Origin: Pseudoalteromonas undina
Lineage (GTDB): Bacteria > Pseudomonadota > Gammaproteobacteria > Enterobacterales > Alteromonadaceae
Length of the DNA: 64,000 bases
Assembly (NCBI RefSeq): GCF_000238275.3
Contig: NZ_AHCF03000004.1
Location: forward strand, 124,001-188,000
Reading direction: 5' to 3'
Part shown: piece by piece, positions 1 to 64,000 of the stretch
How positions within the stretch are numbered: the stretch's first letter is position 1
Layout: every line of letters begins with the position of its first letter
Made by a program: the position numbers and the translations under genes
Notes under the pieces: generated by a model
Database searches by the model: none
Seen by the model: the letters and a program-made list of their open reading frames with translations, nothing else
What the model was told of the DNA's origin: nothing

Positions 1-842
1 AGTTGGCTGAAAAAGTAACATTAGTAATTTTTGATGAAGCCCACAAAGCTGTAGCTCCTAAGTTTCAAGAAGTTGTTCAAGACTTTATTGATGACAAAGC
101 ATTTCACGCTGACTTAATTGGTTTAACTGCCACTCCTGGCAGAAGCTACTCTGAAGATGGACTATCCGAAGAAGATGCTCGTTTAGCTAATTTTTTCTAC
201 AACAATAAAGTTTCTATGCAAATATCAGGTTATCTCTCGCCAATAGATTACTTGGTTGAAAAGGGTTATTTAGCTAAAGCAAACTTTAAGTCATTAAACT
301 ATGACCACTCCGGTATTGCTGCATATGAACTAAGAGATGCCGGCGGTGTAGAAACAATGACGACGTTAGCAAATAACATAGAGCGAAATCGTCAGATCCT
401 CAGTGCGATTATTGATGAATGTAAACTTGGGTCACAAATCATTGTTTTTGCCTGCACCGTTGATCACGGAATTAACCTTGCCACTGCACTTGCTTATCAA
501 GGTATTAAAGCAGCTTCTATTGATAGTAAAAATGACACAGTAGAGAGCCGCAGAGCAAAAATAGCGCAATATAAAAATGGTGAGCTGCAAGTTCTTGTTA
601 ATTTTAATGTCCTAACAGCAGGATTTGATGCACCTAAAACTAACGTTACTGTAATTGCTAAGCCAATGAACTCCTTAGTACAGTATTTGCAAATGGCGGG
701 CCGTGCTATGCGTGGCTATAAAAGCGGCGGTAACAAAGAATGCAATATTTATACAGTGATGGATAACATACCTGAATTTCAAAGTATTAGCCTCGCATTT
801 GGTTATTGGAATGATATGTGGGCAGAAAAGGATATAAAATAA
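1..842 (+). CDS. DEAD/DEAH-box (SF2) helicase, restriction-type, 5' partial
   Basis: This is the C-terminal part of a superfamily 2 helicase; the reading frame is open to the window edge, so the N-terminus with the Walker A motif is missing. The visible part starts just before the DEAH box (DEAHKA, about residues 11-16). It continues with motif III (GLTATPG), a helicase C-terminal domain, motif V (TAGFDAP) and motif VI (QMAGRAMRG). The layout resembles helicase subunits of type I/III restriction enzymes and the helicase-type restriction proteins linked to DNA phosphorothioation; the family assignment is inference. Its TAA shares one base with the ATG of the next gene (TAATG), so the two are probably translationally coupled. 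Confidence 0.85.
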   Translation, partial: LAEKVTLVIFDEAHKAVAPKFQEVVQDFIDDKAFHADLIGLTATPGRSYSEDGLSEEDARLANFFYNNKVSMQISGYLSPIDYLVEKGYLAKANFKSLNYDHSGIAAYELRDAGGVETMTTLANNIERNRQILSAIIDECKLGSQIIVFACTVDHGINLATALAYQGIKAASIDSKNDTVESRRAKIAQYKNGELQVLVNFNVLTAGFDAPKTNVTVIAKPMNSLVQYLQMAGRAMRGYKSGGNKECNIYTVMDNIPEFQSISLAFGYWNDMWAEKDIK

Positions 843-2647
843 TGAGTAATAGATTTTTAAGTGCTGAGACTGTTATTGAGTCATTAAGGGATAATGGTTA
901 CAACAATACAGCATACGCTTTAGCTGAACTTATCGATAATAGCTTACAAGCAACGGCCACCCGTGTAGAAGTTGGTTTTATAGAAGAACAACTAAAAGCC
1001 CGTAAAAATTATACCGTATCAGAAATCTCCCTTTGGGATAATGGTGTAGGTATGGATATCGATACCCTTAGAGTTGCTATGCAATTTGGTGGCGGTACAC
1101 ACCGTAAAGATACGGGCGGTATGGGTAAGTTTGGTATGGGATTACCAAATTCATCCATTTCACAGTGTAAGCGCGTTGATGTATGGAGTTGGCAAGCCGG
1201 TGCGGAGCCCCACCATACTTATTTAGATGTTGATGAGATGAAAAGTGGTGCGCTAGAAGAAGTCCCAATGCCCACAGCAAAGACAATACCAGCTAAGTAC
1301 GAAAAAGCATTTTTTACTAAAAAACCGGAATCTGGCACATTAATTATTTGGTCCAAGCTTGACCGTTTAAGCTGGAAAACGGGAAAATCTATTTACCGTC
1401 ATTGCGAACATTTAGTCGGTCGTATGTATCGTAATTTCATTAGTGATGACAACATAAAAATAGAAAGTATTACTTATCGTAAATCAGCAGATGACAGACT
1501 TGATGTTTACGATAAAGATACTTTTAAAGCAAACGATCCAATGTATCTTAAGAAGAATACTTCACTCCCAGAATTACCTGGTAGTTATAAAAATGAAGCG
1601 TTTTTTGAAAAAATGGATGAAGAAGTCATCTCCGTTGAATATATCGATGAAAATGGTGAGCCTAAACGAGATGATGTAACTGTTACCACCTCAATGGTTA
1701 AAAAGAATATATCAAATCGTATTTTAAAGGATACTGTTGGTAAGTTAGGCGGTACTACTTGGGGTAAGCATTGCAGCAAAAATGTTGGGGTTTCAATTGT
1801 TCGTGCTAATCGAGAGTTAGTTTTAAGAGACTCATTCTTAACTTCTGCTTTAAGAGAGAGTAAAGGACGTTTTATTGGTATTGAAGTATCCTTCCCGCCA
1901 ACGCTTGATGCTGTGTTTGGTGTAACGAATAATAAGCAAGATGCAATTCGTTTAATTCCTTATGAAATGAAAACTATTTTTACTCAAGCTGGATTCGATT
2001 CTGAGCAAGAATACCTACGAGATTTAGAAGAGAATTCTGATTCATTACTTCAAGTACTTAAAGTAGTGGCAGTAATTAAAAAGCATGTATCAGCTTTAAC
2101 TAAAGAGTTAGATACAATAAATGTTGAAGGCAAAGCTGTAAAAGGGGAAGAGCCTAAAACAGTGTCTGAAGGCGCAGCATCTAAAGCAACACAAGGCTCT
2201 GCACATCGTGAAACTCATGGCCATAAAACTAAAGAAGAAGCACCAAAAGAGCTAAAGAAAGAGGATGTTGTTGATCATCTTAAAAAAGCAGGTGGAATGA
2301 GTGATGAAGAAGCTGAAGAAAAAGCTGAGCGCCTTATCCTTACAGGAAACCGTTTTTTAATTGAAGACGTAGCACGAGATTCTGAAGCCTTTTTTGACGT
2401 ATCAACAAGTAAAGGTTTAACGCTTGTATTATTCAATACCAACCACGTATTTTATCAAAAGCTTGTAAGCAAACTCGGTGGTGATGAGCTTGAAATAATG
2501 CAAACTACAATTGCAGGTTTTGCACGAGTGATGAATGAAACAACTGACGAAAAGCGTTTAAATTATCTAAATACTATTCGCCGAGAGTGGGGGTTAGTGA
2601 TTAGTGAGTTCCTTCAAGGCCCTGAAGATGATGCGGACGACTTTTAA
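842..2647 (+). CDS. GHKL (Hsp90/MORC-like) ATPase of a defence-type operon
   Basis: The predicted protein has 601 residues. An N-terminal GHKL ATPase fold is shown by an N-box (AELIDNSLQA, E29 and N33), a G1 box (DNGVGM, residues 66-71) and a glycine-rich G2 lid (GGMGKFGMG, 92-100). The combination is closer to MORC, MutL or Hsp90 ATPases than to histidine kinases, and no phospho-acceptor domain is present. A charged Lys/Glu-rich linker lies near residues 430-485. An upstream in-frame start at 818 would add eight residues, but ATG 842 has AAAGGA about 9 nt upstream and forms a TAATG junction with the helicase. Its TAA overlaps the next ATG by one base. An ATP-gated clamp or sensor role in defence is inferred from the neighbours. 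Confidence 0.82.
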   Translation: MSNRFLSAETVIESLRDNGYNNTAYALAELIDNSLQATATRVEVGFIEEQLKARKNYTVSEISLWDNGVGMDIDTLRVAMQFGGGTHRKDTGGMGKFGMGLPNSSISQCKRVDVWSWQAGAEPHHTYLDVDEMKSGALEEVPMPTAKTIPAKYEKAFFTKKPESGTLIIWSKLDRLSWKTGKSIYRHCEHLVGRMYRNFISDDNIKIESITYRKSADDRLDVYDKDTFKANDPMYLKKNTSLPELPGSYKNEAFFEKMDEEVISVEYIDENGEPKRDDVTVTTSMVKKNISNRILKDTVGKLGGTTWGKHCSKNVGVSIVRANRELVLRDSFLTSALRESKGRFIGIEVSFPPTLDAVFGVTNNKQDAIRLIPYEMKTIFTQAGFDSEQEYLRDLEENSDSLLQVLKVVAVIKKHVSALTKELDTINVEGKAVKGEEPKTVSEGAASKATQGSAHRETHGHKTKEEAPKELKKEDVVDHLKKAGGMSDEEAEEKAERLILTGNRFLIEDVARDSEAFFDVSTSKGLTLVLFNTNHVFYQKLVSKLGGDELEIMQTTIAGFARVMNETTDEKRLNYLNTIRREWGLVISEFLQGPEDDADDF

Positions 2648-3570
2648 TGTCGAGCTTAATCTCAAGTTCAGAGCTTACATATCAGCTAGAGAAATTATTA
2701 CCTAGCTGTAAAAATTTAACTATTATATCTGCTTTTATGACCCGATCAGCGACAAGCTGGTTGGGTCGATTAATTTCTAACAATAAACCTAAAGTGCAAT
2801 TGATAGGCCGTTTTACACCAACTGATTTTGCAAAAGGTGCAAGTGACTTAAATGCACTTCGAGATTGCATTAACAGTGGCTACCAAGTTAAAGCACTAAT
2901 AAACCTGCACGCAAAAATTTATCAAATAGATCAAGACACTATTTTTAATGGCAGTGCTAATTTAACGGGTAAAGGGTTAGCCTTAGTTAATAACGGTAAC
3001 TTAGAATCCTGTAGTAGGGTAAATGCTTGTGAACAATCTAAAGCATTCATTAATAAAGTTGTTGAATCAGCAACTGAGTTAAGTATAAATACGCTTGATA
3101 AAATGCAGGCGTTTTTAGAACAATTTGATGATGCGGATGAAACAGAGTTACCTGCTGTATGGCCCGAAGAGATAATGCCTCAAACAACTGAGCTGTTTGT
3201 ATCAGACTTCCCGCTAGGTAAACCAGGTGTTACTTTGAATGAATACCAACTCAACTCTTCGTTACCTTTTGCTCAAATTGAGAATGCTAAAGACGATTTT
3301 GCATTAGCGTCAACTTTATTTAAGCAAGCAAAGGCATACCGTTGGTTAAAAAAACAAATTACTGAAAATCAGTCAGAACGAGACTTGGGTTTCGGGCAAA
3401 TATCAAGGTTGCTGCATGACGCATTAGCTGATGACCCAGTACCTTATCGGCAAGAAATAAAAGATCTCCAAGCAAATTTATATTCCTATTTAAAGCTCTA
3501 TGCAAGTGATGAAATAGAGGTTTATATGCCAGGTAGACGAAGTGAAGTTTTAAGAATAATTAAGGAATAA
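2647..3570 (+). CDS. Phospholipase D-family nuclease (single HKD motif)
   Basis: The 307-residue protein has a PLD-like N-terminal domain. It carries one HxK signature (LHAKIYQID, H88 and K90) followed by NGSANLTGKG (about 101-110), the usual Ser/Asn arrangement of PLD-type nucleases. One HKD motif implies a homodimer with a shared active site, as known for Nuc and BfiI. The C-terminal half (about 150-307) is helical with no recognised domain. There is no signal peptide, which argues for cytoplasmic nuclease action rather than lipid hydrolysis. ATG 2647 lies inside the stop codon of the ATPase gene and the next gene begins 3 nt after this stop. The probable role is the effector nuclease of the ATPase/helicase operon. 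Confidence 0.8.
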   Translation: MSSLISSSELTYQLEKLLPSCKNLTIISAFMTRSATSWLGRLISNNKPKVQLIGRFTPTDFAKGASDLNALRDCINSGYQVKALINLHAKIYQIDQDTIFNGSANLTGKGLALVNNGNLESCSRVNACEQSKAFINKVVESATELSINTLDKMQAFLEQFDDADETELPAVWPEEIMPQTTELFVSDFPLGKPGVTLNEYQLNSSLPFAQIENAKDDFALASTLFKQAKAYRWLKKQITENQSERDLGFGQISRLLHDALADDPVPYRQEIKDLQANLYSYLKLYASDEIEVYMPGRRSEVLRIIKE

Positions 3571-3573
3571 GTA

Positions 3574-5946
3574 ATGAGTATTTATGAAGGTGCGTCAAAA
3601 AGTATAGGGAGCTATTTACAAGGGGAAACATATTTCTTTATACCTGAATATCAGCGCAAGTACTCCTGGTCTGAAAGAAATGTGAAAGAGTTAATTAGTG
3701 ATATTGAAATTGGACTTAGATCACTAACTATAGCTCAAGAAGAAAAGCGAGAGAAGAACTCTAGTACTTACTTAGGTTGTGTTATTGATTGGCATCGTGA
3801 TGCAAAAGATAGTGATTATTTAGCTGAACATATTAATAATAAATATATAAATAAAGTTCGCGAGCTAATCGATGGTCAACAGCGAACTTCAACTCTGGCT
3901 ATTTTATCGTCTCGTTTATACCTAAAGCTGGAAAAAATCCTACTTACACTAGATCTAAATATTGATGAGGAGAAAAAGTTAGCTGAGGATGTTTTCAAAA
4001 CCTACCAGGAAGGTATCCTTTTACCTTCCTTTTCTAGAAAAGATGCGAGTTCGGAAACTCTACGCCCATTCATAATACGAGAAGGTGAAGATCTATGGTC
4101 ACTGGAGTGTAGTTCATCATATAAGTCACCCTTGAGTAATTATTTATCTCAAATCATTGTATTTATAGAAAAAATAAATTCAGGTTTAGATGGTAGTATC
4201 GAAGTTGAGGATGCTCCATGTTCTGATGATGAACAATTGAAAGTAGCTATCGACACTTGTGACCAACAAATCGAGTGTTTGTTAGATAATTTGACTGAGT
4301 GTAGAATTATTGATGTATTTTTTAAAGGTAAGGAGTTATTTCCTGGTCTGAATACAAAATACTCAAAGGTGGATTTGAATGAGTATATCTTAAATAACCC
4401 TAAGAGAATCCAGGTTATTTCTGAGATTATAGGGTTGTGTTCTTACATTAAATACATGCATAAATATTGCTTTTTGACAATTATATCATCACCTTCTCAA
4501 GAAAAATCGCTTGATATCTTTCAGTCAATTAATTCTACTGGCGAGCAGTTAACAGCATTTGATCTTGTAAAACCTATGCTTGCGAAATGCTTTAAAGCAG
4601 ACAATTTGCTTTTCAAAGATTCTGGGGCATTTAAAGTCTTTAATGAAGTTGATGAGTGGGTTTCAAAAGGTAATAAGTGGTATCGTTCTCAAACAAGAAT
4701 CAAAAGCTTTTTCGAAATTGCTAAGTTTTATTTTAATATTGATTCGCAAGCATCTAATTTAACAGGGCAGAGAAAAATAATAACTCAAGGATTGAGTAAT
4801 TGTCTGAAAAACAGAGATGAAGAAGGCGATGGCGTTGGCACTTATAACAATCTAAACCAATCGGAAATTGCTACAGAGTTTTGTGAAATTTTACTTAGCA
4901 TAAAGTGTTACCTTGAATACTTTACGTTAAACAAGGACTTTAATACAAAATTTTCTGACGATGCAGTATATTTAGACAAGAGCAGGCAACACTTATTTGA
5001 TAGAAAGGTTGCTTTCAATTTCTTCTATATCTTAGATTCTCATGATATATGTAATGCTTTCCTGGTCTCTATTTACCATAAATATCGAATGTCACATTCT
5101 GAAAACAGCGAAAGCTATAAGCTTCTACTGTTTAGAGCAATTAACTTATCAGCGATAATTTTCACAAAGTGCAGATTGTTAATTAATAAGTATCCAGATG
5201 GGTTTTGGAAGCAAAAATATAAAGATGGCCTTCTATACAAAAAGGAGATAGAGCTCAGTTATGTGGAAAATATAAAAGCTTCATTTGATGGACATATGGA
5301 AGTTCAGTTCGGTTTGAGCTCTTCAGATGCAAGCTTTAACGAAGTACAGCAACAGCAAATAGTGAAAAACCTCACTTACTCATCAGCAAAGCCACTTATT
5401 AAGTTTTTTATGTTTTATGCGGCGACTAATACACTACCCGGTACAGGTGAGGAAGTAGGTTTGAATCGTTATTCTACAAAAGGAAATGATTTAATCAGAC
5501 CATCTAATTGGATTAATAATGATTACCAATCGGTCGAGCATATTGCTCCAAAAGATCTTTTAAATAAACAGATACCTCCTTGGGACATTAAGCTTTGCGA
5601 TGCTTCTGATTCTATCAATTCCGTGGGAAATTTAACCTTACTAAATCCAAGTATTAACTATTCTATAAAATGTGGGGCTAAGGCTAAAGCTGAAGCTTTT
5701 GCTAAGTTATTGGATGACAATTTTACAGTTGAAGCACAATACATAACTGATTACTGCTCTTCTTTAGTTGACTACAGTGAAAGGTTGCACCATTTAAAAG
5801 CAATTTCCGAAAGACTCTGTAAATGGGTTTTAGTTGATCTTGAAAAAGAAGATGTAACTTTTGATTGGGACAAAGATTTTATAACAAAACGCTCATTAAG
5901 ATTGGCAGAGATATTTTTAAAGAACTTGCAATTAGAGGCTCTTTAA
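3574..5946 (+). CDS. GmrSD-like DUF262/DUF1524 restriction protein
   Basis: The 790-residue protein joins an N-terminal DUF262 ParB-like NTPase domain to a C-terminal DUF1524 HNH-type nuclease. DUF262 is shown by FIPEYQRKYSW (about 22-32) and IDGQQRTSTL (about 99-108). DUF1524 is shown by SVEHIAPKD (about 652-660) and SVGNLTLLNPSINYSIK (about 686-702). This is the single-chain GmrSD arrangement of type IV, modification-dependent restriction enzymes, which cleave glucosylated hydroxymethylcytosine phage DNA; substrate specificity of this member is unknown. AAGGAATAAGTAATG gives a good ribosome-binding site. It continues the preceding operon at a 3 nt distance and is followed 2 nt later by an HNH gene. 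Confidence 0.85.
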   Translation: MSIYEGASKSIGSYLQGETYFFIPEYQRKYSWSERNVKELISDIEIGLRSLTIAQEEKREKNSSTYLGCVIDWHRDAKDSDYLAEHINNKYINKVRELIDGQQRTSTLAILSSRLYLKLEKILLTLDLNIDEEKKLAEDVFKTYQEGILLPSFSRKDASSETLRPFIIREGEDLWSLECSSSYKSPLSNYLSQIIVFIEKINSGLDGSIEVEDAPCSDDEQLKVAIDTCDQQIECLLDNLTECRIIDVFFKGKELFPGLNTKYSKVDLNEYILNNPKRIQVISEIIGLCSYIKYMHKYCFLTIISSPSQEKSLDIFQSINSTGEQLTAFDLVKPMLAKCFKADNLLFKDSGAFKVFNEVDEWVSKGNKWYRSQTRIKSFFEIAKFYFNIDSQASNLTGQRKIITQGLSNCLKNRDEEGDGVGTYNNLNQSEIATEFCEILLSIKCYLEYFTLNKDFNTKFSDDAVYLDKSRQHLFDRKVAFNFFYILDSHDICNAFLVSIYHKYRMSHSENSESYKLLLFRAINLSAIIFTKCRLLINKYPDGFWKQKYKDGLLYKKEIELSYVENIKASFDGHMEVQFGLSSSDASFNEVQQQQIVKNLTYSSAKPLIKFFMFYAATNTLPGTGEEVGLNRYSTKGNDLIRPSNWINNDYQSVEHIAPKDLLNKQIPPWDIKLCDASDSINSVGNLTLLNPSINYSIKCGAKAKAEAFAKLLDDNFTVEAQYITDYCSSLVDYSERLHHLKAISERLCKWVLVDLEKEDVTFDWDKDFITKRSLRLAEIFLKNLQLEAL

Positions 5947-5948
5947 TT

Positions 5949-6743
5949 ATGGGTTCAATATTAAAGTACCCATTTACATCACACTCATGGACTTTACTTT
6001 CTGAAAATATAGTGATAAAAAAAGCTGATAAATCTTTAATTAATAGCTTTGAGTCAGGCGTACCTAAAGATATAGTTATTTTTTTCATTGATAAAAAACT
6101 AGGTTTAGGGGAGCATAGTGAACCTCTTGAGTTTTATATTAATAGCAATGTCTTTTATATTACACTCAATCGTAAATCATCAGGCAGACATTACCTTACT
6201 TTTTCCAGTGCAAAAAATGAACTTTCAGAAATGGGAATATCAATAGGTGATAACGTTTGGTTCGAAAAAAGCCCTACCCAGAAAAATAAATTTTATCTCT
6301 ATACTAAAGGCTATTCTAAAAATTCAATTTTACCTGATTTAAAAAAGTTTGAGGTAACAGAAGGTTTAGGTTTAGTTAACTATAGGTTAGGTCAATCGTA
6401 TTTCAGAGATAATGTGATTCAAGAGTGTAAAGGAAAATGTATCGTTACCAATGTGACTGATCATTCAATATTGGTTGCAAGCCATATAAAGCCTTGGAAA
6501 TACTCTAATAATATTGAAAAATACGATGGTTCAAATGGATTGTTACTTGCCCCTCACGTTGATAAATTATTTGATAGAGGTTTAATTACTTTTAATAATA
6601 AAGGTCGTATTGTCATTTCTCAATTATTGTCAAAACGTGTATTAGAATTATGGAATATTAATAGAGATAAAAATTATTTTTTTACAGCTAATCAAATGCA
6701 TTATATGGAATACCATGGTAAGGAAGTTTTTAAGGGTATTTAA
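5949..6743 (+). CDS. HNH_2-family endonuclease
   Basis: The 264-residue protein has a C-terminal HNH nuclease of the restriction-associated HNH_2 type. It contains CIVTNVTDHSILVASHIKPW (about 163-182), where the His and Lys/Trp are characteristic, and NGLLLAPHVDKLFDRG (about 198-213). The N-terminal 140 residues, probably a specificity domain, match nothing I recognise. The longer frame from 5865 overlaps the upstream gene deeply; ATG 5949 lies 2 nt after that gene's stop, with AGAGG about 10 nt upstream, and is preferred. Its TAA overlaps the stop of the convergent methyltransferase in a shared TTAA. With the preceding DUF1524 protein this gives two HNH-type nucleases side by side. Confidence 0.8.
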   Translation: MGSILKYPFTSHSWTLLSENIVIKKADKSLINSFESGVPKDIVIFFIDKKLGLGEHSEPLEFYINSNVFYITLNRKSSGRHYLTFSSAKNELSEMGISIGDNVWFEKSPTQKNKFYLYTKGYSKNSILPDLKKFEVTEGLGLVNYRLGQSYFRDNVIQECKGKCIVTNVTDHSILVASHIKPWKYSNNIEKYDGSNGLLLAPHVDKLFDRGLITFNNKGRIVISQLLSKRVLELWNINRDKNYFFTANQMHYMEYHGKEVFKGI

Positions 6744-8770
6744 CTTCGGTAAAAACGATAACTCTTAATCCGCAATTTCACCTGGTTTAATAATGCAATA
6801 AGTTGATTATATTTAATATTTCGATACTCACTATCAAGCTTGCTAAGTTCTTCCCAAAGGCGTTTATTAAACGCCTTTTGTTTTTTATAGTCCTCAAACG
6901 TATCGTCAATGTAATCTATTTTATTGAGGAGGAGCGGTCGTTTTTCTTCAATGACGTAATCAAAAAAATCAACATCCTGATCTGCCATTTTTATTTTAAC
7001 GCGTTCTTTTAACTGTGGGAGCGGAGAGTCATAAAACCCTTCATAACCAAGCAGTGTTACCTTACCCGAATGTATATGAACTTTTATAAGCTGAATATCA
7101 TCAAGCTCGCCATACATTTGTAGGGCTGCGCCAATATATACACGAAGTACGAGTGGTAATAAGGTGATAAAGTCTTTATGCAGTGTTAGTGCATGGGGCT
7201 GGCCGTTTTCAAAATCGATTTTACCTGCAGGTAATATCTTCTCAGCTTCTAGGCATAGTGATTCAATCAATGCACTATCTGCTATTTGAAAAAGCAGCTC
7301 AGTGGCTTGGTGCTGCGCTATTTTGTAAGTGTCGAAGAATGCTTTAATGTCGCGCTTTAAGTCTTCAGGTTGTTGTGCATATGGTTTACGCTTTTCAAAC
7401 ATAGCAAGAGCAAAATAAAGAAGTAAATCTTCTTTACGCATTGTTTCAGCGGTTGTTAGCTCGTCTTCTTCAAACCACTTTAAAACAAGTTGTAGGGCTT
7501 TTTTATTTGAACCAATAACTTCTTTTATTTTGTCACTTTGCGCAAATTCATTGTTTGCAGGGCAGCGGCCTAGCGTTAAACACGTTAACCAAAACGATTC
7601 AAAAAGTTGCTGATGCTGCGTAAATAAAATACGCGCTTGTTCTTCATTAACAGGCTCAGGCGCTGTTAGGTGTTGCCACTTATAAGTACGTTTATGACGG
7701 TTTTGTAAAAAGTGCTGTTCTAGTTGTTTGTCTTTAAATATATAGTAAATACCAGGAGCTACAGCAATCGCGTTTTCGTCAACGCTCATTTCTATAAACG
7801 CTTTAAGCTCAGCTTGCGTATAATATTTTTGGAAAGTATTCCGGCTTGTTATTACACCATCTTTGTATGGTTGAAACTGACTAACGAGTGATTCGTTACC
7901 TAACATTGCAGATACAACCAATAGTTTTTGTGAAAGCTCCCACGCACCAAGTAGCGCTTCTATTCGTTCATCTCGGTCTTCTATTACATTAATTACAAAA
8001 CCAATATTAACAATGTCAGAAATAACTTTATCTGCATCAGGTCGGTAATTAAGATCCCAACCTAATGCATCTATCCCATGAGCCTCTAACTCTCGTAAAT
8101 CATCACCTCTACCGCACCCGTAATCAAAAATAGAGTAATCACCATTTAAAAAGCCGTTTTTAGCTAATGTTTTTAAAGGGGCAGAAAGTTCATGCCGTAC
8201 AATTGCCGTTAAATGTCGATCAATTGTTTTGTCATCAGTAGGGCTTTGTACTGCAGAGCTTCGGAATAAACGACCATCAACTAGCTCGTATCCTTTTTTT
8301 GTAATTAAACGTTCCCACGAGCCTCTAAAGCCGATCATACGCGTGTTTTCGTATAGGCCCGCTTGCTCGCCTTCAGCAGTTAAATCACAAAATAATTGAT
8401 AGTGTTTATTAGTAGGCAAAACCATGGTTTCTTTTCGATGCAAAATAGGTGGGTTTTCGCTGTTATCGTATTTAGTTATTTTGTGCGACAGTTTTGCTAG
8501 ATCTACAGTTACGCTTTGCTTAAGCGCAGGGTATGAATCTTCATAAAAGGTTGGGTAGCTTAACAGTGAAAGTCTAAAGTCACTTTTAAATAACTTTATA
8601 AGATCGTAATCGGATTCATCAACCTTTAAAGCTTGCGCAACAACTTTAATAAATTTAACTAAATCGGCAGGTGCATCAGCAAATGCATCTTTGTGGAAAT
8701 AGATTGCATCAGGTAGCTTTTTTGCTATTTTTACTTTTTTTACAAGCTGCTTAAATTGCTCTGCGTTCAT
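6740..8770 (-). CDS. DNA phosphorothioation-associated-type methyltransferase
   Basis: The 676-residue protein contains a class I SAM-dependent methyltransferase core. Motif I is DYGCGRGDD (about 216-224), an acidic ribose-binding position follows in GWDLNYRPDAD (about 237-247), and VNIGFVINVIED (about 254-265) is the post-motif region. The long N- and C-terminal extensions and the motif wording fit the putative methyltransferase family described beside DNA phosphorothioation (dnd) loci; I make this match from memory of the family, not a search. No dnd sulfur-modification genes are visible here. It is last in a three-gene - strand operon, 3 nt after the nuclease-like gene, and converges on the HNH gene. 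Its substrate, DNA or otherwise, is unknown. Confidence 0.75.
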   Translation of the reverse strand: MNAEQFKQLVKKVKIAKKLPDAIYFHKDAFADAPADLVKFIKVVAQALKVDESDYDLIKLFKSDFRLSLLSYPTFYEDSYPALKQSVTVDLAKLSHKITKYDNSENPPILHRKETMVLPTNKHYQLFCDLTAEGEQAGLYENTRMIGFRGSWERLITKKGYELVDGRLFRSSAVQSPTDDKTIDRHLTAIVRHELSAPLKTLAKNGFLNGDYSIFDYGCGRGDDLRELEAHGIDALGWDLNYRPDADKVISDIVNIGFVINVIEDRDERIEALLGAWELSQKLLVVSAMLGNESLVSQFQPYKDGVITSRNTFQKYYTQAELKAFIEMSVDENAIAVAPGIYYIFKDKQLEQHFLQNRHKRTYKWQHLTAPEPVNEEQARILFTQHQQLFESFWLTCLTLGRCPANNEFAQSDKIKEVIGSNKKALQLVLKWFEEDELTTAETMRKEDLLLYFALAMFEKRKPYAQQPEDLKRDIKAFFDTYKIAQHQATELLFQIADSALIESLCLEAEKILPAGKIDFENGQPHALTLHKDFITLLPLVLRVYIGAALQMYGELDDIQLIKVHIHSGKVTLLGYEGFYDSPLPQLKERVKIKMADQDVDFFDYVIEEKRPLLLNKIDYIDDTFEDYKKQKAFNKRLWEELSKLDSEYRNIKYNQLIALLNQVKLRIKSYRFYRS

Positions 8771-8773
8771 AGT

Positions 8774-9610
8774 CTAATAATTTGCTAAATGTAGTGCCTG
8801 CAATTTACAGGGGCTCAATGTATCCAAACTATATAACTCATCTTGTTGATTTACAATGCAAGGGCACTCAGCAATGTAGAAGTCGATACCGTTAGGCGTT
8901 TTTATGCTCCGTAAATAAACGGGCACTATTGGCATAGACGAGGGCAGCTTTTGTAATAGGCTTAAACTAGGGTAAAGCAGTTTATGTTTGGCTAAAGAAT
9001 CAAATTTATAGCTATGCTTTGCCTCAATTACAAATAAGTGTTCTTTACCGTTTCGCTTAGCAACAAATACAGCATCGATTTCAACTTGGCCTTTTATATG
9101 CTCAAGAACGACGTTTTCGTTAGCGAGTGGTTTAAAGTTAAACGTAAATGTACTTTGCCCGTTTGCAGGCACAACCATTGTTTTATCATCTTCGAGATTA
9201 AGCGCTTCAGCCATTAACCCTGATGCTATAGCTAGATTTACAACTGAGGTTTCAGTTACTTTTGGCAGTAGTTGGAAAGCAAATAAGCTGCGAATAGAAA
9301 CATTAGGTAAAAATAACTCTGGCTGTAATTGACTAAAGAGAGATGAATCGTCAAAAAAGAATGTCTTCACATCATCCGTTTTCACAAGCGAAAAGTAAGT
9401 TTGATTAGAAGCAGGGCGAGAACCAAGCCTTAACACCATCATATTTTGGTCTTTTAAAACTTTAGGCAGTTTTTTGATTGAGTCTATAGATATTGAAGCT
9501 GCGGTGTTTGCTTTTAAATTATTAGCGTTAACATAGTCTTGGAAGCCTTGAGGAATAGATACTTTTTGTTCTTTGGCTTGCATTTCTTGCAGTAAATCGT
9601 GAAAAATCAC
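8774..9610 (-). CDS. PD-(D/E)XK nuclease-like protein
   Basis: The 278-residue protein is of unknown family. A segment near residues 175-200 reads EIDAVFV, a short turn, then LFVIEAKHSY. This gives the D (179) ... E-x-K (196-198) pattern of a PD-(D/E)XK core, as in restriction and defence endonucleases. The rest is mixed alpha/beta without recognised motifs, and there is no signal peptide. The start is GTG, directly abutting the TAA of the upstream HTH gene, with AAGG 8 nt before it. The methyltransferase follows after 3 nt. A modification-restriction pairing of the two is inference; the nuclease fold needs profile confirmation. Confidence 0.6.
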   Translation of the reverse strand: MIFHDLLQEMQAKEQKVSIPQGFQDYVNANNLKANTAASISIDSIKKLPKVLKDQNMMVLRLGSRPASNQTYFSLVKTDDVKTFFFDDSSLFSQLQPELFLPNVSIRSLFAFQLLPKVTETSVVNLAIASGLMAEALNLEDDKTMVVPANGQSTFTFNFKPLANENVVLEHIKGQVEIDAVFVAKRNGKEHLFVIEAKHSYKFDSLAKHKLLYPSLSLLQKLPSSMPIVPVYLRSIKTPNGIDFYIAECPCIVNQQDELYSLDTLSPCKLQALHLANY

Positions 9611-9775
9611 TTATTGATCCTTGATTTCAATATAATAAAAATACGCGCGTCCGCGCTTTTCAAACTTAAGTTCACCACGCTCGCGGCGGTGCATTAACTC
9701 ACAGTCTGTTATTTTTAGATGTTTGATGGTCTCTTTGCTCGAAAGCCATTTTCCTTTTTGATCTTGATTAGCCAT
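9611..9775 (-). CDS. Small HTH/excisionase-like protein (54 aa)
   Basis: A 54-residue frame starts with ATG at 9775 and stops at 9611, touching the GTG of the next gene. It reads GKWLSSKETIKHLKITDCEL, followed by a basic stretch MHRRERGELKFEKRGRAYFY. That is the layout of a MerR/excisionase-type winged helix-turn-helix, in which helices precede a basic wing. It is the first gene of the island's - strand operon, so an autoregulator or specificity factor is plausible. It is shorter than usual ORF cut-offs and easily missed. Function is inferred only from the pattern. Confidence 0.65.
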   Translation of the reverse strand: MANQDQKGKWLSSKETIKHLKITDCELMHRRERGELKFEKRGRAYFYYIEIKDQ

Positions 9776-9864
9776 TTAAGTTACTCAAATAATTAAGATA
9801 ACTCAATATACCTAACAGCAATAGCAACAACAAATTTGAAGGCGGTTGCCAAGACAATTCCCCC

Positions 9865-9999
9865 GTGATCACACCCGAAATTGAATTAATGATGAGTAAT
9901 AACAGCGCATGGATGCGCGTTAAGCGATGCCTACACACGGACGTGTTTCATCGCCTTTACGTTCATATCATTAATTTGAATTGAGAGAACAGTGTGATC
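9865..9999. repeat. Nested hairpin intergenic element
   Basis: Four inverted-repeat levels are nested here. GATCACAC (9867-9874) pairs with GTGTGATC (9992-9999), and AATTAATGAT (9884-9893) pairs with ATCATTAATT (9967-9976). Inside lie the hairpin GCGCAT-GG-ATGCGC (9905-9918) and the stem GCGATG (9924-9929) with CATCGC (9949-9954), itself enclosing ACAC-GGAC-GTGT. The CATGGATG core recurs in the hairpin at 13036-13049. It looks like a small non-coding dispersed element at the border of the defence island. Confidence 0.6.
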
Positions 10000-10326
10000 C
10001 TCGGGGCGCCGAGAGATTCCAAAGAGAAGTCGGCGATTACTTCTCTTTGGTTGCCGTCGCCAACGCGACATGTAACTTCATTATTTGATGACTGTAAAGG
10101 GCGTTTACAGCAAATTTTAAAGCCTACACAGTCTGAGGTTGGCTGTATTCGATTTGAGCTATACAGCAATAGTGAGCAAACATGCTTGTTTTTAGTCGAA
10201 CAATTTACGTCGCAAGCTGCTTTGGATACGCATTATTCACAGCCCTATGTAAAAGAGGTGTTTGCATTTTATGAAACGGCGTTAGCAAAACCGGTAGAAG
10301 TAAATAAATTAGTCGCGATTGAGTAA
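9994..10326 (+). CDS. ABM-domain (antibiotic biosynthesis monooxygenase-like) protein, 5' end doubtful
   Basis: The 110-residue frame matches the ABM dimeric alpha-beta barrel from about residue 30. It contains ILKPTQSEVGCIRFELY, then a strand with FLVEQFTSQAALDTHYSQP and a C-terminal helix. ABM proteins normally begin with a first beta strand some 20 residues before the Glu-x-Gly-Cys segment. Here that part is encoded by an inverted repeat (10020-10029 with 10040-10049) and a motif, AACGCGACATGTA, found again after the gene. The GTG start and first 25 residues are therefore suspect, and the gene may be a remnant whose 5' end was replaced. If functional it would be a small cytoplasmic monooxygenase-like or heme-degrading-type protein of unknown substrate. 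Confidence 0.5.
   Translation: MILGAPRDSKEKSAITSLWLPSPTRHVTSLFDDCKGRLQQILKPTQSEVGCIRFELYSNSEQTCLFLVEQFTSQAALDTHYSQPYVKEVFAFYETALAKPVEVNKLVAIE
10020..10050. repeat. 11-bp perfect inverted repeat
   Basis: CAAAGAGAAG (10020-10029) pairs with CTTCTCTTTG (10040-10049) and the flanking C/G extends the stem by one pair, leaving a 10-nt loop. It lies within the doubtful 5' end of the ABM frame and helps mark that segment as repeat-derived. Confidence 0.6.
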
Positions 10327-10659
10327 GTTTAATTTATCGTGTGTACCTCATTGGACTGGGGAGTGTGTGTCCTCGGACGGTCGGCACACGCTAACGCGAC
10401 ATGTATAAATAAAGATGGCGAGCGGCGGGTTGCGGGGAGCGGGCTTTGAGCCATTAAAAGCTACGCTTTTCACGTCAGCAAGCTGCACGCCTATAGTAAA
10501 ACTTAAAGAACACTACTAAGATAATTCTCTCGTCATTCGTGCCCGAAAAGGCTAAATTGATAACTAATATAGTGCATAGGCGTTTTTAATTTATTTAACA
10601 GTAGCTCACGAGGTATTACGTTACGCTAAAGAGCTTGCAGAAACGGAAAATGCATAAAC
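10327..10659. repeat. Intergenic region with repeat motifs
   Basis: This gap holds a second copy of AACGCGACATGTA (10393-10405; first copy 10062-10074), preceded in both places by a similar TCCTCGG stretch. It also holds the first of three copies of a small hairpin motif (10451-10500: AAAAGC-TAC-GCTTTT then CACGTCAGCAAGC). The last 150 bases are AT-rich and probably contain the promoter of the deacetylase-like gene. No further coding frame is convincing. Confidence 0.5.
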
Positions 10660-11577
10660 ATGAAAGTTATTTATGAGCCAGGTTTTAATTATCAGTTAGG
10701 GTTATTAAAATACTTGCACCCATTTGATGGTGAAAAATTTGCTAAGGTTATTTCAGAGCTTGGCGGCTCAGATATTGAAATAATCTATCCAAGTGAACCT
10801 GTTCCAACTAAAGTAATTAATGAGTACCTCAATGAGTTAATGAGAAAGTTGGTTTTGAGTAAAACACTTGTTTTACGTACACTTGAAGTACCCAGTATTC
10901 CTTTTGTTAGCTTTGGCTTTATAGATAAAAAAATTCTGACACCTATGCGCTTAGCTGTTTCAGGTACTTTATTGGGTGCTGAAAATGCCTTGAAGTCTGG
11001 TGAGATTATGTGGAACTTATCAGGCGGTTTTCACCATGCTAGTTATGCAAATATGGAGGGTTTTTGTGTTTATAATGATGTTGGTATTAGTTATCAACAA
11101 TTGCGAAAGAGTGGCCACTTAAGTGAAACTGATAAAGTTTTAATTATCGACGTTGATGCCCATCACGGAAATGGCAATGCTTTCTCGTTTAAAGACAACG
11201 AAAATGTACATTTGCTAGATGTATATAATGAGGATATTTACCCGACCTCACAATATACTCGTAACAGAGTAAACTTTCCGGTTCCGTTAAAAAGTGGTGT
11301 AGAAGGCTGCGAATATTTAGAAAAGTTAACTCAAGCGCTTGAGTTAATAACGGTTAATTATGCTTTGGTTTTTGTTGTAGCTGGGACTGATGTATTGGCT
11401 GTTGATAAATTAGGTGGCTTTAAACTTACTGTTGAAGATGTTGCCAAGCGTGAAAAAATCATACTGTCTCACTTAAAAACGCTTGAAATACCAACTGTGG
11501 TCACTGGTGGCGGCGGTTACTCAAAACAAAGCGCTTCGGCCATAGCTGCTGCAATTAAGGCTTGTTCAACACTATAA
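10660..11577 (+). CDS. Histone deacetylase-family (acetylpolyamine/acyl-lysine amidohydrolase-like) protein
   Basis: The 305-residue protein has the arginase/deacetylase fold signatures of the HDAC superfamily. It contains the catalytic His dyad in GGFHHA (H125-H126), metal ligands in DVDAHHGNG (about 164-172), a third ligand Asp in AGTDVLAVDKLGG, and GGGGY near residue 287. Length and motif order fit bacterial class IV-like HDAC homologues, zinc-dependent enzymes that remove acyl groups from lysines or small amines. No signal peptide is seen, so it acts in the cytoplasm. The neighbours are repeats and give no operon clue. Family assignment is firm; the substrate is not known. Confidence 0.85.
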   Translation: MKVIYEPGFNYQLGLLKYLHPFDGEKFAKVISELGGSDIEIIYPSEPVPTKVINEYLNELMRKLVLSKTLVLRTLEVPSIPFVSFGFIDKKILTPMRLAVSGTLLGAENALKSGEIMWNLSGGFHHASYANMEGFCVYNDVGISYQQLRKSGHLSETDKVLIIDVDAHHGNGNAFSFKDNENVHLLDVYNEDIYPTSQYTRNRVNFPVPLKSGVEGCEYLEKLTQALELITVNYALVFVVAGTDVLAVDKLGGFKLTVEDVAKREKIILSHLKTLEIPTVVTGGGGYSKQSASAIAAAIKACSTL

Positions 11578-12011
11578 ACTCATCACTTACTCTTTAAATA
11601 AAATCAAAGCCGAATATACACTTCAGCTTGCCATTAAAAGCTACGCTTTTCGCGTCAGCAAGCTTAACGCCTATGATGATAAAAGGCGCTAGGTTGTGTT
11701 CGTTGCCAGTCGCTTGCTGCTCGAAACCGAAATTGGCGTTTAAAATAATCACAGCTAAAACTGGTTTCTACGATTTCAACTTACCAATTAATACAATGAG
11801 GCAATTAAGTGCGCTATTCGCCTCATTTTTTGAGGCGAATAATGCGTGAAAGTAACGTAATTTAAAAGCGGTGCTTTTCGCGTCAGCAAGCTTAACGCCT
11901 ACTGTGGTAAAGGCAGCGGGCTTCGAGTGACGAGCAGCGAGCTTGTGCTAAAACCTAAAGCCTAAAGCCTAAAGCCTAAAACCTAGCTCGTAGCTTGCAA
12001 CCCGTGCCAGG
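11578..12011. repeat. Repeat-rich intergenic region
   Basis: This gap contains two copies of the hairpin motif (from 11631, loop TAC; from 11861, loop GGT), each followed by CGCGTCAGCAAGC and TTAACGCCTA. Also present are a perfect 10-bp hairpin with a T5 loop (11816-11840), a 31-nt segment at 11918-11948 that recurs at 33928-33958 with two mismatches, and a tandem heptamer CCTAAAG, three exact copies plus one variant (11954-11981). A frame at 11628-11849 crosses these repeats and is not believed to be a gene. Confidence 0.6.
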
Positions 12012-12860
12012 TCAGTCGGCCAGGGCGTTATTTGTGGGTTGATAAGCGCCATTATCTAACGCATCAAAGTAGGCTTGATAGCGGCCGTTTTGTTTAAATT
12101 TAAGTAATTGCTGATTAAAAATTTCAAGCCGCTGTTTACTGTATTTGTTATTTTTAGGGAACATCATAAAGCTTTGGTTTATGAGTAAAGCTTTGGGGTG
12201 ATGGTTAATAGAGCTAAATAAGTTAGGTAACTTACTGGCCAAGGTGTAATAGCCTACGCTTTTTTCCTCGGCAAAGGCGTCTATTCTGCCCATAGCTAAG
12301 CGTTTAAAGTTTTGCTCTGTAGTACTTACTCGCGACATATCAAATAGACCCGCTTGTAGTGCTTTATCAAACTCTTCGCCATAACTGTAAGCAAGCCCAC
12401 CACCGAGTAATAAGCCTTTTAAATCGTTTAGGTTTTGCCAATCAAAAGGGCGTCTTTTGTAATAAAAAAATACAAAACGCTCGTTTAACACTGGCTCACT
12501 GTAAAAATAATCCTCAGTACGTTGTTGTTCAAACATCCATACGGCGGTGGCTGCGTATTTATCATTAATAGTGTCGTGGTAAGCACGCGGCCAGGGTAAA
12601 AAGGTAAAGTTAACCTTAATATTGGCTTGTGCAAATAAGTCGGTGATTAAATGGGCAATCACACCTTGATGAGGTAATGATTCACTTAAAAAAGGGGGCC
12701 ATTCGCCGGTACTTATATTTAAAGTAGTGGTATGTGTGGGCTGTTCGTTTTTGGGTTGAATTGCTTCAATTGCGTTACTGTAATCACTCACTAAAGCCAT
12801 CAGACAAAAAGATGCGGTAAAAATAAGGTATCTTAATTTAGCTGATAACATCACATGCAT
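12012..12860 (-). CDS. Periplasmic amino-acid-type solute-binding protein (SBP_bac_3 family)
   Basis: The 282-residue protein has a hydrophobic N-terminal signal (about 8-30) and then a type II periplasmic binding fold. Visible pieces are GEWPPFLSE near the start of the mature chain, ADLFAQANI-like helix 1 wording (LITDLFAQANIKVNF), FLPWPRAYHD and a C-terminal FKQNGRYQAYFDAL. Such stand-alone members in Alteromonadales are ligand-binding proteins without an adjacent ABC transporter, and none is seen here. An AAGGAG lies 12 nt before ATG 12860, a rather long spacing. Ligand is unknown; signalling rather than uptake is possible. Confidence 0.75.
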   Translation of the reverse strand: MHVMLSAKLRYLIFTASFCLMALVSDYSNAIEAIQPKNEQPTHTTTLNISTGEWPPFLSESLPHQGVIAHLITDLFAQANIKVNFTFLPWPRAYHDTINDKYAATAVWMFEQQRTEDYFYSEPVLNERFVFFYYKRRPFDWQNLNDLKGLLLGGGLAYSYGEEFDKALQAGLFDMSRVSTTEQNFKRLAMGRIDAFAEEKSVGYYTLASKLPNLFSSINHHPKALLINQSFMMFPKNNKYSKQRLEIFNQQLLKFKQNGRYQAYFDALDNGAYQPTNNALAD

Positions 12861-13205
12861 ATGTATAGTTTACTCCTTCTTAGCCATTAGGTTGTGACCG
12901 ATACTGTTTAAAAAGTAGGCTATTGTAGTGAGTGAAACTGAATGCACGCTTAAGCTAGGTCAGTCGGCAATAATACTTAATCATTTTACGGGGCTAAACG
13001 TGTCGCTACCTGCGTTAAAAAACTCTCATTTACGACTGCATGGATGCAGAAGGTAGAGCAATGCAGGAGCAATTGCTGAGAACAGCTAAATAGCAAATTT
13101 TTTGCCTAGCTATTAACACATTTTTCCTGCCTCAAAACAGACCACTTGATTAAGCGAATTGGTATTAGATTTAAAGCCACCTTTTAATAAGTACAGCGTA
13201 CTCTA
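12861..13205. other. Intergenic region with a hairpin element
   Basis: No gene is evident. The segment 12957-13165 resembles a dispersed non-coding element: the hairpin CTGCAT-GG-ATGCAG (13036-13049) has the same CATGGATG core as 9905-9918, and AGCAATTGCT is palindromic a little downstream. The phrase AGGTCAGTCGGC near 12957 also occurs just before the stop of the solute-binding gene (about 12008). The promoter of that gene should lie in the first 100 bases. Confidence 0.45.
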
Positions 13206-14696
13206 TTATTCTTTTGTTTGCATGTTTTTTGCGCGCTCTTCAGCTTCAATTAGTGCTTGTGATTTAGGGGCGCGTTGCTTTTCTTCCACTTTCGGTTTTT
13301 GTGGTGAATTTGGATCCCAACTTTCATCAAGCGATAAGTTAGCAAATGGGTTACTGCTTTGTGGCGGTATATCAGGCTTAGTGGGTTCAACTGGCGATAC
13401 CTTTACTTGTTCTGGTTTTATCGCACTTTTTTTAGTGGGTAAGGGGGCGTTGGGATCGAAGGTGCGTATTTCAGGCTCTTTAAAGTCGTGCTCGGTAGAT
13501 GGCGTTAACGGTGAGCGCGGTTGTTTAGGCGAATGTAAGTCTGCCTTTGGTTGTTGAGGCGAAATGGGCTCAGCTGCAATAGGTGCTTCTTTTTTAGTCG
13601 CTGGTACAGGCTCGCTAGGCTGATTAACCGGCTTGCGCTGTTTTTTGATTTGTTTGGCTTCGGGGTCAAAGTCTCTTACTTGTGGCTCTGCATGCTCGGT
13701 GGCATTTTTTATTCGTTCTAAAGTGGCTTTAGCGGCGGCTTCAAACTCTGCGGTATTCGGGATTTGCTTTACTTTAGCTGTACTCACTTCGTTTGCGTTT
13801 GGCTCGGCACTTTCGGTTGTTGTTTTTGGCTCGCTTTTGCTAGTATCAAGAGTCTTAGATTCATCAATAGCAGTACTACTTTGCTTGTCATCGCACTTAG
13901 TAGGGGGAGCAGCTGGTGGCATACTGGTATCAGCAGGCTCGTTATTTTGCTTAACATGGCGTAGGCGCATTAATACAACAACCCCAATTATTACCACTAA
14001 GAGTAGCGCCACACTGGGTAATACTAGCGACAACATGTTTGATTTTTTAGGGATTGATGAGGCAACACCGTTAACTTGCTCTGTGGCATTTACGGTAACC
14101 GGCATGGCCGTTTGTAAAGGCTCTACTGTTGATTTTGTAACTGCTGGAGTTGTGTTGTTTTGCATGGTTGTATCAATGCTAGGCTGATCATTTGTTGCAG
14201 CATCAGTTTGTTCATCGTTTGTTGTTTTATTGGTTTGCGGCTCATTAGGCTCGGTACTTGCTGATGCTGGAACAGTTGTACTTTGAGTATGTTTAATACT
14301 TTGCTCAATATCTGGCTCAGACGCTGTTGCTACTGTTTGTTCAACGTTTGATTTTGCGCTTTGCTGTGTAAGTGATGACTGGGTTTGACTCTGTGCAATA
14401 GGGGTATTTACAACAGATGAAACAGGCTCAGTTACTTGCGGTTTTGTAATCTCAGGGATGGGTTGTTCAATAATGGGTTGCGCTTTAGGCTTTGCTGCTG
14501 GTTGAGTACGTGCTGGGTTACTGCAGTTTTTTTTGTAGTCGCGAGCGGCGTTACGGTACTTACGGCTAGTTTTGTCGTTACTATATTGCTGCATTTCTTG
14601 TTTTATAAGAATGCACATCGCTTCGTTGTAAGCGACACTGCTGGCACTATAAAACAAAGTAAAACAAAAAAGTAAGCAACTCAGTAACGGTTTCAT
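13206..14696 (-). CDS. Low-complexity secreted/membrane protein of unknown function
   Basis: The 496-residue protein has a signal peptide (MKPLLSCLLFCFTLFYSASS), a short conserved-looking domain with two cysteines (CILIKQEM ... KKNCSNP, about 25-60), a long Thr/Ser/Gln/Pro-rich tract, one transmembrane helix (about 225-247, LVLPSVALLLVVIIGVVVLM) and a charged C-terminal tail. The tail repeats an Asp-Pro motif three times (VRDFDPEA, IRTFDPNAP, ESWDPNSP). ATG 14696 is preferred over the in-frame TTG at 14705 because the signal peptide begins at MKPLLS. An envelope-spanning linker or scaffold is plausible from the layout; I recognise no family. Confidence 0.65.
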   Translation of the reverse strand: MKPLLSCLLFCFTLFYSASSVAYNEAMCILIKQEMQQYSNDKTSRKYRNAARDYKKNCSNPARTQPAAKPKAQPIIEQPIPEITKPQVTEPVSSVVNTPIAQSQTQSSLTQQSAKSNVEQTVATASEPDIEQSIKHTQSTTVPASASTEPNEPQTNKTTNDEQTDAATNDQPSIDTTMQNNTTPAVTKSTVEPLQTAMPVTVNATEQVNGVASSIPKKSNMLSLVLPSVALLLVVIIGVVVLMRLRHVKQNNEPADTSMPPAAPPTKCDDKQSSTAIDESKTLDTSKSEPKTTTESAEPNANEVSTAKVKQIPNTAEFEAAAKATLERIKNATEHAEPQVRDFDPEAKQIKKQRKPVNQPSEPVPATKKEAPIAAEPISPQQPKADLHSPKQPRSPLTPSTEHDFKEPEIRTFDPNAPLPTKKSAIKPEQVKVSPVEPTKPDIPPQSSNPFANLSLDESWDPNSPQKPKVEEKQRAPKSQALIEAEERAKNMQTKE

Positions 14697-14789
14697 AAAA
14701 CTCAAAAGCGGTTAAGCATCAATGCACTAATTTTAAGCGTAAAGTAAAAAATTATCTAGGGCTTAGCAATTTCGCGCGCTAAGCCTAAA

Positions 14790-16253
14790 TTAGTCAATCA
14801 CCATTAAGCTGCGGTACTCGTCGTAAGCAAATTGGTCAGTCATGCCGCTTATGTAGTCTTGAATGAGTCTACATCTGTAATAAAACTCATAAGCTGCAAA
14901 GTGGTCGGGCTCTTCTTGCATGGCATTTATAGCGTGCTGATAGCTACTTAAATGTTTTTTAGAGAGTTTTTTAACTAATCTCGATTCTATTAATAAACGG
15001 TTGTCGCCATGTAGTGCGCGTTTAAAGTCGTCGCTAGTTAATTGCAGTAACGGTTTATAGCATTCTAGTAGGCCGTTAATAATACGGTAGCCTTGTAGTT
15101 CGAGCTTTTCGACCTCTTTATGAGAAAATACATGCTCAAGTGCCACTTGTTTTAGGGCTTGGGTTACTGCATGCAGGTAGCTGCGGTCTTCTAATAATGC
15201 ATGGTTAAAGTCACCATGATAAATTGGCTCTATGTTTTCAATAAAGCGTTTAGCAGCATGATTTACTAATGGGTGCAGTAACGATACACGCAAATAAATA
15301 AAAAATTCACTATTAAAATTAAAGGGCTGTGCTTGCGCGCGTTCAATAGCGTAATTAATTGCATCATCGACAAAGCTTTGATGTTGGGTGTCGTTTAAGG
15401 CTAAGTTAATTAACGCTTTTTGATACTGTTTTTTTAGTTGCTCGCATAATAACTGTGTGGTGATTATGTCTTTTTCTACCGCATCTTCTATGTCAGCCAA
15501 GCAATAAGAAATATCGTCAGCGGCTTCCATTATGTAACTGGCTGGGTGGCGGCAATTCGGCTCCATTTTGAGCTCAGTTTGCAGTGCCTCTACAAAGCTT
15601 TTTTCACTGTAGTAGTAGCCCACTTTTTTCATAATGTAGTTTTTATTTTGTGGGATATCTTGCTTCGCTAAGCTGGCAGGGCGGGTGTACTTTAAAATTG
15701 CCGCACTTTGGCTGTAGGTTAAATTTAGGCTGAGCAATGAGTGAATAATACGTATGCCTTGGGCGTTGCCTTCAAAACTGCAAATATCTTGCGCTAAATG
15801 TTTAAAAATAACGCCTATACTGCTATTGGCTGTTTGGCAACGCTCAGGCGTAATACTGGCCAAGTTAGCATTAAACCAATTATTAATGGCGGCCTCGCCA
15901 AAGTGACCAAATGGCGGGTTACCAATATCGTGCATTAGGCAGGCCATTTCTACTAGGGTTTCTAGCGGGCGCTCTAAGCCTGATAAACCATATTCTTTTT
16001 GCTGTTGGTAATTTAAGTTGGCAAAAACACGCTGCACAATAAATCGACCAACTTGTTGTACTTCTAATGAGTGAGTAAGGCGCGAGCGCACGGCTGCATT
16101 GCGTTCAAGCGGAAATACTTGGGTTTTTTGTTGCAGCCGACGAATGGCTGCACTATTAATAATTCGGCCACGATCGCTCTCAAGCGCCATTTGTAAATTG
16201 GCCGTCGTGCGCTGCATACGCGCTGGGGTGATTTTGCTGCTGAAGTCGATCAT
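14790..16253 (-). CDS. dgt: Deoxyguanosinetriphosphate triphosphohydrolase (dGTPase)
   Basis: The 487-residue enzyme hydrolyses dGTP to deoxyguanosine and tripolyphosphate and belongs to the HD superfamily. The N-terminal segment RGRIINSAAIRRLQQKTQVF continues with PLERNAAVRSRLTHSLEVQQ, almost word for word the Escherichia coli Dgt sequence. The HD motif lies in CLMHDIGNPPFGHFGEAAI. A GTG at 16274 is in frame, but ATG 16253 has AAAAGGA 5 nt upstream and begins MIDFSSKI, matching the E. coli N-terminus. It is a lone gene and full length. Confidence 0.93.
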   Translation of the reverse strand: MIDFSSKITPARMQRTTANLQMALESDRGRIINSAAIRRLQQKTQVFPLERNAAVRSRLTHSLEVQQVGRFIVQRVFANLNYQQQKEYGLSGLERPLETLVEMACLMHDIGNPPFGHFGEAAINNWFNANLASITPERCQTANSSIGVIFKHLAQDICSFEGNAQGIRIIHSLLSLNLTYSQSAAILKYTRPASLAKQDIPQNKNYIMKKVGYYYSEKSFVEALQTELKMEPNCRHPASYIMEAADDISYCLADIEDAVEKDIITTQLLCEQLKKQYQKALINLALNDTQHQSFVDDAINYAIERAQAQPFNFNSEFFIYLRVSLLHPLVNHAAKRFIENIEPIYHGDFNHALLEDRSYLHAVTQALKQVALEHVFSHKEVEKLELQGYRIINGLLECYKPLLQLTSDDFKRALHGDNRLLIESRLVKKLSKKHLSSYQHAINAMQEEPDHFAAYEFYYRCRLIQDYISGMTDQFAYDEYRSLMVID

Positions 16254-16406
16254 GGCAATCCTTTTATTTTGCACGTTGGGCTCTTATTAAGTGCACAGTT
16301 ATATTTTTTAGTGAGCCATCTTTAATCTATCAGCATGTATCATAAAGTAACAACTTGCTTTAGTATTATTTTTTATAAAATTAACATACATCTATAGGTG
16401 TTTAAA

Positions 16407-17621
16407 ATGAAGTTGTGGATCACAAAGGCAGTCTGTTTTTGCCTTTTATTAGGGATGAGTAATGCGTTTGCAGCCAAAGAGCAAACTGTAGTGATGATTT
16501 CAATTGATGGCTTGCGTTGGGATTATATTGAAAAGCACGGTGCTCCCAATTTAAAAGCAATGGCTGAGCAAGGGGTTAGAGCACAAAAAATGCAGCCAGT
16601 TTACCCTACTAAAACGTTTCCAAATCATATTTCGGTGATTACTGGTTTACTACCCGTTAACCACGGTATTGTTGACAATAAATTTTGTGACAAAGCGCGC
16701 AATAATCAATGCTACAGCATGGGTAAAGGCCAAAAAGACAGTACCTGGGTACGTGGTACTCCATTATGGAATTTAGTAAAAATGCATGGGCTTAAATCGG
16801 CGGTGTATTTTTGGCCTGAGTCTGATGCGCGCTTTAATGGTATGACGCCAGACTACTATTTTCATTATTCCAAACAAGGTAAATACCAAGACAGAATTGA
16901 CCAAATTGTACAATGGTTAAGTTTGCCTCAAGCGCAGCGCCCACGTTTTGTAGCCAGTTACTTTTCGCTGGTTGATAGTATGGGGCATGAGTTTGGCCCA
17001 GATGCAGCACAAACACGTGACGCTGTTCATAAGTTAGATGCCTTAATGGGGCAATTACGTACTCGCTTGAGCAAATTATCTCAGGATATAAACTTAGTAA
17101 TTGTTTCTGATCATGGCATGGCACAGGTTGATCCTGAGCAAAGCATTATTGTTAGCAGTTTACCTAAAGATGATAATTTTATTATTGTGAATACCGGTCC
17201 TCGTTTACTTATTTATACTAAAAGCGATGCTAAAAATGCTGATATTGACGCGTATAAAGCACGTTTACAAAAAGCGGCTAAGGGGCGTTATAGTGTTTTA
17301 AGTAGCGAACAGCTTGAAGGCTACCATTATAACAGCGGGAGCCGAGTGGGCGATATTGTGGTGCAAACCAATGCGCCTGCGGTATTTAGTAACGGTACTA
17401 AAGCGCCTTATTTAGGTACACATGGCTATGCTTATAGTGATGATATGGCAGCCACCTTTGTAGCAGCAGGTCCTGCGTTTAAAAATGGGGTAAGTATTGA
17501 GCTGGTGAATAATTTAGATATTTACCCTGTACTTGCCAAGGTAATGGGGTTAACGCTAATGAGTAAAGTAGATAGCGATGGCAAAACCTTAATGCCTGCA
17601 ATAAAAGCAGTTAATCATTAA
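16407..17621 (+). CDS. Secreted nucleotide pyrophosphatase/phosphodiesterase (alkaline phosphatase superfamily)
   Basis: The 404-residue protein has a signal peptide (MKLWITKAVCFCLLLGMSNA) and a type I phosphodiesterase domain. Metal ligands and the catalytic Thr are visible in ISIDGLRWDY, YPTKTFPNHISVITGLLP, DSMGHEFGPD, IVSDHGMAQV and GTHGYAY. These are the hallmarks of the NPP family, which hydrolyse nucleotide or phospholipid phosphodiesters with two zinc ions. ATG 16407 is chosen over GTG 16398 because AGGTG lies 6 nt upstream and the signal peptide starts there. The enzyme is expected in the periplasm. It converges on the metalloprotease operon. Confidence 0.87.
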   Translation: MKLWITKAVCFCLLLGMSNAFAAKEQTVVMISIDGLRWDYIEKHGAPNLKAMAEQGVRAQKMQPVYPTKTFPNHISVITGLLPVNHGIVDNKFCDKARNNQCYSMGKGQKDSTWVRGTPLWNLVKMHGLKSAVYFWPESDARFNGMTPDYYFHYSKQGKYQDRIDQIVQWLSLPQAQRPRFVASYFSLVDSMGHEFGPDAAQTRDAVHKLDALMGQLRTRLSKLSQDINLVIVSDHGMAQVDPEQSIIVSSLPKDDNFIIVNTGPRLLIYTKSDAKNADIDAYKARLQKAAKGRYSVLSSEQLEGYHYNSGSRVGDIVVQTNAPAVFSNGTKAPYLGTHGYAYSDDMAATFVAAGPAFKNGVSIELVNNLDIYPVLAKVMGLTLMSKVDSDGKTLMPAIKAVNH

Positions 17622-17640
17622 AAAGAGCGCCGAGGCGCTC
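17619..17640 (-). terminator. Intrinsic terminator, - strand
   Basis: The stem GAGCGC (17625-17630) pairs with GCGCTC (17635-17640) around CGAG. On the - strand it is followed by TTTTT, which fits termination of transcripts from the metalloprotease operon. No T-run follows on the + strand. Confidence 0.6.
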
Positions 17641-17661
17641 CGCAAGGGAAACTTAATTGGT

Positions 17662-17689
17662 GTAAATGGGTAATAATTTACCCATTTAT
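17662..17689. terminator. Hairpin between convergent genes
   Basis: TAAATGGGTAA (17663-17673) pairs perfectly with TTACCCATTTA (17678-17688) around TAAT. The + side is followed by TTTAAT, so it may end transcription of the phosphodiesterase gene. Confidence 0.5.
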
Positions 17690-17714
17690 TTAATGCTAAT
17701 TCTTAGAATTGGGT

Positions 17715-18458
17715 TTATTTAAAGTTAGCAATACTGGTTTTTGTGTCGGTTACAGTACGAATAGCATATGCTTGGTTGGTTACACCAAATGAAATGCCGT
17801 TTACGCTCCAATTTGGGTTAGAGAAATAATCGTACTGAGTTGCACTACCAAACACATGCGGGTAAGCCATAATACTGGCAAATTCATTTTGTACACCGTG
17901 GCCCATACCATCAACATATACGCCACCGGCCGTATCGCCTTGCTTACGAGAATGCGCCAAACCTTGGTTATGACCTAGTTCGTGTACGAACGTTGTAGCT
18001 CCACAATCAACGGCTGTTATTGAATACATACGGTTACTCATTGAGCTGTATAAATTGCCATTCGTACCTTGACCAACCCATGCTAGTCCACAAGAGATTA
18101 AACCGCTGCCTGCACTTTGGCCTGTGCCTAATACGGCTACCATGTCGGCTTTCCAATCATTACGTAAACCATCTACGTAGCTGCTATTTGTCACAGCGTT
18201 AAGCCAATCTTCTGAAGGGGTTATTGCATGGTTGCCTAAGTTTTGAGAACCGACTAAACGCAGTGTTATATCAACGCCATTTTGACTATATACTTGATTA
18301 CTAAAAGCAATAAGCTGATTAATTTTAGTATTAATATTGCTGGTAGCGGCAGCTGATTGGTCGGTATATAGAATACCAATATCAATTGTTTCTGCTGACA
18401 CTGTGCTAGCGGCACATAATGCCGTTGCAATAGCGGCTGTTGATATTATTTTTTTCAT
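17715..18458 (-). CDS. Secreted zinc metalloprotease (reprolysin/M12B-like)
   Basis: The 247-residue protein has a signal peptide ending near SAETID (about 22) and a compact metzincin domain. It carries the zinc motif HELGHNQGLAH and the Met-turn SIMAYPH. Cys pairs include SCGLAW and VDCGA. After the signal peptide the catalytic domain begins at once (IDIGILYTDQSAA), so no pro-domain is present in this chain. AGGA lies about 10 nt before ATG 18458. The upstream gene, 65 nt away on the same strand, resembles a pro-domain. An extracellular or periplasmic protease is the likely role. Confidence 0.85.
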   Translation of the reverse strand: MKKIISTAAIATALCAASTVSAETIDIGILYTDQSAAATSNINTKINQLIAFSNQVYSQNGVDITLRLVGSQNLGNHAITPSEDWLNAVTNSSYVDGLRNDWKADMVAVLGTGQSAGSGLISCGLAWVGQGTNGNLYSSMSNRMYSITAVDCGATTFVHELGHNQGLAHSRKQGDTAGGVYVDGMGHGVQNEFASIMAYPHVFGSATQYDYFSNPNWSVNGISFGVTNQAYAIRTVTDTKTSIANFK

Positions 18459-18523
18459 AGTCGTATTTCCTTTCTTTTGTAATTGCAGTTTTACTGCTGA
18501 GTCATCTTGGTTTAGGTTAAAAG

Positions 18524-19237
18524 TTAAATTGAGGGTGATTCTTCATCACTGGGCGCAAACGGATCTCCACCGTCAGTATTTTTTGGTGCGGGTTCACCTA
18601 CTTGGTGTTCTATATGGTTTTTATATAAATCGCGTTTTGCTGCAATCCAGCCGTATTGGCCTTTGCTTTCAAAAACATAATTGCCACTTGGGGCAGTAAA
18701 TTGACCATAAACCGCGTCATTACCAACGGTTAATATAGTGGTATGCAACGCTCCATTAGCGCCAATCACTTGGCCAACAATGCTTTTATCACCGTTACTG
18801 GCATTGGTAACATTCGTTATTTCAGCGCTGTAGGTTTCTGCAGTTTGCGGTATAGCTAGGTCAAAATTATCCCCTGCTTCAAGGGTTTTAAGCGCTGCTA
18901 GATCAAATTCTATATAGGCTTCATTTTGTAAATCGGTAGGCAGTACTTTTGCCGCTTTAAGTATTTCTTTGGCCTTGGTTGAAGGTTTATTGATTGCGTC
19001 AAATGAGTTTTCAATAACGGCTAACTTTGCTTTTGAAGGGGCGCCTTTTATAGGATCTTTACTCATATCGATTGGTAATGGCTTACGTGTTTGTTTTGCA
19101 AATTCAGAATCAACAGGAACGATATCAATAGCTATTGGGGCTTCTACCTCATCGGTTTTATTCTGATTATTAAGCAGCGTATATATGGTAAATACAGACA
19201 AAGGAATAGCGATAATTAAAACAATGTAACGTTTCAT
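18524..19237 (-). CDS. Membrane-anchored protein resembling a metalloprotease pro-domain
   Basis: The 237-residue protein has an N-terminal transmembrane or signal-anchor helix (about 4-22) followed by a periplasmic chain. The part from about residue 115 to 210 (FDLAIPQTAETYSAEITNVT ... TTILTVGNDAVYGQFTAPSG, then YGWIAAKRDLYKN) reads like the N-terminal beta domain that precedes the catalytic domain in single-chain bacterial reprolysin-like proteases. This is recall of a general pattern, not a search. It is encoded directly upstream of the protease on the same strand. A chaperone, inhibitor or tether acting in trans is the inferred role; alternatively it is unrelated. Confidence 0.55.
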   Translation of the reverse strand: MKRYIVLIIAIPLSVFTIYTLLNNQNKTDEVEAPIAIDIVPVDSEFAKQTRKPLPIDMSKDPIKGAPSKAKLAVIENSFDAINKPSTKAKEILKAAKVLPTDLQNEAYIEFDLAALKTLEAGDNFDLAIPQTAETYSAEITNVTNASNGDKSIVGQVIGANGALHTTILTVGNDAVYGQFTAPSGNYVFESKGQYGWIAAKRDLYKNHIEHQVGEPAPKNTDGGDPFAPSDEESPSI

Positions 19238-19605
19238 CTGTTTCTCTTTTAGGGTTATTGGTGAACTAATTGTTAAGTTTTATATTAAAAATAGGATGAG
19301 ATCAAATTTAAATTGTAACCATAAAGTGTTAATGGGTGTTTTTGTAACTTATTGTAAGTATTTACTTTACCTTTTTTAGGTATTTGTTTTTGATTTAATA
19401 AGTGTGGTTTTTTGTAGTAATGACGCACCCTGTGGCATATTTTTAGGTACGTATGTGTTTTTTAAATTGCAATGATTTTGAAAGACAAAACTGACCAATA
19501 AAATTTTTTAGCAACGTGATCATTTTTCATTATTCATTATTCAAAATTGCAAAGTATAAATAGGCAAAGTATGTTGTAACATTAGGGTTTCTTAATGAGG
19601 GAATT
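19238..19605. other. Divergent promoter region
   Basis: This AT-rich gap separates the pro-domain-like gene (-) from benE (+). The only structure seen is a short direct repeat, GCAAAGTAT, occurring twice 16 bp apart near 19550-19572, about 40 bp before benE, which could be an operator. No coding frame is convincing. Confidence 0.35.
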
Positions 19606-20763
19606 ATGGCAGGGACTGATCAGTTACTTAGTCGCACTATGGCGGGACTTGTTGCCGTTATTATTGGTTTTTCAAGTTCAATAGCATTGATTTACCAAGT
19701 GGTGATCACTTTAGGTGGCACACCTGAACTAGTGGCAAGCTGGATATTAATGCTGGGCTTGGTAATGGGCAGTACCTCTATTGTGTTGTCGTTTTATTAT
19801 AAAGTGCCTATTTTAATTGCATGGTCTACCACTGGAGCTGCATTACTAATTTCAAGTGCTCAAGGCTATAGCCTACCTGAAGCGATAGGTGCATTTATGC
19901 TCTCAGCCTTATTGGTGCTGGTGTCGGGAATAACGGGGTGGTTTGAAAAAATCATGAACCGCATTCCCAGTGAACTGGCTTGTGCCATGTTAGCGGGGGT
20001 ATTAGTCACATTTGGCATTGATGTGTTTAACTTTATGAACGATATGCCATTAGTTATTGGTTTAATGGTGGTGGTGTACTTTATTGGTAAGCGCTTTTTT
20101 GCCCGTTTTGCGATGCTAAGTGTGTTGCTAGCGGGTATATTTTTAGCGTGGTATATGGGCAATATCGATACCAGTACCGTGCATTGGCAAGCCAGTAGTT
20201 TTACTTATATTGCGCCAAGCTTTAGTTTGCAGGCATTTGTAAGTATAAGTATTCCTTTATATATAGTAACTATGACCTCACAAAACTTACCCGGTTTCGC
20301 TATTTTGAAAGCGCATAATTATAAAGCGCCTATATCATCGTCATTAACTGTGACCGGGTTAATAAATTGTGTGACGGCTCCCTTTGGTACCTATTCTATT
20401 AATCTAGCAGCCATAACAGCGGCTATTTGTATGAGCGAAGAGGCCGATAAAGACCCTGATAAGCGTTATTGGGCAAGTATTGCTGGTGGCGTGTTTTACA
20501 TAATTATGGCGTTATGTGCGGCTATGTTAGTGGCAATTGTGGCAAGCCTGCCACAGGCCTTAGTATTGGCGCTGGCGGGTATTGCTTTGTTTGGCACTAT
20601 TGCCAATAGTTTGCAGCAGTCTTTGCATAGTGCTGAATATACTGAAGCAGCCATTATTACTTTTTTAGTCACGGCCTCAGATTTAACTTTATGGTCGGTG
20701 GGCTCTGCTTGTTGGGGAATAATTGCCGGAGCAATCACATTAATAGTGACACGTAAGCGCTAA
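19606..20763 (+). CDS. benE: BenE-family benzoate/H+ symporter-like transporter
   Basis: The 385-residue integral membrane protein has about 11-12 hydrophobic helices. Family wording includes GGTPELVASWILMLGLVMG near residue 38 and the conserved amphipathic segment GFAILKAHNYKAPISSSLTV near residue 227, followed by the APFGTYSINLAAITAAI helix. BenE carriers import benzoate by proton symport in the NCS2-like fold. GAGGG lies 5 nt before ATG 19606. No benzoate-degradation genes are nearby, so the natural substrate may differ. It converges on hemH. Confidence 0.82.
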   Translation: MAGTDQLLSRTMAGLVAVIIGFSSSIALIYQVVITLGGTPELVASWILMLGLVMGSTSIVLSFYYKVPILIAWSTTGAALLISSAQGYSLPEAIGAFMLSALLVLVSGITGWFEKIMNRIPSELACAMLAGVLVTFGIDVFNFMNDMPLVIGLMVVVYFIGKRFFARFAMLSVLLAGIFLAWYMGNIDTSTVHWQASSFTYIAPSFSLQAFVSISIPLYIVTMTSQNLPGFAILKAHNYKAPISSSLTVTGLINCVTAPFGTYSINLAAITAAICMSEEADKDPDKRYWASIAGGVFYIIMALCAAMLVAIVASLPQALVLALAGIALFGTIANSLQQSLHSAEYTEAAIITFLVTASDLTLWSVGSACWGIIAGAITLIVTRKR

Positions 20764-20815
20764 GCGCAGCTTTGAGTTATAAGTTGTCAGCTATCAGAAA
20801 GTGATACAAGAGAAA

Positions 20816-20834
20816 GCGCGAGATATACTCGCGC
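20816..20834. terminator. Hairpin between benE and hemH
   Basis: GCGCGAG (20816-20822) pairs with CTCGCGC (20828-20834) around ATATA. On the - strand it is followed by TTTCTC, a weak terminator tail for hemH. Confidence 0.45.
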
Positions 20835-20908
20835 CTACAAGCTTTCACCGCACTTGGCTAATCTCCAGCTGAACGCTGAGAGCTAAAGCCTAACCGCTGC
20901 TCTCTTTT

Positions 20909-21928
20909 TTATAGCATTGGCTTTAACACATCAAACATGGCGTCGATGTGATCGTCACGGTCATTTAGGGCTGCAATGTATCGGTATTTTTCGCCGCCAG
21001 CTTCTTCAAAAATTTCGCGGTTTTCACCTTCTAATTCTTCAAGTGTTTCAAGGCAGTCGGCGCTAAATGCAGGGCTGATAATTGCGATATCTTTAATTCC
21101 TTCGCTAGGTAAGCTCTCAAGAGTTGCATCAGTGTATGGTTTTAACCATTCAGCTTTACCAAAGCGACTTTGAAAAGTAGTGATCACTTTATCTTTGTCT
21201 AGCCCTAGTTTTTCAACCACTAAACGCGTGGTTTGTTGGCATAGGCAGTGATATGGGTCGCCATTATCTAAAAACTGTTTAGGCATACCGTGGTATGAAA
21301 ACACCATTTTTTGTGGCATTCCGTGTTTTTCTAAATCTTCGCTAATGCTGTTAGCGAGTGACTCTAGGTAGGTTGGATTTTTGTGATACCCATTTACAAA
21401 GTGCAGCTCTGGCACCCAGCGCCATTTTTTTAATACATTGGCAACCGCATCAAATGTGGAGCCTGTGGTTGGGCTTGAATACTGCGGGTAAAGTGGCAGC
21501 ACAATAATACGGGTTAAACCTTTGTCTCTAAGCTCTTCAAGGCCCGCTTCGATTGATGGATTACCATAGCGCATCGCCATAACCACTTCGGTGTTGGTAT
21601 AGCCATGGTGTTTTAATAAGGCATTTAATTTAAGGCTTTGCTGGCGTGTAATGTGAGTAAGCGGCGAGCCATTTTCGGTCCATATACTTTTATATAATTT
21701 AGCTGAGCGTTTTGGGCGAATACGCAAAATGATGCCGTGAAGAATGATCATCCACACTATACGTGGTATTTCTACAATACGCGGATCTGACAAAAACTCA
21801 CGTAAGTAAACACGTAACGCGCTTGCTGTGGGGGCATCGGGGCTACCTAAGTTGGTTAATAAAATACCTGTTTTTTGGTTAAAACGCCCGTCGTGGGGAT
21901 TATCGGTAACGGCAGAAAATCGCGACAC
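20909..21928 (-). CDS. hemH: Ferrochelatase
   Basis: The 339-residue enzyme inserts ferrous iron into protoporphyrin IX, the last step of heme synthesis. Family motifs are GILLTNLGSPDAPT at the N-terminus, MRYGNPSIEAGL, LPLYPQYSSPTTGSTFD (active-site region), VFSYHGMPKQFL with the conserved His, and CLETLEELEGENREIF near the C-terminus. A TTG at 21943 is in frame, but the GTG at 21928 is preferred because AAGGAG lies exactly 6 nt upstream. It is a single gene of usual length. Confidence 0.93.
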   Translation of the reverse strand: MSRFSAVTDNPHDGRFNQKTGILLTNLGSPDAPTASALRVYLREFLSDPRIVEIPRIVWMIILHGIILRIRPKRSAKLYKSIWTENGSPLTHITRQQSLKLNALLKHHGYTNTEVVMAMRYGNPSIEAGLEELRDKGLTRIIVLPLYPQYSSPTTGSTFDAVANVLKKWRWVPELHFVNGYHKNPTYLESLANSISEDLEKHGMPQKMVFSYHGMPKQFLDNGDPYHCLCQQTTRLVVEKLGLDKDKVITTFQSRFGKAEWLKPYTDATLESLPSEGIKDIAIISPAFSADCLETLEELEGENREIFEEAGGEKYRYIAALNDRDDHIDAMFDVLKPML

Positions 21929-22006
21929 TGTGTGCTCCTTCAAGCAATATATTTGAAAGTAACTATTATGGCTTAGTATAACGAATAAAAGAGCATTTTA
22001 GATCAA

Positions 22007-23344
22007 TCATTTAGCCGTTTTAACCATAATTCTAAACGGAGTCGGCTTTTTGGCTTCGAGTTGCTGTAGTTTCACAATCGATTTTGAATTGAAAACGTGC
22101 CCTTTAGGTAAAAGCATAATACCTGTATGGCTGTGCAGTGAGTTTGCCAGTGTCATACTCTCTTCAAGTTCTTGAGCGCAAATTACTTTAATCGAGCCAA
22201 TAGACGTGTCTGAGGCCATAAGCTGTACATGACTTGCCTCAAGCGATTTTACTATTTTTGGATGATATAAGCTGCCACTACCAAGCTTAATATTATTAAG
22301 TGCCACCTCATGACGCATTTTTGTAGTTAATAATGGATCGCTTTGCTCATAATGCTCCCAGTAATCGCGAGCAACGCTGAGCACCATAGCCCCAATGGGA
22401 ATATCGTTTTTAGCAAGCCCTTTGGGTATTCCTTGGCCGTTGTAGCGTTCGAATTGATGATAAATTGCATCAGAAACATCGCTTAAATGCGTTGCAGGCA
22501 TGAGCATTAATTGTGAAATACTCGGGTGGGTGTAAAACGTTTTGCGCTGTACTTCATTGAGTTCGTTAATAGGTTTGTTGTAAAGCTCAGGGTCCATCGC
22601 AAGTAAACCAATTTGAGCTAAATACCCTGCAATAGGCGCAAGCGTGATACTTCTTTGCGATACATTAAGGTAACGCGCTATTTGCGTGCATGTGCCGGCA
22701 ATGTTCTCGGCTCTTTTACCATCGAGATACGGATTTGCATTAATAAAATTATAAAGCAGTTCAACAGTAGATTGATGCTCTCGTTTTTCACTTTCATTAG
22801 CGACTTCAAGTTTTTTCAGCACGCTTCTAATTTGTTTTGTTCGCTTGTCGACGAGTTGTTCTAAATTAGTATTAAGTTCTTTTAGCTGTTGATTTTGTTG
22901 ATTTACTTGAAGTTGTAAAATTTCATTTTGTTTTTTTAGTCTAAACTTTTCTACACCCGATTGGATAACGCTAATTAAGTGATCATTTTGCCAAGGTTTT
23001 TGCACATAGGCATGAATGCCTCCTTCGTTAACCGCACTTATTGTTGACTCTAGATCAGAAAAACCAGTTAATAAAATACGCTGGCTATCGGGAGCGATTT
23101 TTCTCGCTTTAGCTAAAAACTCCGCCCCACTCATATGTGGCATACGCATATCACTAATAACGACGTCAAATTCCTTTGCATGCATTTTTTCAAGTGCATC
23201 TTGGCCACTGGTTGAAACACTCACATCAAATTTATATTGGCGTAATAAACGAACTAAAGATTTAAGCACATTGGCTTCATCATCTAAGCATAAAATACTC
23301 GGTGGTTGTTGATTTAATTGCTCTAATGGGTCAATGTCCGTCAT
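22007..23344 (-). CDS. Response regulator with degenerate HD-GYP domain
   Basis: The 445-residue protein has an N-terminal receiver (SILCLDDEANVLKSL; phospho-acceptor Asp in VVISDMRMPHMSG; KPW lysine), a coiled coil (about 135-205) and an HD-GYP-like domain (about 210-370). The HD-GYP metal site has decayed: the HDxGK position reads AQIGL, the HHE position reads QFE, and GYP reads GIP. Catalysis of c-di-GMP hydrolysis is therefore unlikely, and the domain may bind a partner or the nucleotide instead. A further alpha/beta tail (about 375-445) is unassigned. It sits 239 bp downstream of the FIST/kinase operon, whose kinase is a possible phosphodonor. Confidence 0.8.
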   Translation of the reverse strand: MTDIDPLEQLNQQPPSILCLDDEANVLKSLVRLLRQYKFDVSVSTSGQDALEKMHAKEFDVVISDMRMPHMSGAEFLAKARKIAPDSQRILLTGFSDLESTISAVNEGGIHAYVQKPWQNDHLISVIQSGVEKFRLKKQNEILQLQVNQQNQQLKELNTNLEQLVDKRTKQIRSVLKKLEVANESEKREHQSTVELLYNFINANPYLDGKRAENIAGTCTQIARYLNVSQRSITLAPIAGYLAQIGLLAMDPELYNKPINELNEVQRKTFYTHPSISQLMLMPATHLSDVSDAIYHQFERYNGQGIPKGLAKNDIPIGAMVLSVARDYWEHYEQSDPLLTTKMRHEVALNNIKLGSGSLYHPKIVKSLEASHVQLMASDTSIGSIKVICAQELEESMTLANSLHSHTGIMLLPKGHVFNSKSIVKLQQLEAKKPTPFRIMVKTAK

Positions 23345-23583
23345 TTTTTTACCAATAAGAAAGTGTATTAAATGGCTAAAGTTAGTCTAAGCTTTGCTTG
23401 TAAACAACTGATTTATTTAAGCCGTATCAAGATACTGTACTTTAGCAGTACGTAAATCACAGCGGATAGGATTAAATACCATAGCGCAGTACCTTGGTTT
23501 GCAAATATTTTAACTATATTACTCTTAAAGTTAACGATGATTATTACAGCTTACTTACACAAAATCAGTGCTGTAAATAGAGC

Positions 23584-24993
23584 TTATTCAATCGGTTTGT
23601 TAGCATTTAAAATAGTGAGTACATCGTCAGTTAATTTGGGTTTTTTAGGTAAGGTAATATAAAAAACAGTACCTTGGTTTAACTGGCTTTCAACTCGAAT
23701 TTGACCACTATGCTGCTCTATAATTGCTTTGCTTATAGCCAGCCCTAACCCTGTGCCTTGGCCTATTGGTTTTGTAGTATAGAAAGGGTCAAAAATTTTA
23801 TTTAATTTGTCCTCATCAATTCCACTGCCATTATCGGCAATAGTTATATAGGCATTTTTTTTATCGGCTTTAGTGGTAATACTGATCACTCCAACCTTGT
23901 CGAAAATGGCTTGAGCGGCGTTAAAAAATAAATTTAAAAATACCTGAGAGAGCTGGGTTGAACGCCCTGTGATGATAACGGGTTCTGTGTTGTAGTTTTT
24001 TTCAACGTTGGCGTTATATTTAATTTCGTTCCAGGCAACACGTAATGTGTTATCAATGAGCTCGGTTATATCAATATCGCCAATTTGGGTTTGATCCGGA
24101 TGAGCAAATTGCCTTAACCCTTGAACAATCTCTTTAACTCGATCAGCCCCTTCAGTCATTTCAGCAATGATATCGCTTGAGTCTGTTTGTAATTCATCAA
24201 ATTGGTAATGCTGTAGTGTATCTACTAATGTTTGCTGCGTTATGGCTTTTTCTGCTTTGAGTGTGTTAATTAAATGACTAAATTGCTCAAGGTTGTAAGC
24301 CAAATTTTGGATATTACTGACAATGTAGCTTAAAGGGTTATTTATTTCGTGTGCAACGCCTGCCGCCATTTGCCCTAACGAAGCCATTTTTTCAGAGTTG
24401 ATTAGCACTTGTTCAATGTTGCTTTGTTTTTCCTCCATTTCTTTTTGTTTCACAAGTAAGTTTCGTTTTTCAAATTGTGAAATCGTATTCCCTGCAAAAC
24501 TGACAAAGCGTTGCATTAAAGTAATATCGTGCTGATTAAACGCGCCAATTGTTTCAGAAAAAATATAGAGCTGGTAGCTCTCTGTGCTGGTACTTACTGG
24601 AGTGGTGAGCATTGCATGCTGCGAATTCCAAAAAGGATCGGTTACTTGCCAATTAGGAAGTTGGTGTAAGTTAAACACATTTTTAATGTTTCTATTCGGT
24701 TTATCGAGAGCTGTAAGCTGGGTAATTATTGCATCGCTATGAGGGTGCGATGCTGTAACTAATGTAGATAATTCATCACTGGGATTTATTTTAATTAAAA
24801 TAGCCGCAGAAAAAGAGATCGCTTGTTGCAAAATATTAAAAAACTCAGTGAGTAAGGTTTCTGTGCTGTCGTTTTTTAAGATTGCATCTAGGCCGTCTAA
24901 AATCAGGCTGTTAAAGGCACGGTTTTCTTCAAGTGCTAAATTATGAACCTGTAATAAATGCAGTTTTTCTAATAGTATTTCGTTGGTAGTCAT
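23584..24993 (-). CDS. Soluble sensor histidine kinase
   Basis: The 469-residue protein lacks transmembrane helices. An N-terminal GAF-like region (about 30-170) is followed by a coiled coil, a DHp domain with the phospho-acceptor in GVAHEINNPLSY, and a catalytic domain with an N-box (NLFFNAAQAI), a G1 box (DNGSGI) and an F/G2 box (FDPFYTTKPIGQGTGLGL). Its ATG overlaps the stop of the FIST gene (ATGA), so the FIST protein probably delivers the input signal. No receiver is fused; four separate receiver proteins surround it. Confidence 0.88.
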   Translation of the reverse strand: MTTNEILLEKLHLLQVHNLALEENRAFNSLILDGLDAILKNDSTETLLTEFFNILQQAISFSAAILIKINPSDELSTLVTASHPHSDAIITQLTALDKPNRNIKNVFNLHQLPNWQVTDPFWNSQHAMLTTPVSTSTESYQLYIFSETIGAFNQHDITLMQRFVSFAGNTISQFEKRNLLVKQKEMEEKQSNIEQVLINSEKMASLGQMAAGVAHEINNPLSYIVSNIQNLAYNLEQFSHLINTLKAEKAITQQTLVDTLQHYQFDELQTDSSDIIAEMTEGADRVKEIVQGLRQFAHPDQTQIGDIDITELIDNTLRVAWNEIKYNANVEKNYNTEPVIITGRSTQLSQVFLNLFFNAAQAIFDKVGVISITTKADKKNAYITIADNGSGIDEDKLNKIFDPFYTTKPIGQGTGLGLAISKAIIEQHSGQIRVESQLNQGTVFYITLPKKPKLTDDVLTILNANKPIE

Positions 24994-26174
24994 ACAGAAT
25001 CACCAAATATTTCGCATGAGATCATTAAGTTACCGTGCTTACTAGTTGAGTCGCTAAATGTGCCAAGTTCTCCAAAGGTAAAGCCCATAATAAACGGTGT
25101 GTTGGGTAATTGTGCTGCAATAGAGTGTTTTACTTCTTGCATTGCACTTTGAATAGATAACATGCAGCCGCCACAAAAAATAATAATAGCGCCCTTTATA
25201 TTTTTTATTGCATGTAAGTCTGCCAGTTTGGTCAGTGAAGAAACGACCATATCGCCTCGTTTTATTAATTGTTCAGGGCTTCCCGAAGCAAGATAAACAG
25301 TATCGCCAACGCTTAAATTTGAAAATAATTCTAGCGTGCCATTTTCAGCTACCGCTGGGTGGCTTAGCAGCAGCCTAGGAATATCATCATCAGAGGAAAG
25401 GGCTCTTGCCAGTGGGGTCATCGTTGATTGGGCAAGTATATTTCCCGCTTTTAACTGTTCAAACCCTATATTTTTTCGCCACTGATTATAAACATCAAAG
25501 GCGGGCTGGTTATCGATAGTATTTAATATGCGACCATCAACGTTTGTAACTGTACCCAGCTGGTCGGTTTTATCATAGCCTGAACTATAAAAGCCGAATG
25601 TTTCTACCGAGGGGTATAACACTGCAATAATAAAGCCTTGTTGGTATACATTTTTAGTATCGCTAAAGCACCACTTTGCTGAAATGTCGTTGTCGGCACA
25701 ACTTCCTCCAAAAACAGGTATACGCTGCCCGATAGCATCTTGAATTCCTTGTAATACCAACTCCTCATTACCTGGAACTTGAAAACACCAGACCATTTTT
25801 GGGGCGAGTCCAGTTTGGCCTGCATTAGCAATGGCTTCGAGTACGGTTTGAGCAGCATTTTCTCTTAGATTATCGGTTGCATTACAACTTGCAACACCAT
25901 AATGACCATTTGGGTCTTTAATCGAGAATAAACTAATGCTGTGCTCATTTAATGAGAGGGTTTGCTCGGTTGATGAACCAAGGCATGATGAGATAAATAA
26001 ACCGTTTTGAGTGTTTTCTATCAAGCTTGGCTGGTTGTTGCAAAGGTGCTTAATGGTATCTGTTGTTGCAAACCCAAGCAGCAAATCAGGGCTGTTGTTC
26101 GTAAACTGATTTACAGGTTGGATAAATTGATCTATATCGCTGCCGTGAGTGTGAAAAGTATCAATGGCGAACAT
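24990..26174 (-). CDS. FIST-domain sensory protein
   Basis: The 394-residue cytoplasmic protein has FIST_N (about 25-215) and FIST_C (about 220-370) domains. Typical wording includes LLGFATTDTI, GGSCADNDISAKWCFSDTKN, GFYSSGYDKT and FCGGCMLSIQSAM followed by PFIMGFTFGELGTF. FIST proteins are thought to sense small ligands, possibly amino acids, and to work with kinases or methyl-accepting proteins. It is the first gene of a two-gene operon overlapping the kinase by 4 nt, and is divergent from the HTH-receiver gene. Confidence 0.87.
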   Translation of the reverse strand: MFAIDTFHTHGSDIDQFIQPVNQFTNNSPDLLLGFATTDTIKHLCNNQPSLIENTQNGLFISSCLGSSTEQTLSLNEHSISLFSIKDPNGHYGVASCNATDNLRENAAQTVLEAIANAGQTGLAPKMVWCFQVPGNEELVLQGIQDAIGQRIPVFGGSCADNDISAKWCFSDTKNVYQQGFIIAVLYPSVETFGFYSSGYDKTDQLGTVTNVDGRILNTIDNQPAFDVYNQWRKNIGFEQLKAGNILAQSTMTPLARALSSDDDIPRLLLSHPAVAENGTLELFSNLSVGDTVYLASGSPEQLIKRGDMVVSSLTKLADLHAIKNIKGAIIIFCGGCMLSIQSAMQEVKHSIAAQLPNTPFIMGFTFGELGTFSDSTSKHGNLMISCEIFGDSV

Positions 26175-26383
26175 AGATGCCCCTTGGTGATAACGATAGC
26201 CACAATTGTGGGTGTTTTTAACTATTAATAATAGCTTAGGATTTATTCTAGACTATTCTTGAATAGGGTGTGTTATTGAATTAGCTGCTAATAAATGTCA
26301 TCTATGTCTTAAGTGTCTCATTTGTCGCCTTGTTATTAAATTTATGTTAATGTAAATTTAAAATCAAGTTGAATTTTATTAGC

Positions 26384-26962
26384 ATGCTAAAAACATTAAA
26401 GCCAAGTGAGATTGCTCGTTACTGCGATGTTCACCAACGAACGGTAAGCCGTTGGATTAACGCGGGAGACTTAAAAGGGCATAAGCTGACTGGTCGAGGC
26501 AATTATAGGGTGCAGGTAATTGACTTTATTGATTTTTTAGTCAGACATAAAATGCCAGTTCCACAAAGTTTGTCGCACAAGCCACAGGTCTTAATTATTG
26601 ACGATGAGGCTAATGTTCGTTCTGCAATTAGGCGTGTTTTAAAACAAAGCGGTTTTGATGTAGTAGAAGCCGCAGGCGGGTTTGAGGCTGGTACGTTAAT
26701 GCACCAGAGAAAACCAGAGCTGATAACTGTTGATTTATCTATGCCGGGACTAAGCGGCATTGAGGTCATTCGTTTTATCCGCTCTTGCGAAGAGTTTAAA
26801 GATATTAAGGTGTTAGTGATTTCAGGGATGCCTGAAACTCAACTAATCGATGCAGTTAATGCCGGTGCTGATGGGTATATTTGTAAGCCATTTAGTAACG
26901 ATACATTGATAGACAATGTAAATATTTTATTTGGTAAAAATAGAACTCTTCTTGGGGTGTAA
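26384..26962 (+). CDS. HTH (MerR/excisionase-type) - receiver fusion
   Basis: The 192-residue protein begins with a DNA-binding helix-turn-helix (LKPSEIARYCDVHQRTVSRW, then a wing GHKLTGRGNYRV) and ends with a receiver domain (VLIIDDEANVRSAIRR; Asp in LITVDLSMPGLSG; KPF lysine). The order DNA-binding domain then receiver is reversed from the usual OmpR or NarL order. An in-frame TTG at 26369 exists; ATG 26384 is chosen, though neither has a clear ribosome-binding site. The REC-EAL gene follows after 3 nt. It could be the transcriptional output of the FIST/kinase pair. Confidence 0.8.
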   Translation: MLKTLKPSEIARYCDVHQRTVSRWINAGDLKGHKLTGRGNYRVQVIDFIDFLVRHKMPVPQSLSHKPQVLIIDDEANVRSAIRRVLKQSGFDVVEAAGGFEAGTLMHQRKPELITVDLSMPGLSGIEVIRFIRSCEEFKDIKVLVISGMPETQLIDAVNAGADGYICKPFSNDTLIDNVNILFGKNRTLLGV

Positions 26963-26965
26963 ATA

Positions 26966-28975
26966 GTGGCTTTGCGAATTTTATTAGTAGACGATGAACT
27001 CAATGTATTGAAGTCTTTAAAACGAGTACTTGTTCGTTCTGGTTATGATGTAATAACAGCATCCACTGGTTTTGAGGCGCTTGAAATATTAGCGGCTAAT
27101 CAAGTTGAGATAATCATTACTGACTTTAGAATGCCAGAAATGAACGGCGCTGATTTATTGCGGCAGGTTAAAAGTCGCTGGCCCGATTGCGTAAACTTAG
27201 TGCTAAGTGGATATGCTGATTTTAAGTCTGTAGTTGAGTTATTGAATCAGGGATTGGTATTTCGTTTTTTAGAAAAACCATGGGTCGATAGTGAACTACT
27301 TGAAAACATTAGCGAGGCGCAAGTAAAATATGAACAGCCCCGAGCTAAAAGAGTAAGAGATCAGTTATTAATGGGCAGCATGTCTGGCCTAATAGAAATA
27401 GACAATAACGGCATTATTAATCGTTTTAACGCGCCTGCCGCTGAAATCATTCCTGATATTCATTTATACGAAAACAAACACCTCGCCCATTTAGATACAG
27501 CTCAAAATAAAGCGGTAAGCCAGGCTTTTATTGACAAGCAAAGCAGTACACTTTTTATTAACTATGCACGCGCCTCTGATCTAGCGAAAAGCGAAGAAAT
27601 TATGATAGAGCGTTGTTTAAATGATGATTCTTTCCAACTTTTGAAGCTATCAATTAACTCAAACAGCTTGAGTAGTATTTTTCAACTTACCAGAACACAG
27701 TCGGTAGTAACCAACGAGTCTGATTTTTATCATCATTTAACGCTGTGTGAAGCGAACAAAGAATGTTATGCCTTGGTTTATATAGGTATCTCGCAGTTTC
27801 AATTAATTAATGATTTGCTAGGGGGCGAAGATGGCAGCCACCTTATAAAATTGGTTTTGGAGGTGCTAAAAGGCGTATCAGAAAAAGCGGTCAAAGTTCT
27901 TCATAAGAGCGCCGATAGGTTTGTATTATTTGTTCCTGAAATTAAATCTGATAGTGAAATTTTAACCGTTCTAAATAAGGCGATGAATGATCTGAAAAAA
28001 GCACTTCCTAGTAAATATACCGATGCCCATGTGCAGCTTTATGGTGTGTATGGTTTGTTTCCTGAGGATAGTTTAGAGGGAAAAGAGCTCGTTAATCAAA
28101 TGCAGTTGACGATGAATTACCAAGTAGGTGAGCAGCAGCGTATTTGTTCTCGCTTTGACCCTCAGCTGGTCGCAGATTATAAAAAGAACTTTGACTTAAG
28201 CCGTTTATTATTAACAGCGGTAAATAAAGATGAGCTTTCATTACGCTTTCAACCAAAGGTTGATACTAAAACAGGCCAAATATTTATTGCTGAGGTGTTA
28301 ATTCGCTGGTATGAGCCGAGTAAACATGGCTGGGTAGCGCCAGCTCATTTTATCCCGATTGCTGAATGCGATGGTCAAATTATCTCAATAGGGCGCTGGG
28401 TTATTTCTCAAAGCTGTAAAACACTAAAATACTGGGCAGACAACAAAACAGGGGTGGGTGTATTAGCAATTAACTTGTCTGCTAGGCAATTAAAAGATGA
28501 TCCGGATTGGATTGACTACATGCTCGAGTGTTTAAGCAGCAATAGTTTAAAGCCGTCACAGTTAGTTTTTGAGTTAACAGAAACTTATCTAATCGAAGAT
28601 TTTACTACCTGCGAACAGCAATTAATAAGGCTAAGATCGTTGGGGTTTAAGCTATTAATTGATGACTTTGGTGTAGGTTACTCATCACTTGGCTATCTTT
28701 CTAAGCTCCCTGTAGATGGCGTTAAACTAGATAGAACCCTTATTACTGATATTGAATCGTCTTTAGCGATGCAAAGTATGATTCGTAATATTACGCGTAT
28801 GTCGCATGATCTAAATTTAAAAGTTGTTGCTGAGGGGGTAGAAACAGCCTATCAATGTGAATTAATTAAAAAGTTAGGGTGTGACTACATACAAGGCTAT
28901 TACTACAGTGAGCCTTTAGAGCAGGATGATTTTTGTAATTATTTAAACCATTTTAATTCTCAAGGTGCGCAATGA
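26966..28975 (+). CDS. Response regulator with degenerate GGDEF and intact EAL domain
   Basis: The 669-residue protein carries a receiver (LLVDDELNVLKSL; Asp in IIITDFRMPEMNG), a PAS-like region (about 130-230), a GGDEF-like domain whose active-site loop reads SADRF, and an EAL domain. The EAL catalytic residues look intact: EVLIRW, NLSARQL, FELTETYLIED, IDDFGVGYSSL, VKLD, VVAEGVET and the final QGYYYSEP. It should hydrolyse c-di-GMP but not make it. The start is GTG 26966. It shares a 4-nt overlap with the following REC-HDOD gene, forming a three-regulator operon. Confidence 0.87.
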   Translation: MALRILLVDDELNVLKSLKRVLVRSGYDVITASTGFEALEILAANQVEIIITDFRMPEMNGADLLRQVKSRWPDCVNLVLSGYADFKSVVELLNQGLVFRFLEKPWVDSELLENISEAQVKYEQPRAKRVRDQLLMGSMSGLIEIDNNGIINRFNAPAAEIIPDIHLYENKHLAHLDTAQNKAVSQAFIDKQSSTLFINYARASDLAKSEEIMIERCLNDDSFQLLKLSINSNSLSSIFQLTRTQSVVTNESDFYHHLTLCEANKECYALVYIGISQFQLINDLLGGEDGSHLIKLVLEVLKGVSEKAVKVLHKSADRFVLFVPEIKSDSEILTVLNKAMNDLKKALPSKYTDAHVQLYGVYGLFPEDSLEGKELVNQMQLTMNYQVGEQQRICSRFDPQLVADYKKNFDLSRLLLTAVNKDELSLRFQPKVDTKTGQIFIAEVLIRWYEPSKHGWVAPAHFIPIAECDGQIISIGRWVISQSCKTLKYWADNKTGVGVLAINLSARQLKDDPDWIDYMLECLSSNSLKPSQLVFELTETYLIEDFTTCEQQLIRLRSLGFKLLIDDFGVGYSSLGYLSKLPVDGVKLDRTLITDIESSLAMQSMIRNITRMSHDLNLKVVAEGVETAYQCELIKKLGCDYIQGYYYSEPLEQDDFCNYLNHFNSQGAQ

Positions 28976-30129
28976 GTTCGATTACGGTCGTCATACTAGA
29001 CGATGATGCTTTTTTATTAAAAGTATTACAAAGGACTATTCATCGAGCCTATCCAGAGGTTGATATAATGACAACCTCTGATATTGATGAATTTTGGCAG
29101 CTGCTAAACACTAAGCAAGACTTAGATTTAGTATTAAGTGATTATTTAATGCCGCAAATGAATGGGTTGGATGTTTTAGAGCAATGCTCTTCACAAAACC
29201 CCTACCCAGTCAGAGCATTACTTACTGGTGATATGACATTGAGCACCATGATGCGACAACCTAATGTTGTGCATGCTTACCTTGCTAAGCCGTTTAATGA
29301 AGCAGATATAACCGCGCTTTTTGACAATGTAGCGGCGTTAAAGTCGTTACCTTTTGCTTTTAATGTGCGCAGGCAGTTAGGGGCAATGATCAGCTTCCCT
29401 GTTTACCCTCTTATTTTAAAAGAACTCAGAGACTTAGTACAAAGCGATGAATTTGATTTACATGATATTAGCCATGTTGTCTCTCAAGAGCCAATAATAA
29501 CCGCTAAATTGTTGCAACTTGCAAACTCTGCTTATCTTGGCTTTATAAGGCCTACCTCGTCAATTGATGAAGCTGTGTCGAGGCTCGGAACCACTATATT
29601 AATGGCTATCACCACTTCTTTATTGGTTGCCAAAAATTTTGAATCGTCTATTCCTGTTGATGTGCATGAAAAGCAATTAAATATAGCGGCGAATTGCGCT
29701 AGTTGTGTTAAGCGTTTTGCAAAGCAAGCAGGTTTTAACTTACATGATCAAGAACTATTATTTTCAGTGGCGTTATTGAGTTTTGTTGGCAAAATTATTT
29801 TACTGTCTCAAGGCGAAAGTGAACCGCCAGATGAACATGCGCAAACCATCAACAATGGATACGTGAGTGCCAATTTTATTTCGGCCTACGTTTTAAAGTT
29901 ATGGGGGTACGACACGAAAATATGTAACTTACTGATGAGTTGCCATGATTTAGCTGGTACTGATGATAATGAGTTAACTCTGTTTAATCATATGTTGTAT
30001 ATTGTTTGGCAAATTATTTTTGATGAACAAACTCCCATGCAATTACGTGCATACTGTGACTCAAAAGGCGTAGACCCATTACTTTGCCATGTTATTAGTG
30101 AATTTGATTGGCAGAGTTATACCTCTTAA
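28972..30129 (+). CDS. Response regulator with HDOD domain
   Basis: The 385-residue protein has a receiver (VVILDDDAFLLKVL; Asp in LVLSDYLMPQMNG; AKPF) and an HDOD domain (about 135-330) with the family wording QEPIITAKLLQLANSAYLGF and IDEAVSRLGTTILM. HDOD domains resemble HD-GYP but lack catalytic residues and usually act in signalling scaffolds. It overlaps the REC-EAL gene by 4 nt (ATGA) and ends the operon. Confidence 0.87.
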   Translation: MSSITVVILDDDAFLLKVLQRTIHRAYPEVDIMTTSDIDEFWQLLNTKQDLDLVLSDYLMPQMNGLDVLEQCSSQNPYPVRALLTGDMTLSTMMRQPNVVHAYLAKPFNEADITALFDNVAALKSLPFAFNVRRQLGAMISFPVYPLILKELRDLVQSDEFDLHDISHVVSQEPIITAKLLQLANSAYLGFIRPTSSIDEAVSRLGTTILMAITTSLLVAKNFESSIPVDVHEKQLNIAANCASCVKRFAKQAGFNLHDQELLFSVALLSFVGKIILLSQGESEPPDEHAQTINNGYVSANFISAYVLKLWGYDTKICNLLMSCHDLAGTDDNELTLFNHMLYIVWQIIFDEQTPMQLRAYCDSKGVDPLLCHVISEFDWQSYTS

Positions 30130-30567
30130 ATAGACTCTGTATAAAATAACGTTTAAAAACGGGCAGTATTACAAAACCACCTATTTATAATTTCCTCTGA
30201 GTTCTCCTTCTTCTCTTTATTATCTACTTTAGTCTAATAAAAACCGCATAAAATATCATTGTAAGTACGTTTTATCACCAGCTTGGTTTAAAAAACGTAC
30301 AACCACGTTGTTTTTAGTTCTTATAAATATAACTTTATATTTAACATTGTATTAACTTGTGGTGGTGTGATATTAAATTGCCACTTTGGTTGTATTTTGA
30401 GCTCTTAAAGGTGTTATTTTCCTGTTTTTAAAGTTATTTGCATTTTTATGCTAATTTTATCAAGTTTTTTGTTTCTTTTGTTTGTGTATGTTGCTAGGAT
30501 GTTGGCAAGGGGATACACGAATATACCCCACACACATTATAAGAATACACAAAACAGGGTCATCATT
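30130..30567. other. Upstream region of the TonB receptor gene
   Basis: This 438-bp AT-rich gap shows no convincing gene. The in-frame extension of the receptor to 30448 encodes a hydrophobic stretch but lacks a ribosome-binding site and precedes a complete signal peptide, so it is treated as leader. Promoter elements are expected here, but no operator palindrome stands out. Confidence 0.4.
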
Positions 30568-33096
30568 ATGTCAACATATCGTTTAAACACCTTGGCTGTA
30601 GCGGTTGCTTTTGCCTTCAGTGCGCCAAGTATGGTTAATGCACAAGAAGCGTCAGCTAAAGCTGAAAAAAATATCGAACAAATATCTGTTTTAGGATCGC
30701 GAGTTTCAAACCGAACTGCCACTGAGTCGTCATCACCTATTGATTTAATTGACGCAGATGATTTAAACAAAGGCGGCTTTACCGAGCTTGGACAGAGCTT
30801 ACAGGCAACGGCGCCGTCATTTAACTTCTCACGAACACAGGTTTCTGATGGTTCTGATTTATTTCGCCCTGCTACATTACGCGGCTTACAACCAGATCAA
30901 ACTTTGGTTTTAGTCAACGGTAAACGCCGTCATAATCAATCTATTTTTGGTTTAACAAGTACTGTGGGCGGCGGCTCTGCGGGTACTGACATGAATGCGA
31001 TCCCGCTTATTGCTTTAAAGGGGGTTGAGGTGTTGCGTGATGGTGCGGCGGCGCAGTATGGCTCAGATGCAATTGCAGGGGTTATCAACTTATCACTTAA
31101 TAACTCAACAGATTTAACCACCGGGTACGTACAATATGGCGAAACGGCAGAAGGAGATGGAGAAACAATTTCTGCGGGTTTAAATCGTGGTTTTGAATTA
31201 GGTAATGAAGGCGGTTTTATTAATTTATCGCTTGAGTACCGCGATGCAGATAAAACTAACCGCGCAGAGCGAGATACGGGTGGGTCACTTAATGTTGCAC
31301 CAGGTACTTTATCGGACGAAGTACGTTGGGGACAAGGTAATGCAGAGAGTGAATTCACTTCGGTATTTTACAATATGGCGTTGCCAATGGGTGAGGGGGA
31401 GCTTTACTCATTTGGTGGTTACTCTGAGCGCACGGCACTAGGCAACGGCTTTTACCGTAATTTTAATGAAGCGTCTAAAAACGTAACGCAAGTATACAGC
31501 GACGGCTTTTTACCGAAAATCGACAATGAAGCACAAGATATTTCGGTAGCTGTTGGTTTTAAAGGTGAAATTAACCCTGATTGGACCTACGATGTTTCTG
31601 CTGTTTACGGTGAAAACCAATACGATTTTACCTCACGAAATACTTTAAATGCGTCATACGCGGCGGAGTATTTATTTAATAATCCGGGTGCAAGCGATGC
31701 CGATATAGCCGCGAATGCTGGCCCAACAGAGGGTTATTCGGGTGGATTTAGATTTGATCAAACAACGTTTAATGCAGATATAAACGGAATTATTGATATT
31801 GGTCGCAGTGAGCCTGTTTATGTTTCAATTGGCGCTGAATACCGTAAAGAAAACTATGAAATTGTACCAGGTGAGGTGGCATCATACGCATGTGGAGCAG
31901 CCAACACGGATACCTCATACCCATCGGTGAACGATCCGAGTCAATTTGCACAATGTGGCTTTCAAGCTTATAACGGCCTTCGTCCTGAAGCTTCAAACAA
32001 AAGCGATCGTGATAGTTACGCAGTATATGTAGATGCAGAAACCATGTTAAGCGATGCATGGAATGTGAGCGGTGCCCTTCGCTATGAAGATTTTTCGAAT
32101 GCGGGTGACGACATCATAGGTAAAGTAGCAACACGTTATGAATTTAATGATGACTTTGCAGTACGTGGTGCCTTATCAACGGGCTTTAGAGCGCCATCAT
32201 TACAGCAAAGTGGTTACACTGCGTTTACCACTAACTTAGGGTCTGACGGCACGTTAAGTCAGTCGTTTACAGCGACAACGGGCTCTGCATTTCCTGCTGC
32301 TTTAGGCGTTGATACATTAAAGCTTGAAACATCAACTAACTACAGTGCCGGTTTTGTTTACGATGTGACCAGTGATTTATCGTTAACGGTGGATTTTTAC
32401 CGTGTAGAAATTGAAGACCGTATTACATTAGGCAGCTTGTTATCGGCTGATGATGTGGCGTTTAGTCCTGAGGCGGTTGCTGCTCTGCAAGCAACGGGTG
32501 CAGTGCAAGCGAATTACTTTTCAAACTCAGTGAATTCAACCACTCAAGGCGTGGACATTATTGCGTCATACCGCACTGATTTATATGACGGTAATTTTTC
32601 TGCTACGTTTGCGGGTAACTTAAACGAAACTAAAATTGATAGTGTGAATGCAGCTCCCGGCATTCCAAAAAGTGTAGCACTTGATGACATTCAAAGTAGC
32701 TTTTTAACCGACGGACAACCGGGTGAACGTGCAACGCTTACCTTTGATTATGAGCGTGATGCCTACAGCGCAATGATCCGCTTTAATTACTTTGGCGAAA
32801 CTGATGTGAAGTACTTTGGTAATGACCATATTGAGCTTGCAACAGATGGCTCGTTTAAAGCGACGAGTACCGTAGAGACTGCAGTACTCGTAGATTTAAA
32901 CGTAAGCTATGAAATTAATGAGATGTTTTCGTTATCGGTTGGAGCAGACAACGTATTTGATGAAACACCGGATGAGCTAGGTGATGATGAAGTACTAAAT
33001 GCTATCTCAAATGGGGCATTTAAATACCCGTTACGTGCAGTACCATACGGTTTTGATGGCCGTAGTTACTATGCAAAACTAAGCTTTAGCTTTTAA
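30568..33096 (+). CDS. TonB-dependent outer-membrane receptor
   Basis: The 842-residue protein has a signal peptide (about 1-25, ending VNAQEA), a plug domain with ISVLGSRVSNR near the mature N-terminus, TLRGLQPDQTLVLVNGKRRH and VEVLRDGAAAQYGSDAIAGV, and a 22-strand-type barrel ending in an aromatic residue (SYYAKLSFSF). Two cysteines in an extracellular-loop region (SYACGAAN and FAQCGF) may form a disulfide. ATG 30568 is chosen because the signal peptide starts there. The closest wording is to TonB receptors of marine gammaproteobacteria with carbohydrate-like or unknown ligands; no neighbouring gene reveals the substrate. Confidence 0.9.
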   Translation: MSTYRLNTLAVAVAFAFSAPSMVNAQEASAKAEKNIEQISVLGSRVSNRTATESSSPIDLIDADDLNKGGFTELGQSLQATAPSFNFSRTQVSDGSDLFRPATLRGLQPDQTLVLVNGKRRHNQSIFGLTSTVGGGSAGTDMNAIPLIALKGVEVLRDGAAAQYGSDAIAGVINLSLNNSTDLTTGYVQYGETAEGDGETISAGLNRGFELGNEGGFINLSLEYRDADKTNRAERDTGGSLNVAPGTLSDEVRWGQGNAESEFTSVFYNMALPMGEGELYSFGGYSERTALGNGFYRNFNEASKNVTQVYSDGFLPKIDNEAQDISVAVGFKGEINPDWTYDVSAVYGENQYDFTSRNTLNASYAAEYLFNNPGASDADIAANAGPTEGYSGGFRFDQTTFNADINGIIDIGRSEPVYVSIGAEYRKENYEIVPGEVASYACGAANTDTSYPSVNDPSQFAQCGFQAYNGLRPEASNKSDRDSYAVYVDAETMLSDAWNVSGALRYEDFSNAGDDIIGKVATRYEFNDDFAVRGALSTGFRAPSLQQSGYTAFTTNLGSDGTLSQSFTATTGSAFPAALGVDTLKLETSTNYSAGFVYDVTSDLSLTVDFYRVEIEDRITLGSLLSADDVAFSPEAVAALQATGAVQANYFSNSVNSTTQGVDIIASYRTDLYDGNFSATFAGNLNETKIDSVNAAPGIPKSVALDDIQSSFLTDGQPGERATLTFDYERDAYSAMIRFNYFGETDVKYFGNDHIELATDGSFKATSTVETAVLVDLNVSYEINEMFSLSVGADNVFDETPDELGDDEVLNAISNGAFKYPLRAVPYGFDGRSYYAKLSFSF

Positions 33097-33104
33097 TTTT
33101 AAAC

Positions 33105-33372
33105 TAGGGTCTGTTGGCCTTTGCGGATTAAAATTTGTTCAAACTAGGGGCGGTTTAATCGCGGCGCGAGGTTTGTAACCTAGTGGGCTAAGTAAAAACC
33201 GAGCAACAAAGAGTAAATCGCCCCTAGGCAGAACCCTTCGGGCAGCGCCTGTTTGGCATTGATGCTGCGTTATCGCCTATTTATGGGGAATAACCACACT
33301 ACATAGGCGCTGCCTTGCCTAAATACCAAACAGACTGCTGCAAATTTAACCTTGAAAGGTCAACAGACCCTA
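33105..33372. mobile_element. MITE-like inverted-repeat element (268 bp)
   Basis: The ends are TAGGGTCTGTTG (33105-33116) and its exact complement CAACAGACCCTA (33361-33372); the repeat extends inward over CCTTT with one mismatch. Two internal inverted repeats are present: GGCAGCGCC (33241-33249) with GGCGCTGCC (33306-33314), and CTGTTTGGCATT with AATACCAAACAG (11 of 12). There is no coding frame. It lies between the receptor gene and the terminator that appears to serve it. Mobility is inferred from the terminal repeats only. Confidence 0.6.
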
Positions 33373-33387
33373 AATTAACCAGCAAAG

Positions 33388-33413
33388 GCGCCGTTTTAAA
33401 CGGCGCTTTTTTT
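33388..33413 (+). terminator. Intrinsic terminator
   Basis: GCGCCG (33388-33393) pairs with CGGCGC (33401-33406), extended by T/A pairs, and is followed by seven T. It probably ends the TonB-receptor transcript, now separated from its gene by the inverted-repeat element. Confidence 0.85.
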
Positions 33414-33535
33414 ATGCTTAAAAATATTGAAAAAGGCATTAAAAATGGTTGCATGCTTGAAAATTAAGCATACAATCGCCATCAATATCAGTGTGGGATA
33501 TGTATCCCTCTCATTTTACTAATAGGAAAAAACAA

Positions 33536-33736
33536 ATGGCTAAAAAAGGCAAAGCAAAAGCGGTTAATAAATCCGCAGTAGACACCGGTCGAGGAGTGAT
33601 AAAGCACAACGCATTGGCGGCACTGGTAACCTCTAAAGTATTTAAACCGCAAGTGGTTAAAGCTAAAAAAGGTAAAGGTTCGTTTAAACGTAACAACAAA
33701 CATGCAGGACAAGAGTCCTATTTAATCGCGGCTTAA
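33536..33736 (+). CDS. arfA: Alternative ribosome-rescue factor A
   Basis: The 66-residue basic protein matches ArfA: GVIKHNALAALVTSKVFKPQ resembles the N-terminal region, and the conserved KKGKGSFKRNNKH is the segment that enters the empty mRNA channel. ArfA recruits RF2 to free ribosomes stalled on nonstop mRNA when tmRNA is overwhelmed. ATG 33536 has TAGGA about 8-9 nt upstream; the longer frame from 33491 is rejected. A long hairpin spans codons 59-66, the stop and 25 nt downstream. In E. coli a similar element makes the arfA message itself nonstop, so ArfA is made only when tmRNA fails; the same control is inferred here. Confidence 0.88.
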   Translation: MAKKGKAKAVNKSAVDTGRGVIKHNALAALVTSKVFKPQVVKAKKGKGSFKRNNKHAGQESYLIAA

Positions 33737-33762
33737 TTAGCACCGATCAAATAGGACTTTTG
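33710..33762 (+). promoter_or_regulatory. Long hairpin across the arfA stop codon (RNase III-type control / terminator)
   Basis: Bases 33710-33723 pair with 33749-33762 (13 Watson-Crick pairs and one G-U). After one mismatch the helix continues with ATCG (33725-33728) and CGAT (33744-33747). A short GCT/AGC pair then closes a loop that holds the TAA stop codon (33734-33736). A TTTT run lies in the 3' arm. Either cleavage within the stem or termination at the T-run would remove the stop codon from the message. Confidence 0.75.
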
Positions 33763-34056
33763 AACTTACCGAAATAAGGCTGGCTTCGAGCTACGGGTTT
33801 CGAGTCACGAGCAGCGAACATAACCTAGCACCTTTAGCCTTCTCTTTCCGCGCAGCGTCTCATGATCTCTTTTTGAATTAATCACTTAAAACATGTTTGC
33901 ACAAAGAGAAGTGAATGAGAAGGCAACGGGCCTCGAGTGACGAGTAGCGAGCTTGTGCAAACAGTCTAGCACCTAGTCATATCAGCCCTTAAATCTATTC
34001 TTTCAGCGCAGCGCCTCCCGCAGCTCGTAGCTCGCCACCCGAAACCCGTATCCTCG
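33763..34056. repeat. Repeat-rich intergenic region
   Basis: This gap contains GC-richer repeat phrases, including the 31-nt segment at 33928-33958 that matches 11918-11948 with two mismatches, and variants of CGAGTNACGAGCAGCGA (33800 and 33934). Two similar CGCAGCGYCTC phrases occur near 33852 and 34010. No gene is seen. Confidence 0.5.
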
Positions 34057-35040
34057 TTATCCATGTATTATCGATTTAGAATTTGCCAAATAAGAAGCAT
34101 GGTTTATCACTGTTTGCGAAGGGTTCTCACCAAATAATTGCGTGTAGTCTTTGGTAAATTGCCCTGCATGCCAAAACCCCCAATTGGCAGCAACCACAGA
34201 AATGGGTTTATCTTGCTTTGCTAATTTTAGCTCTCTTCTAACATTATTTAATCGGGTTAAACGTAAAAACCGCAGTGGGTTTATCCCTAAAATACTCTCA
34301 AAACTATATTGTAAGGTACGCCTGCTCACAAAGGTGAGTTCGCATAATTGAGTAATTGTTACCGTGTTTTGTGGATGCGCTTTTATATAATCTTTTACTT
34401 TATCAACAACCGCTTTGCGGTGTTTATAACTGGGAGCGATGCGTTGACATGGGATCTGTTCGTTTAGTAAATGTAATACCAGCATATTAAGCATGTCTTG
34501 CTGTAAATCGGCATTTAGGCCAAAAGCGTTGTTGCTAACCATACTGTTTATTATACCCCGGGCACTTTTTAGCATGGCGTTGCATGTTGTCAGTCGCTCA
34601 GTACCTGAAGACGTTATATTTTTTAAGTGCATCCCTTGTATCTGAGCCATATGTTCTAACGATTGCGTGTCTATTACTAAACCATAAATATTAAACTGCT
34701 CAGGTGTAATAAGCTCAAAGTTACTCTCACTAGTGCGACACATAAATTGATTACTTGCCACATTTAAGCCATTAATTTTGCTCTGCTGCGACTGCTTTGG
34801 GATCCCGAGCCAAATTGATCGTGGCGCTATTGCGCATTGTTGGTGAAGAGCACGCTCCGTGTATTCTTCAAATGCATGAATATTAGAATAATCCACGCTT
34901 TCTATACACCCAAAAAATCGCCCATCACTGAGCTGATCATATTTTTGCTGCCACTGCGTTAGATTATGCGCCTGCTCATCTATATCTTGGGTATGCACCA
35001 TGCTCTTTTGTGGTGCGCTAGCTAAATCTTGCTGCGTCAT
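34057..35040 (-). CDS. eutR: AraC-family regulator, EutR-like activator of ethanolamine genes
   Basis: The 327-residue protein has an unrecognised N-terminal sensing part and a C-terminal AraC double helix-turn-helix (about 220-315: VTITQLCELTFVSRRTLQYS, then GINPLRFLRLTRLNNVRREL and WGFWHAGQFTKDYTQLFGE). It is divergent from eutB with a 221-bp spacer. EutR in enterics senses ethanolamine plus adenosylcobalamin and activates eut genes; the same role is inferred from position and domain. Confidence 0.82.
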   Translation of the reverse strand: MTQQDLASAPQKSMVHTQDIDEQAHNLTQWQQKYDQLSDGRFFGCIESVDYSNIHAFEEYTERALHQQCAIAPRSIWLGIPKQSQQSKINGLNVASNQFMCRTSESNFELITPEQFNIYGLVIDTQSLEHMAQIQGMHLKNITSSGTERLTTCNAMLKSARGIINSMVSNNAFGLNADLQQDMLNMLVLHLLNEQIPCQRIAPSYKHRKAVVDKVKDYIKAHPQNTVTITQLCELTFVSRRTLQYSFESILGINPLRFLRLTRLNNVRRELKLAKQDKPISVVAANWGFWHAGQFTKDYTQLFGENPSQTVINHASYLANSKSIIHG

Positions 35041-35261
35041 AATGGCGTTACTCTTTGCTTTTTTTATTTTTATTAAGATTAAGTTACCACCTGTAACTAT
35101 AGTTAACTATATGAAATAAAGCTAAAAATGATGATTTGCCAAAATTCGATAGTGTCTTGGTATGAATTAAGCTCTCTTGAAACTAAACAAAATTGATTTA
35201 TAGCTTATAGGTCAGCAAAACCTGTACCAAGGTTTGAACTAGTTGTTATGTGGAGTAGATC

Positions 35262-36668
35262 ATGGGGCAAAGGTACCGATATACACTGGGCACGCAGGTG
35301 TATAATTTTAAAAATTTGGCGCAAGTAATGGCAAAAGCCACTCCTCATCGCTCAGGTGACAGGTTAGCGGGTGTTATTGCACAATCAGCGCAAGAGCGAG
35401 CGGTTGCCCAAATGACCTTAGCGGATATTCCGTTGAAGGCATTTTTAAATGAGGCACTGATTGCTTATGAAGACGATGAAATAACTCGCTTAATTATGGA
35501 CGATCACGATGCTAATGCATTTATGGCGATTGCTCATTTAACCGTGGGAGATTTTCGTAATTGGTTGTTAAGTGACTTTGCAACTTCCTCGGTACTTGCA
35601 AGTGTAAGACAGGGGATCACTCCGGAAATGGCTGCGGCTGTTAGCAAAATAATGCGTAATCAGGATCTTATCCTTATTGCTAAAAAATGCCATGTAACCA
35701 GTGCATTTAGAAACACCATTGGTTTACCTGGGCATTTATCCACGCGTTTACAACCTAATCATCCAACAGATGATATTAACGGCATTGCCGCCTGTATTTT
35801 AGATGGGTTGCTGTACGGTAATGGTGATGCGGTGATAGGTATAAACCCCGCAACCGACAACGTGGCGCAGGCTATTAAATTGATGACATTGATGGATGAG
35901 GTGATTCAAAAATATGAAATTCCTACCCAAAGCTGTGTGCTTACCCATGTCACTAATACGATTGAATGCATAGAAGCGGGGGCGCCAGTTGATTTAGTGT
36001 TTCAGTCTATTGGTGGAACAGAAGCCACCAATTCGAGTTTTGGTTTTAGTTTAAATACTTTAGCTGAGGCACAAGATGCCGCGCTGAGTTTAAAGCGTGG
36101 CACGGTAGGCAATAATGTGATGTATTTTGAAACAGGGCAAGGCAGCTCGCTTTCGGCTAATGCTCATCACGGGCTTGATCAGCAAACCTGCGAAACTCGC
36201 GCGTATGCCGTTGCACGAAAATTTAATCCGCTATTAGTTAATACGGTGGTGGGATTTATAGGCCCGGAGTATTTATTTGATGGCAAAGAAATTACCCGCG
36301 CGGGGCTTGAGGATCATTTTTGTGCCAAATTACTGGGTATTCCGATGGGATGTGACGTGTGTTACACCAATCATGCCGAGGCTGACCAAAATGATATGGA
36401 TAATTTACTTACGCTGCTTGGTGTAGCTGGGTGCTCGTTTGTGATGGGGATTCCGGGCTCCGATGACATTATGCTCAATTACCAAACTACCTCATTTCAT
36501 GATGCGTTATACGTGCGCCGAGTTCTAGGCTCTCGTCCCGCGCCAGAATTTGAAAAGTGGCTTACTAACATGAACATTATGAAAAACAGTAGCGATGTTA
36601 CTTTATCGCACAGTCTTCCCGCTGCATTTGCTAAGCCGTTAGATGCACTGGCGGGAGGCCGTTCATGA
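35262..36668 (+). CDS. eutB: Ethanolamine ammonia-lyase large subunit
   Basis: The 468-residue subunit, with EutC, splits ethanolamine into acetaldehyde and ammonia using adenosylcobalamin. It follows the E. coli EutB sequence closely: SGDRLAGVIAQSAQERAVAQ, AYEDDEITRLI, LSTRLQPNHPTDDI, GDAVIGINPATDNV, YFETGQGSSLSANAHHG, NTVVGFIGPEYL, GCDVCYTNHAEADQND and GSDDIMLNYQTTSFHD. GGAG lies 6 nt before ATG 35262. It overlaps eutC by 4 nt. No microcompartment gene is present. Confidence 0.95.
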   Translation: MGQRYRYTLGTQVYNFKNLAQVMAKATPHRSGDRLAGVIAQSAQERAVAQMTLADIPLKAFLNEALIAYEDDEITRLIMDDHDANAFMAIAHLTVGDFRNWLLSDFATSSVLASVRQGITPEMAAAVSKIMRNQDLILIAKKCHVTSAFRNTIGLPGHLSTRLQPNHPTDDINGIAACILDGLLYGNGDAVIGINPATDNVAQAIKLMTLMDEVIQKYEIPTQSCVLTHVTNTIECIEAGAPVDLVFQSIGGTEATNSSFGFSLNTLAEAQDAALSLKRGTVGNNVMYFETGQGSSLSANAHHGLDQQTCETRAYAVARKFNPLLVNTVVGFIGPEYLFDGKEITRAGLEDHFCAKLLGIPMGCDVCYTNHAEADQNDMDNLLTLLGVAGCSFVMGIPGSDDIMLNYQTTSFHDALYVRRVLGSRPAPEFEKWLTNMNIMKNSSDVTLSHSLPAAFAKPLDALAGGRS

Positions 36669-37537
36669 CTGCTGATTTTAAATCAAATGACCTTGCTAAT
36701 ACTGATCATAAAAATAATGGCAATGTGGTACACAACCCATGGCGTGACTTACGCCAGTTTACTGATGCTCGCATAGGACTTGGTCGAGCGGGTATTAGTT
36801 TACCAACCTCTGAAATGCTGGCGTTTCAACTGTCGCATGCGCAAGCGCGCGATGCAGTCAATTTTCCACTTGATATCAATGAAATGAAAGCAAAGTTAGC
36901 GACTGTTAATACAGCTAATGCGCGTGTATTGCATTTACATAGCCAAGCGGTTGATAGAGTTACTTATTTACAACGACCAGATTTGGGTCGAAAGCTAAAT
37001 GAGAATAGTCGTCAATTATTACTTGATTTTGTTGCTGAGCAACAGCAAAGCACCCAAGAAAAATACGACTTAGCAATTGTAGTCGCTGATGGTTTGTCAT
37101 CGTTGGCGGTTCAAAAAAATGCAGCTCCTTTTATAACTGAATTACTTTCACAGTTGAGCGTTAATAAGCCACTTACTTTTGCTCCAATCACCTTAGTTGA
37201 ACAAGGGCGAGTAGCCATTGGTGATGACATTGGTGAGTTATTGAATGCCCAAATTGTGATGGTGCTCATTGGTGAACGTCCTGGGCTTAGCTCACCAGAT
37301 AGCTTGGGGCTTTATTTAACCTGGGAGCCTAAAACAGGGCTTAACGATTCGCTGCGTAATTGTATATCTAATATTCGTCCTGCTGGTTTGCCCTATATCG
37401 ATGCGGCAAGACGGGCAGCCTACTTATTAAATGAAGCTAAAACATTAAAACTAACGGGAGTGAACTTAAAAGATCGGACACAGGATGATGTGATTGAGCA
37501 TCAACAATCGAGCCGTCATTTTTTAAATGCGGAATAA
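36665..37537 (+). CDS. eutC: Ethanolamine ammonia-lyase small subunit
   Basis: The 290-residue subunit completes the lyase and contributes to cobalamin binding. Family wording includes NPWRDLRQFTDARIGLGRAG near the N-terminus, the helix with LPTSEMLAFQLSHAQARDAV, LAIVVADGLSSLAVQKNA and VLIGERPGLSSPDSLGLYLT, then CISNIRPAGLPY. Its ATG overlaps the eutB stop (ATGA), so synthesis of the two subunits is coupled. Confidence 0.95.
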   Translation: MTADFKSNDLANTDHKNNGNVVHNPWRDLRQFTDARIGLGRAGISLPTSEMLAFQLSHAQARDAVNFPLDINEMKAKLATVNTANARVLHLHSQAVDRVTYLQRPDLGRKLNENSRQLLLDFVAEQQQSTQEKYDLAIVVADGLSSLAVQKNAAPFITELLSQLSVNKPLTFAPITLVEQGRVAIGDDIGELLNAQIVMVLIGERPGLSSPDSLGLYLTWEPKTGLNDSLRNCISNIRPAGLPYIDAARRAAYLLNEAKTLKLTGVNLKDRTQDDVIEHQQSSRHFLNAE

Positions 37538-37574
37538 CGGTAACTAAAAATAAAAAATCGATAAAGAGGATGTT

Positions 37575-38987
37575 ATGTCTACTAATAATTCAGAATACTT
37601 AGCAAAAAGGCAGCTCAAAGGTGGCACTGCAGGTTGGTTATTGCTGGCAGGGTTAGGGGTATCGTATGTTATTTCAGGTGACTTTGCTGGGTGGAACTTT
37701 GGTATTGCAGAAGCTGGCTGGGGCGGCTTCGCGATAGCTGCAGTGTTAATGGCGATTATGTATTTAACTTTGGTGTTATCGCTGGCTGAAATGTCAGCTG
37801 CTATTCCTGCTGCTGGAGGGGGTTATAGTTTTGCTCGTCAAGCAATGGGGCCAACGGGTGGTTATTTAACCGGTCTTGCGGTATTAATTGAATATGCGTT
37901 AGCACCGGCCGCCATTGTGATATTTATTGGCTCTGCAGTGGAGGCGTTAACGGGGTTCAATGGCCCATGGGTTTATGCACTATTTTATTTGGTGTTTGTA
38001 GGTATTCATTTAGCGGGTGTAGGTGAAGCGCTAAAAGTAATGATGGTCATAAGCGGTTTAGCGGTACTGGCTATTGTTGCAACGGCAGTGGTTTTAATTA
38101 CAAATTTTGATGCTACCAATTTATTTGATGTTGCAGTAACAGATGCCGCAGGTGCGAATGAATTTTTACCTTTGGGTTGGTATGGGGTGTGGGCTGCATT
38201 ACCTTTTGCTATGTGGTTGTTTTTAGCGGTTGAAGGCGTGCCATTGGCGGCTGAAGAAGCAAAAGATCCGGCTAAAGATGTACCTAAAGGTATTATTGGC
38301 GCTATGGTATTTTTATTGTTTACTGCGTTGTTAGTGGTTGTGTTAGTACCCGGCGCAGCAGGTGCAACAGCAATGGGCGCAAGTGCAGTTCCGCTGGTAG
38401 ATGCGTTAAATGCGACAGGCAATAGCGATTTAGCAACCGTGGTTAATATACTGGGATTAGCAGGGCTGGTGGCTTCATTTTTCTCTATTATTTATGGCTA
38501 TAGTCGGTTGGTGTTTGCGTTATCGCGTGCAGGATATTTACCGCGTTCGTTATCAATTACTACAGTGCGTAAAGTGCCAGCACGAGCGCTTATTGTACCT
38601 GCTGTATTTGGTTTTTTAGCTTCACTAAGTGGTGAGGGCGATTTAATGTTAGCTATGGCGGTGGTTGGTGCAACAGTATCGTATGCGTTAATGGCGTTCA
38701 GTCATATAATGTTGCGCTTAAAACAACCCGACTTACCTCGACCTTATAAAACGCCTGGCGGCATTGTCACTTCAAGCATAGCATTGTGTTTATCCTTGAT
38801 TGCTCTGACCGGTGTGTACGCCTTTGACCCCCGTGCTTTTTTATACACTATGGTGCTGTTTATAGTCGGTGCGGCGTATTACTTTGGCTTTAGCTCTAAA
38901 CATTTAGTGGCCAAAAGTGCAGATGAGGAGTTTGCTATGCTCGCTGATGCTGAGGCCGGTTTAAATACAGCGATAAGTGAGGGGTAA
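37575..38987 (+). CDS. eat: Ethanolamine permease (APC superfamily)
   Basis: The 470-residue carrier has 12 predicted helices of the amino acid-polyamine-organocation fold. It begins with GGTAGWLLLAGLGVSYVISG and GDFAGWNFG, wording typical of ethanolamine permeases, and contains the FLAVEGVPLAAEEAKDPAKD helix-8 segment. GAGGA lies 7 nt before ATG 37575 and the gene follows eutC by 37 nt, so it is in the same operon and supplies substrate to the lyase. Confidence 0.9.
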   Translation: MSTNNSEYLAKRQLKGGTAGWLLLAGLGVSYVISGDFAGWNFGIAEAGWGGFAIAAVLMAIMYLTLVLSLAEMSAAIPAAGGGYSFARQAMGPTGGYLTGLAVLIEYALAPAAIVIFIGSAVEALTGFNGPWVYALFYLVFVGIHLAGVGEALKVMMVISGLAVLAIVATAVVLITNFDATNLFDVAVTDAAGANEFLPLGWYGVWAALPFAMWLFLAVEGVPLAAEEAKDPAKDVPKGIIGAMVFLLFTALLVVVLVPGAAGATAMGASAVPLVDALNATGNSDLATVVNILGLAGLVASFFSIIYGYSRLVFALSRAGYLPRSLSITTVRKVPARALIVPAVFGFLASLSGEGDLMLAMAVVGATVSYALMAFSHIMLRLKQPDLPRPYKTPGGIVTSSIALCLSLIALTGVYAFDPRAFLYTMVLFIVGAAYYFGFSSKHLVAKSADEEFAMLADAEAGLNTAISEG

Positions 38988-39041
38988 TTTTCATTTACCA
39001 AAATAACTCATGTGGCTTTAACCTTCGAAGAGTTTGTAATG

Positions 39042-39072
39042 GCGCGGTAAGTTTTAACTTACCGCGCTTTTT
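39042..39072 (+). terminator. Intrinsic terminator of the eut operon
   Basis: GCGCGGTAAG (39042-39051) pairs perfectly with CTTACCGCGC (39058-39067) and is followed by TTTTTA. Confidence 0.88.
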
Positions 39073-39187
39073 ATTGTAAATAAATTCAGTAATACAGAAG
39101 GTATATTCAAAAAGTAGGCCGTTTTTAATACAACACTGCGCTGACCCTTTGTTACAGCGCAGAAGTGAATTATATGGTTAACCTAAG

Positions 39188-40204
39188 CTAAAGAGGACGT
39201 GCGGTAGAGTCTCTTACGACAAGTTCAGGAGTGTATAGTTTTATAATATCGCGGTCATTGCCATTACGAATTTGGGCTATTAACAAGCTGGCCGCATCTT
39301 CGGCAATTTTATTATTAGGCTGATGAGCTGTGGTGAGTTTTGGCCAGGTTTGACGCGAGAATGGACTATCCTCAAACCCTGTTATAGAAAGCTCGCTGGG
39401 TATATCAATGTTCATTAATCTGGCTGCAAATAACGCACCGGCGGCTATTTCATCATTACATGAGACAATAGCGGTTGGCCTATTTGTTTGGCTAATGAGT
39501 GTTTTAGCGCCCTCAACCCCCGACTCAAATGAATATTCGCCATCAATAATTAAGCTTGGATCTATAGTAATGTCGTATTGGGTTAGCGCTGCTTTGTAAC
39601 CTTCCAAGCGCTCTTTGGTCGAGTTATGCTCGCTGCCACCGGCTAAAAAGCCAATGCGCGCGTGGCCGTTATTAATTAGATGCTCAGTAATTGACTTTGA
39701 GGCGAGATTATCGTCAATCATAATACAGGGTGTTAATGAGTCAGGCGCGTCGTGCCCTGATAAAATACGCACAACTTTTAGGTCTAGTTGAGTTAGCTTT
39801 TCAACAAACTCAGGCATTTCAGAAAAGGGCGGGGTGAGTAAGATTCCCGCGATACGAGTGCGTTTAATCATATTAGTAATTTCATCAAAAATATGCGCTT
39901 CTTTGGCATCACATGGGTGAATAAGTAGTTCAAACCCCTGCTTTTTGCACGCATCTAAAATACCATTTTGCATGTCGATAATGTAGTACGCATTAGGATT
40001 GTCGTATATGTAAGCTATGCTGTAAGCTTTTGTTCCTGCAAGACTTCTTGCTGCTAAGTTTGGCTGAAAGTTCAACTTTTCGACTGATGCCATAACTCTT
40101 TCACGGGTATTGTCACGGACCGAGGTTTCGTTATTTATTACTCTTGATACCGTTTTTATTGATACCCCGGCATCTTTTGCCACGTCGTTTATTGTTGTTC
40201 TCAT
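39188..40204 (-). CDS. nagR: LacI-family repressor, probable GlcNAc regulator
   Basis: The 338-residue protein has an N-terminal LacI helix-turn-helix (TINDVAKDAGVSIKTVSRVI), the hinge helix (PNLAARSLAGTKAYSIAYIY) and a periplasmic-binding-type ligand domain. It is divergent from the hexosaminidase gene of the GlcNAc module, the position NagR occupies in Shewanella and other Alteromonadales. Two identical palindromes in the module (40527-40542 and 43528-43543) are the likely operators. A GlcNAc or GlcNAc-6-phosphate inducer is inferred. Confidence 0.85.
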   Translation of the reverse strand: MRTTINDVAKDAGVSIKTVSRVINNETSVRDNTRERVMASVEKLNFQPNLAARSLAGTKAYSIAYIYDNPNAYYIIDMQNGILDACKKQGFELLIHPCDAKEAHIFDEITNMIKRTRIAGILLTPPFSEMPEFVEKLTQLDLKVVRILSGHDAPDSLTPCIMIDDNLASKSITEHLINNGHARIGFLAGGSEHNSTKERLEGYKAALTQYDITIDPSLIIDGEYSFESGVEGAKTLISQTNRPTAIVSCNDEIAAGALFAARLMNIDIPSELSITGFEDSPFSRQTWPKLTTAHQPNNKIAEDAASLLIAQIRNGNDRDIIKLYTPELVVRDSTARPL

Positions 40205-40775
40205 AGGCTTAATAGACCTTTATATATCATTTTAGGTACTAATTTATCTTTATCGGTTAACGACTACAGCAAGAGTAGTTAACAGTACTCGGTTTTTATT
40301 ATTTGACGACTAAATTATAAAGACATCATTGAATATTAACAGTTAATTTATACGCCTTTCTTGTGAGAATGGTAGATAAAGTTTTAGGTAATAATTTAGT
40401 AATATTTAAATTTAATTTAAATACAATGGTTTAAAAGAATATTAAGCTCACACTTGTAAATTTTTTGTATCTTTTTTGCCCTTCTGTGTAGCTATAAAAG
40501 AAAAAAAAGGATACATTAACAGCTTAATGACAGCGTTGTCATAAATTAAAGCGCAATGTTAATTATTATTTAGAACCTACATAGTGGATTGTTTGGCTGA
40601 GGTAGCAATTACTAGATATGAATAGTGATTAACTTAAAGCATAAAATATTTTTTAGCTGATGGTACATTATAAACTAACCGCACTAAGAATAAATGCATT
40701 CAAAAATCGATTTAATTTTTAGCATTTGAAAGAGATGCTTGAGTGACTAAGTTAATAATAAAGGGAGAGTAGCGA
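40205..40775. other. Divergent control region of the GlcNAc module
   Basis: This 571-bp AT-rich region has no convincing gene. It contains the operator at 40527-40542, about 234 bp before the hexosaminidase start and 322 bp before nagR. GGGAGAG lies 7-8 nt before the hexosaminidase ATG. The long distance between operator and gene suggests a long 5' leader. Confidence 0.5.
40527..40542. promoter_or_regulatory. Palindromic operator, probable NagR site 1
   Basis: ATGACAGCGTTGTCAT is a near-perfect 16-bp palindrome of LacI type with a central CG. Its reverse complement is identical to the sequence at 43528-43543, the other promoter of the GlcNAc module. Confidence 0.8.
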
Positions 40776-43466
40776 ATGAAGATTAAATCATTACTGACAG
40801 CATGCTGCTTAGCACTAGGTTTAAGTGCATGTCAGGGCAATGTTGAAGGACAAAAAACGGCATCGGTTCAGCTAAGCCCTGCAAACGATAGTGCGGTGGA
40901 GTTACTTGCTAAAACATTACAAATAAAATATCAGCAAGTTGATAACCGCCCATCAGCACAGTGCGATCCAGATATTGAAAACGGTCACTGTTTTAAAGCG
41001 AATTTACATTTAACTGCCAACTCGGCGATTAACGTTGACCAATGGAAAATTTACTTTAGTCAAATTACGCCAATACAAAAGTCGATTAGCGATGAATTTA
41101 CTATTAAACACGTTAATGGTGATATTCATGTCATTGAGCTTAAAGATGGGTTTACTGGCTTTAAAGCCGGTGAGACTAAAACGATTACTTTTTATGCGCA
41201 TTTTTGGTCATTATCGCAAAGCGACGCTATTCCTAACTATATCGTGGTGAATAATAACGACACTGCTAAAGTGATTGAAAGTACAAAGCCTAAAATTGAC
41301 CCAGATACGGGCTTAGAGCTATTACCTCATGTAGAACCTTATACCGATTACACTCGTCAGTTTAAACGTACTGCGGGCGACAAAACACAGTGGCTTACTG
41401 CTGAGCGCTTGTTTGAGCGTAATGAAAAGTATGACTTTTCAGCTTATTTAACCTCGCAAAATCAAGTGAGTAATGTCATTGCTCAGCAAATTATACCCAC
41501 CCCACGCGTTAGCGAGTTTAGTCAAACTCAAACACTTGATATTAGCCAAGGGCTTAATATTAATTATGCAGAAGTTAATAAATCAAGTGCATTAGCTGCA
41601 ATCGAGCGGCTGGAACTACTAGGTATTAATTTAAACGATGATGCAGCGGCAATTAAGGTCACACTTAATTCCACTGTTAAAAAAGATCAGCTTAATGGTA
41701 GTTATAAATTAGCAATTAAAGCCGATGAGGTTGTAATCGATGCAGTTGACGAAACGGGTGTTTTTTATGCTCTGCAAAGTTTAGCGAGCTTATATCAGGT
41801 TAACAGTAATATATTACCTGTGGGAGAAATTACTGATGCGCCGCATTACCAGTTTAGAGGTGTGTTGGTTGATGTAGCGCGAAACTTTCGTGATAAAGGC
41901 TTTATTTTAAAGTTACTTGATCAAATGGCTGCTTATAAACTTAACAAGCTACATTTACACTTAGGTGATGATGAAGGCTGGCGTTTAGAAATTCCATCAC
42001 TGCCTGAACTTACAGATATAGGTGCAAAGCGTTGTTTTGATCAAAGCGAGCAGCAATGTTTAATGCCACAGCTAGGCGCAGGGCTTGACACTTCAAGCGC
42101 AGCAAACGGCTATTATTCGGTAGCTGATTACCAAGAAATACTTAAAGCGGCGAGTGCGCGTCACATTCAGGTGATCCCATCGCTTGATATGCCAGGACAT
42201 TCTCGCGCTGCGATTAAATCTATGCAAGCGCGTTATAATAAATACATACAACAAGGCGATAAACAAAAAGCCGAACAGTTTTTACTTTATGACCCGCTTG
42301 ATACAACGCTCTATTCGTCGGTACAGCACTACAACGACAATACCATTAATGTGTGTTTAGACTCATCCTATGCGTTTATCCGTGAAGTAATGGAACAAGT
42401 AAAAAGTATTCATAGTGAGGCACAGCACCCGCTAACTCGTTATCACATAGGTGCCGATGAAACCGCCGGAGCATGGGTCGATTCACCTGCTTGTGCTGAT
42501 TTTATTAAACAAAATAAGTTAGAAATTACCGAAGCAGGTCAGCTGGGCAGTTATTTTATTGAACGTATCGCTAATATGTTGGCTGATATGAATATTGAAA
42601 CCGCAGCATGGAGCGATGGCTTATCGCATACTAACCCAGAGAATATGCCAGAGGTTGTGCAAGGTAATATTTGGGATTTATTAATGTGGAATGGCCATCA
42701 GCGTGCACATGAATTTGCCAATAGAAATTGGCAAGCAGTGCTTTCGTCGCCAGATGTGCTGTATTTTGACTTTCCGTATGAGGCAGACCCACAAGAGCAT
42801 GGTTATTACTGGGCTTCAAGGCACATAAATACTGAGAAAATATTTCAGTTTATGCCAGATAATTTGCCTATTCATGCTGAATTTTGGCTTGATAGAGAAG
42901 ATAAGCCTTATGTAGCTGATGACACATTACAGCATGATAAGCAAGGCAAGGTCGTATCCGCGCCTTTAGCTAAAGATAAACGTTTTGTGGGTATTCAGGG
43001 TCAATTATGGAGCGAAAATACGCGTACCAATAATATGGCTGAATATAAGCTATTCCCACGATTATTATCGCTGGCACAGCGCGCTTGGCATAAAGCAGAT
43101 TGGGCTGTACCGTATGATCACAATGGCTTTGTTTACAGCCAACAAAAAAATCGCTTTAGCTCTGAATTAAAACAGCAGCGCGATCAGCAATGGCAAACTT
43201 TTGCTGCTACCATGGGGCTAAAAGAATTTGCCAAGTTAGAACGTGCTGATGTGCATTATCGTCTTGCAAATGCAGGTGCTAAAATTGAGAATAGCATGTT
43301 GTACGCCAATATTGCTTACCCTGGTTTAGTGATTGAATACAAACAAGGTGATGAGCAATGGCAAACCTACACACAACCTGTCAAAGTAACACAAGATGTA
43401 TGGGTTCGATCTAAGACTCCATCAGCTAGTCGTGTAAGCAGAAAGCTTAAAGTAACGCACCGTTAA
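40776..43466 (+). CDS. Beta-N-acetylhexosaminidase (GH20 chitobiase), lipoprotein
   Basis: The 896-residue enzyme releases GlcNAc from chitobiose and chitooligosaccharides. It starts with a lipoprotein signal (lipobox LSAC, Cys about 19). Domains in order are a chitobiase N-terminal carbohydrate-binding domain (about 45-180), a GH20b domain (about 240-350), the GH20 barrel (about 355-790) with the catalytic Asp-Glu pair in HIGADETAGAW (D561-E562), and a C-terminal chitobiase domain. It should be anchored to the periplasmic face or outer membrane. The operator at 40527 lies upstream, and a terminator hairpin overlaps its stop codon. Confidence 0.93.
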   Translation: MKIKSLLTACCLALGLSACQGNVEGQKTASVQLSPANDSAVELLAKTLQIKYQQVDNRPSAQCDPDIENGHCFKANLHLTANSAINVDQWKIYFSQITPIQKSISDEFTIKHVNGDIHVIELKDGFTGFKAGETKTITFYAHFWSLSQSDAIPNYIVVNNNDTAKVIESTKPKIDPDTGLELLPHVEPYTDYTRQFKRTAGDKTQWLTAERLFERNEKYDFSAYLTSQNQVSNVIAQQIIPTPRVSEFSQTQTLDISQGLNINYAEVNKSSALAAIERLELLGINLNDDAAAIKVTLNSTVKKDQLNGSYKLAIKADEVVIDAVDETGVFYALQSLASLYQVNSNILPVGEITDAPHYQFRGVLVDVARNFRDKGFILKLLDQMAAYKLNKLHLHLGDDEGWRLEIPSLPELTDIGAKRCFDQSEQQCLMPQLGAGLDTSSAANGYYSVADYQEILKAASARHIQVIPSLDMPGHSRAAIKSMQARYNKYIQQGDKQKAEQFLLYDPLDTTLYSSVQHYNDNTINVCLDSSYAFIREVMEQVKSIHSEAQHPLTRYHIGADETAGAWVDSPACADFIKQNKLEITEAGQLGSYFIERIANMLADMNIETAAWSDGLSHTNPENMPEVVQGNIWDLLMWNGHQRAHEFANRNWQAVLSSPDVLYFDFPYEADPQEHGYYWASRHINTEKIFQFMPDNLPIHAEFWLDREDKPYVADDTLQHDKQGKVVSAPLAKDKRFVGIQGQLWSENTRTNNMAEYKLFPRLLSLAQRAWHKADWAVPYDHNGFVYSQQKNRFSSELKQQRDQQWQTFAATMGLKEFAKLERADVHYRLANAGAKIENSMLYANIAYPGLVIEYKQGDEQWQTYTQPVKVTQDVWVRSKTPSASRVSRKLKVTHR

Positions 43467-43477
43467 GGTGCGTTTTT
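43455..43477 (+). terminator. Terminator overlapping the hexosaminidase stop
   Basis: ACGCACC (43455-43461) pairs with GGTGCGT (43467-43473) around GTTAA, which contains the TAA stop codon. TTTTT follows. Confidence 0.85.
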
Positions 43478-43527
43478 CCGTTAAATTATTGACGATTGAA
43501 GAAGTTATTTATTTGTAAATAAAAATA

Positions 43528-43543
43528 ATGACAACGCTGTCAT
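43528..43543. promoter_or_regulatory. Palindromic operator, probable NagR site 2
   Basis: ATGACAACGCTGTCAT is the exact reverse complement of the site at 40527-40542. It lies 87 bp before nagK, within the expected promoter of the nagK-B-A-P operon. Confidence 0.82.
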
Positions 43544-43629
43544 TTGTGCTAGTATAAGATTCATACAGTATGACAGTCCGGCTTTATTTTAGTGTTTTGC
43601 AAAACGGTCGAACAACTTAAGAGGCAAAA

Positions 43630-44541
43630 ATGATCACCAACAATATTAAAAACAATCAACTCTTTGTGGGGATCGATGGCGGAGGCACTAAATGTAAAGC
43701 AATTATCGTCAATAGCTGTAATAACATAGTCGGCACCGGTGTGGCAGGCCCAGGTAACCCGTTACATGGTTTTAATCAAGCAACTCATTCTATTGAGCAA
43801 TCAGCGCGTTTAGCATTACAAGATGCAGGGCTTAAAGATACGCCTTTATCTGAGCTTATTGCAGGGGTTGGCCTAGCAGGGGTTAACTTACCAAGTTTGC
43901 ATAATCAAATGACACAATGGCAACACCCATTTAAAGCCATGCACTTAACTACTGATTTACTTATTGCTTGTATGGGCGCTCATCAGGGCGAGGATGGCGC
44001 AGTGATGATTGCTGGCACGGGTTCGTGTGGATTTTCATACGTTAATGGCCAATCGTTTATGATTGGTGGTCATGGCTTTCCACATGGTGACAAAGGCAGT
44101 GGTGCATGGATTGGCTTTACTGCTTGTCAGTATGTGCTGCTTAGCCTAGATAAATTAATCCCAAGTGGTGCGCTTACTAACTTGTTAATGAAGTATTTAG
44201 AAGTCAGCGATGCAATGCAACTTGTTGAAGTGATTGCCAATAAGCCTGCAGCCTTTTTTGCGCAACTTGCAGGTTGTGTTTTTCAATCAGCACAGGCGAA
44301 CGATGCCACAGCAATTGCCATTTTAAAAGAAGGTGGCGCTTATTTAAGCGACATTGCACGACAATTATTAGATAAAAACCCACCAAGGCTTTCGTTTATT
44401 GGTGGCTTATCAACCGTGATGACAACATGGTTAGACCCAGACATACAAGCTATTTTATCAGCCCCATTATCGTCACCAGAAATGGGGTCTGTACTTTACG
44501 CTAAACAACAGCACGTTAATTACAGCAGCCAGGAGTTATGA
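43630..44541 (+). CDS. nagK: N-acetylglucosamine kinase (BadF/BadG/BcrA ATPase family)
   Basis: The 303-residue kinase phosphorylates imported GlcNAc to GlcNAc-6-phosphate. It shows the ASKHA phosphate-1 motif FVGIDGGGTKCKAII, a second phosphate loop in MIAGTGSCGFSYVNG and the glycine-rich GGHGFPHGDKGSGAWIG. This is the BadF-type kinase used by Shewanella and relatives in place of a phosphotransferase system. GAGG lies just before ATG 43630. It overlaps nagB by 4 nt. Confidence 0.92.
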   Translation: MITNNIKNNQLFVGIDGGGTKCKAIIVNSCNNIVGTGVAGPGNPLHGFNQATHSIEQSARLALQDAGLKDTPLSELIAGVGLAGVNLPSLHNQMTQWQHPFKAMHLTTDLLIACMGAHQGEDGAVMIAGTGSCGFSYVNGQSFMIGGHGFPHGDKGSGAWIGFTACQYVLLSLDKLIPSGALTNLLMKYLEVSDAMQLVEVIANKPAAFFAQLAGCVFQSAQANDATAIAILKEGGAYLSDIARQLLDKNPPRLSFIGGLSTVMTTWLDPDIQAILSAPLSSPEMGSVLYAKQQHVNYSSQEL

Positions 44542-45539
44542 TGTTTAACACACTAATGGAAAAAGAAGCGGCGCAAACGCCAAATGTTATTGAAAAGCAA
44601 ATTATTGCCAACCAACCTTTAGTGGAAAAAATTGGTCATAAGCTTCGCGATATGGCCCCTAAGGTGGTTATGATGATTGGTCGCGGTTCATCAGATCATG
44701 CTGGCGTTTTTGGTAAGTATTTAATTGAAATTGAAGCGGGTGTACCGGTCAGTTCAGCAGCGCCATCAGTGGCGAGTGTATATGGTAAAACATTAAAGCT
44801 TGAAGGCGCTGTTGTGATTGTAATTTCTCAATCAGGACGCAGCCCAGACATTCTTGCCCAGGCAAAAATGGCGAAAGAGGCGGGCGCTTATTGTATTGCG
44901 CTGGTTAACGATGAAGCGTCACCTCTACAAGACATAGTCGATGATTTTGTTCCTCTTAAAGCTGGCGATGAAATTTCGGTGGCGGCAACAAAAAGCTATT
45001 TGGCAACGTTATCAGCCCTAGTACATATTGTTGCTAATTGGACTCAAAATGAGTCATTATTACAAGGGCTTGACGAGTTACCTAGCGCGCTTAATGCCAT
45101 TATAGATTCGCCAACTCAGCTGCAACCTACTGAGTTTGCAAATATTAAGAATATGGTGGTATTGGCACGTGGTTTAGGATTTTCTATCTCAAAAGAAATG
45201 GCACTTAAGCTTAAAGAGGTGTGTGCTATTCATGCTGAGTCATTTAGTAGTGCGGAGTTTTTACATGGTCCGGTGACCTTAGTTGAGCAAGGGTTAGTGA
45301 TTTTAGATTGTTCGGTTGATGATGAAACCAAAGAGTCACATCAGCAGCAAATTGCTGAGGTCAAAAAACGCGGTGCACAAGTGATTAGCCTTAACCAACA
45401 AGGTATTAAAGTACACCCGCGATTAGCGCCATTTTTAGTATTACAGCGTTTTTACCTTGATGTGGCAAAAGTGGCATTAAGCCGTGGTTTTAATCCTGAT
45501 GAGCCAAAGGGGCTTAAAAAAGTAACAAGGACATTATAA
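44538..45539 (+). CDS. nagB: Glucosamine-6-phosphate deaminase, SIS-domain type (NagB-II)
   Basis: The 333-residue protein has two SIS domains. Sugar-binding motifs are MMIGRGSSDHAGVFG, VISQSGRSPDILAQA and SVAATKSYLATL in the first, and AEFLHGPVTLVEQG in the second. It resembles the isomerase half of GlmS without the glutaminase domain, which is the NagB-II deaminase of Alteromonadales; it converts glucosamine-6-phosphate to fructose-6-phosphate plus ammonia. Its ATG overlaps the nagK stop, and nagA begins directly after its own stop. Confidence 0.9.
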   Translation: MMFNTLMEKEAAQTPNVIEKQIIANQPLVEKIGHKLRDMAPKVVMMIGRGSSDHAGVFGKYLIEIEAGVPVSSAAPSVASVYGKTLKLEGAVVIVISQSGRSPDILAQAKMAKEAGAYCIALVNDEASPLQDIVDDFVPLKAGDEISVAATKSYLATLSALVHIVANWTQNESLLQGLDELPSALNAIIDSPTQLQPTEFANIKNMVVLARGLGFSISKEMALKLKEVCAIHAESFSSAEFLHGPVTLVEQGLVILDCSVDDETKESHQQQIAEVKKRGAQVISLNQQGIKVHPRLAPFLVLQRFYLDVAKVALSRGFNPDEPKGLKKVTRTL

Positions 45540-46667
45540 ATGTCAGTTAAACGAATTCATGTAGCCCAGTTTTTTGATGGCGAGCACTTTGTTAACGACA
45601 AAGTGCTAAGCGTTGATGCGGGTATTATTACGGCAATAGATGATAACGTACAGCAGGCAGACGAGCACCTAACGGGTTTAGTCGCACCTGGCTTTATTGA
45701 CTTACAAGTTAATGGCGGTGGCGGTGAGTTGTTTAACCGTACTAGCAGTGTTGCAGGGGTTAAAAAAATACTGCTAGCACATGCCAAATACGGTACAACT
45801 GCTATGCTGCCAACGTTAATTACTGACACTGTAGAAGTAATGCGCCAAGCAGCCGATGTAATTGCTAAGGCGATAGCCCAAAAAACGCCAGGTATTATTG
45901 GTATTCACTTTGAAGGGCCGCACTTATCAGTGGCAAAAAAGGGGGCTCACAGCGCTGATTTTATTCGTCCTATTTCTGAACAAGAGTGGCAGGTGTTATC
46001 TCGTCAAGATTTAGGTAAAGTCGTAGTCACCTTAGCGCCTGAAAATGTACTACCAAGCGATATTACCAAAATGCGCGATTTAGGGATTCAGGTTTGTTTA
46101 GGTCATACCAATGCAAGCTTTGGACAGGCTCAACAGGGCGTTGATGCTGGGGCAACCGGATTTACGCATTTGTATAATGCTATGTCACCACTACAAGGGC
46201 GTGAGCCGGGAGTGGTTGGCTGTGCATTATTAAATGATGATACTTATTGTGGCTTAATTGTTGATGGCCATCATGTTGATTACGCAGCATGCCAACTGGC
46301 ATTAAAAGCAAAACCAATAGGGCACGTGTTTTTAGTTACTGATGCGATGCCACCAGTGGGAACAGATGACACTCAGTTTGCTTTTTTTGACCGAACTGTC
46401 AGCTTAGAGAATGGTAAACTCACCTCTACAACAGGCGAGTTGGCGGGTTCTGCGCTTGATATGGCAACCGCAGTTAGAAACACCGTGATTCATTTAAAAC
46501 AGCCATTAGCGCAAGCGCTTAAAATGGCGAGTTTATATCCTGCTCAGTATTTAAAGTTGCCTGCCACACACGGGCGATTAATACCGGGTAGTCCAGCAGA
46601 TTTTGTACAATTAAACACACAACAACAAGTCATTAGCACGTGGATTGGCGGCGCTCGGGTTTGTTAA
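45540..46667 (+). CDS. nagA: N-acetylglucosamine-6-phosphate deacetylase
   Basis: The 375-residue amidohydrolase removes acetate from GlcNAc-6-phosphate. Motifs are APGFIDLQVNGGGG, GIHFEGPHLSVAKKGAHS, CLGHTNASFGQ, THLYNAMSPLQGREPG and the catalytic Asp in FLVTDAMPPVG. Its ATG starts at the base after the nagB stop. Gene order K-B-A-P gives the complete path from GlcNAc to fructose-6-phosphate. Confidence 0.94.
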   Translation: MSVKRIHVAQFFDGEHFVNDKVLSVDAGIITAIDDNVQQADEHLTGLVAPGFIDLQVNGGGGELFNRTSSVAGVKKILLAHAKYGTTAMLPTLITDTVEVMRQAADVIAKAIAQKTPGIIGIHFEGPHLSVAKKGAHSADFIRPISEQEWQVLSRQDLGKVVVTLAPENVLPSDITKMRDLGIQVCLGHTNASFGQAQQGVDAGATGFTHLYNAMSPLQGREPGVVGCALLNDDTYCGLIVDGHHVDYAACQLALKAKPIGHVFLVTDAMPPVGTDDTQFAFFDRTVSLENGKLTSTTGELAGSALDMATAVRNTVIHLKQPLAQALKMASLYPAQYLKLPATHGRLIPGSPADFVQLNTQQQVISTWIGGARVC

Positions 46668-46699
46668 CAACATAATAAATATAAATAAAGGAAAATAAC

Positions 46700-47995
46700 A
46701 TGACAACCAATGTTATGGATACGTCCAAAAATAGTAGCGTGGTCCCCATGGCCATTGTTGCGGTATTATTTTTTATACTGGGCTTTGCTACTTGGCTTAA
46801 TGGCTCGTTAATGCCTTACTTAAGTCAAATTTTACAATTAACCCCATTTCAAGGGTCGTTAATTTTATTTTCCTTTTATATTGCAGTCACATTTACTGCG
46901 CTGCCCTCGGCAGTACTGATCAAAAAGGTCGGCTACAAAAACGGTATGGCATTGGGGATGGGCTGTATGATGTTAGCAGGCTTAATGTTTATTCCTGCTG
47001 CTATGTCGCAGTTTTTTCCTTTGTTTTTACTAGCGCAGTTGGTAATGGGCGCAGGGCAAACCTTATTACAAACCGCGGTTAATCCGTATGTAGTACGTTT
47101 AGGGCCAGAAGAATCGGCTGCTGTACGTATTAGTATTATGGGGATTTTAAATAAAGGCGCAGGAGTTATCTCACCGATGGTTTTTACCGCCTTAATTTTA
47201 AGTAACTTTACCGGTACCGTGGGCACAGATCTAAGCCAAGAGCAAGTTGATGATATGGCAAATGGTCTTATTTTACCTTACTTAGGCATGGCCTTATTTA
47301 TTGGTGTATTAGCTTTTGCGGTTAAAAAGTCTCCGCTGCCTGAGCTTATCAATGATGAAGTAGAAGCAATAAACGACAAAGGTGAAATTCGTGAAACACT
47401 CTCTCATCCAAACTTGGTGTTAGGTGCTATTGCTATCTTTTTGTATGTTGCGGTAGAGGTTATTGCTGGCGATACCATAGGTACTTTTGCACTATCGCTG
47501 GGTATTGAAAACTATGGGGTAATGACTTCATACACTATGATGTTTATGGTGTTTGGTTATATTTTAGGTATTTTACTTATCCCTAAATTTATCTTTCAAC
47601 AAGCGGCCTTAACAGCATCGGCTGTATTGGGTATTGTGATCACCCTTTGCATTTTGTTTATTGATGCGCAGTCTTTTGTTATTGCCAATGCCATACTGGT
47701 GCCTTTAGGAGGCGCTAATTTACCAGATGCTTTACTGCTAATTGCCTTTTTAGGCTTAGCAAACGCCATTGTTTGGCCAGCGGTTTTCCCACTTGCGTTA
47801 TCGGGTTTAGGTAAACTAACCAGCACAGGCTCAGCACTGTTAGTAATGGGTATAGCGGGCGGTGCATTTGGTCCGGTGTTATGGGGCTTACTGAGCGGCT
47901 TTACCTCGCTACAAACTGGCTACTCTGTATTGTTACCTTGTTACTTATTTATATTATTTTATGCCGTGAAAGGGCATAAAATGAAAAAGCAATAA
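46700..47995 (+). CDS. nagP: GlcNAc transporter (MFS, FucP-like)
   Basis: The 431-residue carrier has 12 predicted helices of the major facilitator superfamily, FucP branch. It includes FILGFATWLNGSLMPYLSQI, the cytoplasmic loop with VLIKKVGYKNGMALGMG, and QTAVNPYVVRLGPEESAA. NagP in Shewanella-type GlcNAc regulons is the inner-membrane importer, and its position at the end of the nag operon supports that role. AAAGGAAA lies 6-7 nt before ATG 46700. Confidence 0.9.
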   Translation: MTTNVMDTSKNSSVVPMAIVAVLFFILGFATWLNGSLMPYLSQILQLTPFQGSLILFSFYIAVTFTALPSAVLIKKVGYKNGMALGMGCMMLAGLMFIPAAMSQFFPLFLLAQLVMGAGQTLLQTAVNPYVVRLGPEESAAVRISIMGILNKGAGVISPMVFTALILSNFTGTVGTDLSQEQVDDMANGLILPYLGMALFIGVLAFAVKKSPLPELINDEVEAINDKGEIRETLSHPNLVLGAIAIFLYVAVEVIAGDTIGTFALSLGIENYGVMTSYTMMFMVFGYILGILLIPKFIFQQAALTASAVLGIVITLCILFIDAQSFVIANAILVPLGGANLPDALLLIAFLGLANAIVWPAVFPLALSGLGKLTSTGSALLVMGIAGGAFGPVLWGLLSGFTSLQTGYSVLLPCYLFILFYAVKGHKMKKQ

Positions 47996-48016
47996 CATCC
48001 ACCAGCTATCCCTAGC

Positions 48017-48047
48017 TCAGTGCACTTTGCAGTATAAAGTGCACTGA
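48017..48047. terminator. 12-bp perfect hairpin after nagP
   Basis: TCAGTGCACTTT (48017-48028) pairs perfectly with AAAGTGCACTGA (48036-48047) around GCAGTAT. No strong T-run follows on either strand, but its place between convergent genes suggests termination or mRNA 3'-end protection. Confidence 0.6.
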
Positions 48048-48063
48048 TTATTAGGGCACTTTA

Positions 48064-49563
48064 TCAGCTTAAGCGTGTTACCTTGAGCTTTATTCTGCCA
48101 GCATTCGCCCCATAAAAACGACTTAAATCATTAGCAAATGGACAAAATTCTCCTGACTTTTTAATGGTTATTTCAACGCCTTCGGCAATTTCAAATGCAT
48201 GGTCATCGCTTTGGCCAATGGTCCCTATTAAGCTAAACCACTGCGCCGTGGCTAAACGCCTAAATGGCTCAAGTAATGCCATAGGGATTTCTTTAACGCC
48301 GAGTTGAACATTATCGCGATGCCAGCCAGAAGGAGGGCACTTTACACCATCGTCATACCAAAATTGGTTAGGGTAAGGAGTAAAGCGATACGTTGCATCT
48401 TGGGCAAGCATTAAGCCGGTAGCGTTGTAGGCTTCACTAGCGTACACCATCACATCTTTGCTTTGATTAACACTCAGTAAGCTCATATTTTGATTGGCGA
48501 GCATTATATGAGCACTTAGCCCCATAAAGTTTAGTGTACTGTCATCGCTGTAAATCATTTTATAATGTATATTTTTTAACGATTCAGGGCGATAGCTGGT
48601 TAGTTTATTAATTCGCTGTGCAACACTGTGATGTATTAATGGAGCGTTGTGGCTAATTTCATCGTTAATTAATACACAGCACAGCCTATCAACCAGCTTG
48701 AAAAATGGGTTTAACCAAAAGTAATTTTGTTGATGACTTAGCGCCAGTGGATCGGGAATAACAGTCACATCGTCTTGGGCAACCAAGTTACTCTCAGGTA
48801 AAAGGTTTTCATAGTCTATGTCATGGCTGGTTAATAACGAAACCGATAGCGGCTGAGCAATGAGCCACTCAAGCGCATAACGCAGGCAAATATCGGCAAG
48901 CCCATCGCGATAGTAGCCTCCTCCTACATCGGAGTGGGCTCCTGCAAACCACAGCTCGGTAATGTTTGCTTGTTGATTCATTAATGTGGGCTCAAAGGCC
49001 CGTCGTTTCTCATCAAGCGCAACACAATGCAGGGCCCCAGCGACATTATTGGCAATAGTATGGTTTTCAAAAACCACATGCTCTGCGCCACGGGTCGCTT
49101 TATTTATCTTTGACAGGCCAATTGAGGCCACGGTGTCAAAAACACACAAATATACTTGCTCATTTATTAATGGCTCTAGGCATTTAGCAAAACGCCTTGC
49201 TAATGCAGCGCCTCTGCTAAAACCGGTAAGTAGAACAGTATCGCCACTTTGATAATGCTGCTTAAAATCTGTGATAGCCTGAGTCAAAATGCTGGCCACA
49301 TCTTCAGATCGTGGGGCAAGTGTTTGATTTAAAATTCGTTTTAAACGACTGCCTTTGGTGCCTATGCCTTGGTAATAAAAGCTTAGTTGCTGTGAAAATG
49401 GGGTAGTGGGTGAATCATCAAGTTTACCGCCGAGCAATAAGTGTAGTTTTAGAATATTAGAAATACTGGCGTCTTCTTTAAAATGCTCTGTACTGAACTG
49501 ATCTGCGTCGCGGGGTTCACTGCCAGTACCATCAAAATTAAAAATAAGCGTTTTAAAGGTCAT
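48064..49563 (-). CDS. DUF2235 alpha/beta-hydrolase (Tle1-like)
   Basis: The 499-residue protein carries a DUF2235 hydrolase domain. It contains IFNFDGTGSEPRD at the N-terminus, the nucleophile elbow GFSRGAALARRF (Ser), an Asp in VFDTVASIG and the His region FAGAHSDVGGGY. DUF2235 includes type VI secretion phospholipase effectors (Tle1), but no VgrG, Hcp, PAAR or immunity gene is nearby and there is no signal peptide. A cytoplasmic lipase or esterase is equally possible. It converges on the nag operon. Confidence 0.8.
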   Translation of the reverse strand: MTFKTLIFNFDGTGSEPRDADQFSTEHFKEDASISNILKLHLLLGGKLDDSPTTPFSQQLSFYYQGIGTKGSRLKRILNQTLAPRSEDVASILTQAITDFKQHYQSGDTVLLTGFSRGAALARRFAKCLEPLINEQVYLCVFDTVASIGLSKINKATRGAEHVVFENHTIANNVAGALHCVALDEKRRAFEPTLMNQQANITELWFAGAHSDVGGGYYRDGLADICLRYALEWLIAQPLSVSLLTSHDIDYENLLPESNLVAQDDVTVIPDPLALSHQQNYFWLNPFFKLVDRLCCVLINDEISHNAPLIHHSVAQRINKLTSYRPESLKNIHYKMIYSDDSTLNFMGLSAHIMLANQNMSLLSVNQSKDVMVYASEAYNATGLMLAQDATYRFTPYPNQFWYDDGVKCPPSGWHRDNVQLGVKEIPMALLEPFRRLATAQWFSLIGTIGQSDDHAFEIAEGVEITIKKSGEFCPFANDLSRFYGANAGRIKLKVTRLS

Positions 49564-49758
49564 TACTAAATTCCGTGAGTGGTTTATGTAAATTTATATG
49601 GGAATTGTGAAAAATTAAAGACGGCGGTAATAAATATTTGTTTAATCTTATTTATTACCGCGGCTGATGTAGCTATTTAACCTGAAATCTAGTTAAGAGA
49701 TTTACTAACATATTTAATCAAAATGATATTTATGTTTATTATCCGGAGTTCAGGTTAT

Positions 49759-51063
49759 TTAGTGTAGTTTCATTTTTGGGCGAACAACACGCAGCACCTT
49801 TTCGCTGATCCACAAAGCAAAGGTTTTGGCACTGCCGTGGATAGCGCGCTGATGCATTCTATATAGTGAAATATACATAAAGCGGGCAATTTTACCTTCA
49901 ATAAAAAAGCTACTACTGGTTAGGTTACCCATTAAGCTGCCCACCGTGCTGTAGCGCGATAAATTTACCAGTGAGCCATGGTCATTATATTCAAACTTTT
50001 TCAGGGGCTGCTCACGTAATGTAGCAATTAGATTTTTTTCAACGCATTGCGCCATTTGATGAGCCGATTGTGCGCGTGGCGGCACTTGCGTCCCATCGTC
50101 TTGGGTAAACGCGCAGCAATCACCAAGCACATAGATTTGAGGGTCTAGGCTACTTTGTAAGTAATCATTCACTTTTATTTGATTGCTACGTGTCAGCTCA
50201 AATATGTCTAGCTCTTTAATGAAGTCAGGGGCTTTTACCCCTGCTGCCCACACCATAATATCCGCATTTATTTGCTCGTCATTATTAGTGATAAAGCCAT
50301 GCTCGGTTGCTTGTTTAACCTGGGTGTTTTCTCGTACGGTAACCCCTAATCTTAATAATTCACGTTTGGCTGAGCTAGCAATTCGCTCAGACAGGGCAGG
50401 TAAAATTCTGGGACCCGCTTCAATCAAATGTATGTGCAAGCGTTTCGCCGACATATTGGTTAAACCGTATATTTTGAGTAAATCAGAAACATGATACAAC
50501 TCAGCTGAGAGCTCAACGCCAGTTGCCCCACCGCCAACAATAGCAATGTTTAATGAATGCAATGGGTCGTCGTCTTGATGAAGGCGAGTAAAGTTATCTA
50601 GTAAGGCGTGTTGAAAACGCTCGGCTTGTTGGTTTGAATCAAGGTAAAAGCAATGGTCTTTAATACCCGGGGTGTTGAAGTCGTTACTGACACTGCCAAT
50701 GGCAATAACTAAATGATCATAGTGAACGGTTCGTTTAGGTAATATTTGATGCCCTAACTCGTCATATAGAGGGCTTAAGGTAATGGTTTTATTATTGTTG
50801 TCGAGGTTACAAAAAGTACCAAGTTGGAAGTTATAGTGGTGCTTGGCCGCATGCGCTGAGTATACAACGCCATCTAAATCCGCATCAATAGAGCCGGTTG
50901 CTACTTCATGCAATAACGGTTTCCATATATGAGTGCGGTTTTTATCAATGAGTAATATATTTGCGTGTTGTTTCTTTCCTAATTTGTGCCCTAATTGAGT
51001 TGCTAGCTCCAGCCCACCAGCGCCACCGCCTATGATGACAATTTTTGGTATGGTTTTGTCCAT
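49759..51063 (-). CDS. ndh: Type II NADH dehydrogenase
   Basis: The 434-residue flavoprotein transfers electrons from NADH to quinone without pumping protons. It has the FAD-binding motif KIVIIGGGAGGLELATQLG at the N-terminus, the NADH-binding motif IAIVGGGATGVELSAELY, and IYVLGDCCAFTQDDG near the second FAD contact. The C-terminal basic/amphipathic region fits membrane association. The in-frame start at 51096 is rejected because ATG 51063 has AAGGG 7-8 nt upstream. Confidence 0.92.
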   Translation of the reverse strand: MDKTIPKIVIIGGGAGGLELATQLGHKLGKKQHANILLIDKNRTHIWKPLLHEVATGSIDADLDGVVYSAHAAKHHYNFQLGTFCNLDNNNKTITLSPLYDELGHQILPKRTVHYDHLVIAIGSVSNDFNTPGIKDHCFYLDSNQQAERFQHALLDNFTRLHQDDDPLHSLNIAIVGGGATGVELSAELYHVSDLLKIYGLTNMSAKRLHIHLIEAGPRILPALSERIASSAKRELLRLGVTVRENTQVKQATEHGFITNNDEQINADIMVWAAGVKAPDFIKELDIFELTRSNQIKVNDYLQSSLDPQIYVLGDCCAFTQDDGTQVPPRAQSAHQMAQCVEKNLIATLREQPLKKFEYNDHGSLVNLSRYSTVGSLMGNLTSSSFFIEGKIARFMYISLYRMHQRAIHGSAKTFALWISEKVLRVVRPKMKLH

Positions 51064-51297
51064 GACTATGCCCTTAAAAATAATATACCGAAGCAATTTC
51101 TGTACGTTGATTTTTAAAATGACTTGGGTATCAAAAAATTATTTTGGCAAAGCATGCTTTTATAGGACTATAGTGTGCGCCTAATTGAAGGATATGTCAG
51201 CAATAAATCCAACGATATGCTGTATACTGATATGCAAATATTTCATCTACTGCGCATTTACAGTATTTATGGGCACCGACATAAAAAGGACGCTTTT

Positions 51298-53238
51298 ATG
51301 AGTACCTCGCTAGTTCAGTCTCTTGAGCAACATTTTGGTTTTAATCAGTTTAGAGCAGGGCAACAACAAACCATAGAGCAATTGCTAAATGGCCAATCAT
51401 CACTGGCTATATTCCCAACTGGATCGGGTAAATCCTTGTGCTATCAACTTACTGCGTTACATTTACCGCATTTAACCTTGGTGGTATCGCCATTATTAGC
51501 GTTGATGAAAGATCAAATAAGTTTTTTAAACAGTAAAGGCATTTATGCCGCAAGTCTTGATTCAAGCCAAGATCAAATGCAAAGCAGTACCGTAATGAAC
51601 GACGTGCGCAGTGGTAAGATTAAAGTGTTAATGGTGTCAGTTGAGCGCTTTAAAAACGAACGCTTTAGAGAATTTATTAGCCAAGTGGCACTTTCTATGT
51701 TGGTAGTAGACGAAGCGCATTGTATTTCAGAGTGGGGTCATAACTTTAGACCCGATTACTTAAAATTACCGCGTTACCGTGAAGAGCTAAATATTCCGTT
51801 AGTGCTACTATTAACCGCCACCGCGACTAAAAAAGTTAAACGCGATATGGCAGAGCGATTTGCTATTGATCCAAAATGCATTGTGCAAACGGGGTTTTAT
51901 CGCGCTAATTTAGATTTAAATGTACTGAGTGTTAAAACGGCTGATAAAAATACTGAGCTTACTGGAATTGTCCGTACGCAAACCGGCCCCGGTATTGTGT
52001 ATGTTACGCTGCAGCAAAGTGCTGAACAAGTGGCCAATATGTTAAGCGCACAGGGCCTGCAGGCGGTGGCGTATCATGCAGGGCTTGAAGACACCCTACG
52101 CGGACAAATTCAAGATGATTTTATGGCGGGAAAAATAAATGTAGTGGTCGCCACTATTGCCTTTGGCATGGGGGTTGATAAATCAGACATTCGTTTTGTA
52201 ATTCACTACGATTTACCTAAATCAATTGAAAACTACAGCCAAGAAATTGGCCGTGCAGGACGTGATGGCAACCCATCGAATTGTTATACGCTGGCTAATC
52301 TAGATGGCTTAAATACAGTCGAAAACTTTGTGTACGGCGATACCCCAGAGCTCAGCGGTATTGAATATGTTATTAACGATATTCGCCAAGCTCAACAGCA
52401 ATGGGAAATGCAAGAATATAGCTTATCGAGCGAGAGTAATATTCGCCAGCTTGCCCTTAAAACCTTACTGGTACAATTGGAAATGCAAGGTGCAATAACC
52501 CCGCAATATGCGTACTACGCCGATTTTAAGTATAAATTTCTAGTTGATAAAAATGAGTTGCTTAATCAGTTTGATCAGCAGCGCCAAGCTTTTTTAACGC
52601 AAATATTTAGCCATACCGACTTTAAAAAAATATGGGGTACACTTAACTTTGACTCTCTAACGCAAGCCGCACAGGTTGACCGTAAACGTGTGGTAGCCGC
52701 ACTTGATTACTTAGCAGAAAAAAACCTTATCACCCTTGAAACCAAACGTATTACTCAAGTGTACAAAGTGCATAGCGAGGTGATTAATAACCCTGCACTT
52801 GCCCAGCAGTTACATGATTACTTTACCGATAAAGAGCAAGCTGAAATAAAACGGATTGCTGCTTTGGTGCGCTTTTTTGAGCTGCAATCTTGCTTAAGCT
52901 ATAACTTAGCCCGTTACTTTGATGATGCAAATGCGCCACAGCAATGTGGGCATTGTAGTGTGTGCCGTGGACATGCGGTCAAGCTTGAATATTCAATCAC
53001 TCCTGCAAAAATTGATACAGTACTTATATATCAAAAGGTGGATGAGCTTTTGGCGCATATGGCAACGAAAGGGGTGCATAATGTTGGCATTGAAACCCAA
53101 TGTCGGTTTTTGGCGGGAATGAGTGTGCCGCTATTTGCACGCAATAAAGTACGCCAACTAAGTGGTTTTGCATTGTGTGAGCAACAGCGCTACAGCGAAA
53201 TTAAAGCAATATTGCTATCAAGGTCGGCGCCTAATTAA
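51298..53238 (+). CDS. RecQ-family ATP-dependent DNA helicase
   Basis: The 646-residue helicase has Walker A (FPTGSGKSLCYQL), a DEAH box with RecQ wording (LVVDEAHCISEWGHNFRPDY), motif V/VI (IAFGMGVDKSDIRFVIHYDL, SYSQEIGRAGRDG-type: NYSQEIGRAGRDG) and a four-cysteine zinc site (SCLSYNLARYF then CGHCSVC). No HRDC domain is seen at the C-terminus, so it is a RecQ paralogue rather than a standard RecQ. The frame is open from 51175, but ATG 51298 with AAGGA upstream matches the usual N-terminus (LEQHFGFNQFRAGQQQTI). Confidence 0.88.
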   Translation: MSTSLVQSLEQHFGFNQFRAGQQQTIEQLLNGQSSLAIFPTGSGKSLCYQLTALHLPHLTLVVSPLLALMKDQISFLNSKGIYAASLDSSQDQMQSSTVMNDVRSGKIKVLMVSVERFKNERFREFISQVALSMLVVDEAHCISEWGHNFRPDYLKLPRYREELNIPLVLLLTATATKKVKRDMAERFAIDPKCIVQTGFYRANLDLNVLSVKTADKNTELTGIVRTQTGPGIVYVTLQQSAEQVANMLSAQGLQAVAYHAGLEDTLRGQIQDDFMAGKINVVVATIAFGMGVDKSDIRFVIHYDLPKSIENYSQEIGRAGRDGNPSNCYTLANLDGLNTVENFVYGDTPELSGIEYVINDIRQAQQQWEMQEYSLSSESNIRQLALKTLLVQLEMQGAITPQYAYYADFKYKFLVDKNELLNQFDQQRQAFLTQIFSHTDFKKIWGTLNFDSLTQAAQVDRKRVVAALDYLAEKNLITLETKRITQVYKVHSEVINNPALAQQLHDYFTDKEQAEIKRIAALVRFFELQSCLSYNLARYFDDANAPQQCGHCSVCRGHAVKLEYSITPAKIDTVLIYQKVDELLAHMATKGVHNVGIETQCRFLAGMSVPLFARNKVRQLSGFALCEQQRYSEIKAILLSRSAPN

Positions 53239-53344
53239 TATTAAAAAATCAGTCTAAAATAAAAAGTGTTAATTTTTTGTTTCTTTTTCTCGCTTTACTA
53301 TACTCAATTTGGCTATGACGGCCATTATAATAATGAGGTGATCA

Positions 53345-54418
53345 ATGAAACTGCAAAAAATTATACTATTGGGGGTATTTGTATCAGCAAGTAGTTATGC
53401 TGAAATTAATATTTCAGGTTTTGCGAGTATTAATGCGGGTAAAGTGCTAAGCGGCACCGGTGTCCCGCAATATGGCGTTGAACCAACCTTTCTAGCGGAC
53501 TATCCAAATGTAAGTGCCTACACTGAAGATTTATCCTTTTCGCCAGAGTCTTTGATTGGATTACAGGTATCAGGCGACTTAGGTGAAGGCCTTTCTGTAA
53601 CTGGTCAGCTAGTTGCCAGAGGAGTTAACGACTTTGAGGCAAATTTTGAATGGGCTTATATTTCTTACGATATTAACGATAATTGGACTGTTCAAGCTGG
53701 TAAGAAGCGTTTACCACTATTTTACTACTCAGACTTTTTCGATGTAGGTTATGCATATGTATGGATGCGGGCCCCTGCCGACAATTATACATGGCAAGTA
53801 TTTAACTACGAGGGGGTTAATTTACTTTACTCAGGCTCTGTAGGTGACTGGGGAGTATCCGCGAACATTTATACCGGTAAAGAAGATGATGACGATAACA
53901 AGCTTTTGTCAGACTTCTTCTTTCAAGAGCCGACAAGAGAAATTTGGGAAGATATGTTAGGCGGCGTACTGTTACTTAATCGTGACTGGCTCGAACTAAG
54001 AGTGACCCACATGCAATATACCAACAAGCGTTTTCGCGCGGGTGAACCCGTTTTGTGGGATGGTAAAGACAGCAGAGATGGTAAATTTTATGGCTTAGCT
54101 GCAAACCTTGATTTTGGTGATTTTTTTGTTTTAAGTGAACTGAACCGCTTAGACCTAGATGGTAATCTCGATACTTATATGATCAGTGCGGGCTATCGTT
54201 TTGATTCAATTACACCCTATGTCATGTTTTCAGACTTTGAACAAGAAGGTGAGGGTGATACAGAGCAGCATAATACATTTGCTGTTGGTGTTAGGTGGGA
54301 CTTTCATCCGTCAGCTGCATTTAAAGTGCAATACGATAGAGTCAAAGATGACTCGTTTGATTTAGCTGTGGCCGGTGATAGTAAAGCAATCACCCTTGGT
54401 GTCGATGTTGTATTTTAA
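53345..54418 (+). CDS. Outer-membrane porin-like beta-barrel protein
   Basis: The 357-residue protein has a short signal peptide (cleavage near SYAEIN, about 19-20) and alternating-polarity strands throughout, ending in an aromatic residue (GVDVVF). SIGN features include SGFASINAGK after cleavage and AGYRFDSITPYVMFSDFEQE near the C-terminus. It resembles porins found beside small phosphate-binding-like proteins in marine bacteria. The downstream gene follows after 11 nt with AAGGAG between them. Confidence 0.82.
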   Translation: MKLQKIILLGVFVSASSYAEINISGFASINAGKVLSGTGVPQYGVEPTFLADYPNVSAYTEDLSFSPESLIGLQVSGDLGEGLSVTGQLVARGVNDFEANFEWAYISYDINDNWTVQAGKKRLPLFYYSDFFDVGYAYVWMRAPADNYTWQVFNYEGVNLLYSGSVGDWGVSANIYTGKEDDDDNKLLSDFFFQEPTREIWEDMLGGVLLLNRDWLELRVTHMQYTNKRFRAGEPVLWDGKDSRDGKFYGLAANLDFGDFFVLSELNRLDLDGNLDTYMISAGYRFDSITPYVMFSDFEQEGEGDTEQHNTFAVGVRWDFHPSAAFKVQYDRVKDDSFDLAVAGDSKAITLGVDVVF

Positions 54419-54429
54419 GGAGAAGTAAA

Positions 54430-54837
54430 ATGAAAAAATTAATATTATGTGTAATATTCTTGTTTACTAACTTCGCCTATGCAGAATTTGCTATTATCGT
54501 GCATCCTTCAAATGAAAGTAGTTTTGATGAGTCTGTTATTAGTCGAATTTATACAGGAAAAGAAAAGTCATTTAGCAATGGCAATAAGATCATTCCAATA
54601 TCTCAAGAATCAAGCAGTGCTGCAACCGAGCAATTTAATAGTAAATTACTCAATAAAACGTCTTCTCAGTTAAAAGCATATTGGTCAAAACTGATTTTTA
54701 CAGGAAAGGGCACACCGCCTAAAGAGTTAGAAAATGACAGTGAAGTAATCAAAATGGTCGCAGCGAACCCTGACACCATTGGCTTTGTTTCTTCATCAGC
54801 AGTATCGGATAACGTTAAAGTGGTTTTCACTTTTTAA
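54430..54837 (+). CDS. PstS-like small periplasmic phosphate-binding-type protein
   Basis: The 135-residue protein has a signal peptide (about 1-19) and a single lobe of the PstS-type binding fold. The wording IVHPSNESSFDESVISRIYT, GKEKSFSNGNKIIPI and NPDTIGFVSSSAV is typical of the truncated PBP-like_2 group. Full PstS is about 320 residues, so this is not a transporter component by itself. It forms an operon with the porin and is followed by a terminator. A role in ligand handling or signalling with the porin is inferred. Confidence 0.78.
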   Translation: MKKLILCVIFLFTNFAYAEFAIIVHPSNESSFDESVISRIYTGKEKSFSNGNKIIPISQESSSAATEQFNSKLLNKTSSQLKAYWSKLIFTGKGTPPKELENDSEVIKMVAANPDTIGFVSSSAVSDNVKVVFTF

Positions 54838-54850
54838 TCTACAACTAATA

Positions 54851-54879
54851 AGCGTGCTGATTAACCAGCACGCTTTTTT
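54851..54879 (+). terminator. Intrinsic terminator after the porin operon
   Basis: AGCGTGCTG (54851-54859) pairs with CAGCACGCT (54866-54874) around ATTAAC, followed by a run of T. Confidence 0.88.
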
Positions 54880-54990
54880 AGTAATTGGTTAATTACATAT
54901 GACGATGTTTAAAATCTGACAGTTATTTTACTGTCACCGCTGCCTCGCTCGTGTATCCTATAGGTTGTATACCATTTATCAAAAGTCTGT

Positions 54991-55293
54991 ATGTCAAACT
55001 CAATCATTGCTGTTGAAAATATCGATACAACCGCCGTCACTTGTGCTAATTGCCAAGCGTGTTGTTGCCAATTAGAAGTGCGTATTGTTAGTGATACTGG
55101 TGTCCCTTTTCAGTATATTGATTACGATAAATGGGGCAGCGAAGTAATGAAGCGCGGCGACGATGGTTGGTGCCAAGCACTCGATAGAAATACGTTAATG
55201 TGTACTATTTACGAAAATCGCCCATTAACGTGTCGAGAATTCGAAATGGCGTCTGATGAGTGTATTACCGAACGTGAATTAGCGGGTATTTAA
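54991..55293 (+). CDS. YkgJ-family cysteine-cluster protein
   Basis: The 100-residue protein belongs to the YkgJ family of putative zinc- or iron-chelating proteins. It shows the cysteine cluster CANCQACCCQ near residue 18, WCQALDRNTLMCTIYENRPL and the conserved TCREFE. These proteins are small and cytoplasmic with no established function. It is a lone gene. Confidence 0.82.
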   Translation: MSNSIIAVENIDTTAVTCANCQACCCQLEVRIVSDTGVPFQYIDYDKWGSEVMKRGDDGWCQALDRNTLMCTIYENRPLTCREFEMASDECITERELAGI

Positions 55294-55296
55294 AAT

Positions 55297-55314
55297 GCGG
55301 GCTGATTAACCCGC
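55297..55314. terminator. Hairpin between convergent genes
   Basis: GCGGG (55297-55301) pairs with CCCGC (55310-55314) around CTGATTAA. On the - strand an ATTTTAAA tail follows, so it may end ktrB transcripts. Confidence 0.45.
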
Positions 55315-55324
55315 GTTAGTGTTG

Positions 55325-56689
55325 TTAACCAATAGAGAGTTGCGCGCTTGGGTATCTTAGTTTTTTAGTGCGTGGACTTGCTAAAAAGTAGGCGAGAGTG
55401 AGCGGGCCTATTCTGCCCATAAACATTAAAAACATAATGATAAACTCCCCCAGCGGTGATAACGATGACGTTAAACCGCGTGAAAGCCCTACCGTACCCA
55501 GTGCCGATACCGCTTCAAAAGCAACATCTAAAAAAGGTGCATCTTCAACGACCAGTAATGTAAAAATAGCCAACCAAGTGACTCCCGCTGAAATAACGGT
55601 TAAGGCTAATGCTTTATACACTGAATCTTTGTCTATTTCTCGGCGTAACACGGTGACGCCTTTATCACGTCTTAAGTAGCTATAGGTTGCTAGTATTAAA
55701 ACGATAAATGTAACGACCTTTATGCCACTTGCTGTACTCAAAGAGCCGCCACCGATAAACATAAGCATCATAGTTAAAGCGGTACTGGCATTTTTTAATT
55801 CTTCAATAGCAATGGTATTAAACCCCGCAGTACGGGGAGTAACGGCTTGAAACCAAGCTGCTAGCCATTTACCTACTTCAGATAACGGCTGCAGTGTTTT
55901 TGGATTATCGTATTCAATTACGTAAATAAGCAACAATGCAATAACGTTAATAATAACAGTGCTGATCAGCATTAATTTACTGTAGGGACTGAGCTTAGCC
56001 CAACGCTTTGACTTATATAAATCTGTTAATACGGTAAAGCCAAGGCCACCAATAATAAACAAACAGGTAATTGTTAAATTCACAACAGGGTCTTCTACAT
56101 ACTGCATTAAGCTGTTAGGACTTAATGCAAACCCTGCATTGTTAAAAGCGCTAATAGTATAAAAAAGTGCATGAAAAAAGCTTTTTTGTAAGCCCATTTC
56201 GGGTAGCCAATACAGCGTTAAAATAATAATGCCTACAGATTCAACGATTAGCGCAAACAGCAAAACAGACTTAGCGGTATTTACCAAAGTAGATGTATCT
56301 GTTTGATTAAAAGCAGCTTTAGTCACTGTTTTTTGAATAAAGCCAACTTTATTACCCAGTGCCATTAAAGTTACAACCGCAAAGGTCATTAAACCTAGAC
56401 CGCCTAGTTGAATTAATAGCGCAATAACGCCTTGTCCAAAAGGAGTAAACACTGAACCTGTATCGACGACAACCAGTCCAGTTACAGTCACCGCAGAGGT
56501 TGCTGTAAACGCACTTTGTATCCATGAAATAGGCTCATAGGTTGCAAAAGGCAGTTTTAACGCCAATGCCCCAAGCGTTATTAATATTAAAAAACTGCAA
56601 CATAAAATAAGCGGTGGAGCCGCATTGAGTTTTTTATGCCCACTGACTTTTCGCTCAATAGGCGTTTTGAGGGGATGCCATAAAACCAT
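55325..56689 (-). CDS. ktrB: Potassium uptake protein KtrB (TrkH family)
   Basis: The 454-residue membrane protein has the four membrane-pore-membrane repeats of the Trk/Ktr family. Selectivity-filter glycines are seen in SAVTVTGLVV, FNNAGFALS, TPRTAGFNT and GTVGLSRG. It is the K+-translocating subunit, which works with the cytoplasmic gating ring KtrA and is often Na+-coupled. The gene starts 2 nt after the ktrA stop. Confidence 0.92.
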   Translation of the reverse strand: MVLWHPLKTPIERKVSGHKKLNAAPPLILCCSFLILITLGALALKLPFATYEPISWIQSAFTATSAVTVTGLVVVDTGSVFTPFGQGVIALLIQLGGLGLMTFAVVTLMALGNKVGFIQKTVTKAAFNQTDTSTLVNTAKSVLLFALIVESVGIIILTLYWLPEMGLQKSFFHALFYTISAFNNAGFALSPNSLMQYVEDPVVNLTITCLFIIGGLGFTVLTDLYKSKRWAKLSPYSKLMLISTVIINVIALLLIYVIEYDNPKTLQPLSEVGKWLAAWFQAVTPRTAGFNTIAIEELKNASTALTMMLMFIGGGSLSTASGIKVVTFIVLILATYSYLRRDKGVTVLRREIDKDSVYKALALTVISAGVTWLAIFTLLVVEDAPFLDVAFEAVSALGTVGLSRGLTSSLSPLGEFIIMFLMFMGRIGPLTLAYFLASPRTKKLRYPSAQLSIG

Positions 56690-56691
56690 GA

Positions 56692-57345
56692 TTATAAAAG
56701 CCTTGGTGCAAGATAGTTTAGTTCGACTCGATTACCTGATAACAGTAAGGTGTCGTAGGTAAGTAACTCAAAGTCATCATCAAGTTTGGCAAACGTTTGC
56801 TTGGCGCGCTTAACCAATAATGGGTCTACAGTGCGTTTCATTTCTTTTAGTAAATGCCCTAGTTTTGTTTTATGTAAGTGCGCTTTTATACTTACTTCAA
56901 CAACGTATATGCCATTGCCTAGGGAAATATAGTCGTTCACTACAGGGTAATTAAGCGCTTGTGCAACTCGCACGCCCATTTCTTCTTCAGGATGAATAAT
57001 GCGTGTTACACCTAATTTAGAAATAATTGTGTGATGGGCTTTAGTGCTCGCTTTTACCCATATTTGCTTAACAGCTAGGTTTTTTAATGCAAGGGTGCAC
57101 AGAATGCTCGATTGCATGTCTTCTCCTATTGCCACTAAAACGGCCTGACTGCTCGCTAAATCAAGCTCTTTAAGTGCGGCTTCATCAGTGGAGTCGCAAA
57201 CAACGGTTTCTGATAAATGCTCAACATATTTTTCAGCTAGTTTAGGGTTACTATCAACCCCAGTGACTGTATGCCCTAAATGAATTAACTCAAGGCTTGC
57301 TGCAATGCCAAATCGACCCAATCCGATCACTGTAAAATGTGCCAT
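56692..57345 (-). CDS. ktrA: Potassium uptake regulatory subunit KtrA
   Basis: The 217-residue protein has an RCK_N Rossmann domain (VIGLGRFGIAASLELIHLGH, acidic residue in VTGVDSNPK) that binds ATP/ADP or NAD and an RCK_C domain (about 135-217). It forms an octameric ring gating KtrB. AGGT lies 7 nt before ATG 57345. An 18-codon frame with a strong ribosome-binding site lies 50 nt upstream. Confidence 0.92.
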   Translation of the reverse strand: MAHFTVIGLGRFGIAASLELIHLGHTVTGVDSNPKLAEKYVEHLSETVVCDSTDEAALKELDLASSQAVLVAIGEDMQSSILCTLALKNLAVKQIWVKASTKAHHTIISKLGVTRIIHPEEEMGVRVAQALNYPVVNDYISLGNGIYVVEVSIKAHLHKTKLGHLLKEMKRTVDPLLVKRAKQTFAKLDDDFELLTYDTLLLSGNRVELNYLAPRLL

Positions 57346-57395
57346 GTTGATACCTAAATTAAAGTTAAAAGAGAGAAGTGGTAAAGTTCATTTGG

Positions 57396-57452
57396 TCAAT
57401 AAACAGTTAATACATAGGCTGTAAGCATCACTATTTTTATCCAACCCAACAT
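57396..57452 (-). CDS. Candidate 18-aa hydrophobic peptide upstream of ktrA
   Basis: A short frame encodes MLGWIKIVMLTAYVLTVY and a TGA stop. It starts at ATG 57452 with AGAAGGAG 8 nt upstream, one of the strongest ribosome-binding sites in the window. The stop is 50 nt before ktrA. The hydrophobic, aromatic-ended sequence could be a one-helix membrane peptide, comparable in idea to KdpF, or a translated leader that controls ktrAB. Chance occurrence is possible. Confidence 0.4.
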   Translation of the reverse strand: MLGWIKIVMLTAYVLTVY

Positions 57453-57517
57453 ACGTATTACTCCTTCTGCTGAAGTTAGAATATGAGTTATTAAAGTAAC
57501 AATGTAGGTAGGCGTTA

Positions 57518-57571
57518 AAAGCTTTATAAAGATTTAACGAATCAGATAAAAAACTTTATAAAAACTTTATA
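57518..57571. promoter_or_regulatory. Repeated CTTTATA boxes before the KdpD-like gene
   Basis: AAACTTTATA occurs at 57551-57560 and again at 57562-57571, 11 bp apart, and a related AAAGCTTTATA lies at 57518-57528. Spacing by one helical turn upstream of a KdpDE-like pair suggests binding sites for its response regulator, though overlapping -10-like elements are an alternative. Confidence 0.4.
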
Positions 57572-57626
57572 GAGGCAATATCGAAAAGGCAGTAATCTAG
57601 GTTCTCAAATGTTAGAGGAATAATTA

Positions 57627-58952
57627 ATGAATCAGGCAGAGGCTAAACCACGTTGGTATAACGCATTGTTTTTGGCAGTAATAATGCCATTAATTGTGGT
57701 TATTGCCATTTACCCTGTACGTAATTGGTTTACTACCACCGATATCGTGATGCTTCAGTTATTGTGGGTGACTTGGGTTGCTGTGCGCAGTAATCGTCGT
57801 CTTGCCATACTGACCACCTTAGTGAGTGTGGCGTGTACAGATTGGTTTTTTGTTGCCCCAAATTTTACTTTTCATATTGAAAACATAGAATATTTAGTAA
57901 CCTTTATGGTTATGCTGATTGTTGGTTTTGTGATCAGCCAATTGGCAGGGGAGCTCAGTACTAAAGTTAGGGATGTGCAATTACATGCAAGTAATAGTCG
58001 CACCTTGTACGAACTGGCCAAAGACTTAAACAGCCTAGATACGCTGGATGAACAAAAAAAGCACTTTGTGCAGCGGATCAGCAAGCATTTAAACGCATCT
58101 TGTACATTTATACCTGCAGCATCGCAGGGCAATAGTGAGTTTATATTGCTTAGTGAAGTTAACCCTAGCTGGGGCGGGTTTAATTTTACTAAACGGTTAA
58201 CGCAAGGGCAAAAATCCTTTGCGGACACCGCTATTTCGCTTCTTTATCAGGTACATGAAAAAACATTATTACGCCAACAGTCGGCTGCTATTTCGGTGCA
58301 AGCGGAATTAGAGCGCGCTAAAAATGCACTTTTACGCAGTTTGTCTCACGATTTACGCACACCACTGGCGACTATTATGGGCGCATCGAGCATGCTTGCA
58401 GATGATGAGATTACCCTCAGTGACAGCGTGATAAAAGAGCAAGCGAGTAATATTTATGAGCAAAGTAAAATACTAAATGAGCACTTTGATAAAGTAATGG
58501 AGTTAAGCCGAGTTAATAAAATGGGTGAAAATCTAAGTTGGCAAACAATAAACTTACAAGCACTACTTAGTGAAGCTAAAGCTAGAAGACAGCAGCAACT
58601 CACTGATTTTATCATAAATACCAATATAGACGCTCAGACAACATGCAAAGGGGATGTGACTTTGTTAGAAATTGCGCTGGCTAATATGCTCGAAAATGCA
58701 TGGCGTTATGGTGATAAAAAGGTGAGCGTTGAATTTACGCAAAGTACTAATCAGCAAAAGGTAGTTTATCAGTTACTTCTAACTAATAACTTGGTAATTA
58801 AAGGGCAAACAAGTAACGATGAAGGCGTTGGGTTAGGCAGCATTATTTGTGATGTGGTTGCTAAATTTCACCAGGGCACATTTACATTAACAATTAATAA
58901 CGAAGCAAATATGGCGCACGCAAAGTTAATCTGGGAAAAAAGTAATGACTAA
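57627..58952 (+). CDS. KdpD-like sensor histidine kinase (short form)
   Basis: The 441-residue kinase starts with a DUF4118-type four-helix membrane domain (about 12-110; TDWFFVAPNFTFHIENIEYL is typical KdpD wording), a GAF-like part, a DHp domain with LLRSLSHDLRTPLATIMGAS, and a HATPase domain with ANMLENAWRYG. The N-terminal KdpD sensor and USP domains (about 400 residues) are absent. It overlaps the KdpE-like gene by 8 nt and is divergent from ktrAB. No kdpFABC pump is visible, so the pair may control Ktr. Confidence 0.87.
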   Translation: MNQAEAKPRWYNALFLAVIMPLIVVIAIYPVRNWFTTTDIVMLQLLWVTWVAVRSNRRLAILTTLVSVACTDWFFVAPNFTFHIENIEYLVTFMVMLIVGFVISQLAGELSTKVRDVQLHASNSRTLYELAKDLNSLDTLDEQKKHFVQRISKHLNASCTFIPAASQGNSEFILLSEVNPSWGGFNFTKRLTQGQKSFADTAISLLYQVHEKTLLRQQSAAISVQAELERAKNALLRSLSHDLRTPLATIMGASSMLADDEITLSDSVIKEQASNIYEQSKILNEHFDKVMELSRVNKMGENLSWQTINLQALLSEAKARRQQQLTDFIINTNIDAQTTCKGDVTLLEIALANMLENAWRYGDKKVSVEFTQSTNQQKVVYQLLLTNNLVIKGQTSNDEGVGLGSIICDVVAKFHQGTFTLTINNEANMAHAKLIWEKSND

Positions 58953-59613
58953 AATCTTGATATTAGAAGATTCTCCCCCTCTACAAAGCTTTTTAAAAAC
59001 CTTGTTGCAAGCCAGTGGTTACGAGCTAAGTATTTGTGATAAAGGGTTAGATGGTTTTGCACGTTTAAGTGAGCAAAGTTACGATCTTGTATTGTTAGAC
59101 TTAGGCCTGCTAGACATGGATGGTCAAGACTGGTTAATTGAGTTTCGACAATGGAGTGCCTTACCTGTTTTAGTGCTATCAGCTCGAGATGGCGAAGTTG
59201 AAAAGGTCACTGCGCTTGATAATGGGGCAAATGACTATATTACCAAACCGTTTAGCGCCAATGAGTTGCTAGCCCGGATTCGGGTTTTATTACGTACCCA
59301 GAGCCAGCCGAGTGTGGCATTTACCTGCGGGAATATAAAAATAGATCCACAAAAGCACAGAGTAACCTCTTCTGGAAATGAGATAAAACTCACTAAAAAA
59401 GAGTACGCAATATTATTATTACTGTTTCAAAATAAAAATACAGTACTCACCCATAATGCAATCTTAAGCCATATTTGGGGAGCGCAGTACATAGACCGTC
59501 CTGAATACGTACGAGTCCATGTGGCACAGCTCAGACAAAAATTAGAGGCTAACCCCGCTAGTCCAAAATATATCTTAACTGAACCAGCTGTGGGTTATCG
59601 ATTGGCCGATTAA
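58945..59613 (+). CDS. KdpE-like OmpR-family response regulator
   Basis: The 222-residue regulator has a receiver (ILILEDSPPLQSFL; Asp in LVLLDLGLLDMDG; TKPF lysine) and a winged-helix DNA-binding domain (about 125-222) ending LRQKLEANPASPKYILTEPA. Wording follows KdpE. It overlaps its kinase gene by 8 nt. Confidence 0.9.
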   Translation: MTKILILEDSPPLQSFLKTLLQASGYELSICDKGLDGFARLSEQSYDLVLLDLGLLDMDGQDWLIEFRQWSALPVLVLSARDGEVEKVTALDNGANDYITKPFSANELLARIRVLLRTQSQPSVAFTCGNIKIDPQKHRVTSSGNEIKLTKKEYAILLLLFQNKNTVLTHNAILSHIWGAQYIDRPEYVRVHVAQLRQKLEANPASPKYILTEPAVGYRLAD

Positions 59614-59816
59614 AAATAAAAGTTTTGCAGAGTGTTTTTGTCTTTAAACCATACCCTATTTAACAATCTTATCTACTAGGCAGCTGGTATTTTAATACCC
59701 TTCTTTCACATTTATTTCTACACAATTCATTTGCCTAGAAAGTTTTTATAGTCTAATTTTTAAGCTTACTACTTCAAATCCTCAGGACATTGGCTTGCTT
59801 GTTTAAGCCTAAAATT

Positions 59817-61931
59817 ATGCGACTAACACTCATACATTCTTTGCAAGGAAAAATGCTGCTGTATTTGGCATTGCCCGTTATGCTCATCATCGCGGGTATT
59901 TTGAGTTACTGGTATTCAACCAGCCTTAATCAGGCTGTTATGCAAGCAAAGCTTAACTTGAGTCAGACCGCCGATACTATTTCTGCAAAAGTAAATGAAG
60001 AGACGCAATTGGCAGTACGCACTACCGAAATTATGGCCTTAGCACAGCAAAATGGGTTGTTTGGTGATAGAGAGGCAAGTATTAATTTTGTTCGTGCAGT
60101 GCTTAAAATGAATCCTTCATTCGTGGGGGCTTCTTTTGGTTATGAGCCTAATGCCGATAATCAAGATCAAGCCTATATTAATGCTCCGTCATTAAAAGAA
60201 GGCGTTTATGTAAATCAAACCGGTCGTTTTTTACCTTATTGGCACCGTGACTTTAATGATTCTGAACGCTTGTTACTTGAGCCCTTGGTGGACATGGAAT
60301 CTAGTCTTTATTATGAGGGAGTACGCCAACAGTTTTTACGTGATGGCAATACAGAGACGATGATCACTGAGCCCTATGTTTACGAGGGAAGAATGCTGGT
60401 TGAACAAAGTTCGCCCATTATCATTAATGATAAATTTGTCGGTATGGCAAGCGTAGATAGAGCGCTCGCTGACATCACTGAATTCTTGCAAACCATAAAG
60501 CAGCAATTAAAAATAGATGTTTTGTTACTCAGTCAGCGCGACAACGTGATTGCAACGACATTAAATCATTCAGGATTAAAAACGAAGGCCATTTTAGATA
60601 CAGATTACGCAAGTATAGCCAAACAGCTAAAGTTACAGGGGCAAGAAAGAGAGATACTATCTGCGAACGATCCTTTTGATTCCGGGGTTTTCTATTTTGA
60701 TAAAGCCAAGGTTGCCACTGGTAATTGGACAGTGATAGTGCGCCGCTCTGAAGCCGATATTATTGGGCCTATTCAAGCGCAATTTAAACCATTACTGGCA
60801 GCGGCTTTTGCAAGTGTATTACTGGTTTTTTTACTCTTTTGGTATTTTATTAACCGAACAACTAAGCGTATTAATATTGCTATTAAATCTGTTGAACAGT
60901 TAGCTAATGGCGATTTATCCATTCATGTTCAAAAATATATGACTCAAAATGATGAGCTTGGCACTATGTTTAGAAGTTTTGAGCGTTTAATTAAAGCCAG
61001 TAAAGATATTGATCAGGTTTGCTCTGCGATTGCAGCAGGTGATTTTTCTAAAACAGTTTCAAAGCGCGGTCCTTATGATCGTTTAAGTGATTCTATTAAT
61101 TTAATGTCGAGTAAACGCCACGAGGCAGAGCAGGCTCTAGTTGAGCAAACCATAGAGCTTCGTCGCACTCAGCAAGAGCTTGTTGAAGCAGAAAAAATGT
61201 CGTCACTTGGAAGTTTAGTTAGTGGTGTAGCCCATGAGGTGAATACGCCGTTAGGCGTTTGCGTAACTGCGACGTCGCATTTAAGAGAAATGCTGATTGA
61301 AACTAAAAACAAGGTGGCTTCTGGCTCCTTGAGTAAAACGCAGTTTAGCGAGTTTATTAGTGAAGTTGATTTAAGTTGTGACATTTTACTAAAAAATATG
61401 CAGCGCGCCGCAGGTTTAATAAGCAGTTTTAAACGTGTTGCGGTTGATCAAACAACCGAAGAATTACGTAATTTATATATAAGTAGTTATTTAAATGAGG
61501 TGCAAAAAAGCCTTTACCATACCCTCAAAGCAACACCCGTTGACATTACTATTAGTGCGAAAGAACCTGAGCTTGAAGTGTATTCTGATCCTGGTGCTTT
61601 AGCACAAATCTTCACTAATTTAGTAATGAATTCAATTATTCATGGTTTTAAAAATGGCAGCCAAAAAGGGCAAATAAGTGTTCATATAGACTACTCAGAT
61701 TCTGTTTGCATTCATTATCAAGATAACGGAAGAGGCATGACTGAAGAGGCAGAGAAAAAAGTATTTGATCCTTTTTACACCACAAATAGAGCAGGTGGTG
61801 GCAGTGGTTTAGGAATGAACATTGTGTACAACCTTGTTGTACATCGGCTAAAGGGGCAAATTTTTATAAAGGAAAAACAATCAACGGGAGTTTATTTTTT
61901 TATTCAATTCCCCTTAACGCTACCGAATTAA
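59817..61931 (+). CDS. Membrane sensor histidine kinase with dCache and HAMP domains
   Basis: The 704-residue kinase has a transmembrane helix (about 15-35), a periplasmic dCache sensor (about 40-330), a second helix (about 337-358), HAMP (about 360-410), a coiled coil, a DHp domain with SLGSLVSGVAHEVNTPLGVC and a HATPase domain with DNGRGM and FDPFYTTNRAGGGSGLGM. A TTG start at 59790 would add nine residues without support; ATG 59817 begins the natural N-terminus. It is followed closely by an HD-GYP response regulator, its likely partner. Confidence 0.87.
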   Translation: MRLTLIHSLQGKMLLYLALPVMLIIAGILSYWYSTSLNQAVMQAKLNLSQTADTISAKVNEETQLAVRTTEIMALAQQNGLFGDREASINFVRAVLKMNPSFVGASFGYEPNADNQDQAYINAPSLKEGVYVNQTGRFLPYWHRDFNDSERLLLEPLVDMESSLYYEGVRQQFLRDGNTETMITEPYVYEGRMLVEQSSPIIINDKFVGMASVDRALADITEFLQTIKQQLKIDVLLLSQRDNVIATTLNHSGLKTKAILDTDYASIAKQLKLQGQEREILSANDPFDSGVFYFDKAKVATGNWTVIVRRSEADIIGPIQAQFKPLLAAAFASVLLVFLLFWYFINRTTKRINIAIKSVEQLANGDLSIHVQKYMTQNDELGTMFRSFERLIKASKDIDQVCSAIAAGDFSKTVSKRGPYDRLSDSINLMSSKRHEAEQALVEQTIELRRTQQELVEAEKMSSLGSLVSGVAHEVNTPLGVCVTATSHLREMLIETKNKVASGSLSKTQFSEFISEVDLSCDILLKNMQRAAGLISSFKRVAVDQTTEELRNLYISSYLNEVQKSLYHTLKATPVDITISAKEPELEVYSDPGALAQIFTNLVMNSIIHGFKNGSQKGQISVHIDYSDSVCIHYQDNGRGMTEEAEKKVFDPFYTTNRAGGGSGLGMNIVYNLVVHRLKGQIFIKEKQSTGVYFFIQFPLTLPN

Positions 61932-61950
61932 TAACTAGTAGAGTGTGTTT

Positions 61951-63486
61951 ATGGATTGGTTACAAGATGATGAAGTTGTAAAACAAGCGGTCGACAGCAA
62001 GCATGTTGAACCATGGAAAATCTTAGTGGTTGATGATGATGAATCTGTACATCAAGTAACTCAACTTGCAATGAAGCGCTTTGAATTTGAGCAACGACCT
62101 ATTGAATTACATAGTGTCTACAGTGCGGCAGAGGCCAGAGAGAAACTACAAAGCTCAGAGCGCTATGCATTAATTTTATTAGATGTAGTAATGGAAACTG
62201 AGCATGCAGGATTAGATTTTGCACGATTTGTTCGCCAAGACTTACAAAATGTATATAGCCGAATTATTTTACGCACAGGTCAGCCAGGGGTTGCGCCAGA
62301 GCGCAGTGTTATTCGCGATTATGATATTGATGGTTATAAAGCGAAGAGCCAACTGCAAAGCCAAGATCTTGAATTGATTTTTTATACCTCTTTGCGCGCC
62401 TATCGCGATATTTGTATGCTACAAAACCATCGGCACAACTTAAAAAGGCTAATAATAGCAATTTCTACTATTACCCAAATTGGTGACTTGGTTGAGTTTA
62501 CCTCTGTTGTAATGGAAGAGCTAAAACTAGTACTGAATATGAGCTCCGCCAATTTGTATATTGATGCGCCTAAGGTCTTTGGTATTTGCCAGTTAGATGA
62601 AAAGCTGCAGATGATTGAGGGAGAGCTTTCTGGCATACATTTATTCACGGGCAATGGAATTGACAGTATTCCACAAAAACATCAAGAGTATTTTTTAAGG
62701 GCAAAGCAAACTAAGCAGAATTTTATAGCAGAAGATCATTATGTTTATTTTCATCATTCGCAAAAAGGTTTAGATTCCATCTTAGCGTTTCAGTCGCTGC
62801 AGCCGGTAAAAAAAGAAGCTCAACAGCTAGTAGATTTATTTTTGGGTAATGTAGTACTGACCTTTGAAAGCCTCTTATTAGCTAATTCAATTGAAGAAAC
62901 CCAGCAACTGGCTATTTCACTGATGGGAGGAGCGATGGAGTCACGCTCCAAAGAAACCGGCTCACATGTAATCAGGGTTGGTTTATATGCAAAACTATTA
63001 GCGCAGCTAAATAATCAAAATCAATCATATTGCGATAAAATTAGTTTAGCAGCACAGTTACACGATGTAGGAAAGGTGGGAGTTCCAGATTTAATTTTAA
63101 ATAAGCCAGCTAAATTGGATGCTGATGAATGGGAAATTATGAAACAGCACACCACCAAAGGCTGGGAAATCCTCAAAGGAACAGCTAATCCTGTAATTGA
63201 TATGGCTGCTAACATTGCAATTGATCATCACGAACGTTGGGATGGAGCTGGTTATCCACACGCAAAAAAACAGCAAGAGATCAGTTTAGAGGGGCGAATT
63301 ACTGCGATTGCTGATGTATTTGATGCGTTATGTTGTCGTCGTTGTTATAAAGAGCCTTGGAGCATGGATGAAGCAAAGGCGGAAATAATTAAAGGCGCAG
63401 GTAATCATTTCGATCCGACGTTGGTTGAATTATTTGAATTGAATTTTAATGCGTTTAAACAAATTTATTTAGACAGGCCCGAGTAA
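61951..63486 (+). CDS. Response regulator with DUF3369 and active HD-GYP domain
   Basis: The 511-residue protein has a receiver (ILVVDDDESVHQVT; Asp in LILLDVVMETEHAG), a DUF3369 region (about 160-320) and an HD-GYP domain (about 325-490). The HD-GYP ligands look intact: GSHVIRV, LHDVGKVGVPD, the MKQH histidine and HHERWDGAGYP. It should hydrolyse c-di-GMP under control of the preceding kinase. The GTG at 61945 is in frame, but ATG 61951 is preferred. Confidence 0.9.
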   Translation: MDWLQDDEVVKQAVDSKHVEPWKILVVDDDESVHQVTQLAMKRFEFEQRPIELHSVYSAAEAREKLQSSERYALILLDVVMETEHAGLDFARFVRQDLQNVYSRIILRTGQPGVAPERSVIRDYDIDGYKAKSQLQSQDLELIFYTSLRAYRDICMLQNHRHNLKRLIIAISTITQIGDLVEFTSVVMEELKLVLNMSSANLYIDAPKVFGICQLDEKLQMIEGELSGIHLFTGNGIDSIPQKHQEYFLRAKQTKQNFIAEDHYVYFHHSQKGLDSILAFQSLQPVKKEAQQLVDLFLGNVVLTFESLLLANSIEETQQLAISLMGGAMESRSKETGSHVIRVGLYAKLLAQLNNQNQSYCDKISLAAQLHDVGKVGVPDLILNKPAKLDADEWEIMKQHTTKGWEILKGTANPVIDMAANIAIDHHERWDGAGYPHAKKQQEISLEGRITAIADVFDALCCRRCYKEPWSMDEAKAEIIKGAGNHFDPTLVELFELNFNAFKQIYLDRPE

Positions 63487-63495
63487 CGAGGTTGT

Positions 63496-63526
63496 CGCTC
63501 TGATTGCGTTAGCCACAATCAAAGCG
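63496..63526. terminator. Hairpin between convergent genes
   Basis: CGCT-C-TGATTG (63496-63506) pairs with CAATCA-A-AGCG (63516-63526), one mismatch, 9-nt loop. No clear T-run; probable weak bidirectional terminator. Confidence 0.45.
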
Positions 63527-63535
63527 AACATAAAA

Positions 63536-64000
63536 TTAATCGTATTTAGCTTCAAGCTCGTTGGCAGTATGAAACTTTTCGTGAGATTGTAATTGCTTAT
63601 CGTATTTAACTAGGTTTTTAAAGTGCCCTAGTTGGCCAGCGTTTTTAACGATTTCAACAATAAACGACATCATAAAATCGGCACCAGTGAGAGTATCGCC
63701 CACTAAATAACGTTTGCCTTCAAGGCGGCTGTTAAAGTAGCTAATTACTTTAGCGGTTTCAGCATCGGCATAGCCCTCTAAAAATTGCGTTTTAGCACCA
63801 TCTTTCTGGACAAACATTTTTAGCAGAAGAGGTAAAATTGCAGAGCTTTCTGCAAAGTGAAGCCATTGTTGATAGTCTACAAATTCTGCAGTTCCTGTGG
63901 CTGGTGCAAACTTACCTTTGCCATATTTAGTGATCAGGTAATCTGTGATAGCGCCAGACTCGGCGATCACTAAGCCATCATCTTCTATAACTGGCGATTT
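63536..64000 (-). CDS. Glutathione S-transferase family protein, 5' partial
   Basis: The frame stays open to the window end, so the N-terminus lies outside; a GTG at 63970 is internal, because the residues before it (SPVIEDDGLVIAESGAITDY) form the conserved glutathione-binding strand and helix of GSTs. The C-terminal all-helical domain carries the N-capping segment DTLTGADFMMSF. A cytosolic detoxification or isomerisation role is typical; substrate unknown. Confidence 0.87.
   Translation of the reverse strand, partial: KSPVIEDDGLVIAESGAITDYLITKYGKGKFAPATGTAEFVDYQQWLHFAESSAILPLLLKMFVQKDGAKTQFLEGYADAETAKVISYFNSRLEGKRYLVGDTLTGADFMMSFIVEIVKNAGQLGHFKNLVKYDKQLQSHEKFHTANELEAKYD

Follow-up and report, generated by a model that had tools for sequence, protein, structure and literature searches.

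A Helicase, a MORC-Like GHKL ATPase and a PLD-Fold Nuclease as a Candidate Restriction Module of the Ssp Phosphorothioation System in Pseudoalteromonas undina

Restriction Partners of DNA Phosphorothioation and Related Systems

SspABCD-SspE is an already known system, in which SspE is the effector and is switched on by the phosphorothioate (PT) mark (PMC8092258). SspFGH is encoded by three genes beside sspBCD, attacks DNA without the sulfur mark and is reported to be compatible with SspE (PMC8092258). According to the same paper, 2,211 of 2,678 sspBCD loci have neither sspFGH nor sspE, and extra restriction partners are named as a possibility. PbeABCD is also PT-linked, and its PbeA unites a PLD domain with a ResIII-type helicase (PMC6459918). 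Restriction-modification (R-M) operons with a MORC-like ATPase and an SF2 helicase are likewise already known: in 2008, MORC-type ATPases were described in restriction operons together with SF2 helicases and, in a few cases, an HKD (PLD-fold) domain (PMC2292703).

The PLD nuclease fold is found in SauUSI, NgoAVII/CglI and BfiI, of which SauUSI is titled an ATP-dependent restriction endonuclease. In SauUSI and NgoAVII the nuclease is coupled to a helicase. Neither these two nor CglI and BfiI are known to have a GHKL clamp.

The Operon and Its Ssp Setting

The window, meaning the whole stretch of 64,000 nucleotides of P. undina DNA that was analyzed, corresponds to G000:C4:124001-188000, and the Ssp modification genes lie upstream of its edge. 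The features are given below in window positions, or in contig positions where these are preceded by G000:C4.

3-842, + strand, open at the window edge: SF2 helicase (ResIII/DEAD and Helicase_C, RadD-like), C-terminal half (Pfam)
842-2647, + strand, from an ATG: GHKL (Bergerat-fold) ATPase with an S5-type middle domain, MORC/MutL-like (Pfam HATPase_c_3)
2647-3570, + strand: PLD-fold nuclease (Pfam PLDc_2/RE_NgoFVII)
3574-5946, + strand: SspE, GmrSD_N and GmrSD_C (Pfam, PADLOC, PDB match)
5949-6743, + strand: HNH endonuclease, a variable add-on (Pfam HNH_2)
6740-8770, - strand, convergent: DNA-phosphorothioation-associated putative methyltransferase, TIGR04096 (NCBIfam, 676 bits, cut-off 150)
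8774-9610, - strand, convergent: DUF6997 protein, within the island (Pfam, 57.8 bits)
9853-10014, + strand: TwoAYGGAY (Rfam RF01731) match, right repeat (37.4 bits, under the gathering score of 43)
G000:C4:116329-116495, - strand, upstream of sspA: TwoAYGGAY (RF01731) match, left repeat (72.3 bits)
G000:C4:116589-117710, + strand: sspA (PADLOC SspA, 424 bits)
G000:C4:122960 down to 117721, - strand, divergent from the operon: sspB-sspC-sspD (PADLOC SspB 294, SspC 1894 and SspD 373 bits)
G000:C4:123196-124842, + strand: the whole helicase gene (548 aa from a start common to several relatives)

According to the ORF calls and a direct reading of the sequence, the five + strand genes are joined by junctions of -1, -1, +3 and +2 nt, with TAATG stop/start overlaps at 840-844 and 2645-2649. 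This layout had been described in the earlier note and was confirmed, as were its family names for all five genes, each of which is backed by a Pfam profile search. The helicase gene, however, is cut by the window; the start used by the relatives lies 805 nt upstream of the window, and the protein would be 566 instead of 548 aa if the longest ORF is taken. The gene overlaps suggest that the five genes may be co-translated. A promoter scan upstream of the operon found 3 sites versus 2.5 in shuffled sequences, no better than chance. About 0.24 kb separates the helicase-GHKL-PLD trio from the divergently transcribed sspB.

All five proteins of SspABCD-SspE are present and recognized by PADLOC; sspA, sspB, sspC and sspD lie side by side, and SspB is a DUF4007 protein (Pfam, 273 bits). 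The fourth gene of the operon had been taken as GmrSD-like and as a further layer. The latter stands, but its identity with the described effector SspE had been missed, the window edge hiding sspABCD. It matches PADLOC PDLC02788 with 1610 bits (residues 1-785 on profile positions 1-797) and the PDB structure 6jiv of SspE (E 7.9e-20), and both GmrSD_N and GmrSD_C score above the Pfam cut-off, as in a full-length SspE. With sspABCD upstream, SspE inside and the TIGR04096 gene downstream, the five genes make up the effector part of an Ssp locus for phosphorothioation. It differs from SspABCD-SspE in that sspE is placed behind three extra genes and is followed by the HNH gene. In 36 loci with relatives of the GHKL ATPase, the TIGR04096 family was found in 14, SspE in 12 and DUF6997 in four.

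The HNH gene, too, had been proposed as a further layer, and this was borne out. It is probably a strain-specific one, as the protein has few close relatives and its C-terminal part (residues 134-263) resembles PDB 6yex (TagI; E 1.4e-31). Among the best 120 of 1,529 matches, at least three besides the protein itself exceed 80% identity, and the next one is at 44%. The match to the PT-DNA restriction family NF045808 is weak (27.7 bits, cut-off 180).

The two RF01731 matches sit in an inverted repeat of ~220 bp, 75% identical, that frames the island. No clean empty site emerged when the island was compared with other genomes: the tested downstream gene was matched in two of 40 genomes of the genus, including the P. 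undina genome itself, and in 5/5 relatives only the repeats of the downstream flank found a match.

Distribution of the Trio

The neighborhood of the GHKL gene was followed in three samples: 36 loci from a pattern-based scan with the ATPase, a set of 398 Pseudomonadota genomes (apparently one draw for both the GHKL and the SspB search, GHKL at E ≤ 1e-40), and an independent collection of 13 plasmid records at 32-35% identity, a count that includes two near-identical Trichormus plasmids. In 50 of 54 loci (32/36, 5/5, and 13/13) the helicase gene is the immediate same-strand neighbor of the GHKL gene. A PLD gene lies at most 5 kb away in 45, and none was found within this distance in the other nine, some of which are at contig ends. 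This is more than chance and upholds the earlier proposal that the three genes form a core.

In the 36 pattern loci the helicase is adjacent in 32, PLD is within 5 kb in 29, and SspB/C/D are found in 31. Four of the five loci lacking SspB/C/D (L010, L012, L023 and L035) reach the end of their contig, and one of these, L010, retains sspA together with the TIGR04096 gene. The fifth, L021, is a true exception: its 21.8 kb hold the GHKL gene, a type I R-M system, genes similar to SspF/G and a protein resembling DndH/SspH, and no SspB/C/D. L022 and L024 have GHKL and Ssp genes with no helicase or PLD gene found nearby, and L030 and L038 have the helicase-GHKL pair without a nearby PLD gene.

The 398 Pseudomonadota genomes contained SspB in 11, GHKL in six and both in six (hypergeometric 3e-9, the P. 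undina genome left out), and the trio is complete in all six GHKL genomes. On the plasmids the helicase is adjacent in 13/13, PLD is found in 11/13, and Ssp modification genes are found in 13/13; for 11 plasmids SspB/C/D fall within the sequence that was retrieved, and for the remaining two the annotation places the modification genes farther down the plasmid. A different protein of 359 aa takes the place of PLD in L085 and L091. The trio plasmids belong to Alphaproteobacteria, Cyanobacteriota, Bacteroidota and Spirochaetota, a breadth from which loci in MAGs, such as L015 (labelled Nitrosopumilus, 68% identical), are excluded as possibly misbinned. Among 60 closer relatives the GHKL gene was found in the P. 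undina genome only, which argues that it is mobile and not ancestral in this group. It was unmatched in 20,395 E. coli records when searched in a distant DNA mode that divergent copies would escape, and phages gave one weak partial match.

The partners of Ssp were surveyed in 21 distinct Pseudomonadota loci, from 11/369 and 11/398 genomes in two unselected draws that both contain the P. undina genome; a second DUF4007 match in G308 (L052), weaker than the first, was not taken as a locus. Seven loci were found to carry the trio, seven the SspFGH genes, one PbeA/PbeC and one SspE alone, while five have no recognized partner (L054, L056, L057, which is a 10-kb contig, L061 and L073). Part of this assignment used SspF/G/H and Pbe profiles built from PADLOC-named members instead of the PADLOC models. 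The trio is thus about as frequent as SspFGH in this sample. The two never occur together in the 21 loci (chance 0.03). Strict mutual exclusion was nevertheless dropped, as an Agrobacterium tumefaciens plasmid locus (L085/L098) carries helicase-GHKL and SspFGH together, and for the same reason the trio is not merely a substitute for SspFGH. The trio lies directly behind sspD in several loci (e.g., L058 and L069), and sspF does so in L059, L075 and L077. The P. undina locus is unlike those, its trio being divergent from sspB.

Sequence Features of the Trio Proteins

The part of the helicase inside the window scores 96 bits on NCBIfam RadD, far under the cut-off of 720. Its DEAH and QxxGRxxR motifs are kept in 37/37 relatives and Walker A in 36/37, one genome being counted twice (L016/L058). 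The GHKL ATPase contains both the GHKL and the S5 domain, with motif residues invariant in an alignment of 35 sequences, and its residues 1 to about 430 give fold matches to MORC and MutL. At the site of the MORC signature GhXhhpXXRhl it reads GVSIVRANREL, which departs from the signature, and the Glu after the Arg is invariant across the 35 sequences. The protein is therefore regarded as paraMORC-like rather than as MORC proper. The PLD protein has a single HxK...GSxN motif (H88, K90, N105), then E120, and its predicted nuclease fold is shared with SauUSI, NgoAVII/CglI and BfiI. The catalytic motifs of the trio proteins are conserved among relatives.

Tree distances of the GHKL ATPase correlate with those of the helicase at 0.97, versus 0.39-0.55 with the four Ssp proteins; common ancestry raises all these values, and L058 was left out as the same genome as L016. 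PLD is a looser partner of the ATPase (r 0.46). Given this looser correlation, the 9/54 loci in which none was found within 5 kb and its replacement in L085/L091, the PLD protein may not be the essential nuclease.

Comparison With Described Systems

The earlier note had not recognized the trio as a named system, and PADLOC 2.0.0 indeed has no model naming helicase-GHKL-PLD. SspFGH was ruled out. No PADLOC match to SspF, SspG or SspH was found for the trio (for the full helicase, among the best 25 of 30 families), while these models do match in L053, L055, L059, L060, L074, L075 and L077, and blastp of the trio proteins against SspF/G/H-type proteins of seven loci gave a best E of 0.86. A Walker A protein and a C-terminus resembling FtsK are described for SspFGH, whereas the trio consists of an SF2 helicase, a GHKL ATPase and a PLD protein. 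The trio also occurs together with SspE, with which SspFGH is reported to be compatible.

PbeABCD was ruled out as well. In contrast to its description (PMC6459918), helicase and PLD are here separate proteins, and a GHKL ATPase is present in place of the AAA/SMC-like PbeC. The PADLOC score on PbeA is 96.6 bits for the full helicase and 830 bits for the PbeA of L009, Pfam found no PLD domain in the helicase, and PADLOC gave no match to PbeC among seven window proteins. In L009, true PbeA and PbeC are additional genes beside the trio. A third candidate was MzaABCDE, where MzaB matches the N-terminal GHKL domain (PADLOC, 62.6 bits). It was rejected, as the ATPase reaches only 71 bits on NCBIfam MzaB against a cut-off of 850 and PADLOC matched no other Mza gene among seven window proteins or a second set of five proteins.

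The trio also resembles the MORC/paraMORC operons (PMC2292703), where a GHKL+S5 ATPase, an SF2 helicase and a nuclease are found in a modification locus. The adjoining SF2 helicase (50/54) and the PLD gene within 5 kb (45/54) agree with such operons. The differences are that the modification here is backbone sulfur, not base methylation, and that the strict MORC signature is missing. The combination of MORC and PLD, which had been called the most novel part, is weakened as a novelty by this 2008 precedent; what stands is the PT link. A MORC-like ATPase-helicase-PLD module as a PT partner was not found described in the open-access journal papers searched, and the words 'GHKL' and 'MORC' do not occur in the main text of either of two surveys of PT and BREX systems from 2024 and 2026 (PMC10853773, PMC12839542).

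Proposed Role of the Trio

The trio is best read as an unnamed restriction arm of the Ssp immune system, with a probability of roughly 0.62. Judging from homology, SspA-SspD would set sulfur into the host DNA backbone. Adjacency and co-evolution suggest that the RadD-like helicase and the MORC-like GHKL ATPase could form one obligate ATP-driven machine, where the helicase would track or remodel DNA and the GHKL dimer would shut round it as a clamp. The clamp might then license the PLD nuclease, predicted from its motif and fold to nick or cut as a dimer. SspE, and here also the HNH enzyme, would be additional layers in the same gene row.

By analogy with SspFGH, the target would be DNA without the sulfur mark; this is somewhat favored, since in several genomes the trio occupies the place behind sspD that SspFGH has elsewhere. 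That the mark activates the trio, as it does SspE, can only be put forward tentatively. In that case an otherwise harmless trio would be switched on by sulfur marks, whether these are carried by host DNA or act in trans. SspE of the same gene row acts in this way (PMC8092258), and either logic would limit the module to Ssp genomes, as observed. The trio nevertheless takes the position of an attacker of unmarked DNA in several genomes, and in P. undina it diverges from sspBCD over a gap of about 0.24 kb; these indirect arguments make a PT-sensing arm rather doubtful. A divergent layout of restriction and modification genes is common in R-M loci.

It is quite improbable that the helicase-clamp pair instead aids SspBCD in marking or mends SspB nicks, with no part in phage restriction. 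The likeness of the helicase to RadD and the pairs without a nearby PLD gene (L030, L038) would fit such a role, but 14 of the 21 sampled Ssp loci are without the trio, so that modification seems independent of it, and an HKD-type nuclease is usually attached. Least probable is a self-sufficient paraMORC-helicase-nuclease defence that is only an island-mate of Ssp, as the Ssp modification genes in 6/6 unselected genomes and 13/13 plasmids are far above usual island co-residence, even if MORC-helicase operons, few with an HKD domain, occur with methylases (PMC2292703), the ATPase is found outside Ssp in L021 and its correlation with the Ssp proteins is moderate only.

Significance

As a restriction arm, the trio would probably represent a third Ssp restriction class beside SspE and SspFGH, built from a MORC-type clamp, a RadD-like helicase and a PLD protein and with sulfur as the self mark. 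It is a concrete candidate for the extra Ssp restriction partners raised in PMC8092258, and one that can be tested through a single operon. If true, part of the 'orphan' sspBCD loci would be explained by the trio. A prokaryotic MORC-like complex would then also be linked to a chemically defined DNA mark, giving a bacterial setting for a type of clamp that is familiar from eukaryotic gene silencing.

Variation in and around the trio

In the close relatives L005, L006 and L019, the slot behind the PLD nuclease gene is occupied by very divergent members of SspE, the GmrSD-like effector, which score 71, 67 and 55 bits, respectively, against the SspE of the window. It looks as if the effector behind the helicase-GHKL ATPase-PLD trio is exchanged. 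None of SspE, the phosphorothioation-linked restriction modules SspFGH and Pbe, or the trio was recognised at the Ssp loci L054, L056, L061 and L073. Downstream of sspD, L054 carries genes encoding 785 and 637 aa, with weak PADLOC matches at most.

At L021 a member of the GHKL family adjoins SspF/G-like genes, type I R-M genes and a gene for a DndH/SspH-like protein of 1748 aa, and SspB, SspC and SspD are absent; the GHKL clamp has possibly been recruited here by another HerA/FtsK-type system. At L018, L028 and L029 a second gene matched by the GHKL profile lies between GHKL and PLD, encoding 566, 1092 and 904 aa, respectively; the two of these proteins that were scanned (L018 and L028) had no Pfam match. 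Three Psychrobacter loci (L022, L024, and L035) contain GHKL with no helicase or PLD gene nearby. Ssp genes are present at L022 and L024, and L035 stops at a contig edge. The gene preceding GHKL, scanned at L022, encodes a WG-repeat protein.

TwoAYGGAY elements and the insertion hotspot

The Ssp island, which includes sspA, the trio operon and the DUF6997 gene, is flanked on either side by an outward-facing RNA element of the Rfam family TwoAYGGAY (RF01731), for which we know of no function:

G000:C4:116329-116495 (whole-contig coordinates), - strand, left TwoAYGGAY element
Window 9853-10014, + strand, right TwoAYGGAY element

These observations draw on the window and on loci L014, L006, L078, L079, L081, and L100-L107. 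A search of 30 genomes of the genus gave 85 matches in 21 genomes. Of 14 pairs of neighbouring elements with a spacing of 1.5-25 kb, 12 point outward (-/+) and none points inward. Pairs less than 1.5 kb apart, a cut of our own choosing, show no uniform orientation: 8 are outward, 5 are inward and 9 have both elements on the same strand.

The region near an ABC-type ATPase gene (own copy at C4:111146-112792) is an insertion hotspot common to relatives: six of them (G020, G021, G799, G006, G029, and G010) likewise have TwoAYGGAY pairs within about 11 kb of this gene, with cargo different from that of the own genome (loci L078, L079, L081, L100, L102, and L103). A gene of ~1050-1070 aa recurs several times as cargo here, and its L079 copy encodes a PLD-helicase-DUF3427 protein.

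Ten cargo proteins from eight TwoAYGGAY intervals were scanned. They include a PLD-helicase type IV enzyme, SIR2-HerA, an MvaI/BcnI R-M pair, Lamassu LmuB, a PADLOC ankyrin protein, and a VgrG-like protein that contains a colicin-DNase domain. For two of the ten, neither of the two libraries searched gave a match. The TwoAYGGAY elements may form the ends of a cassette carrying genes for defence and competition.
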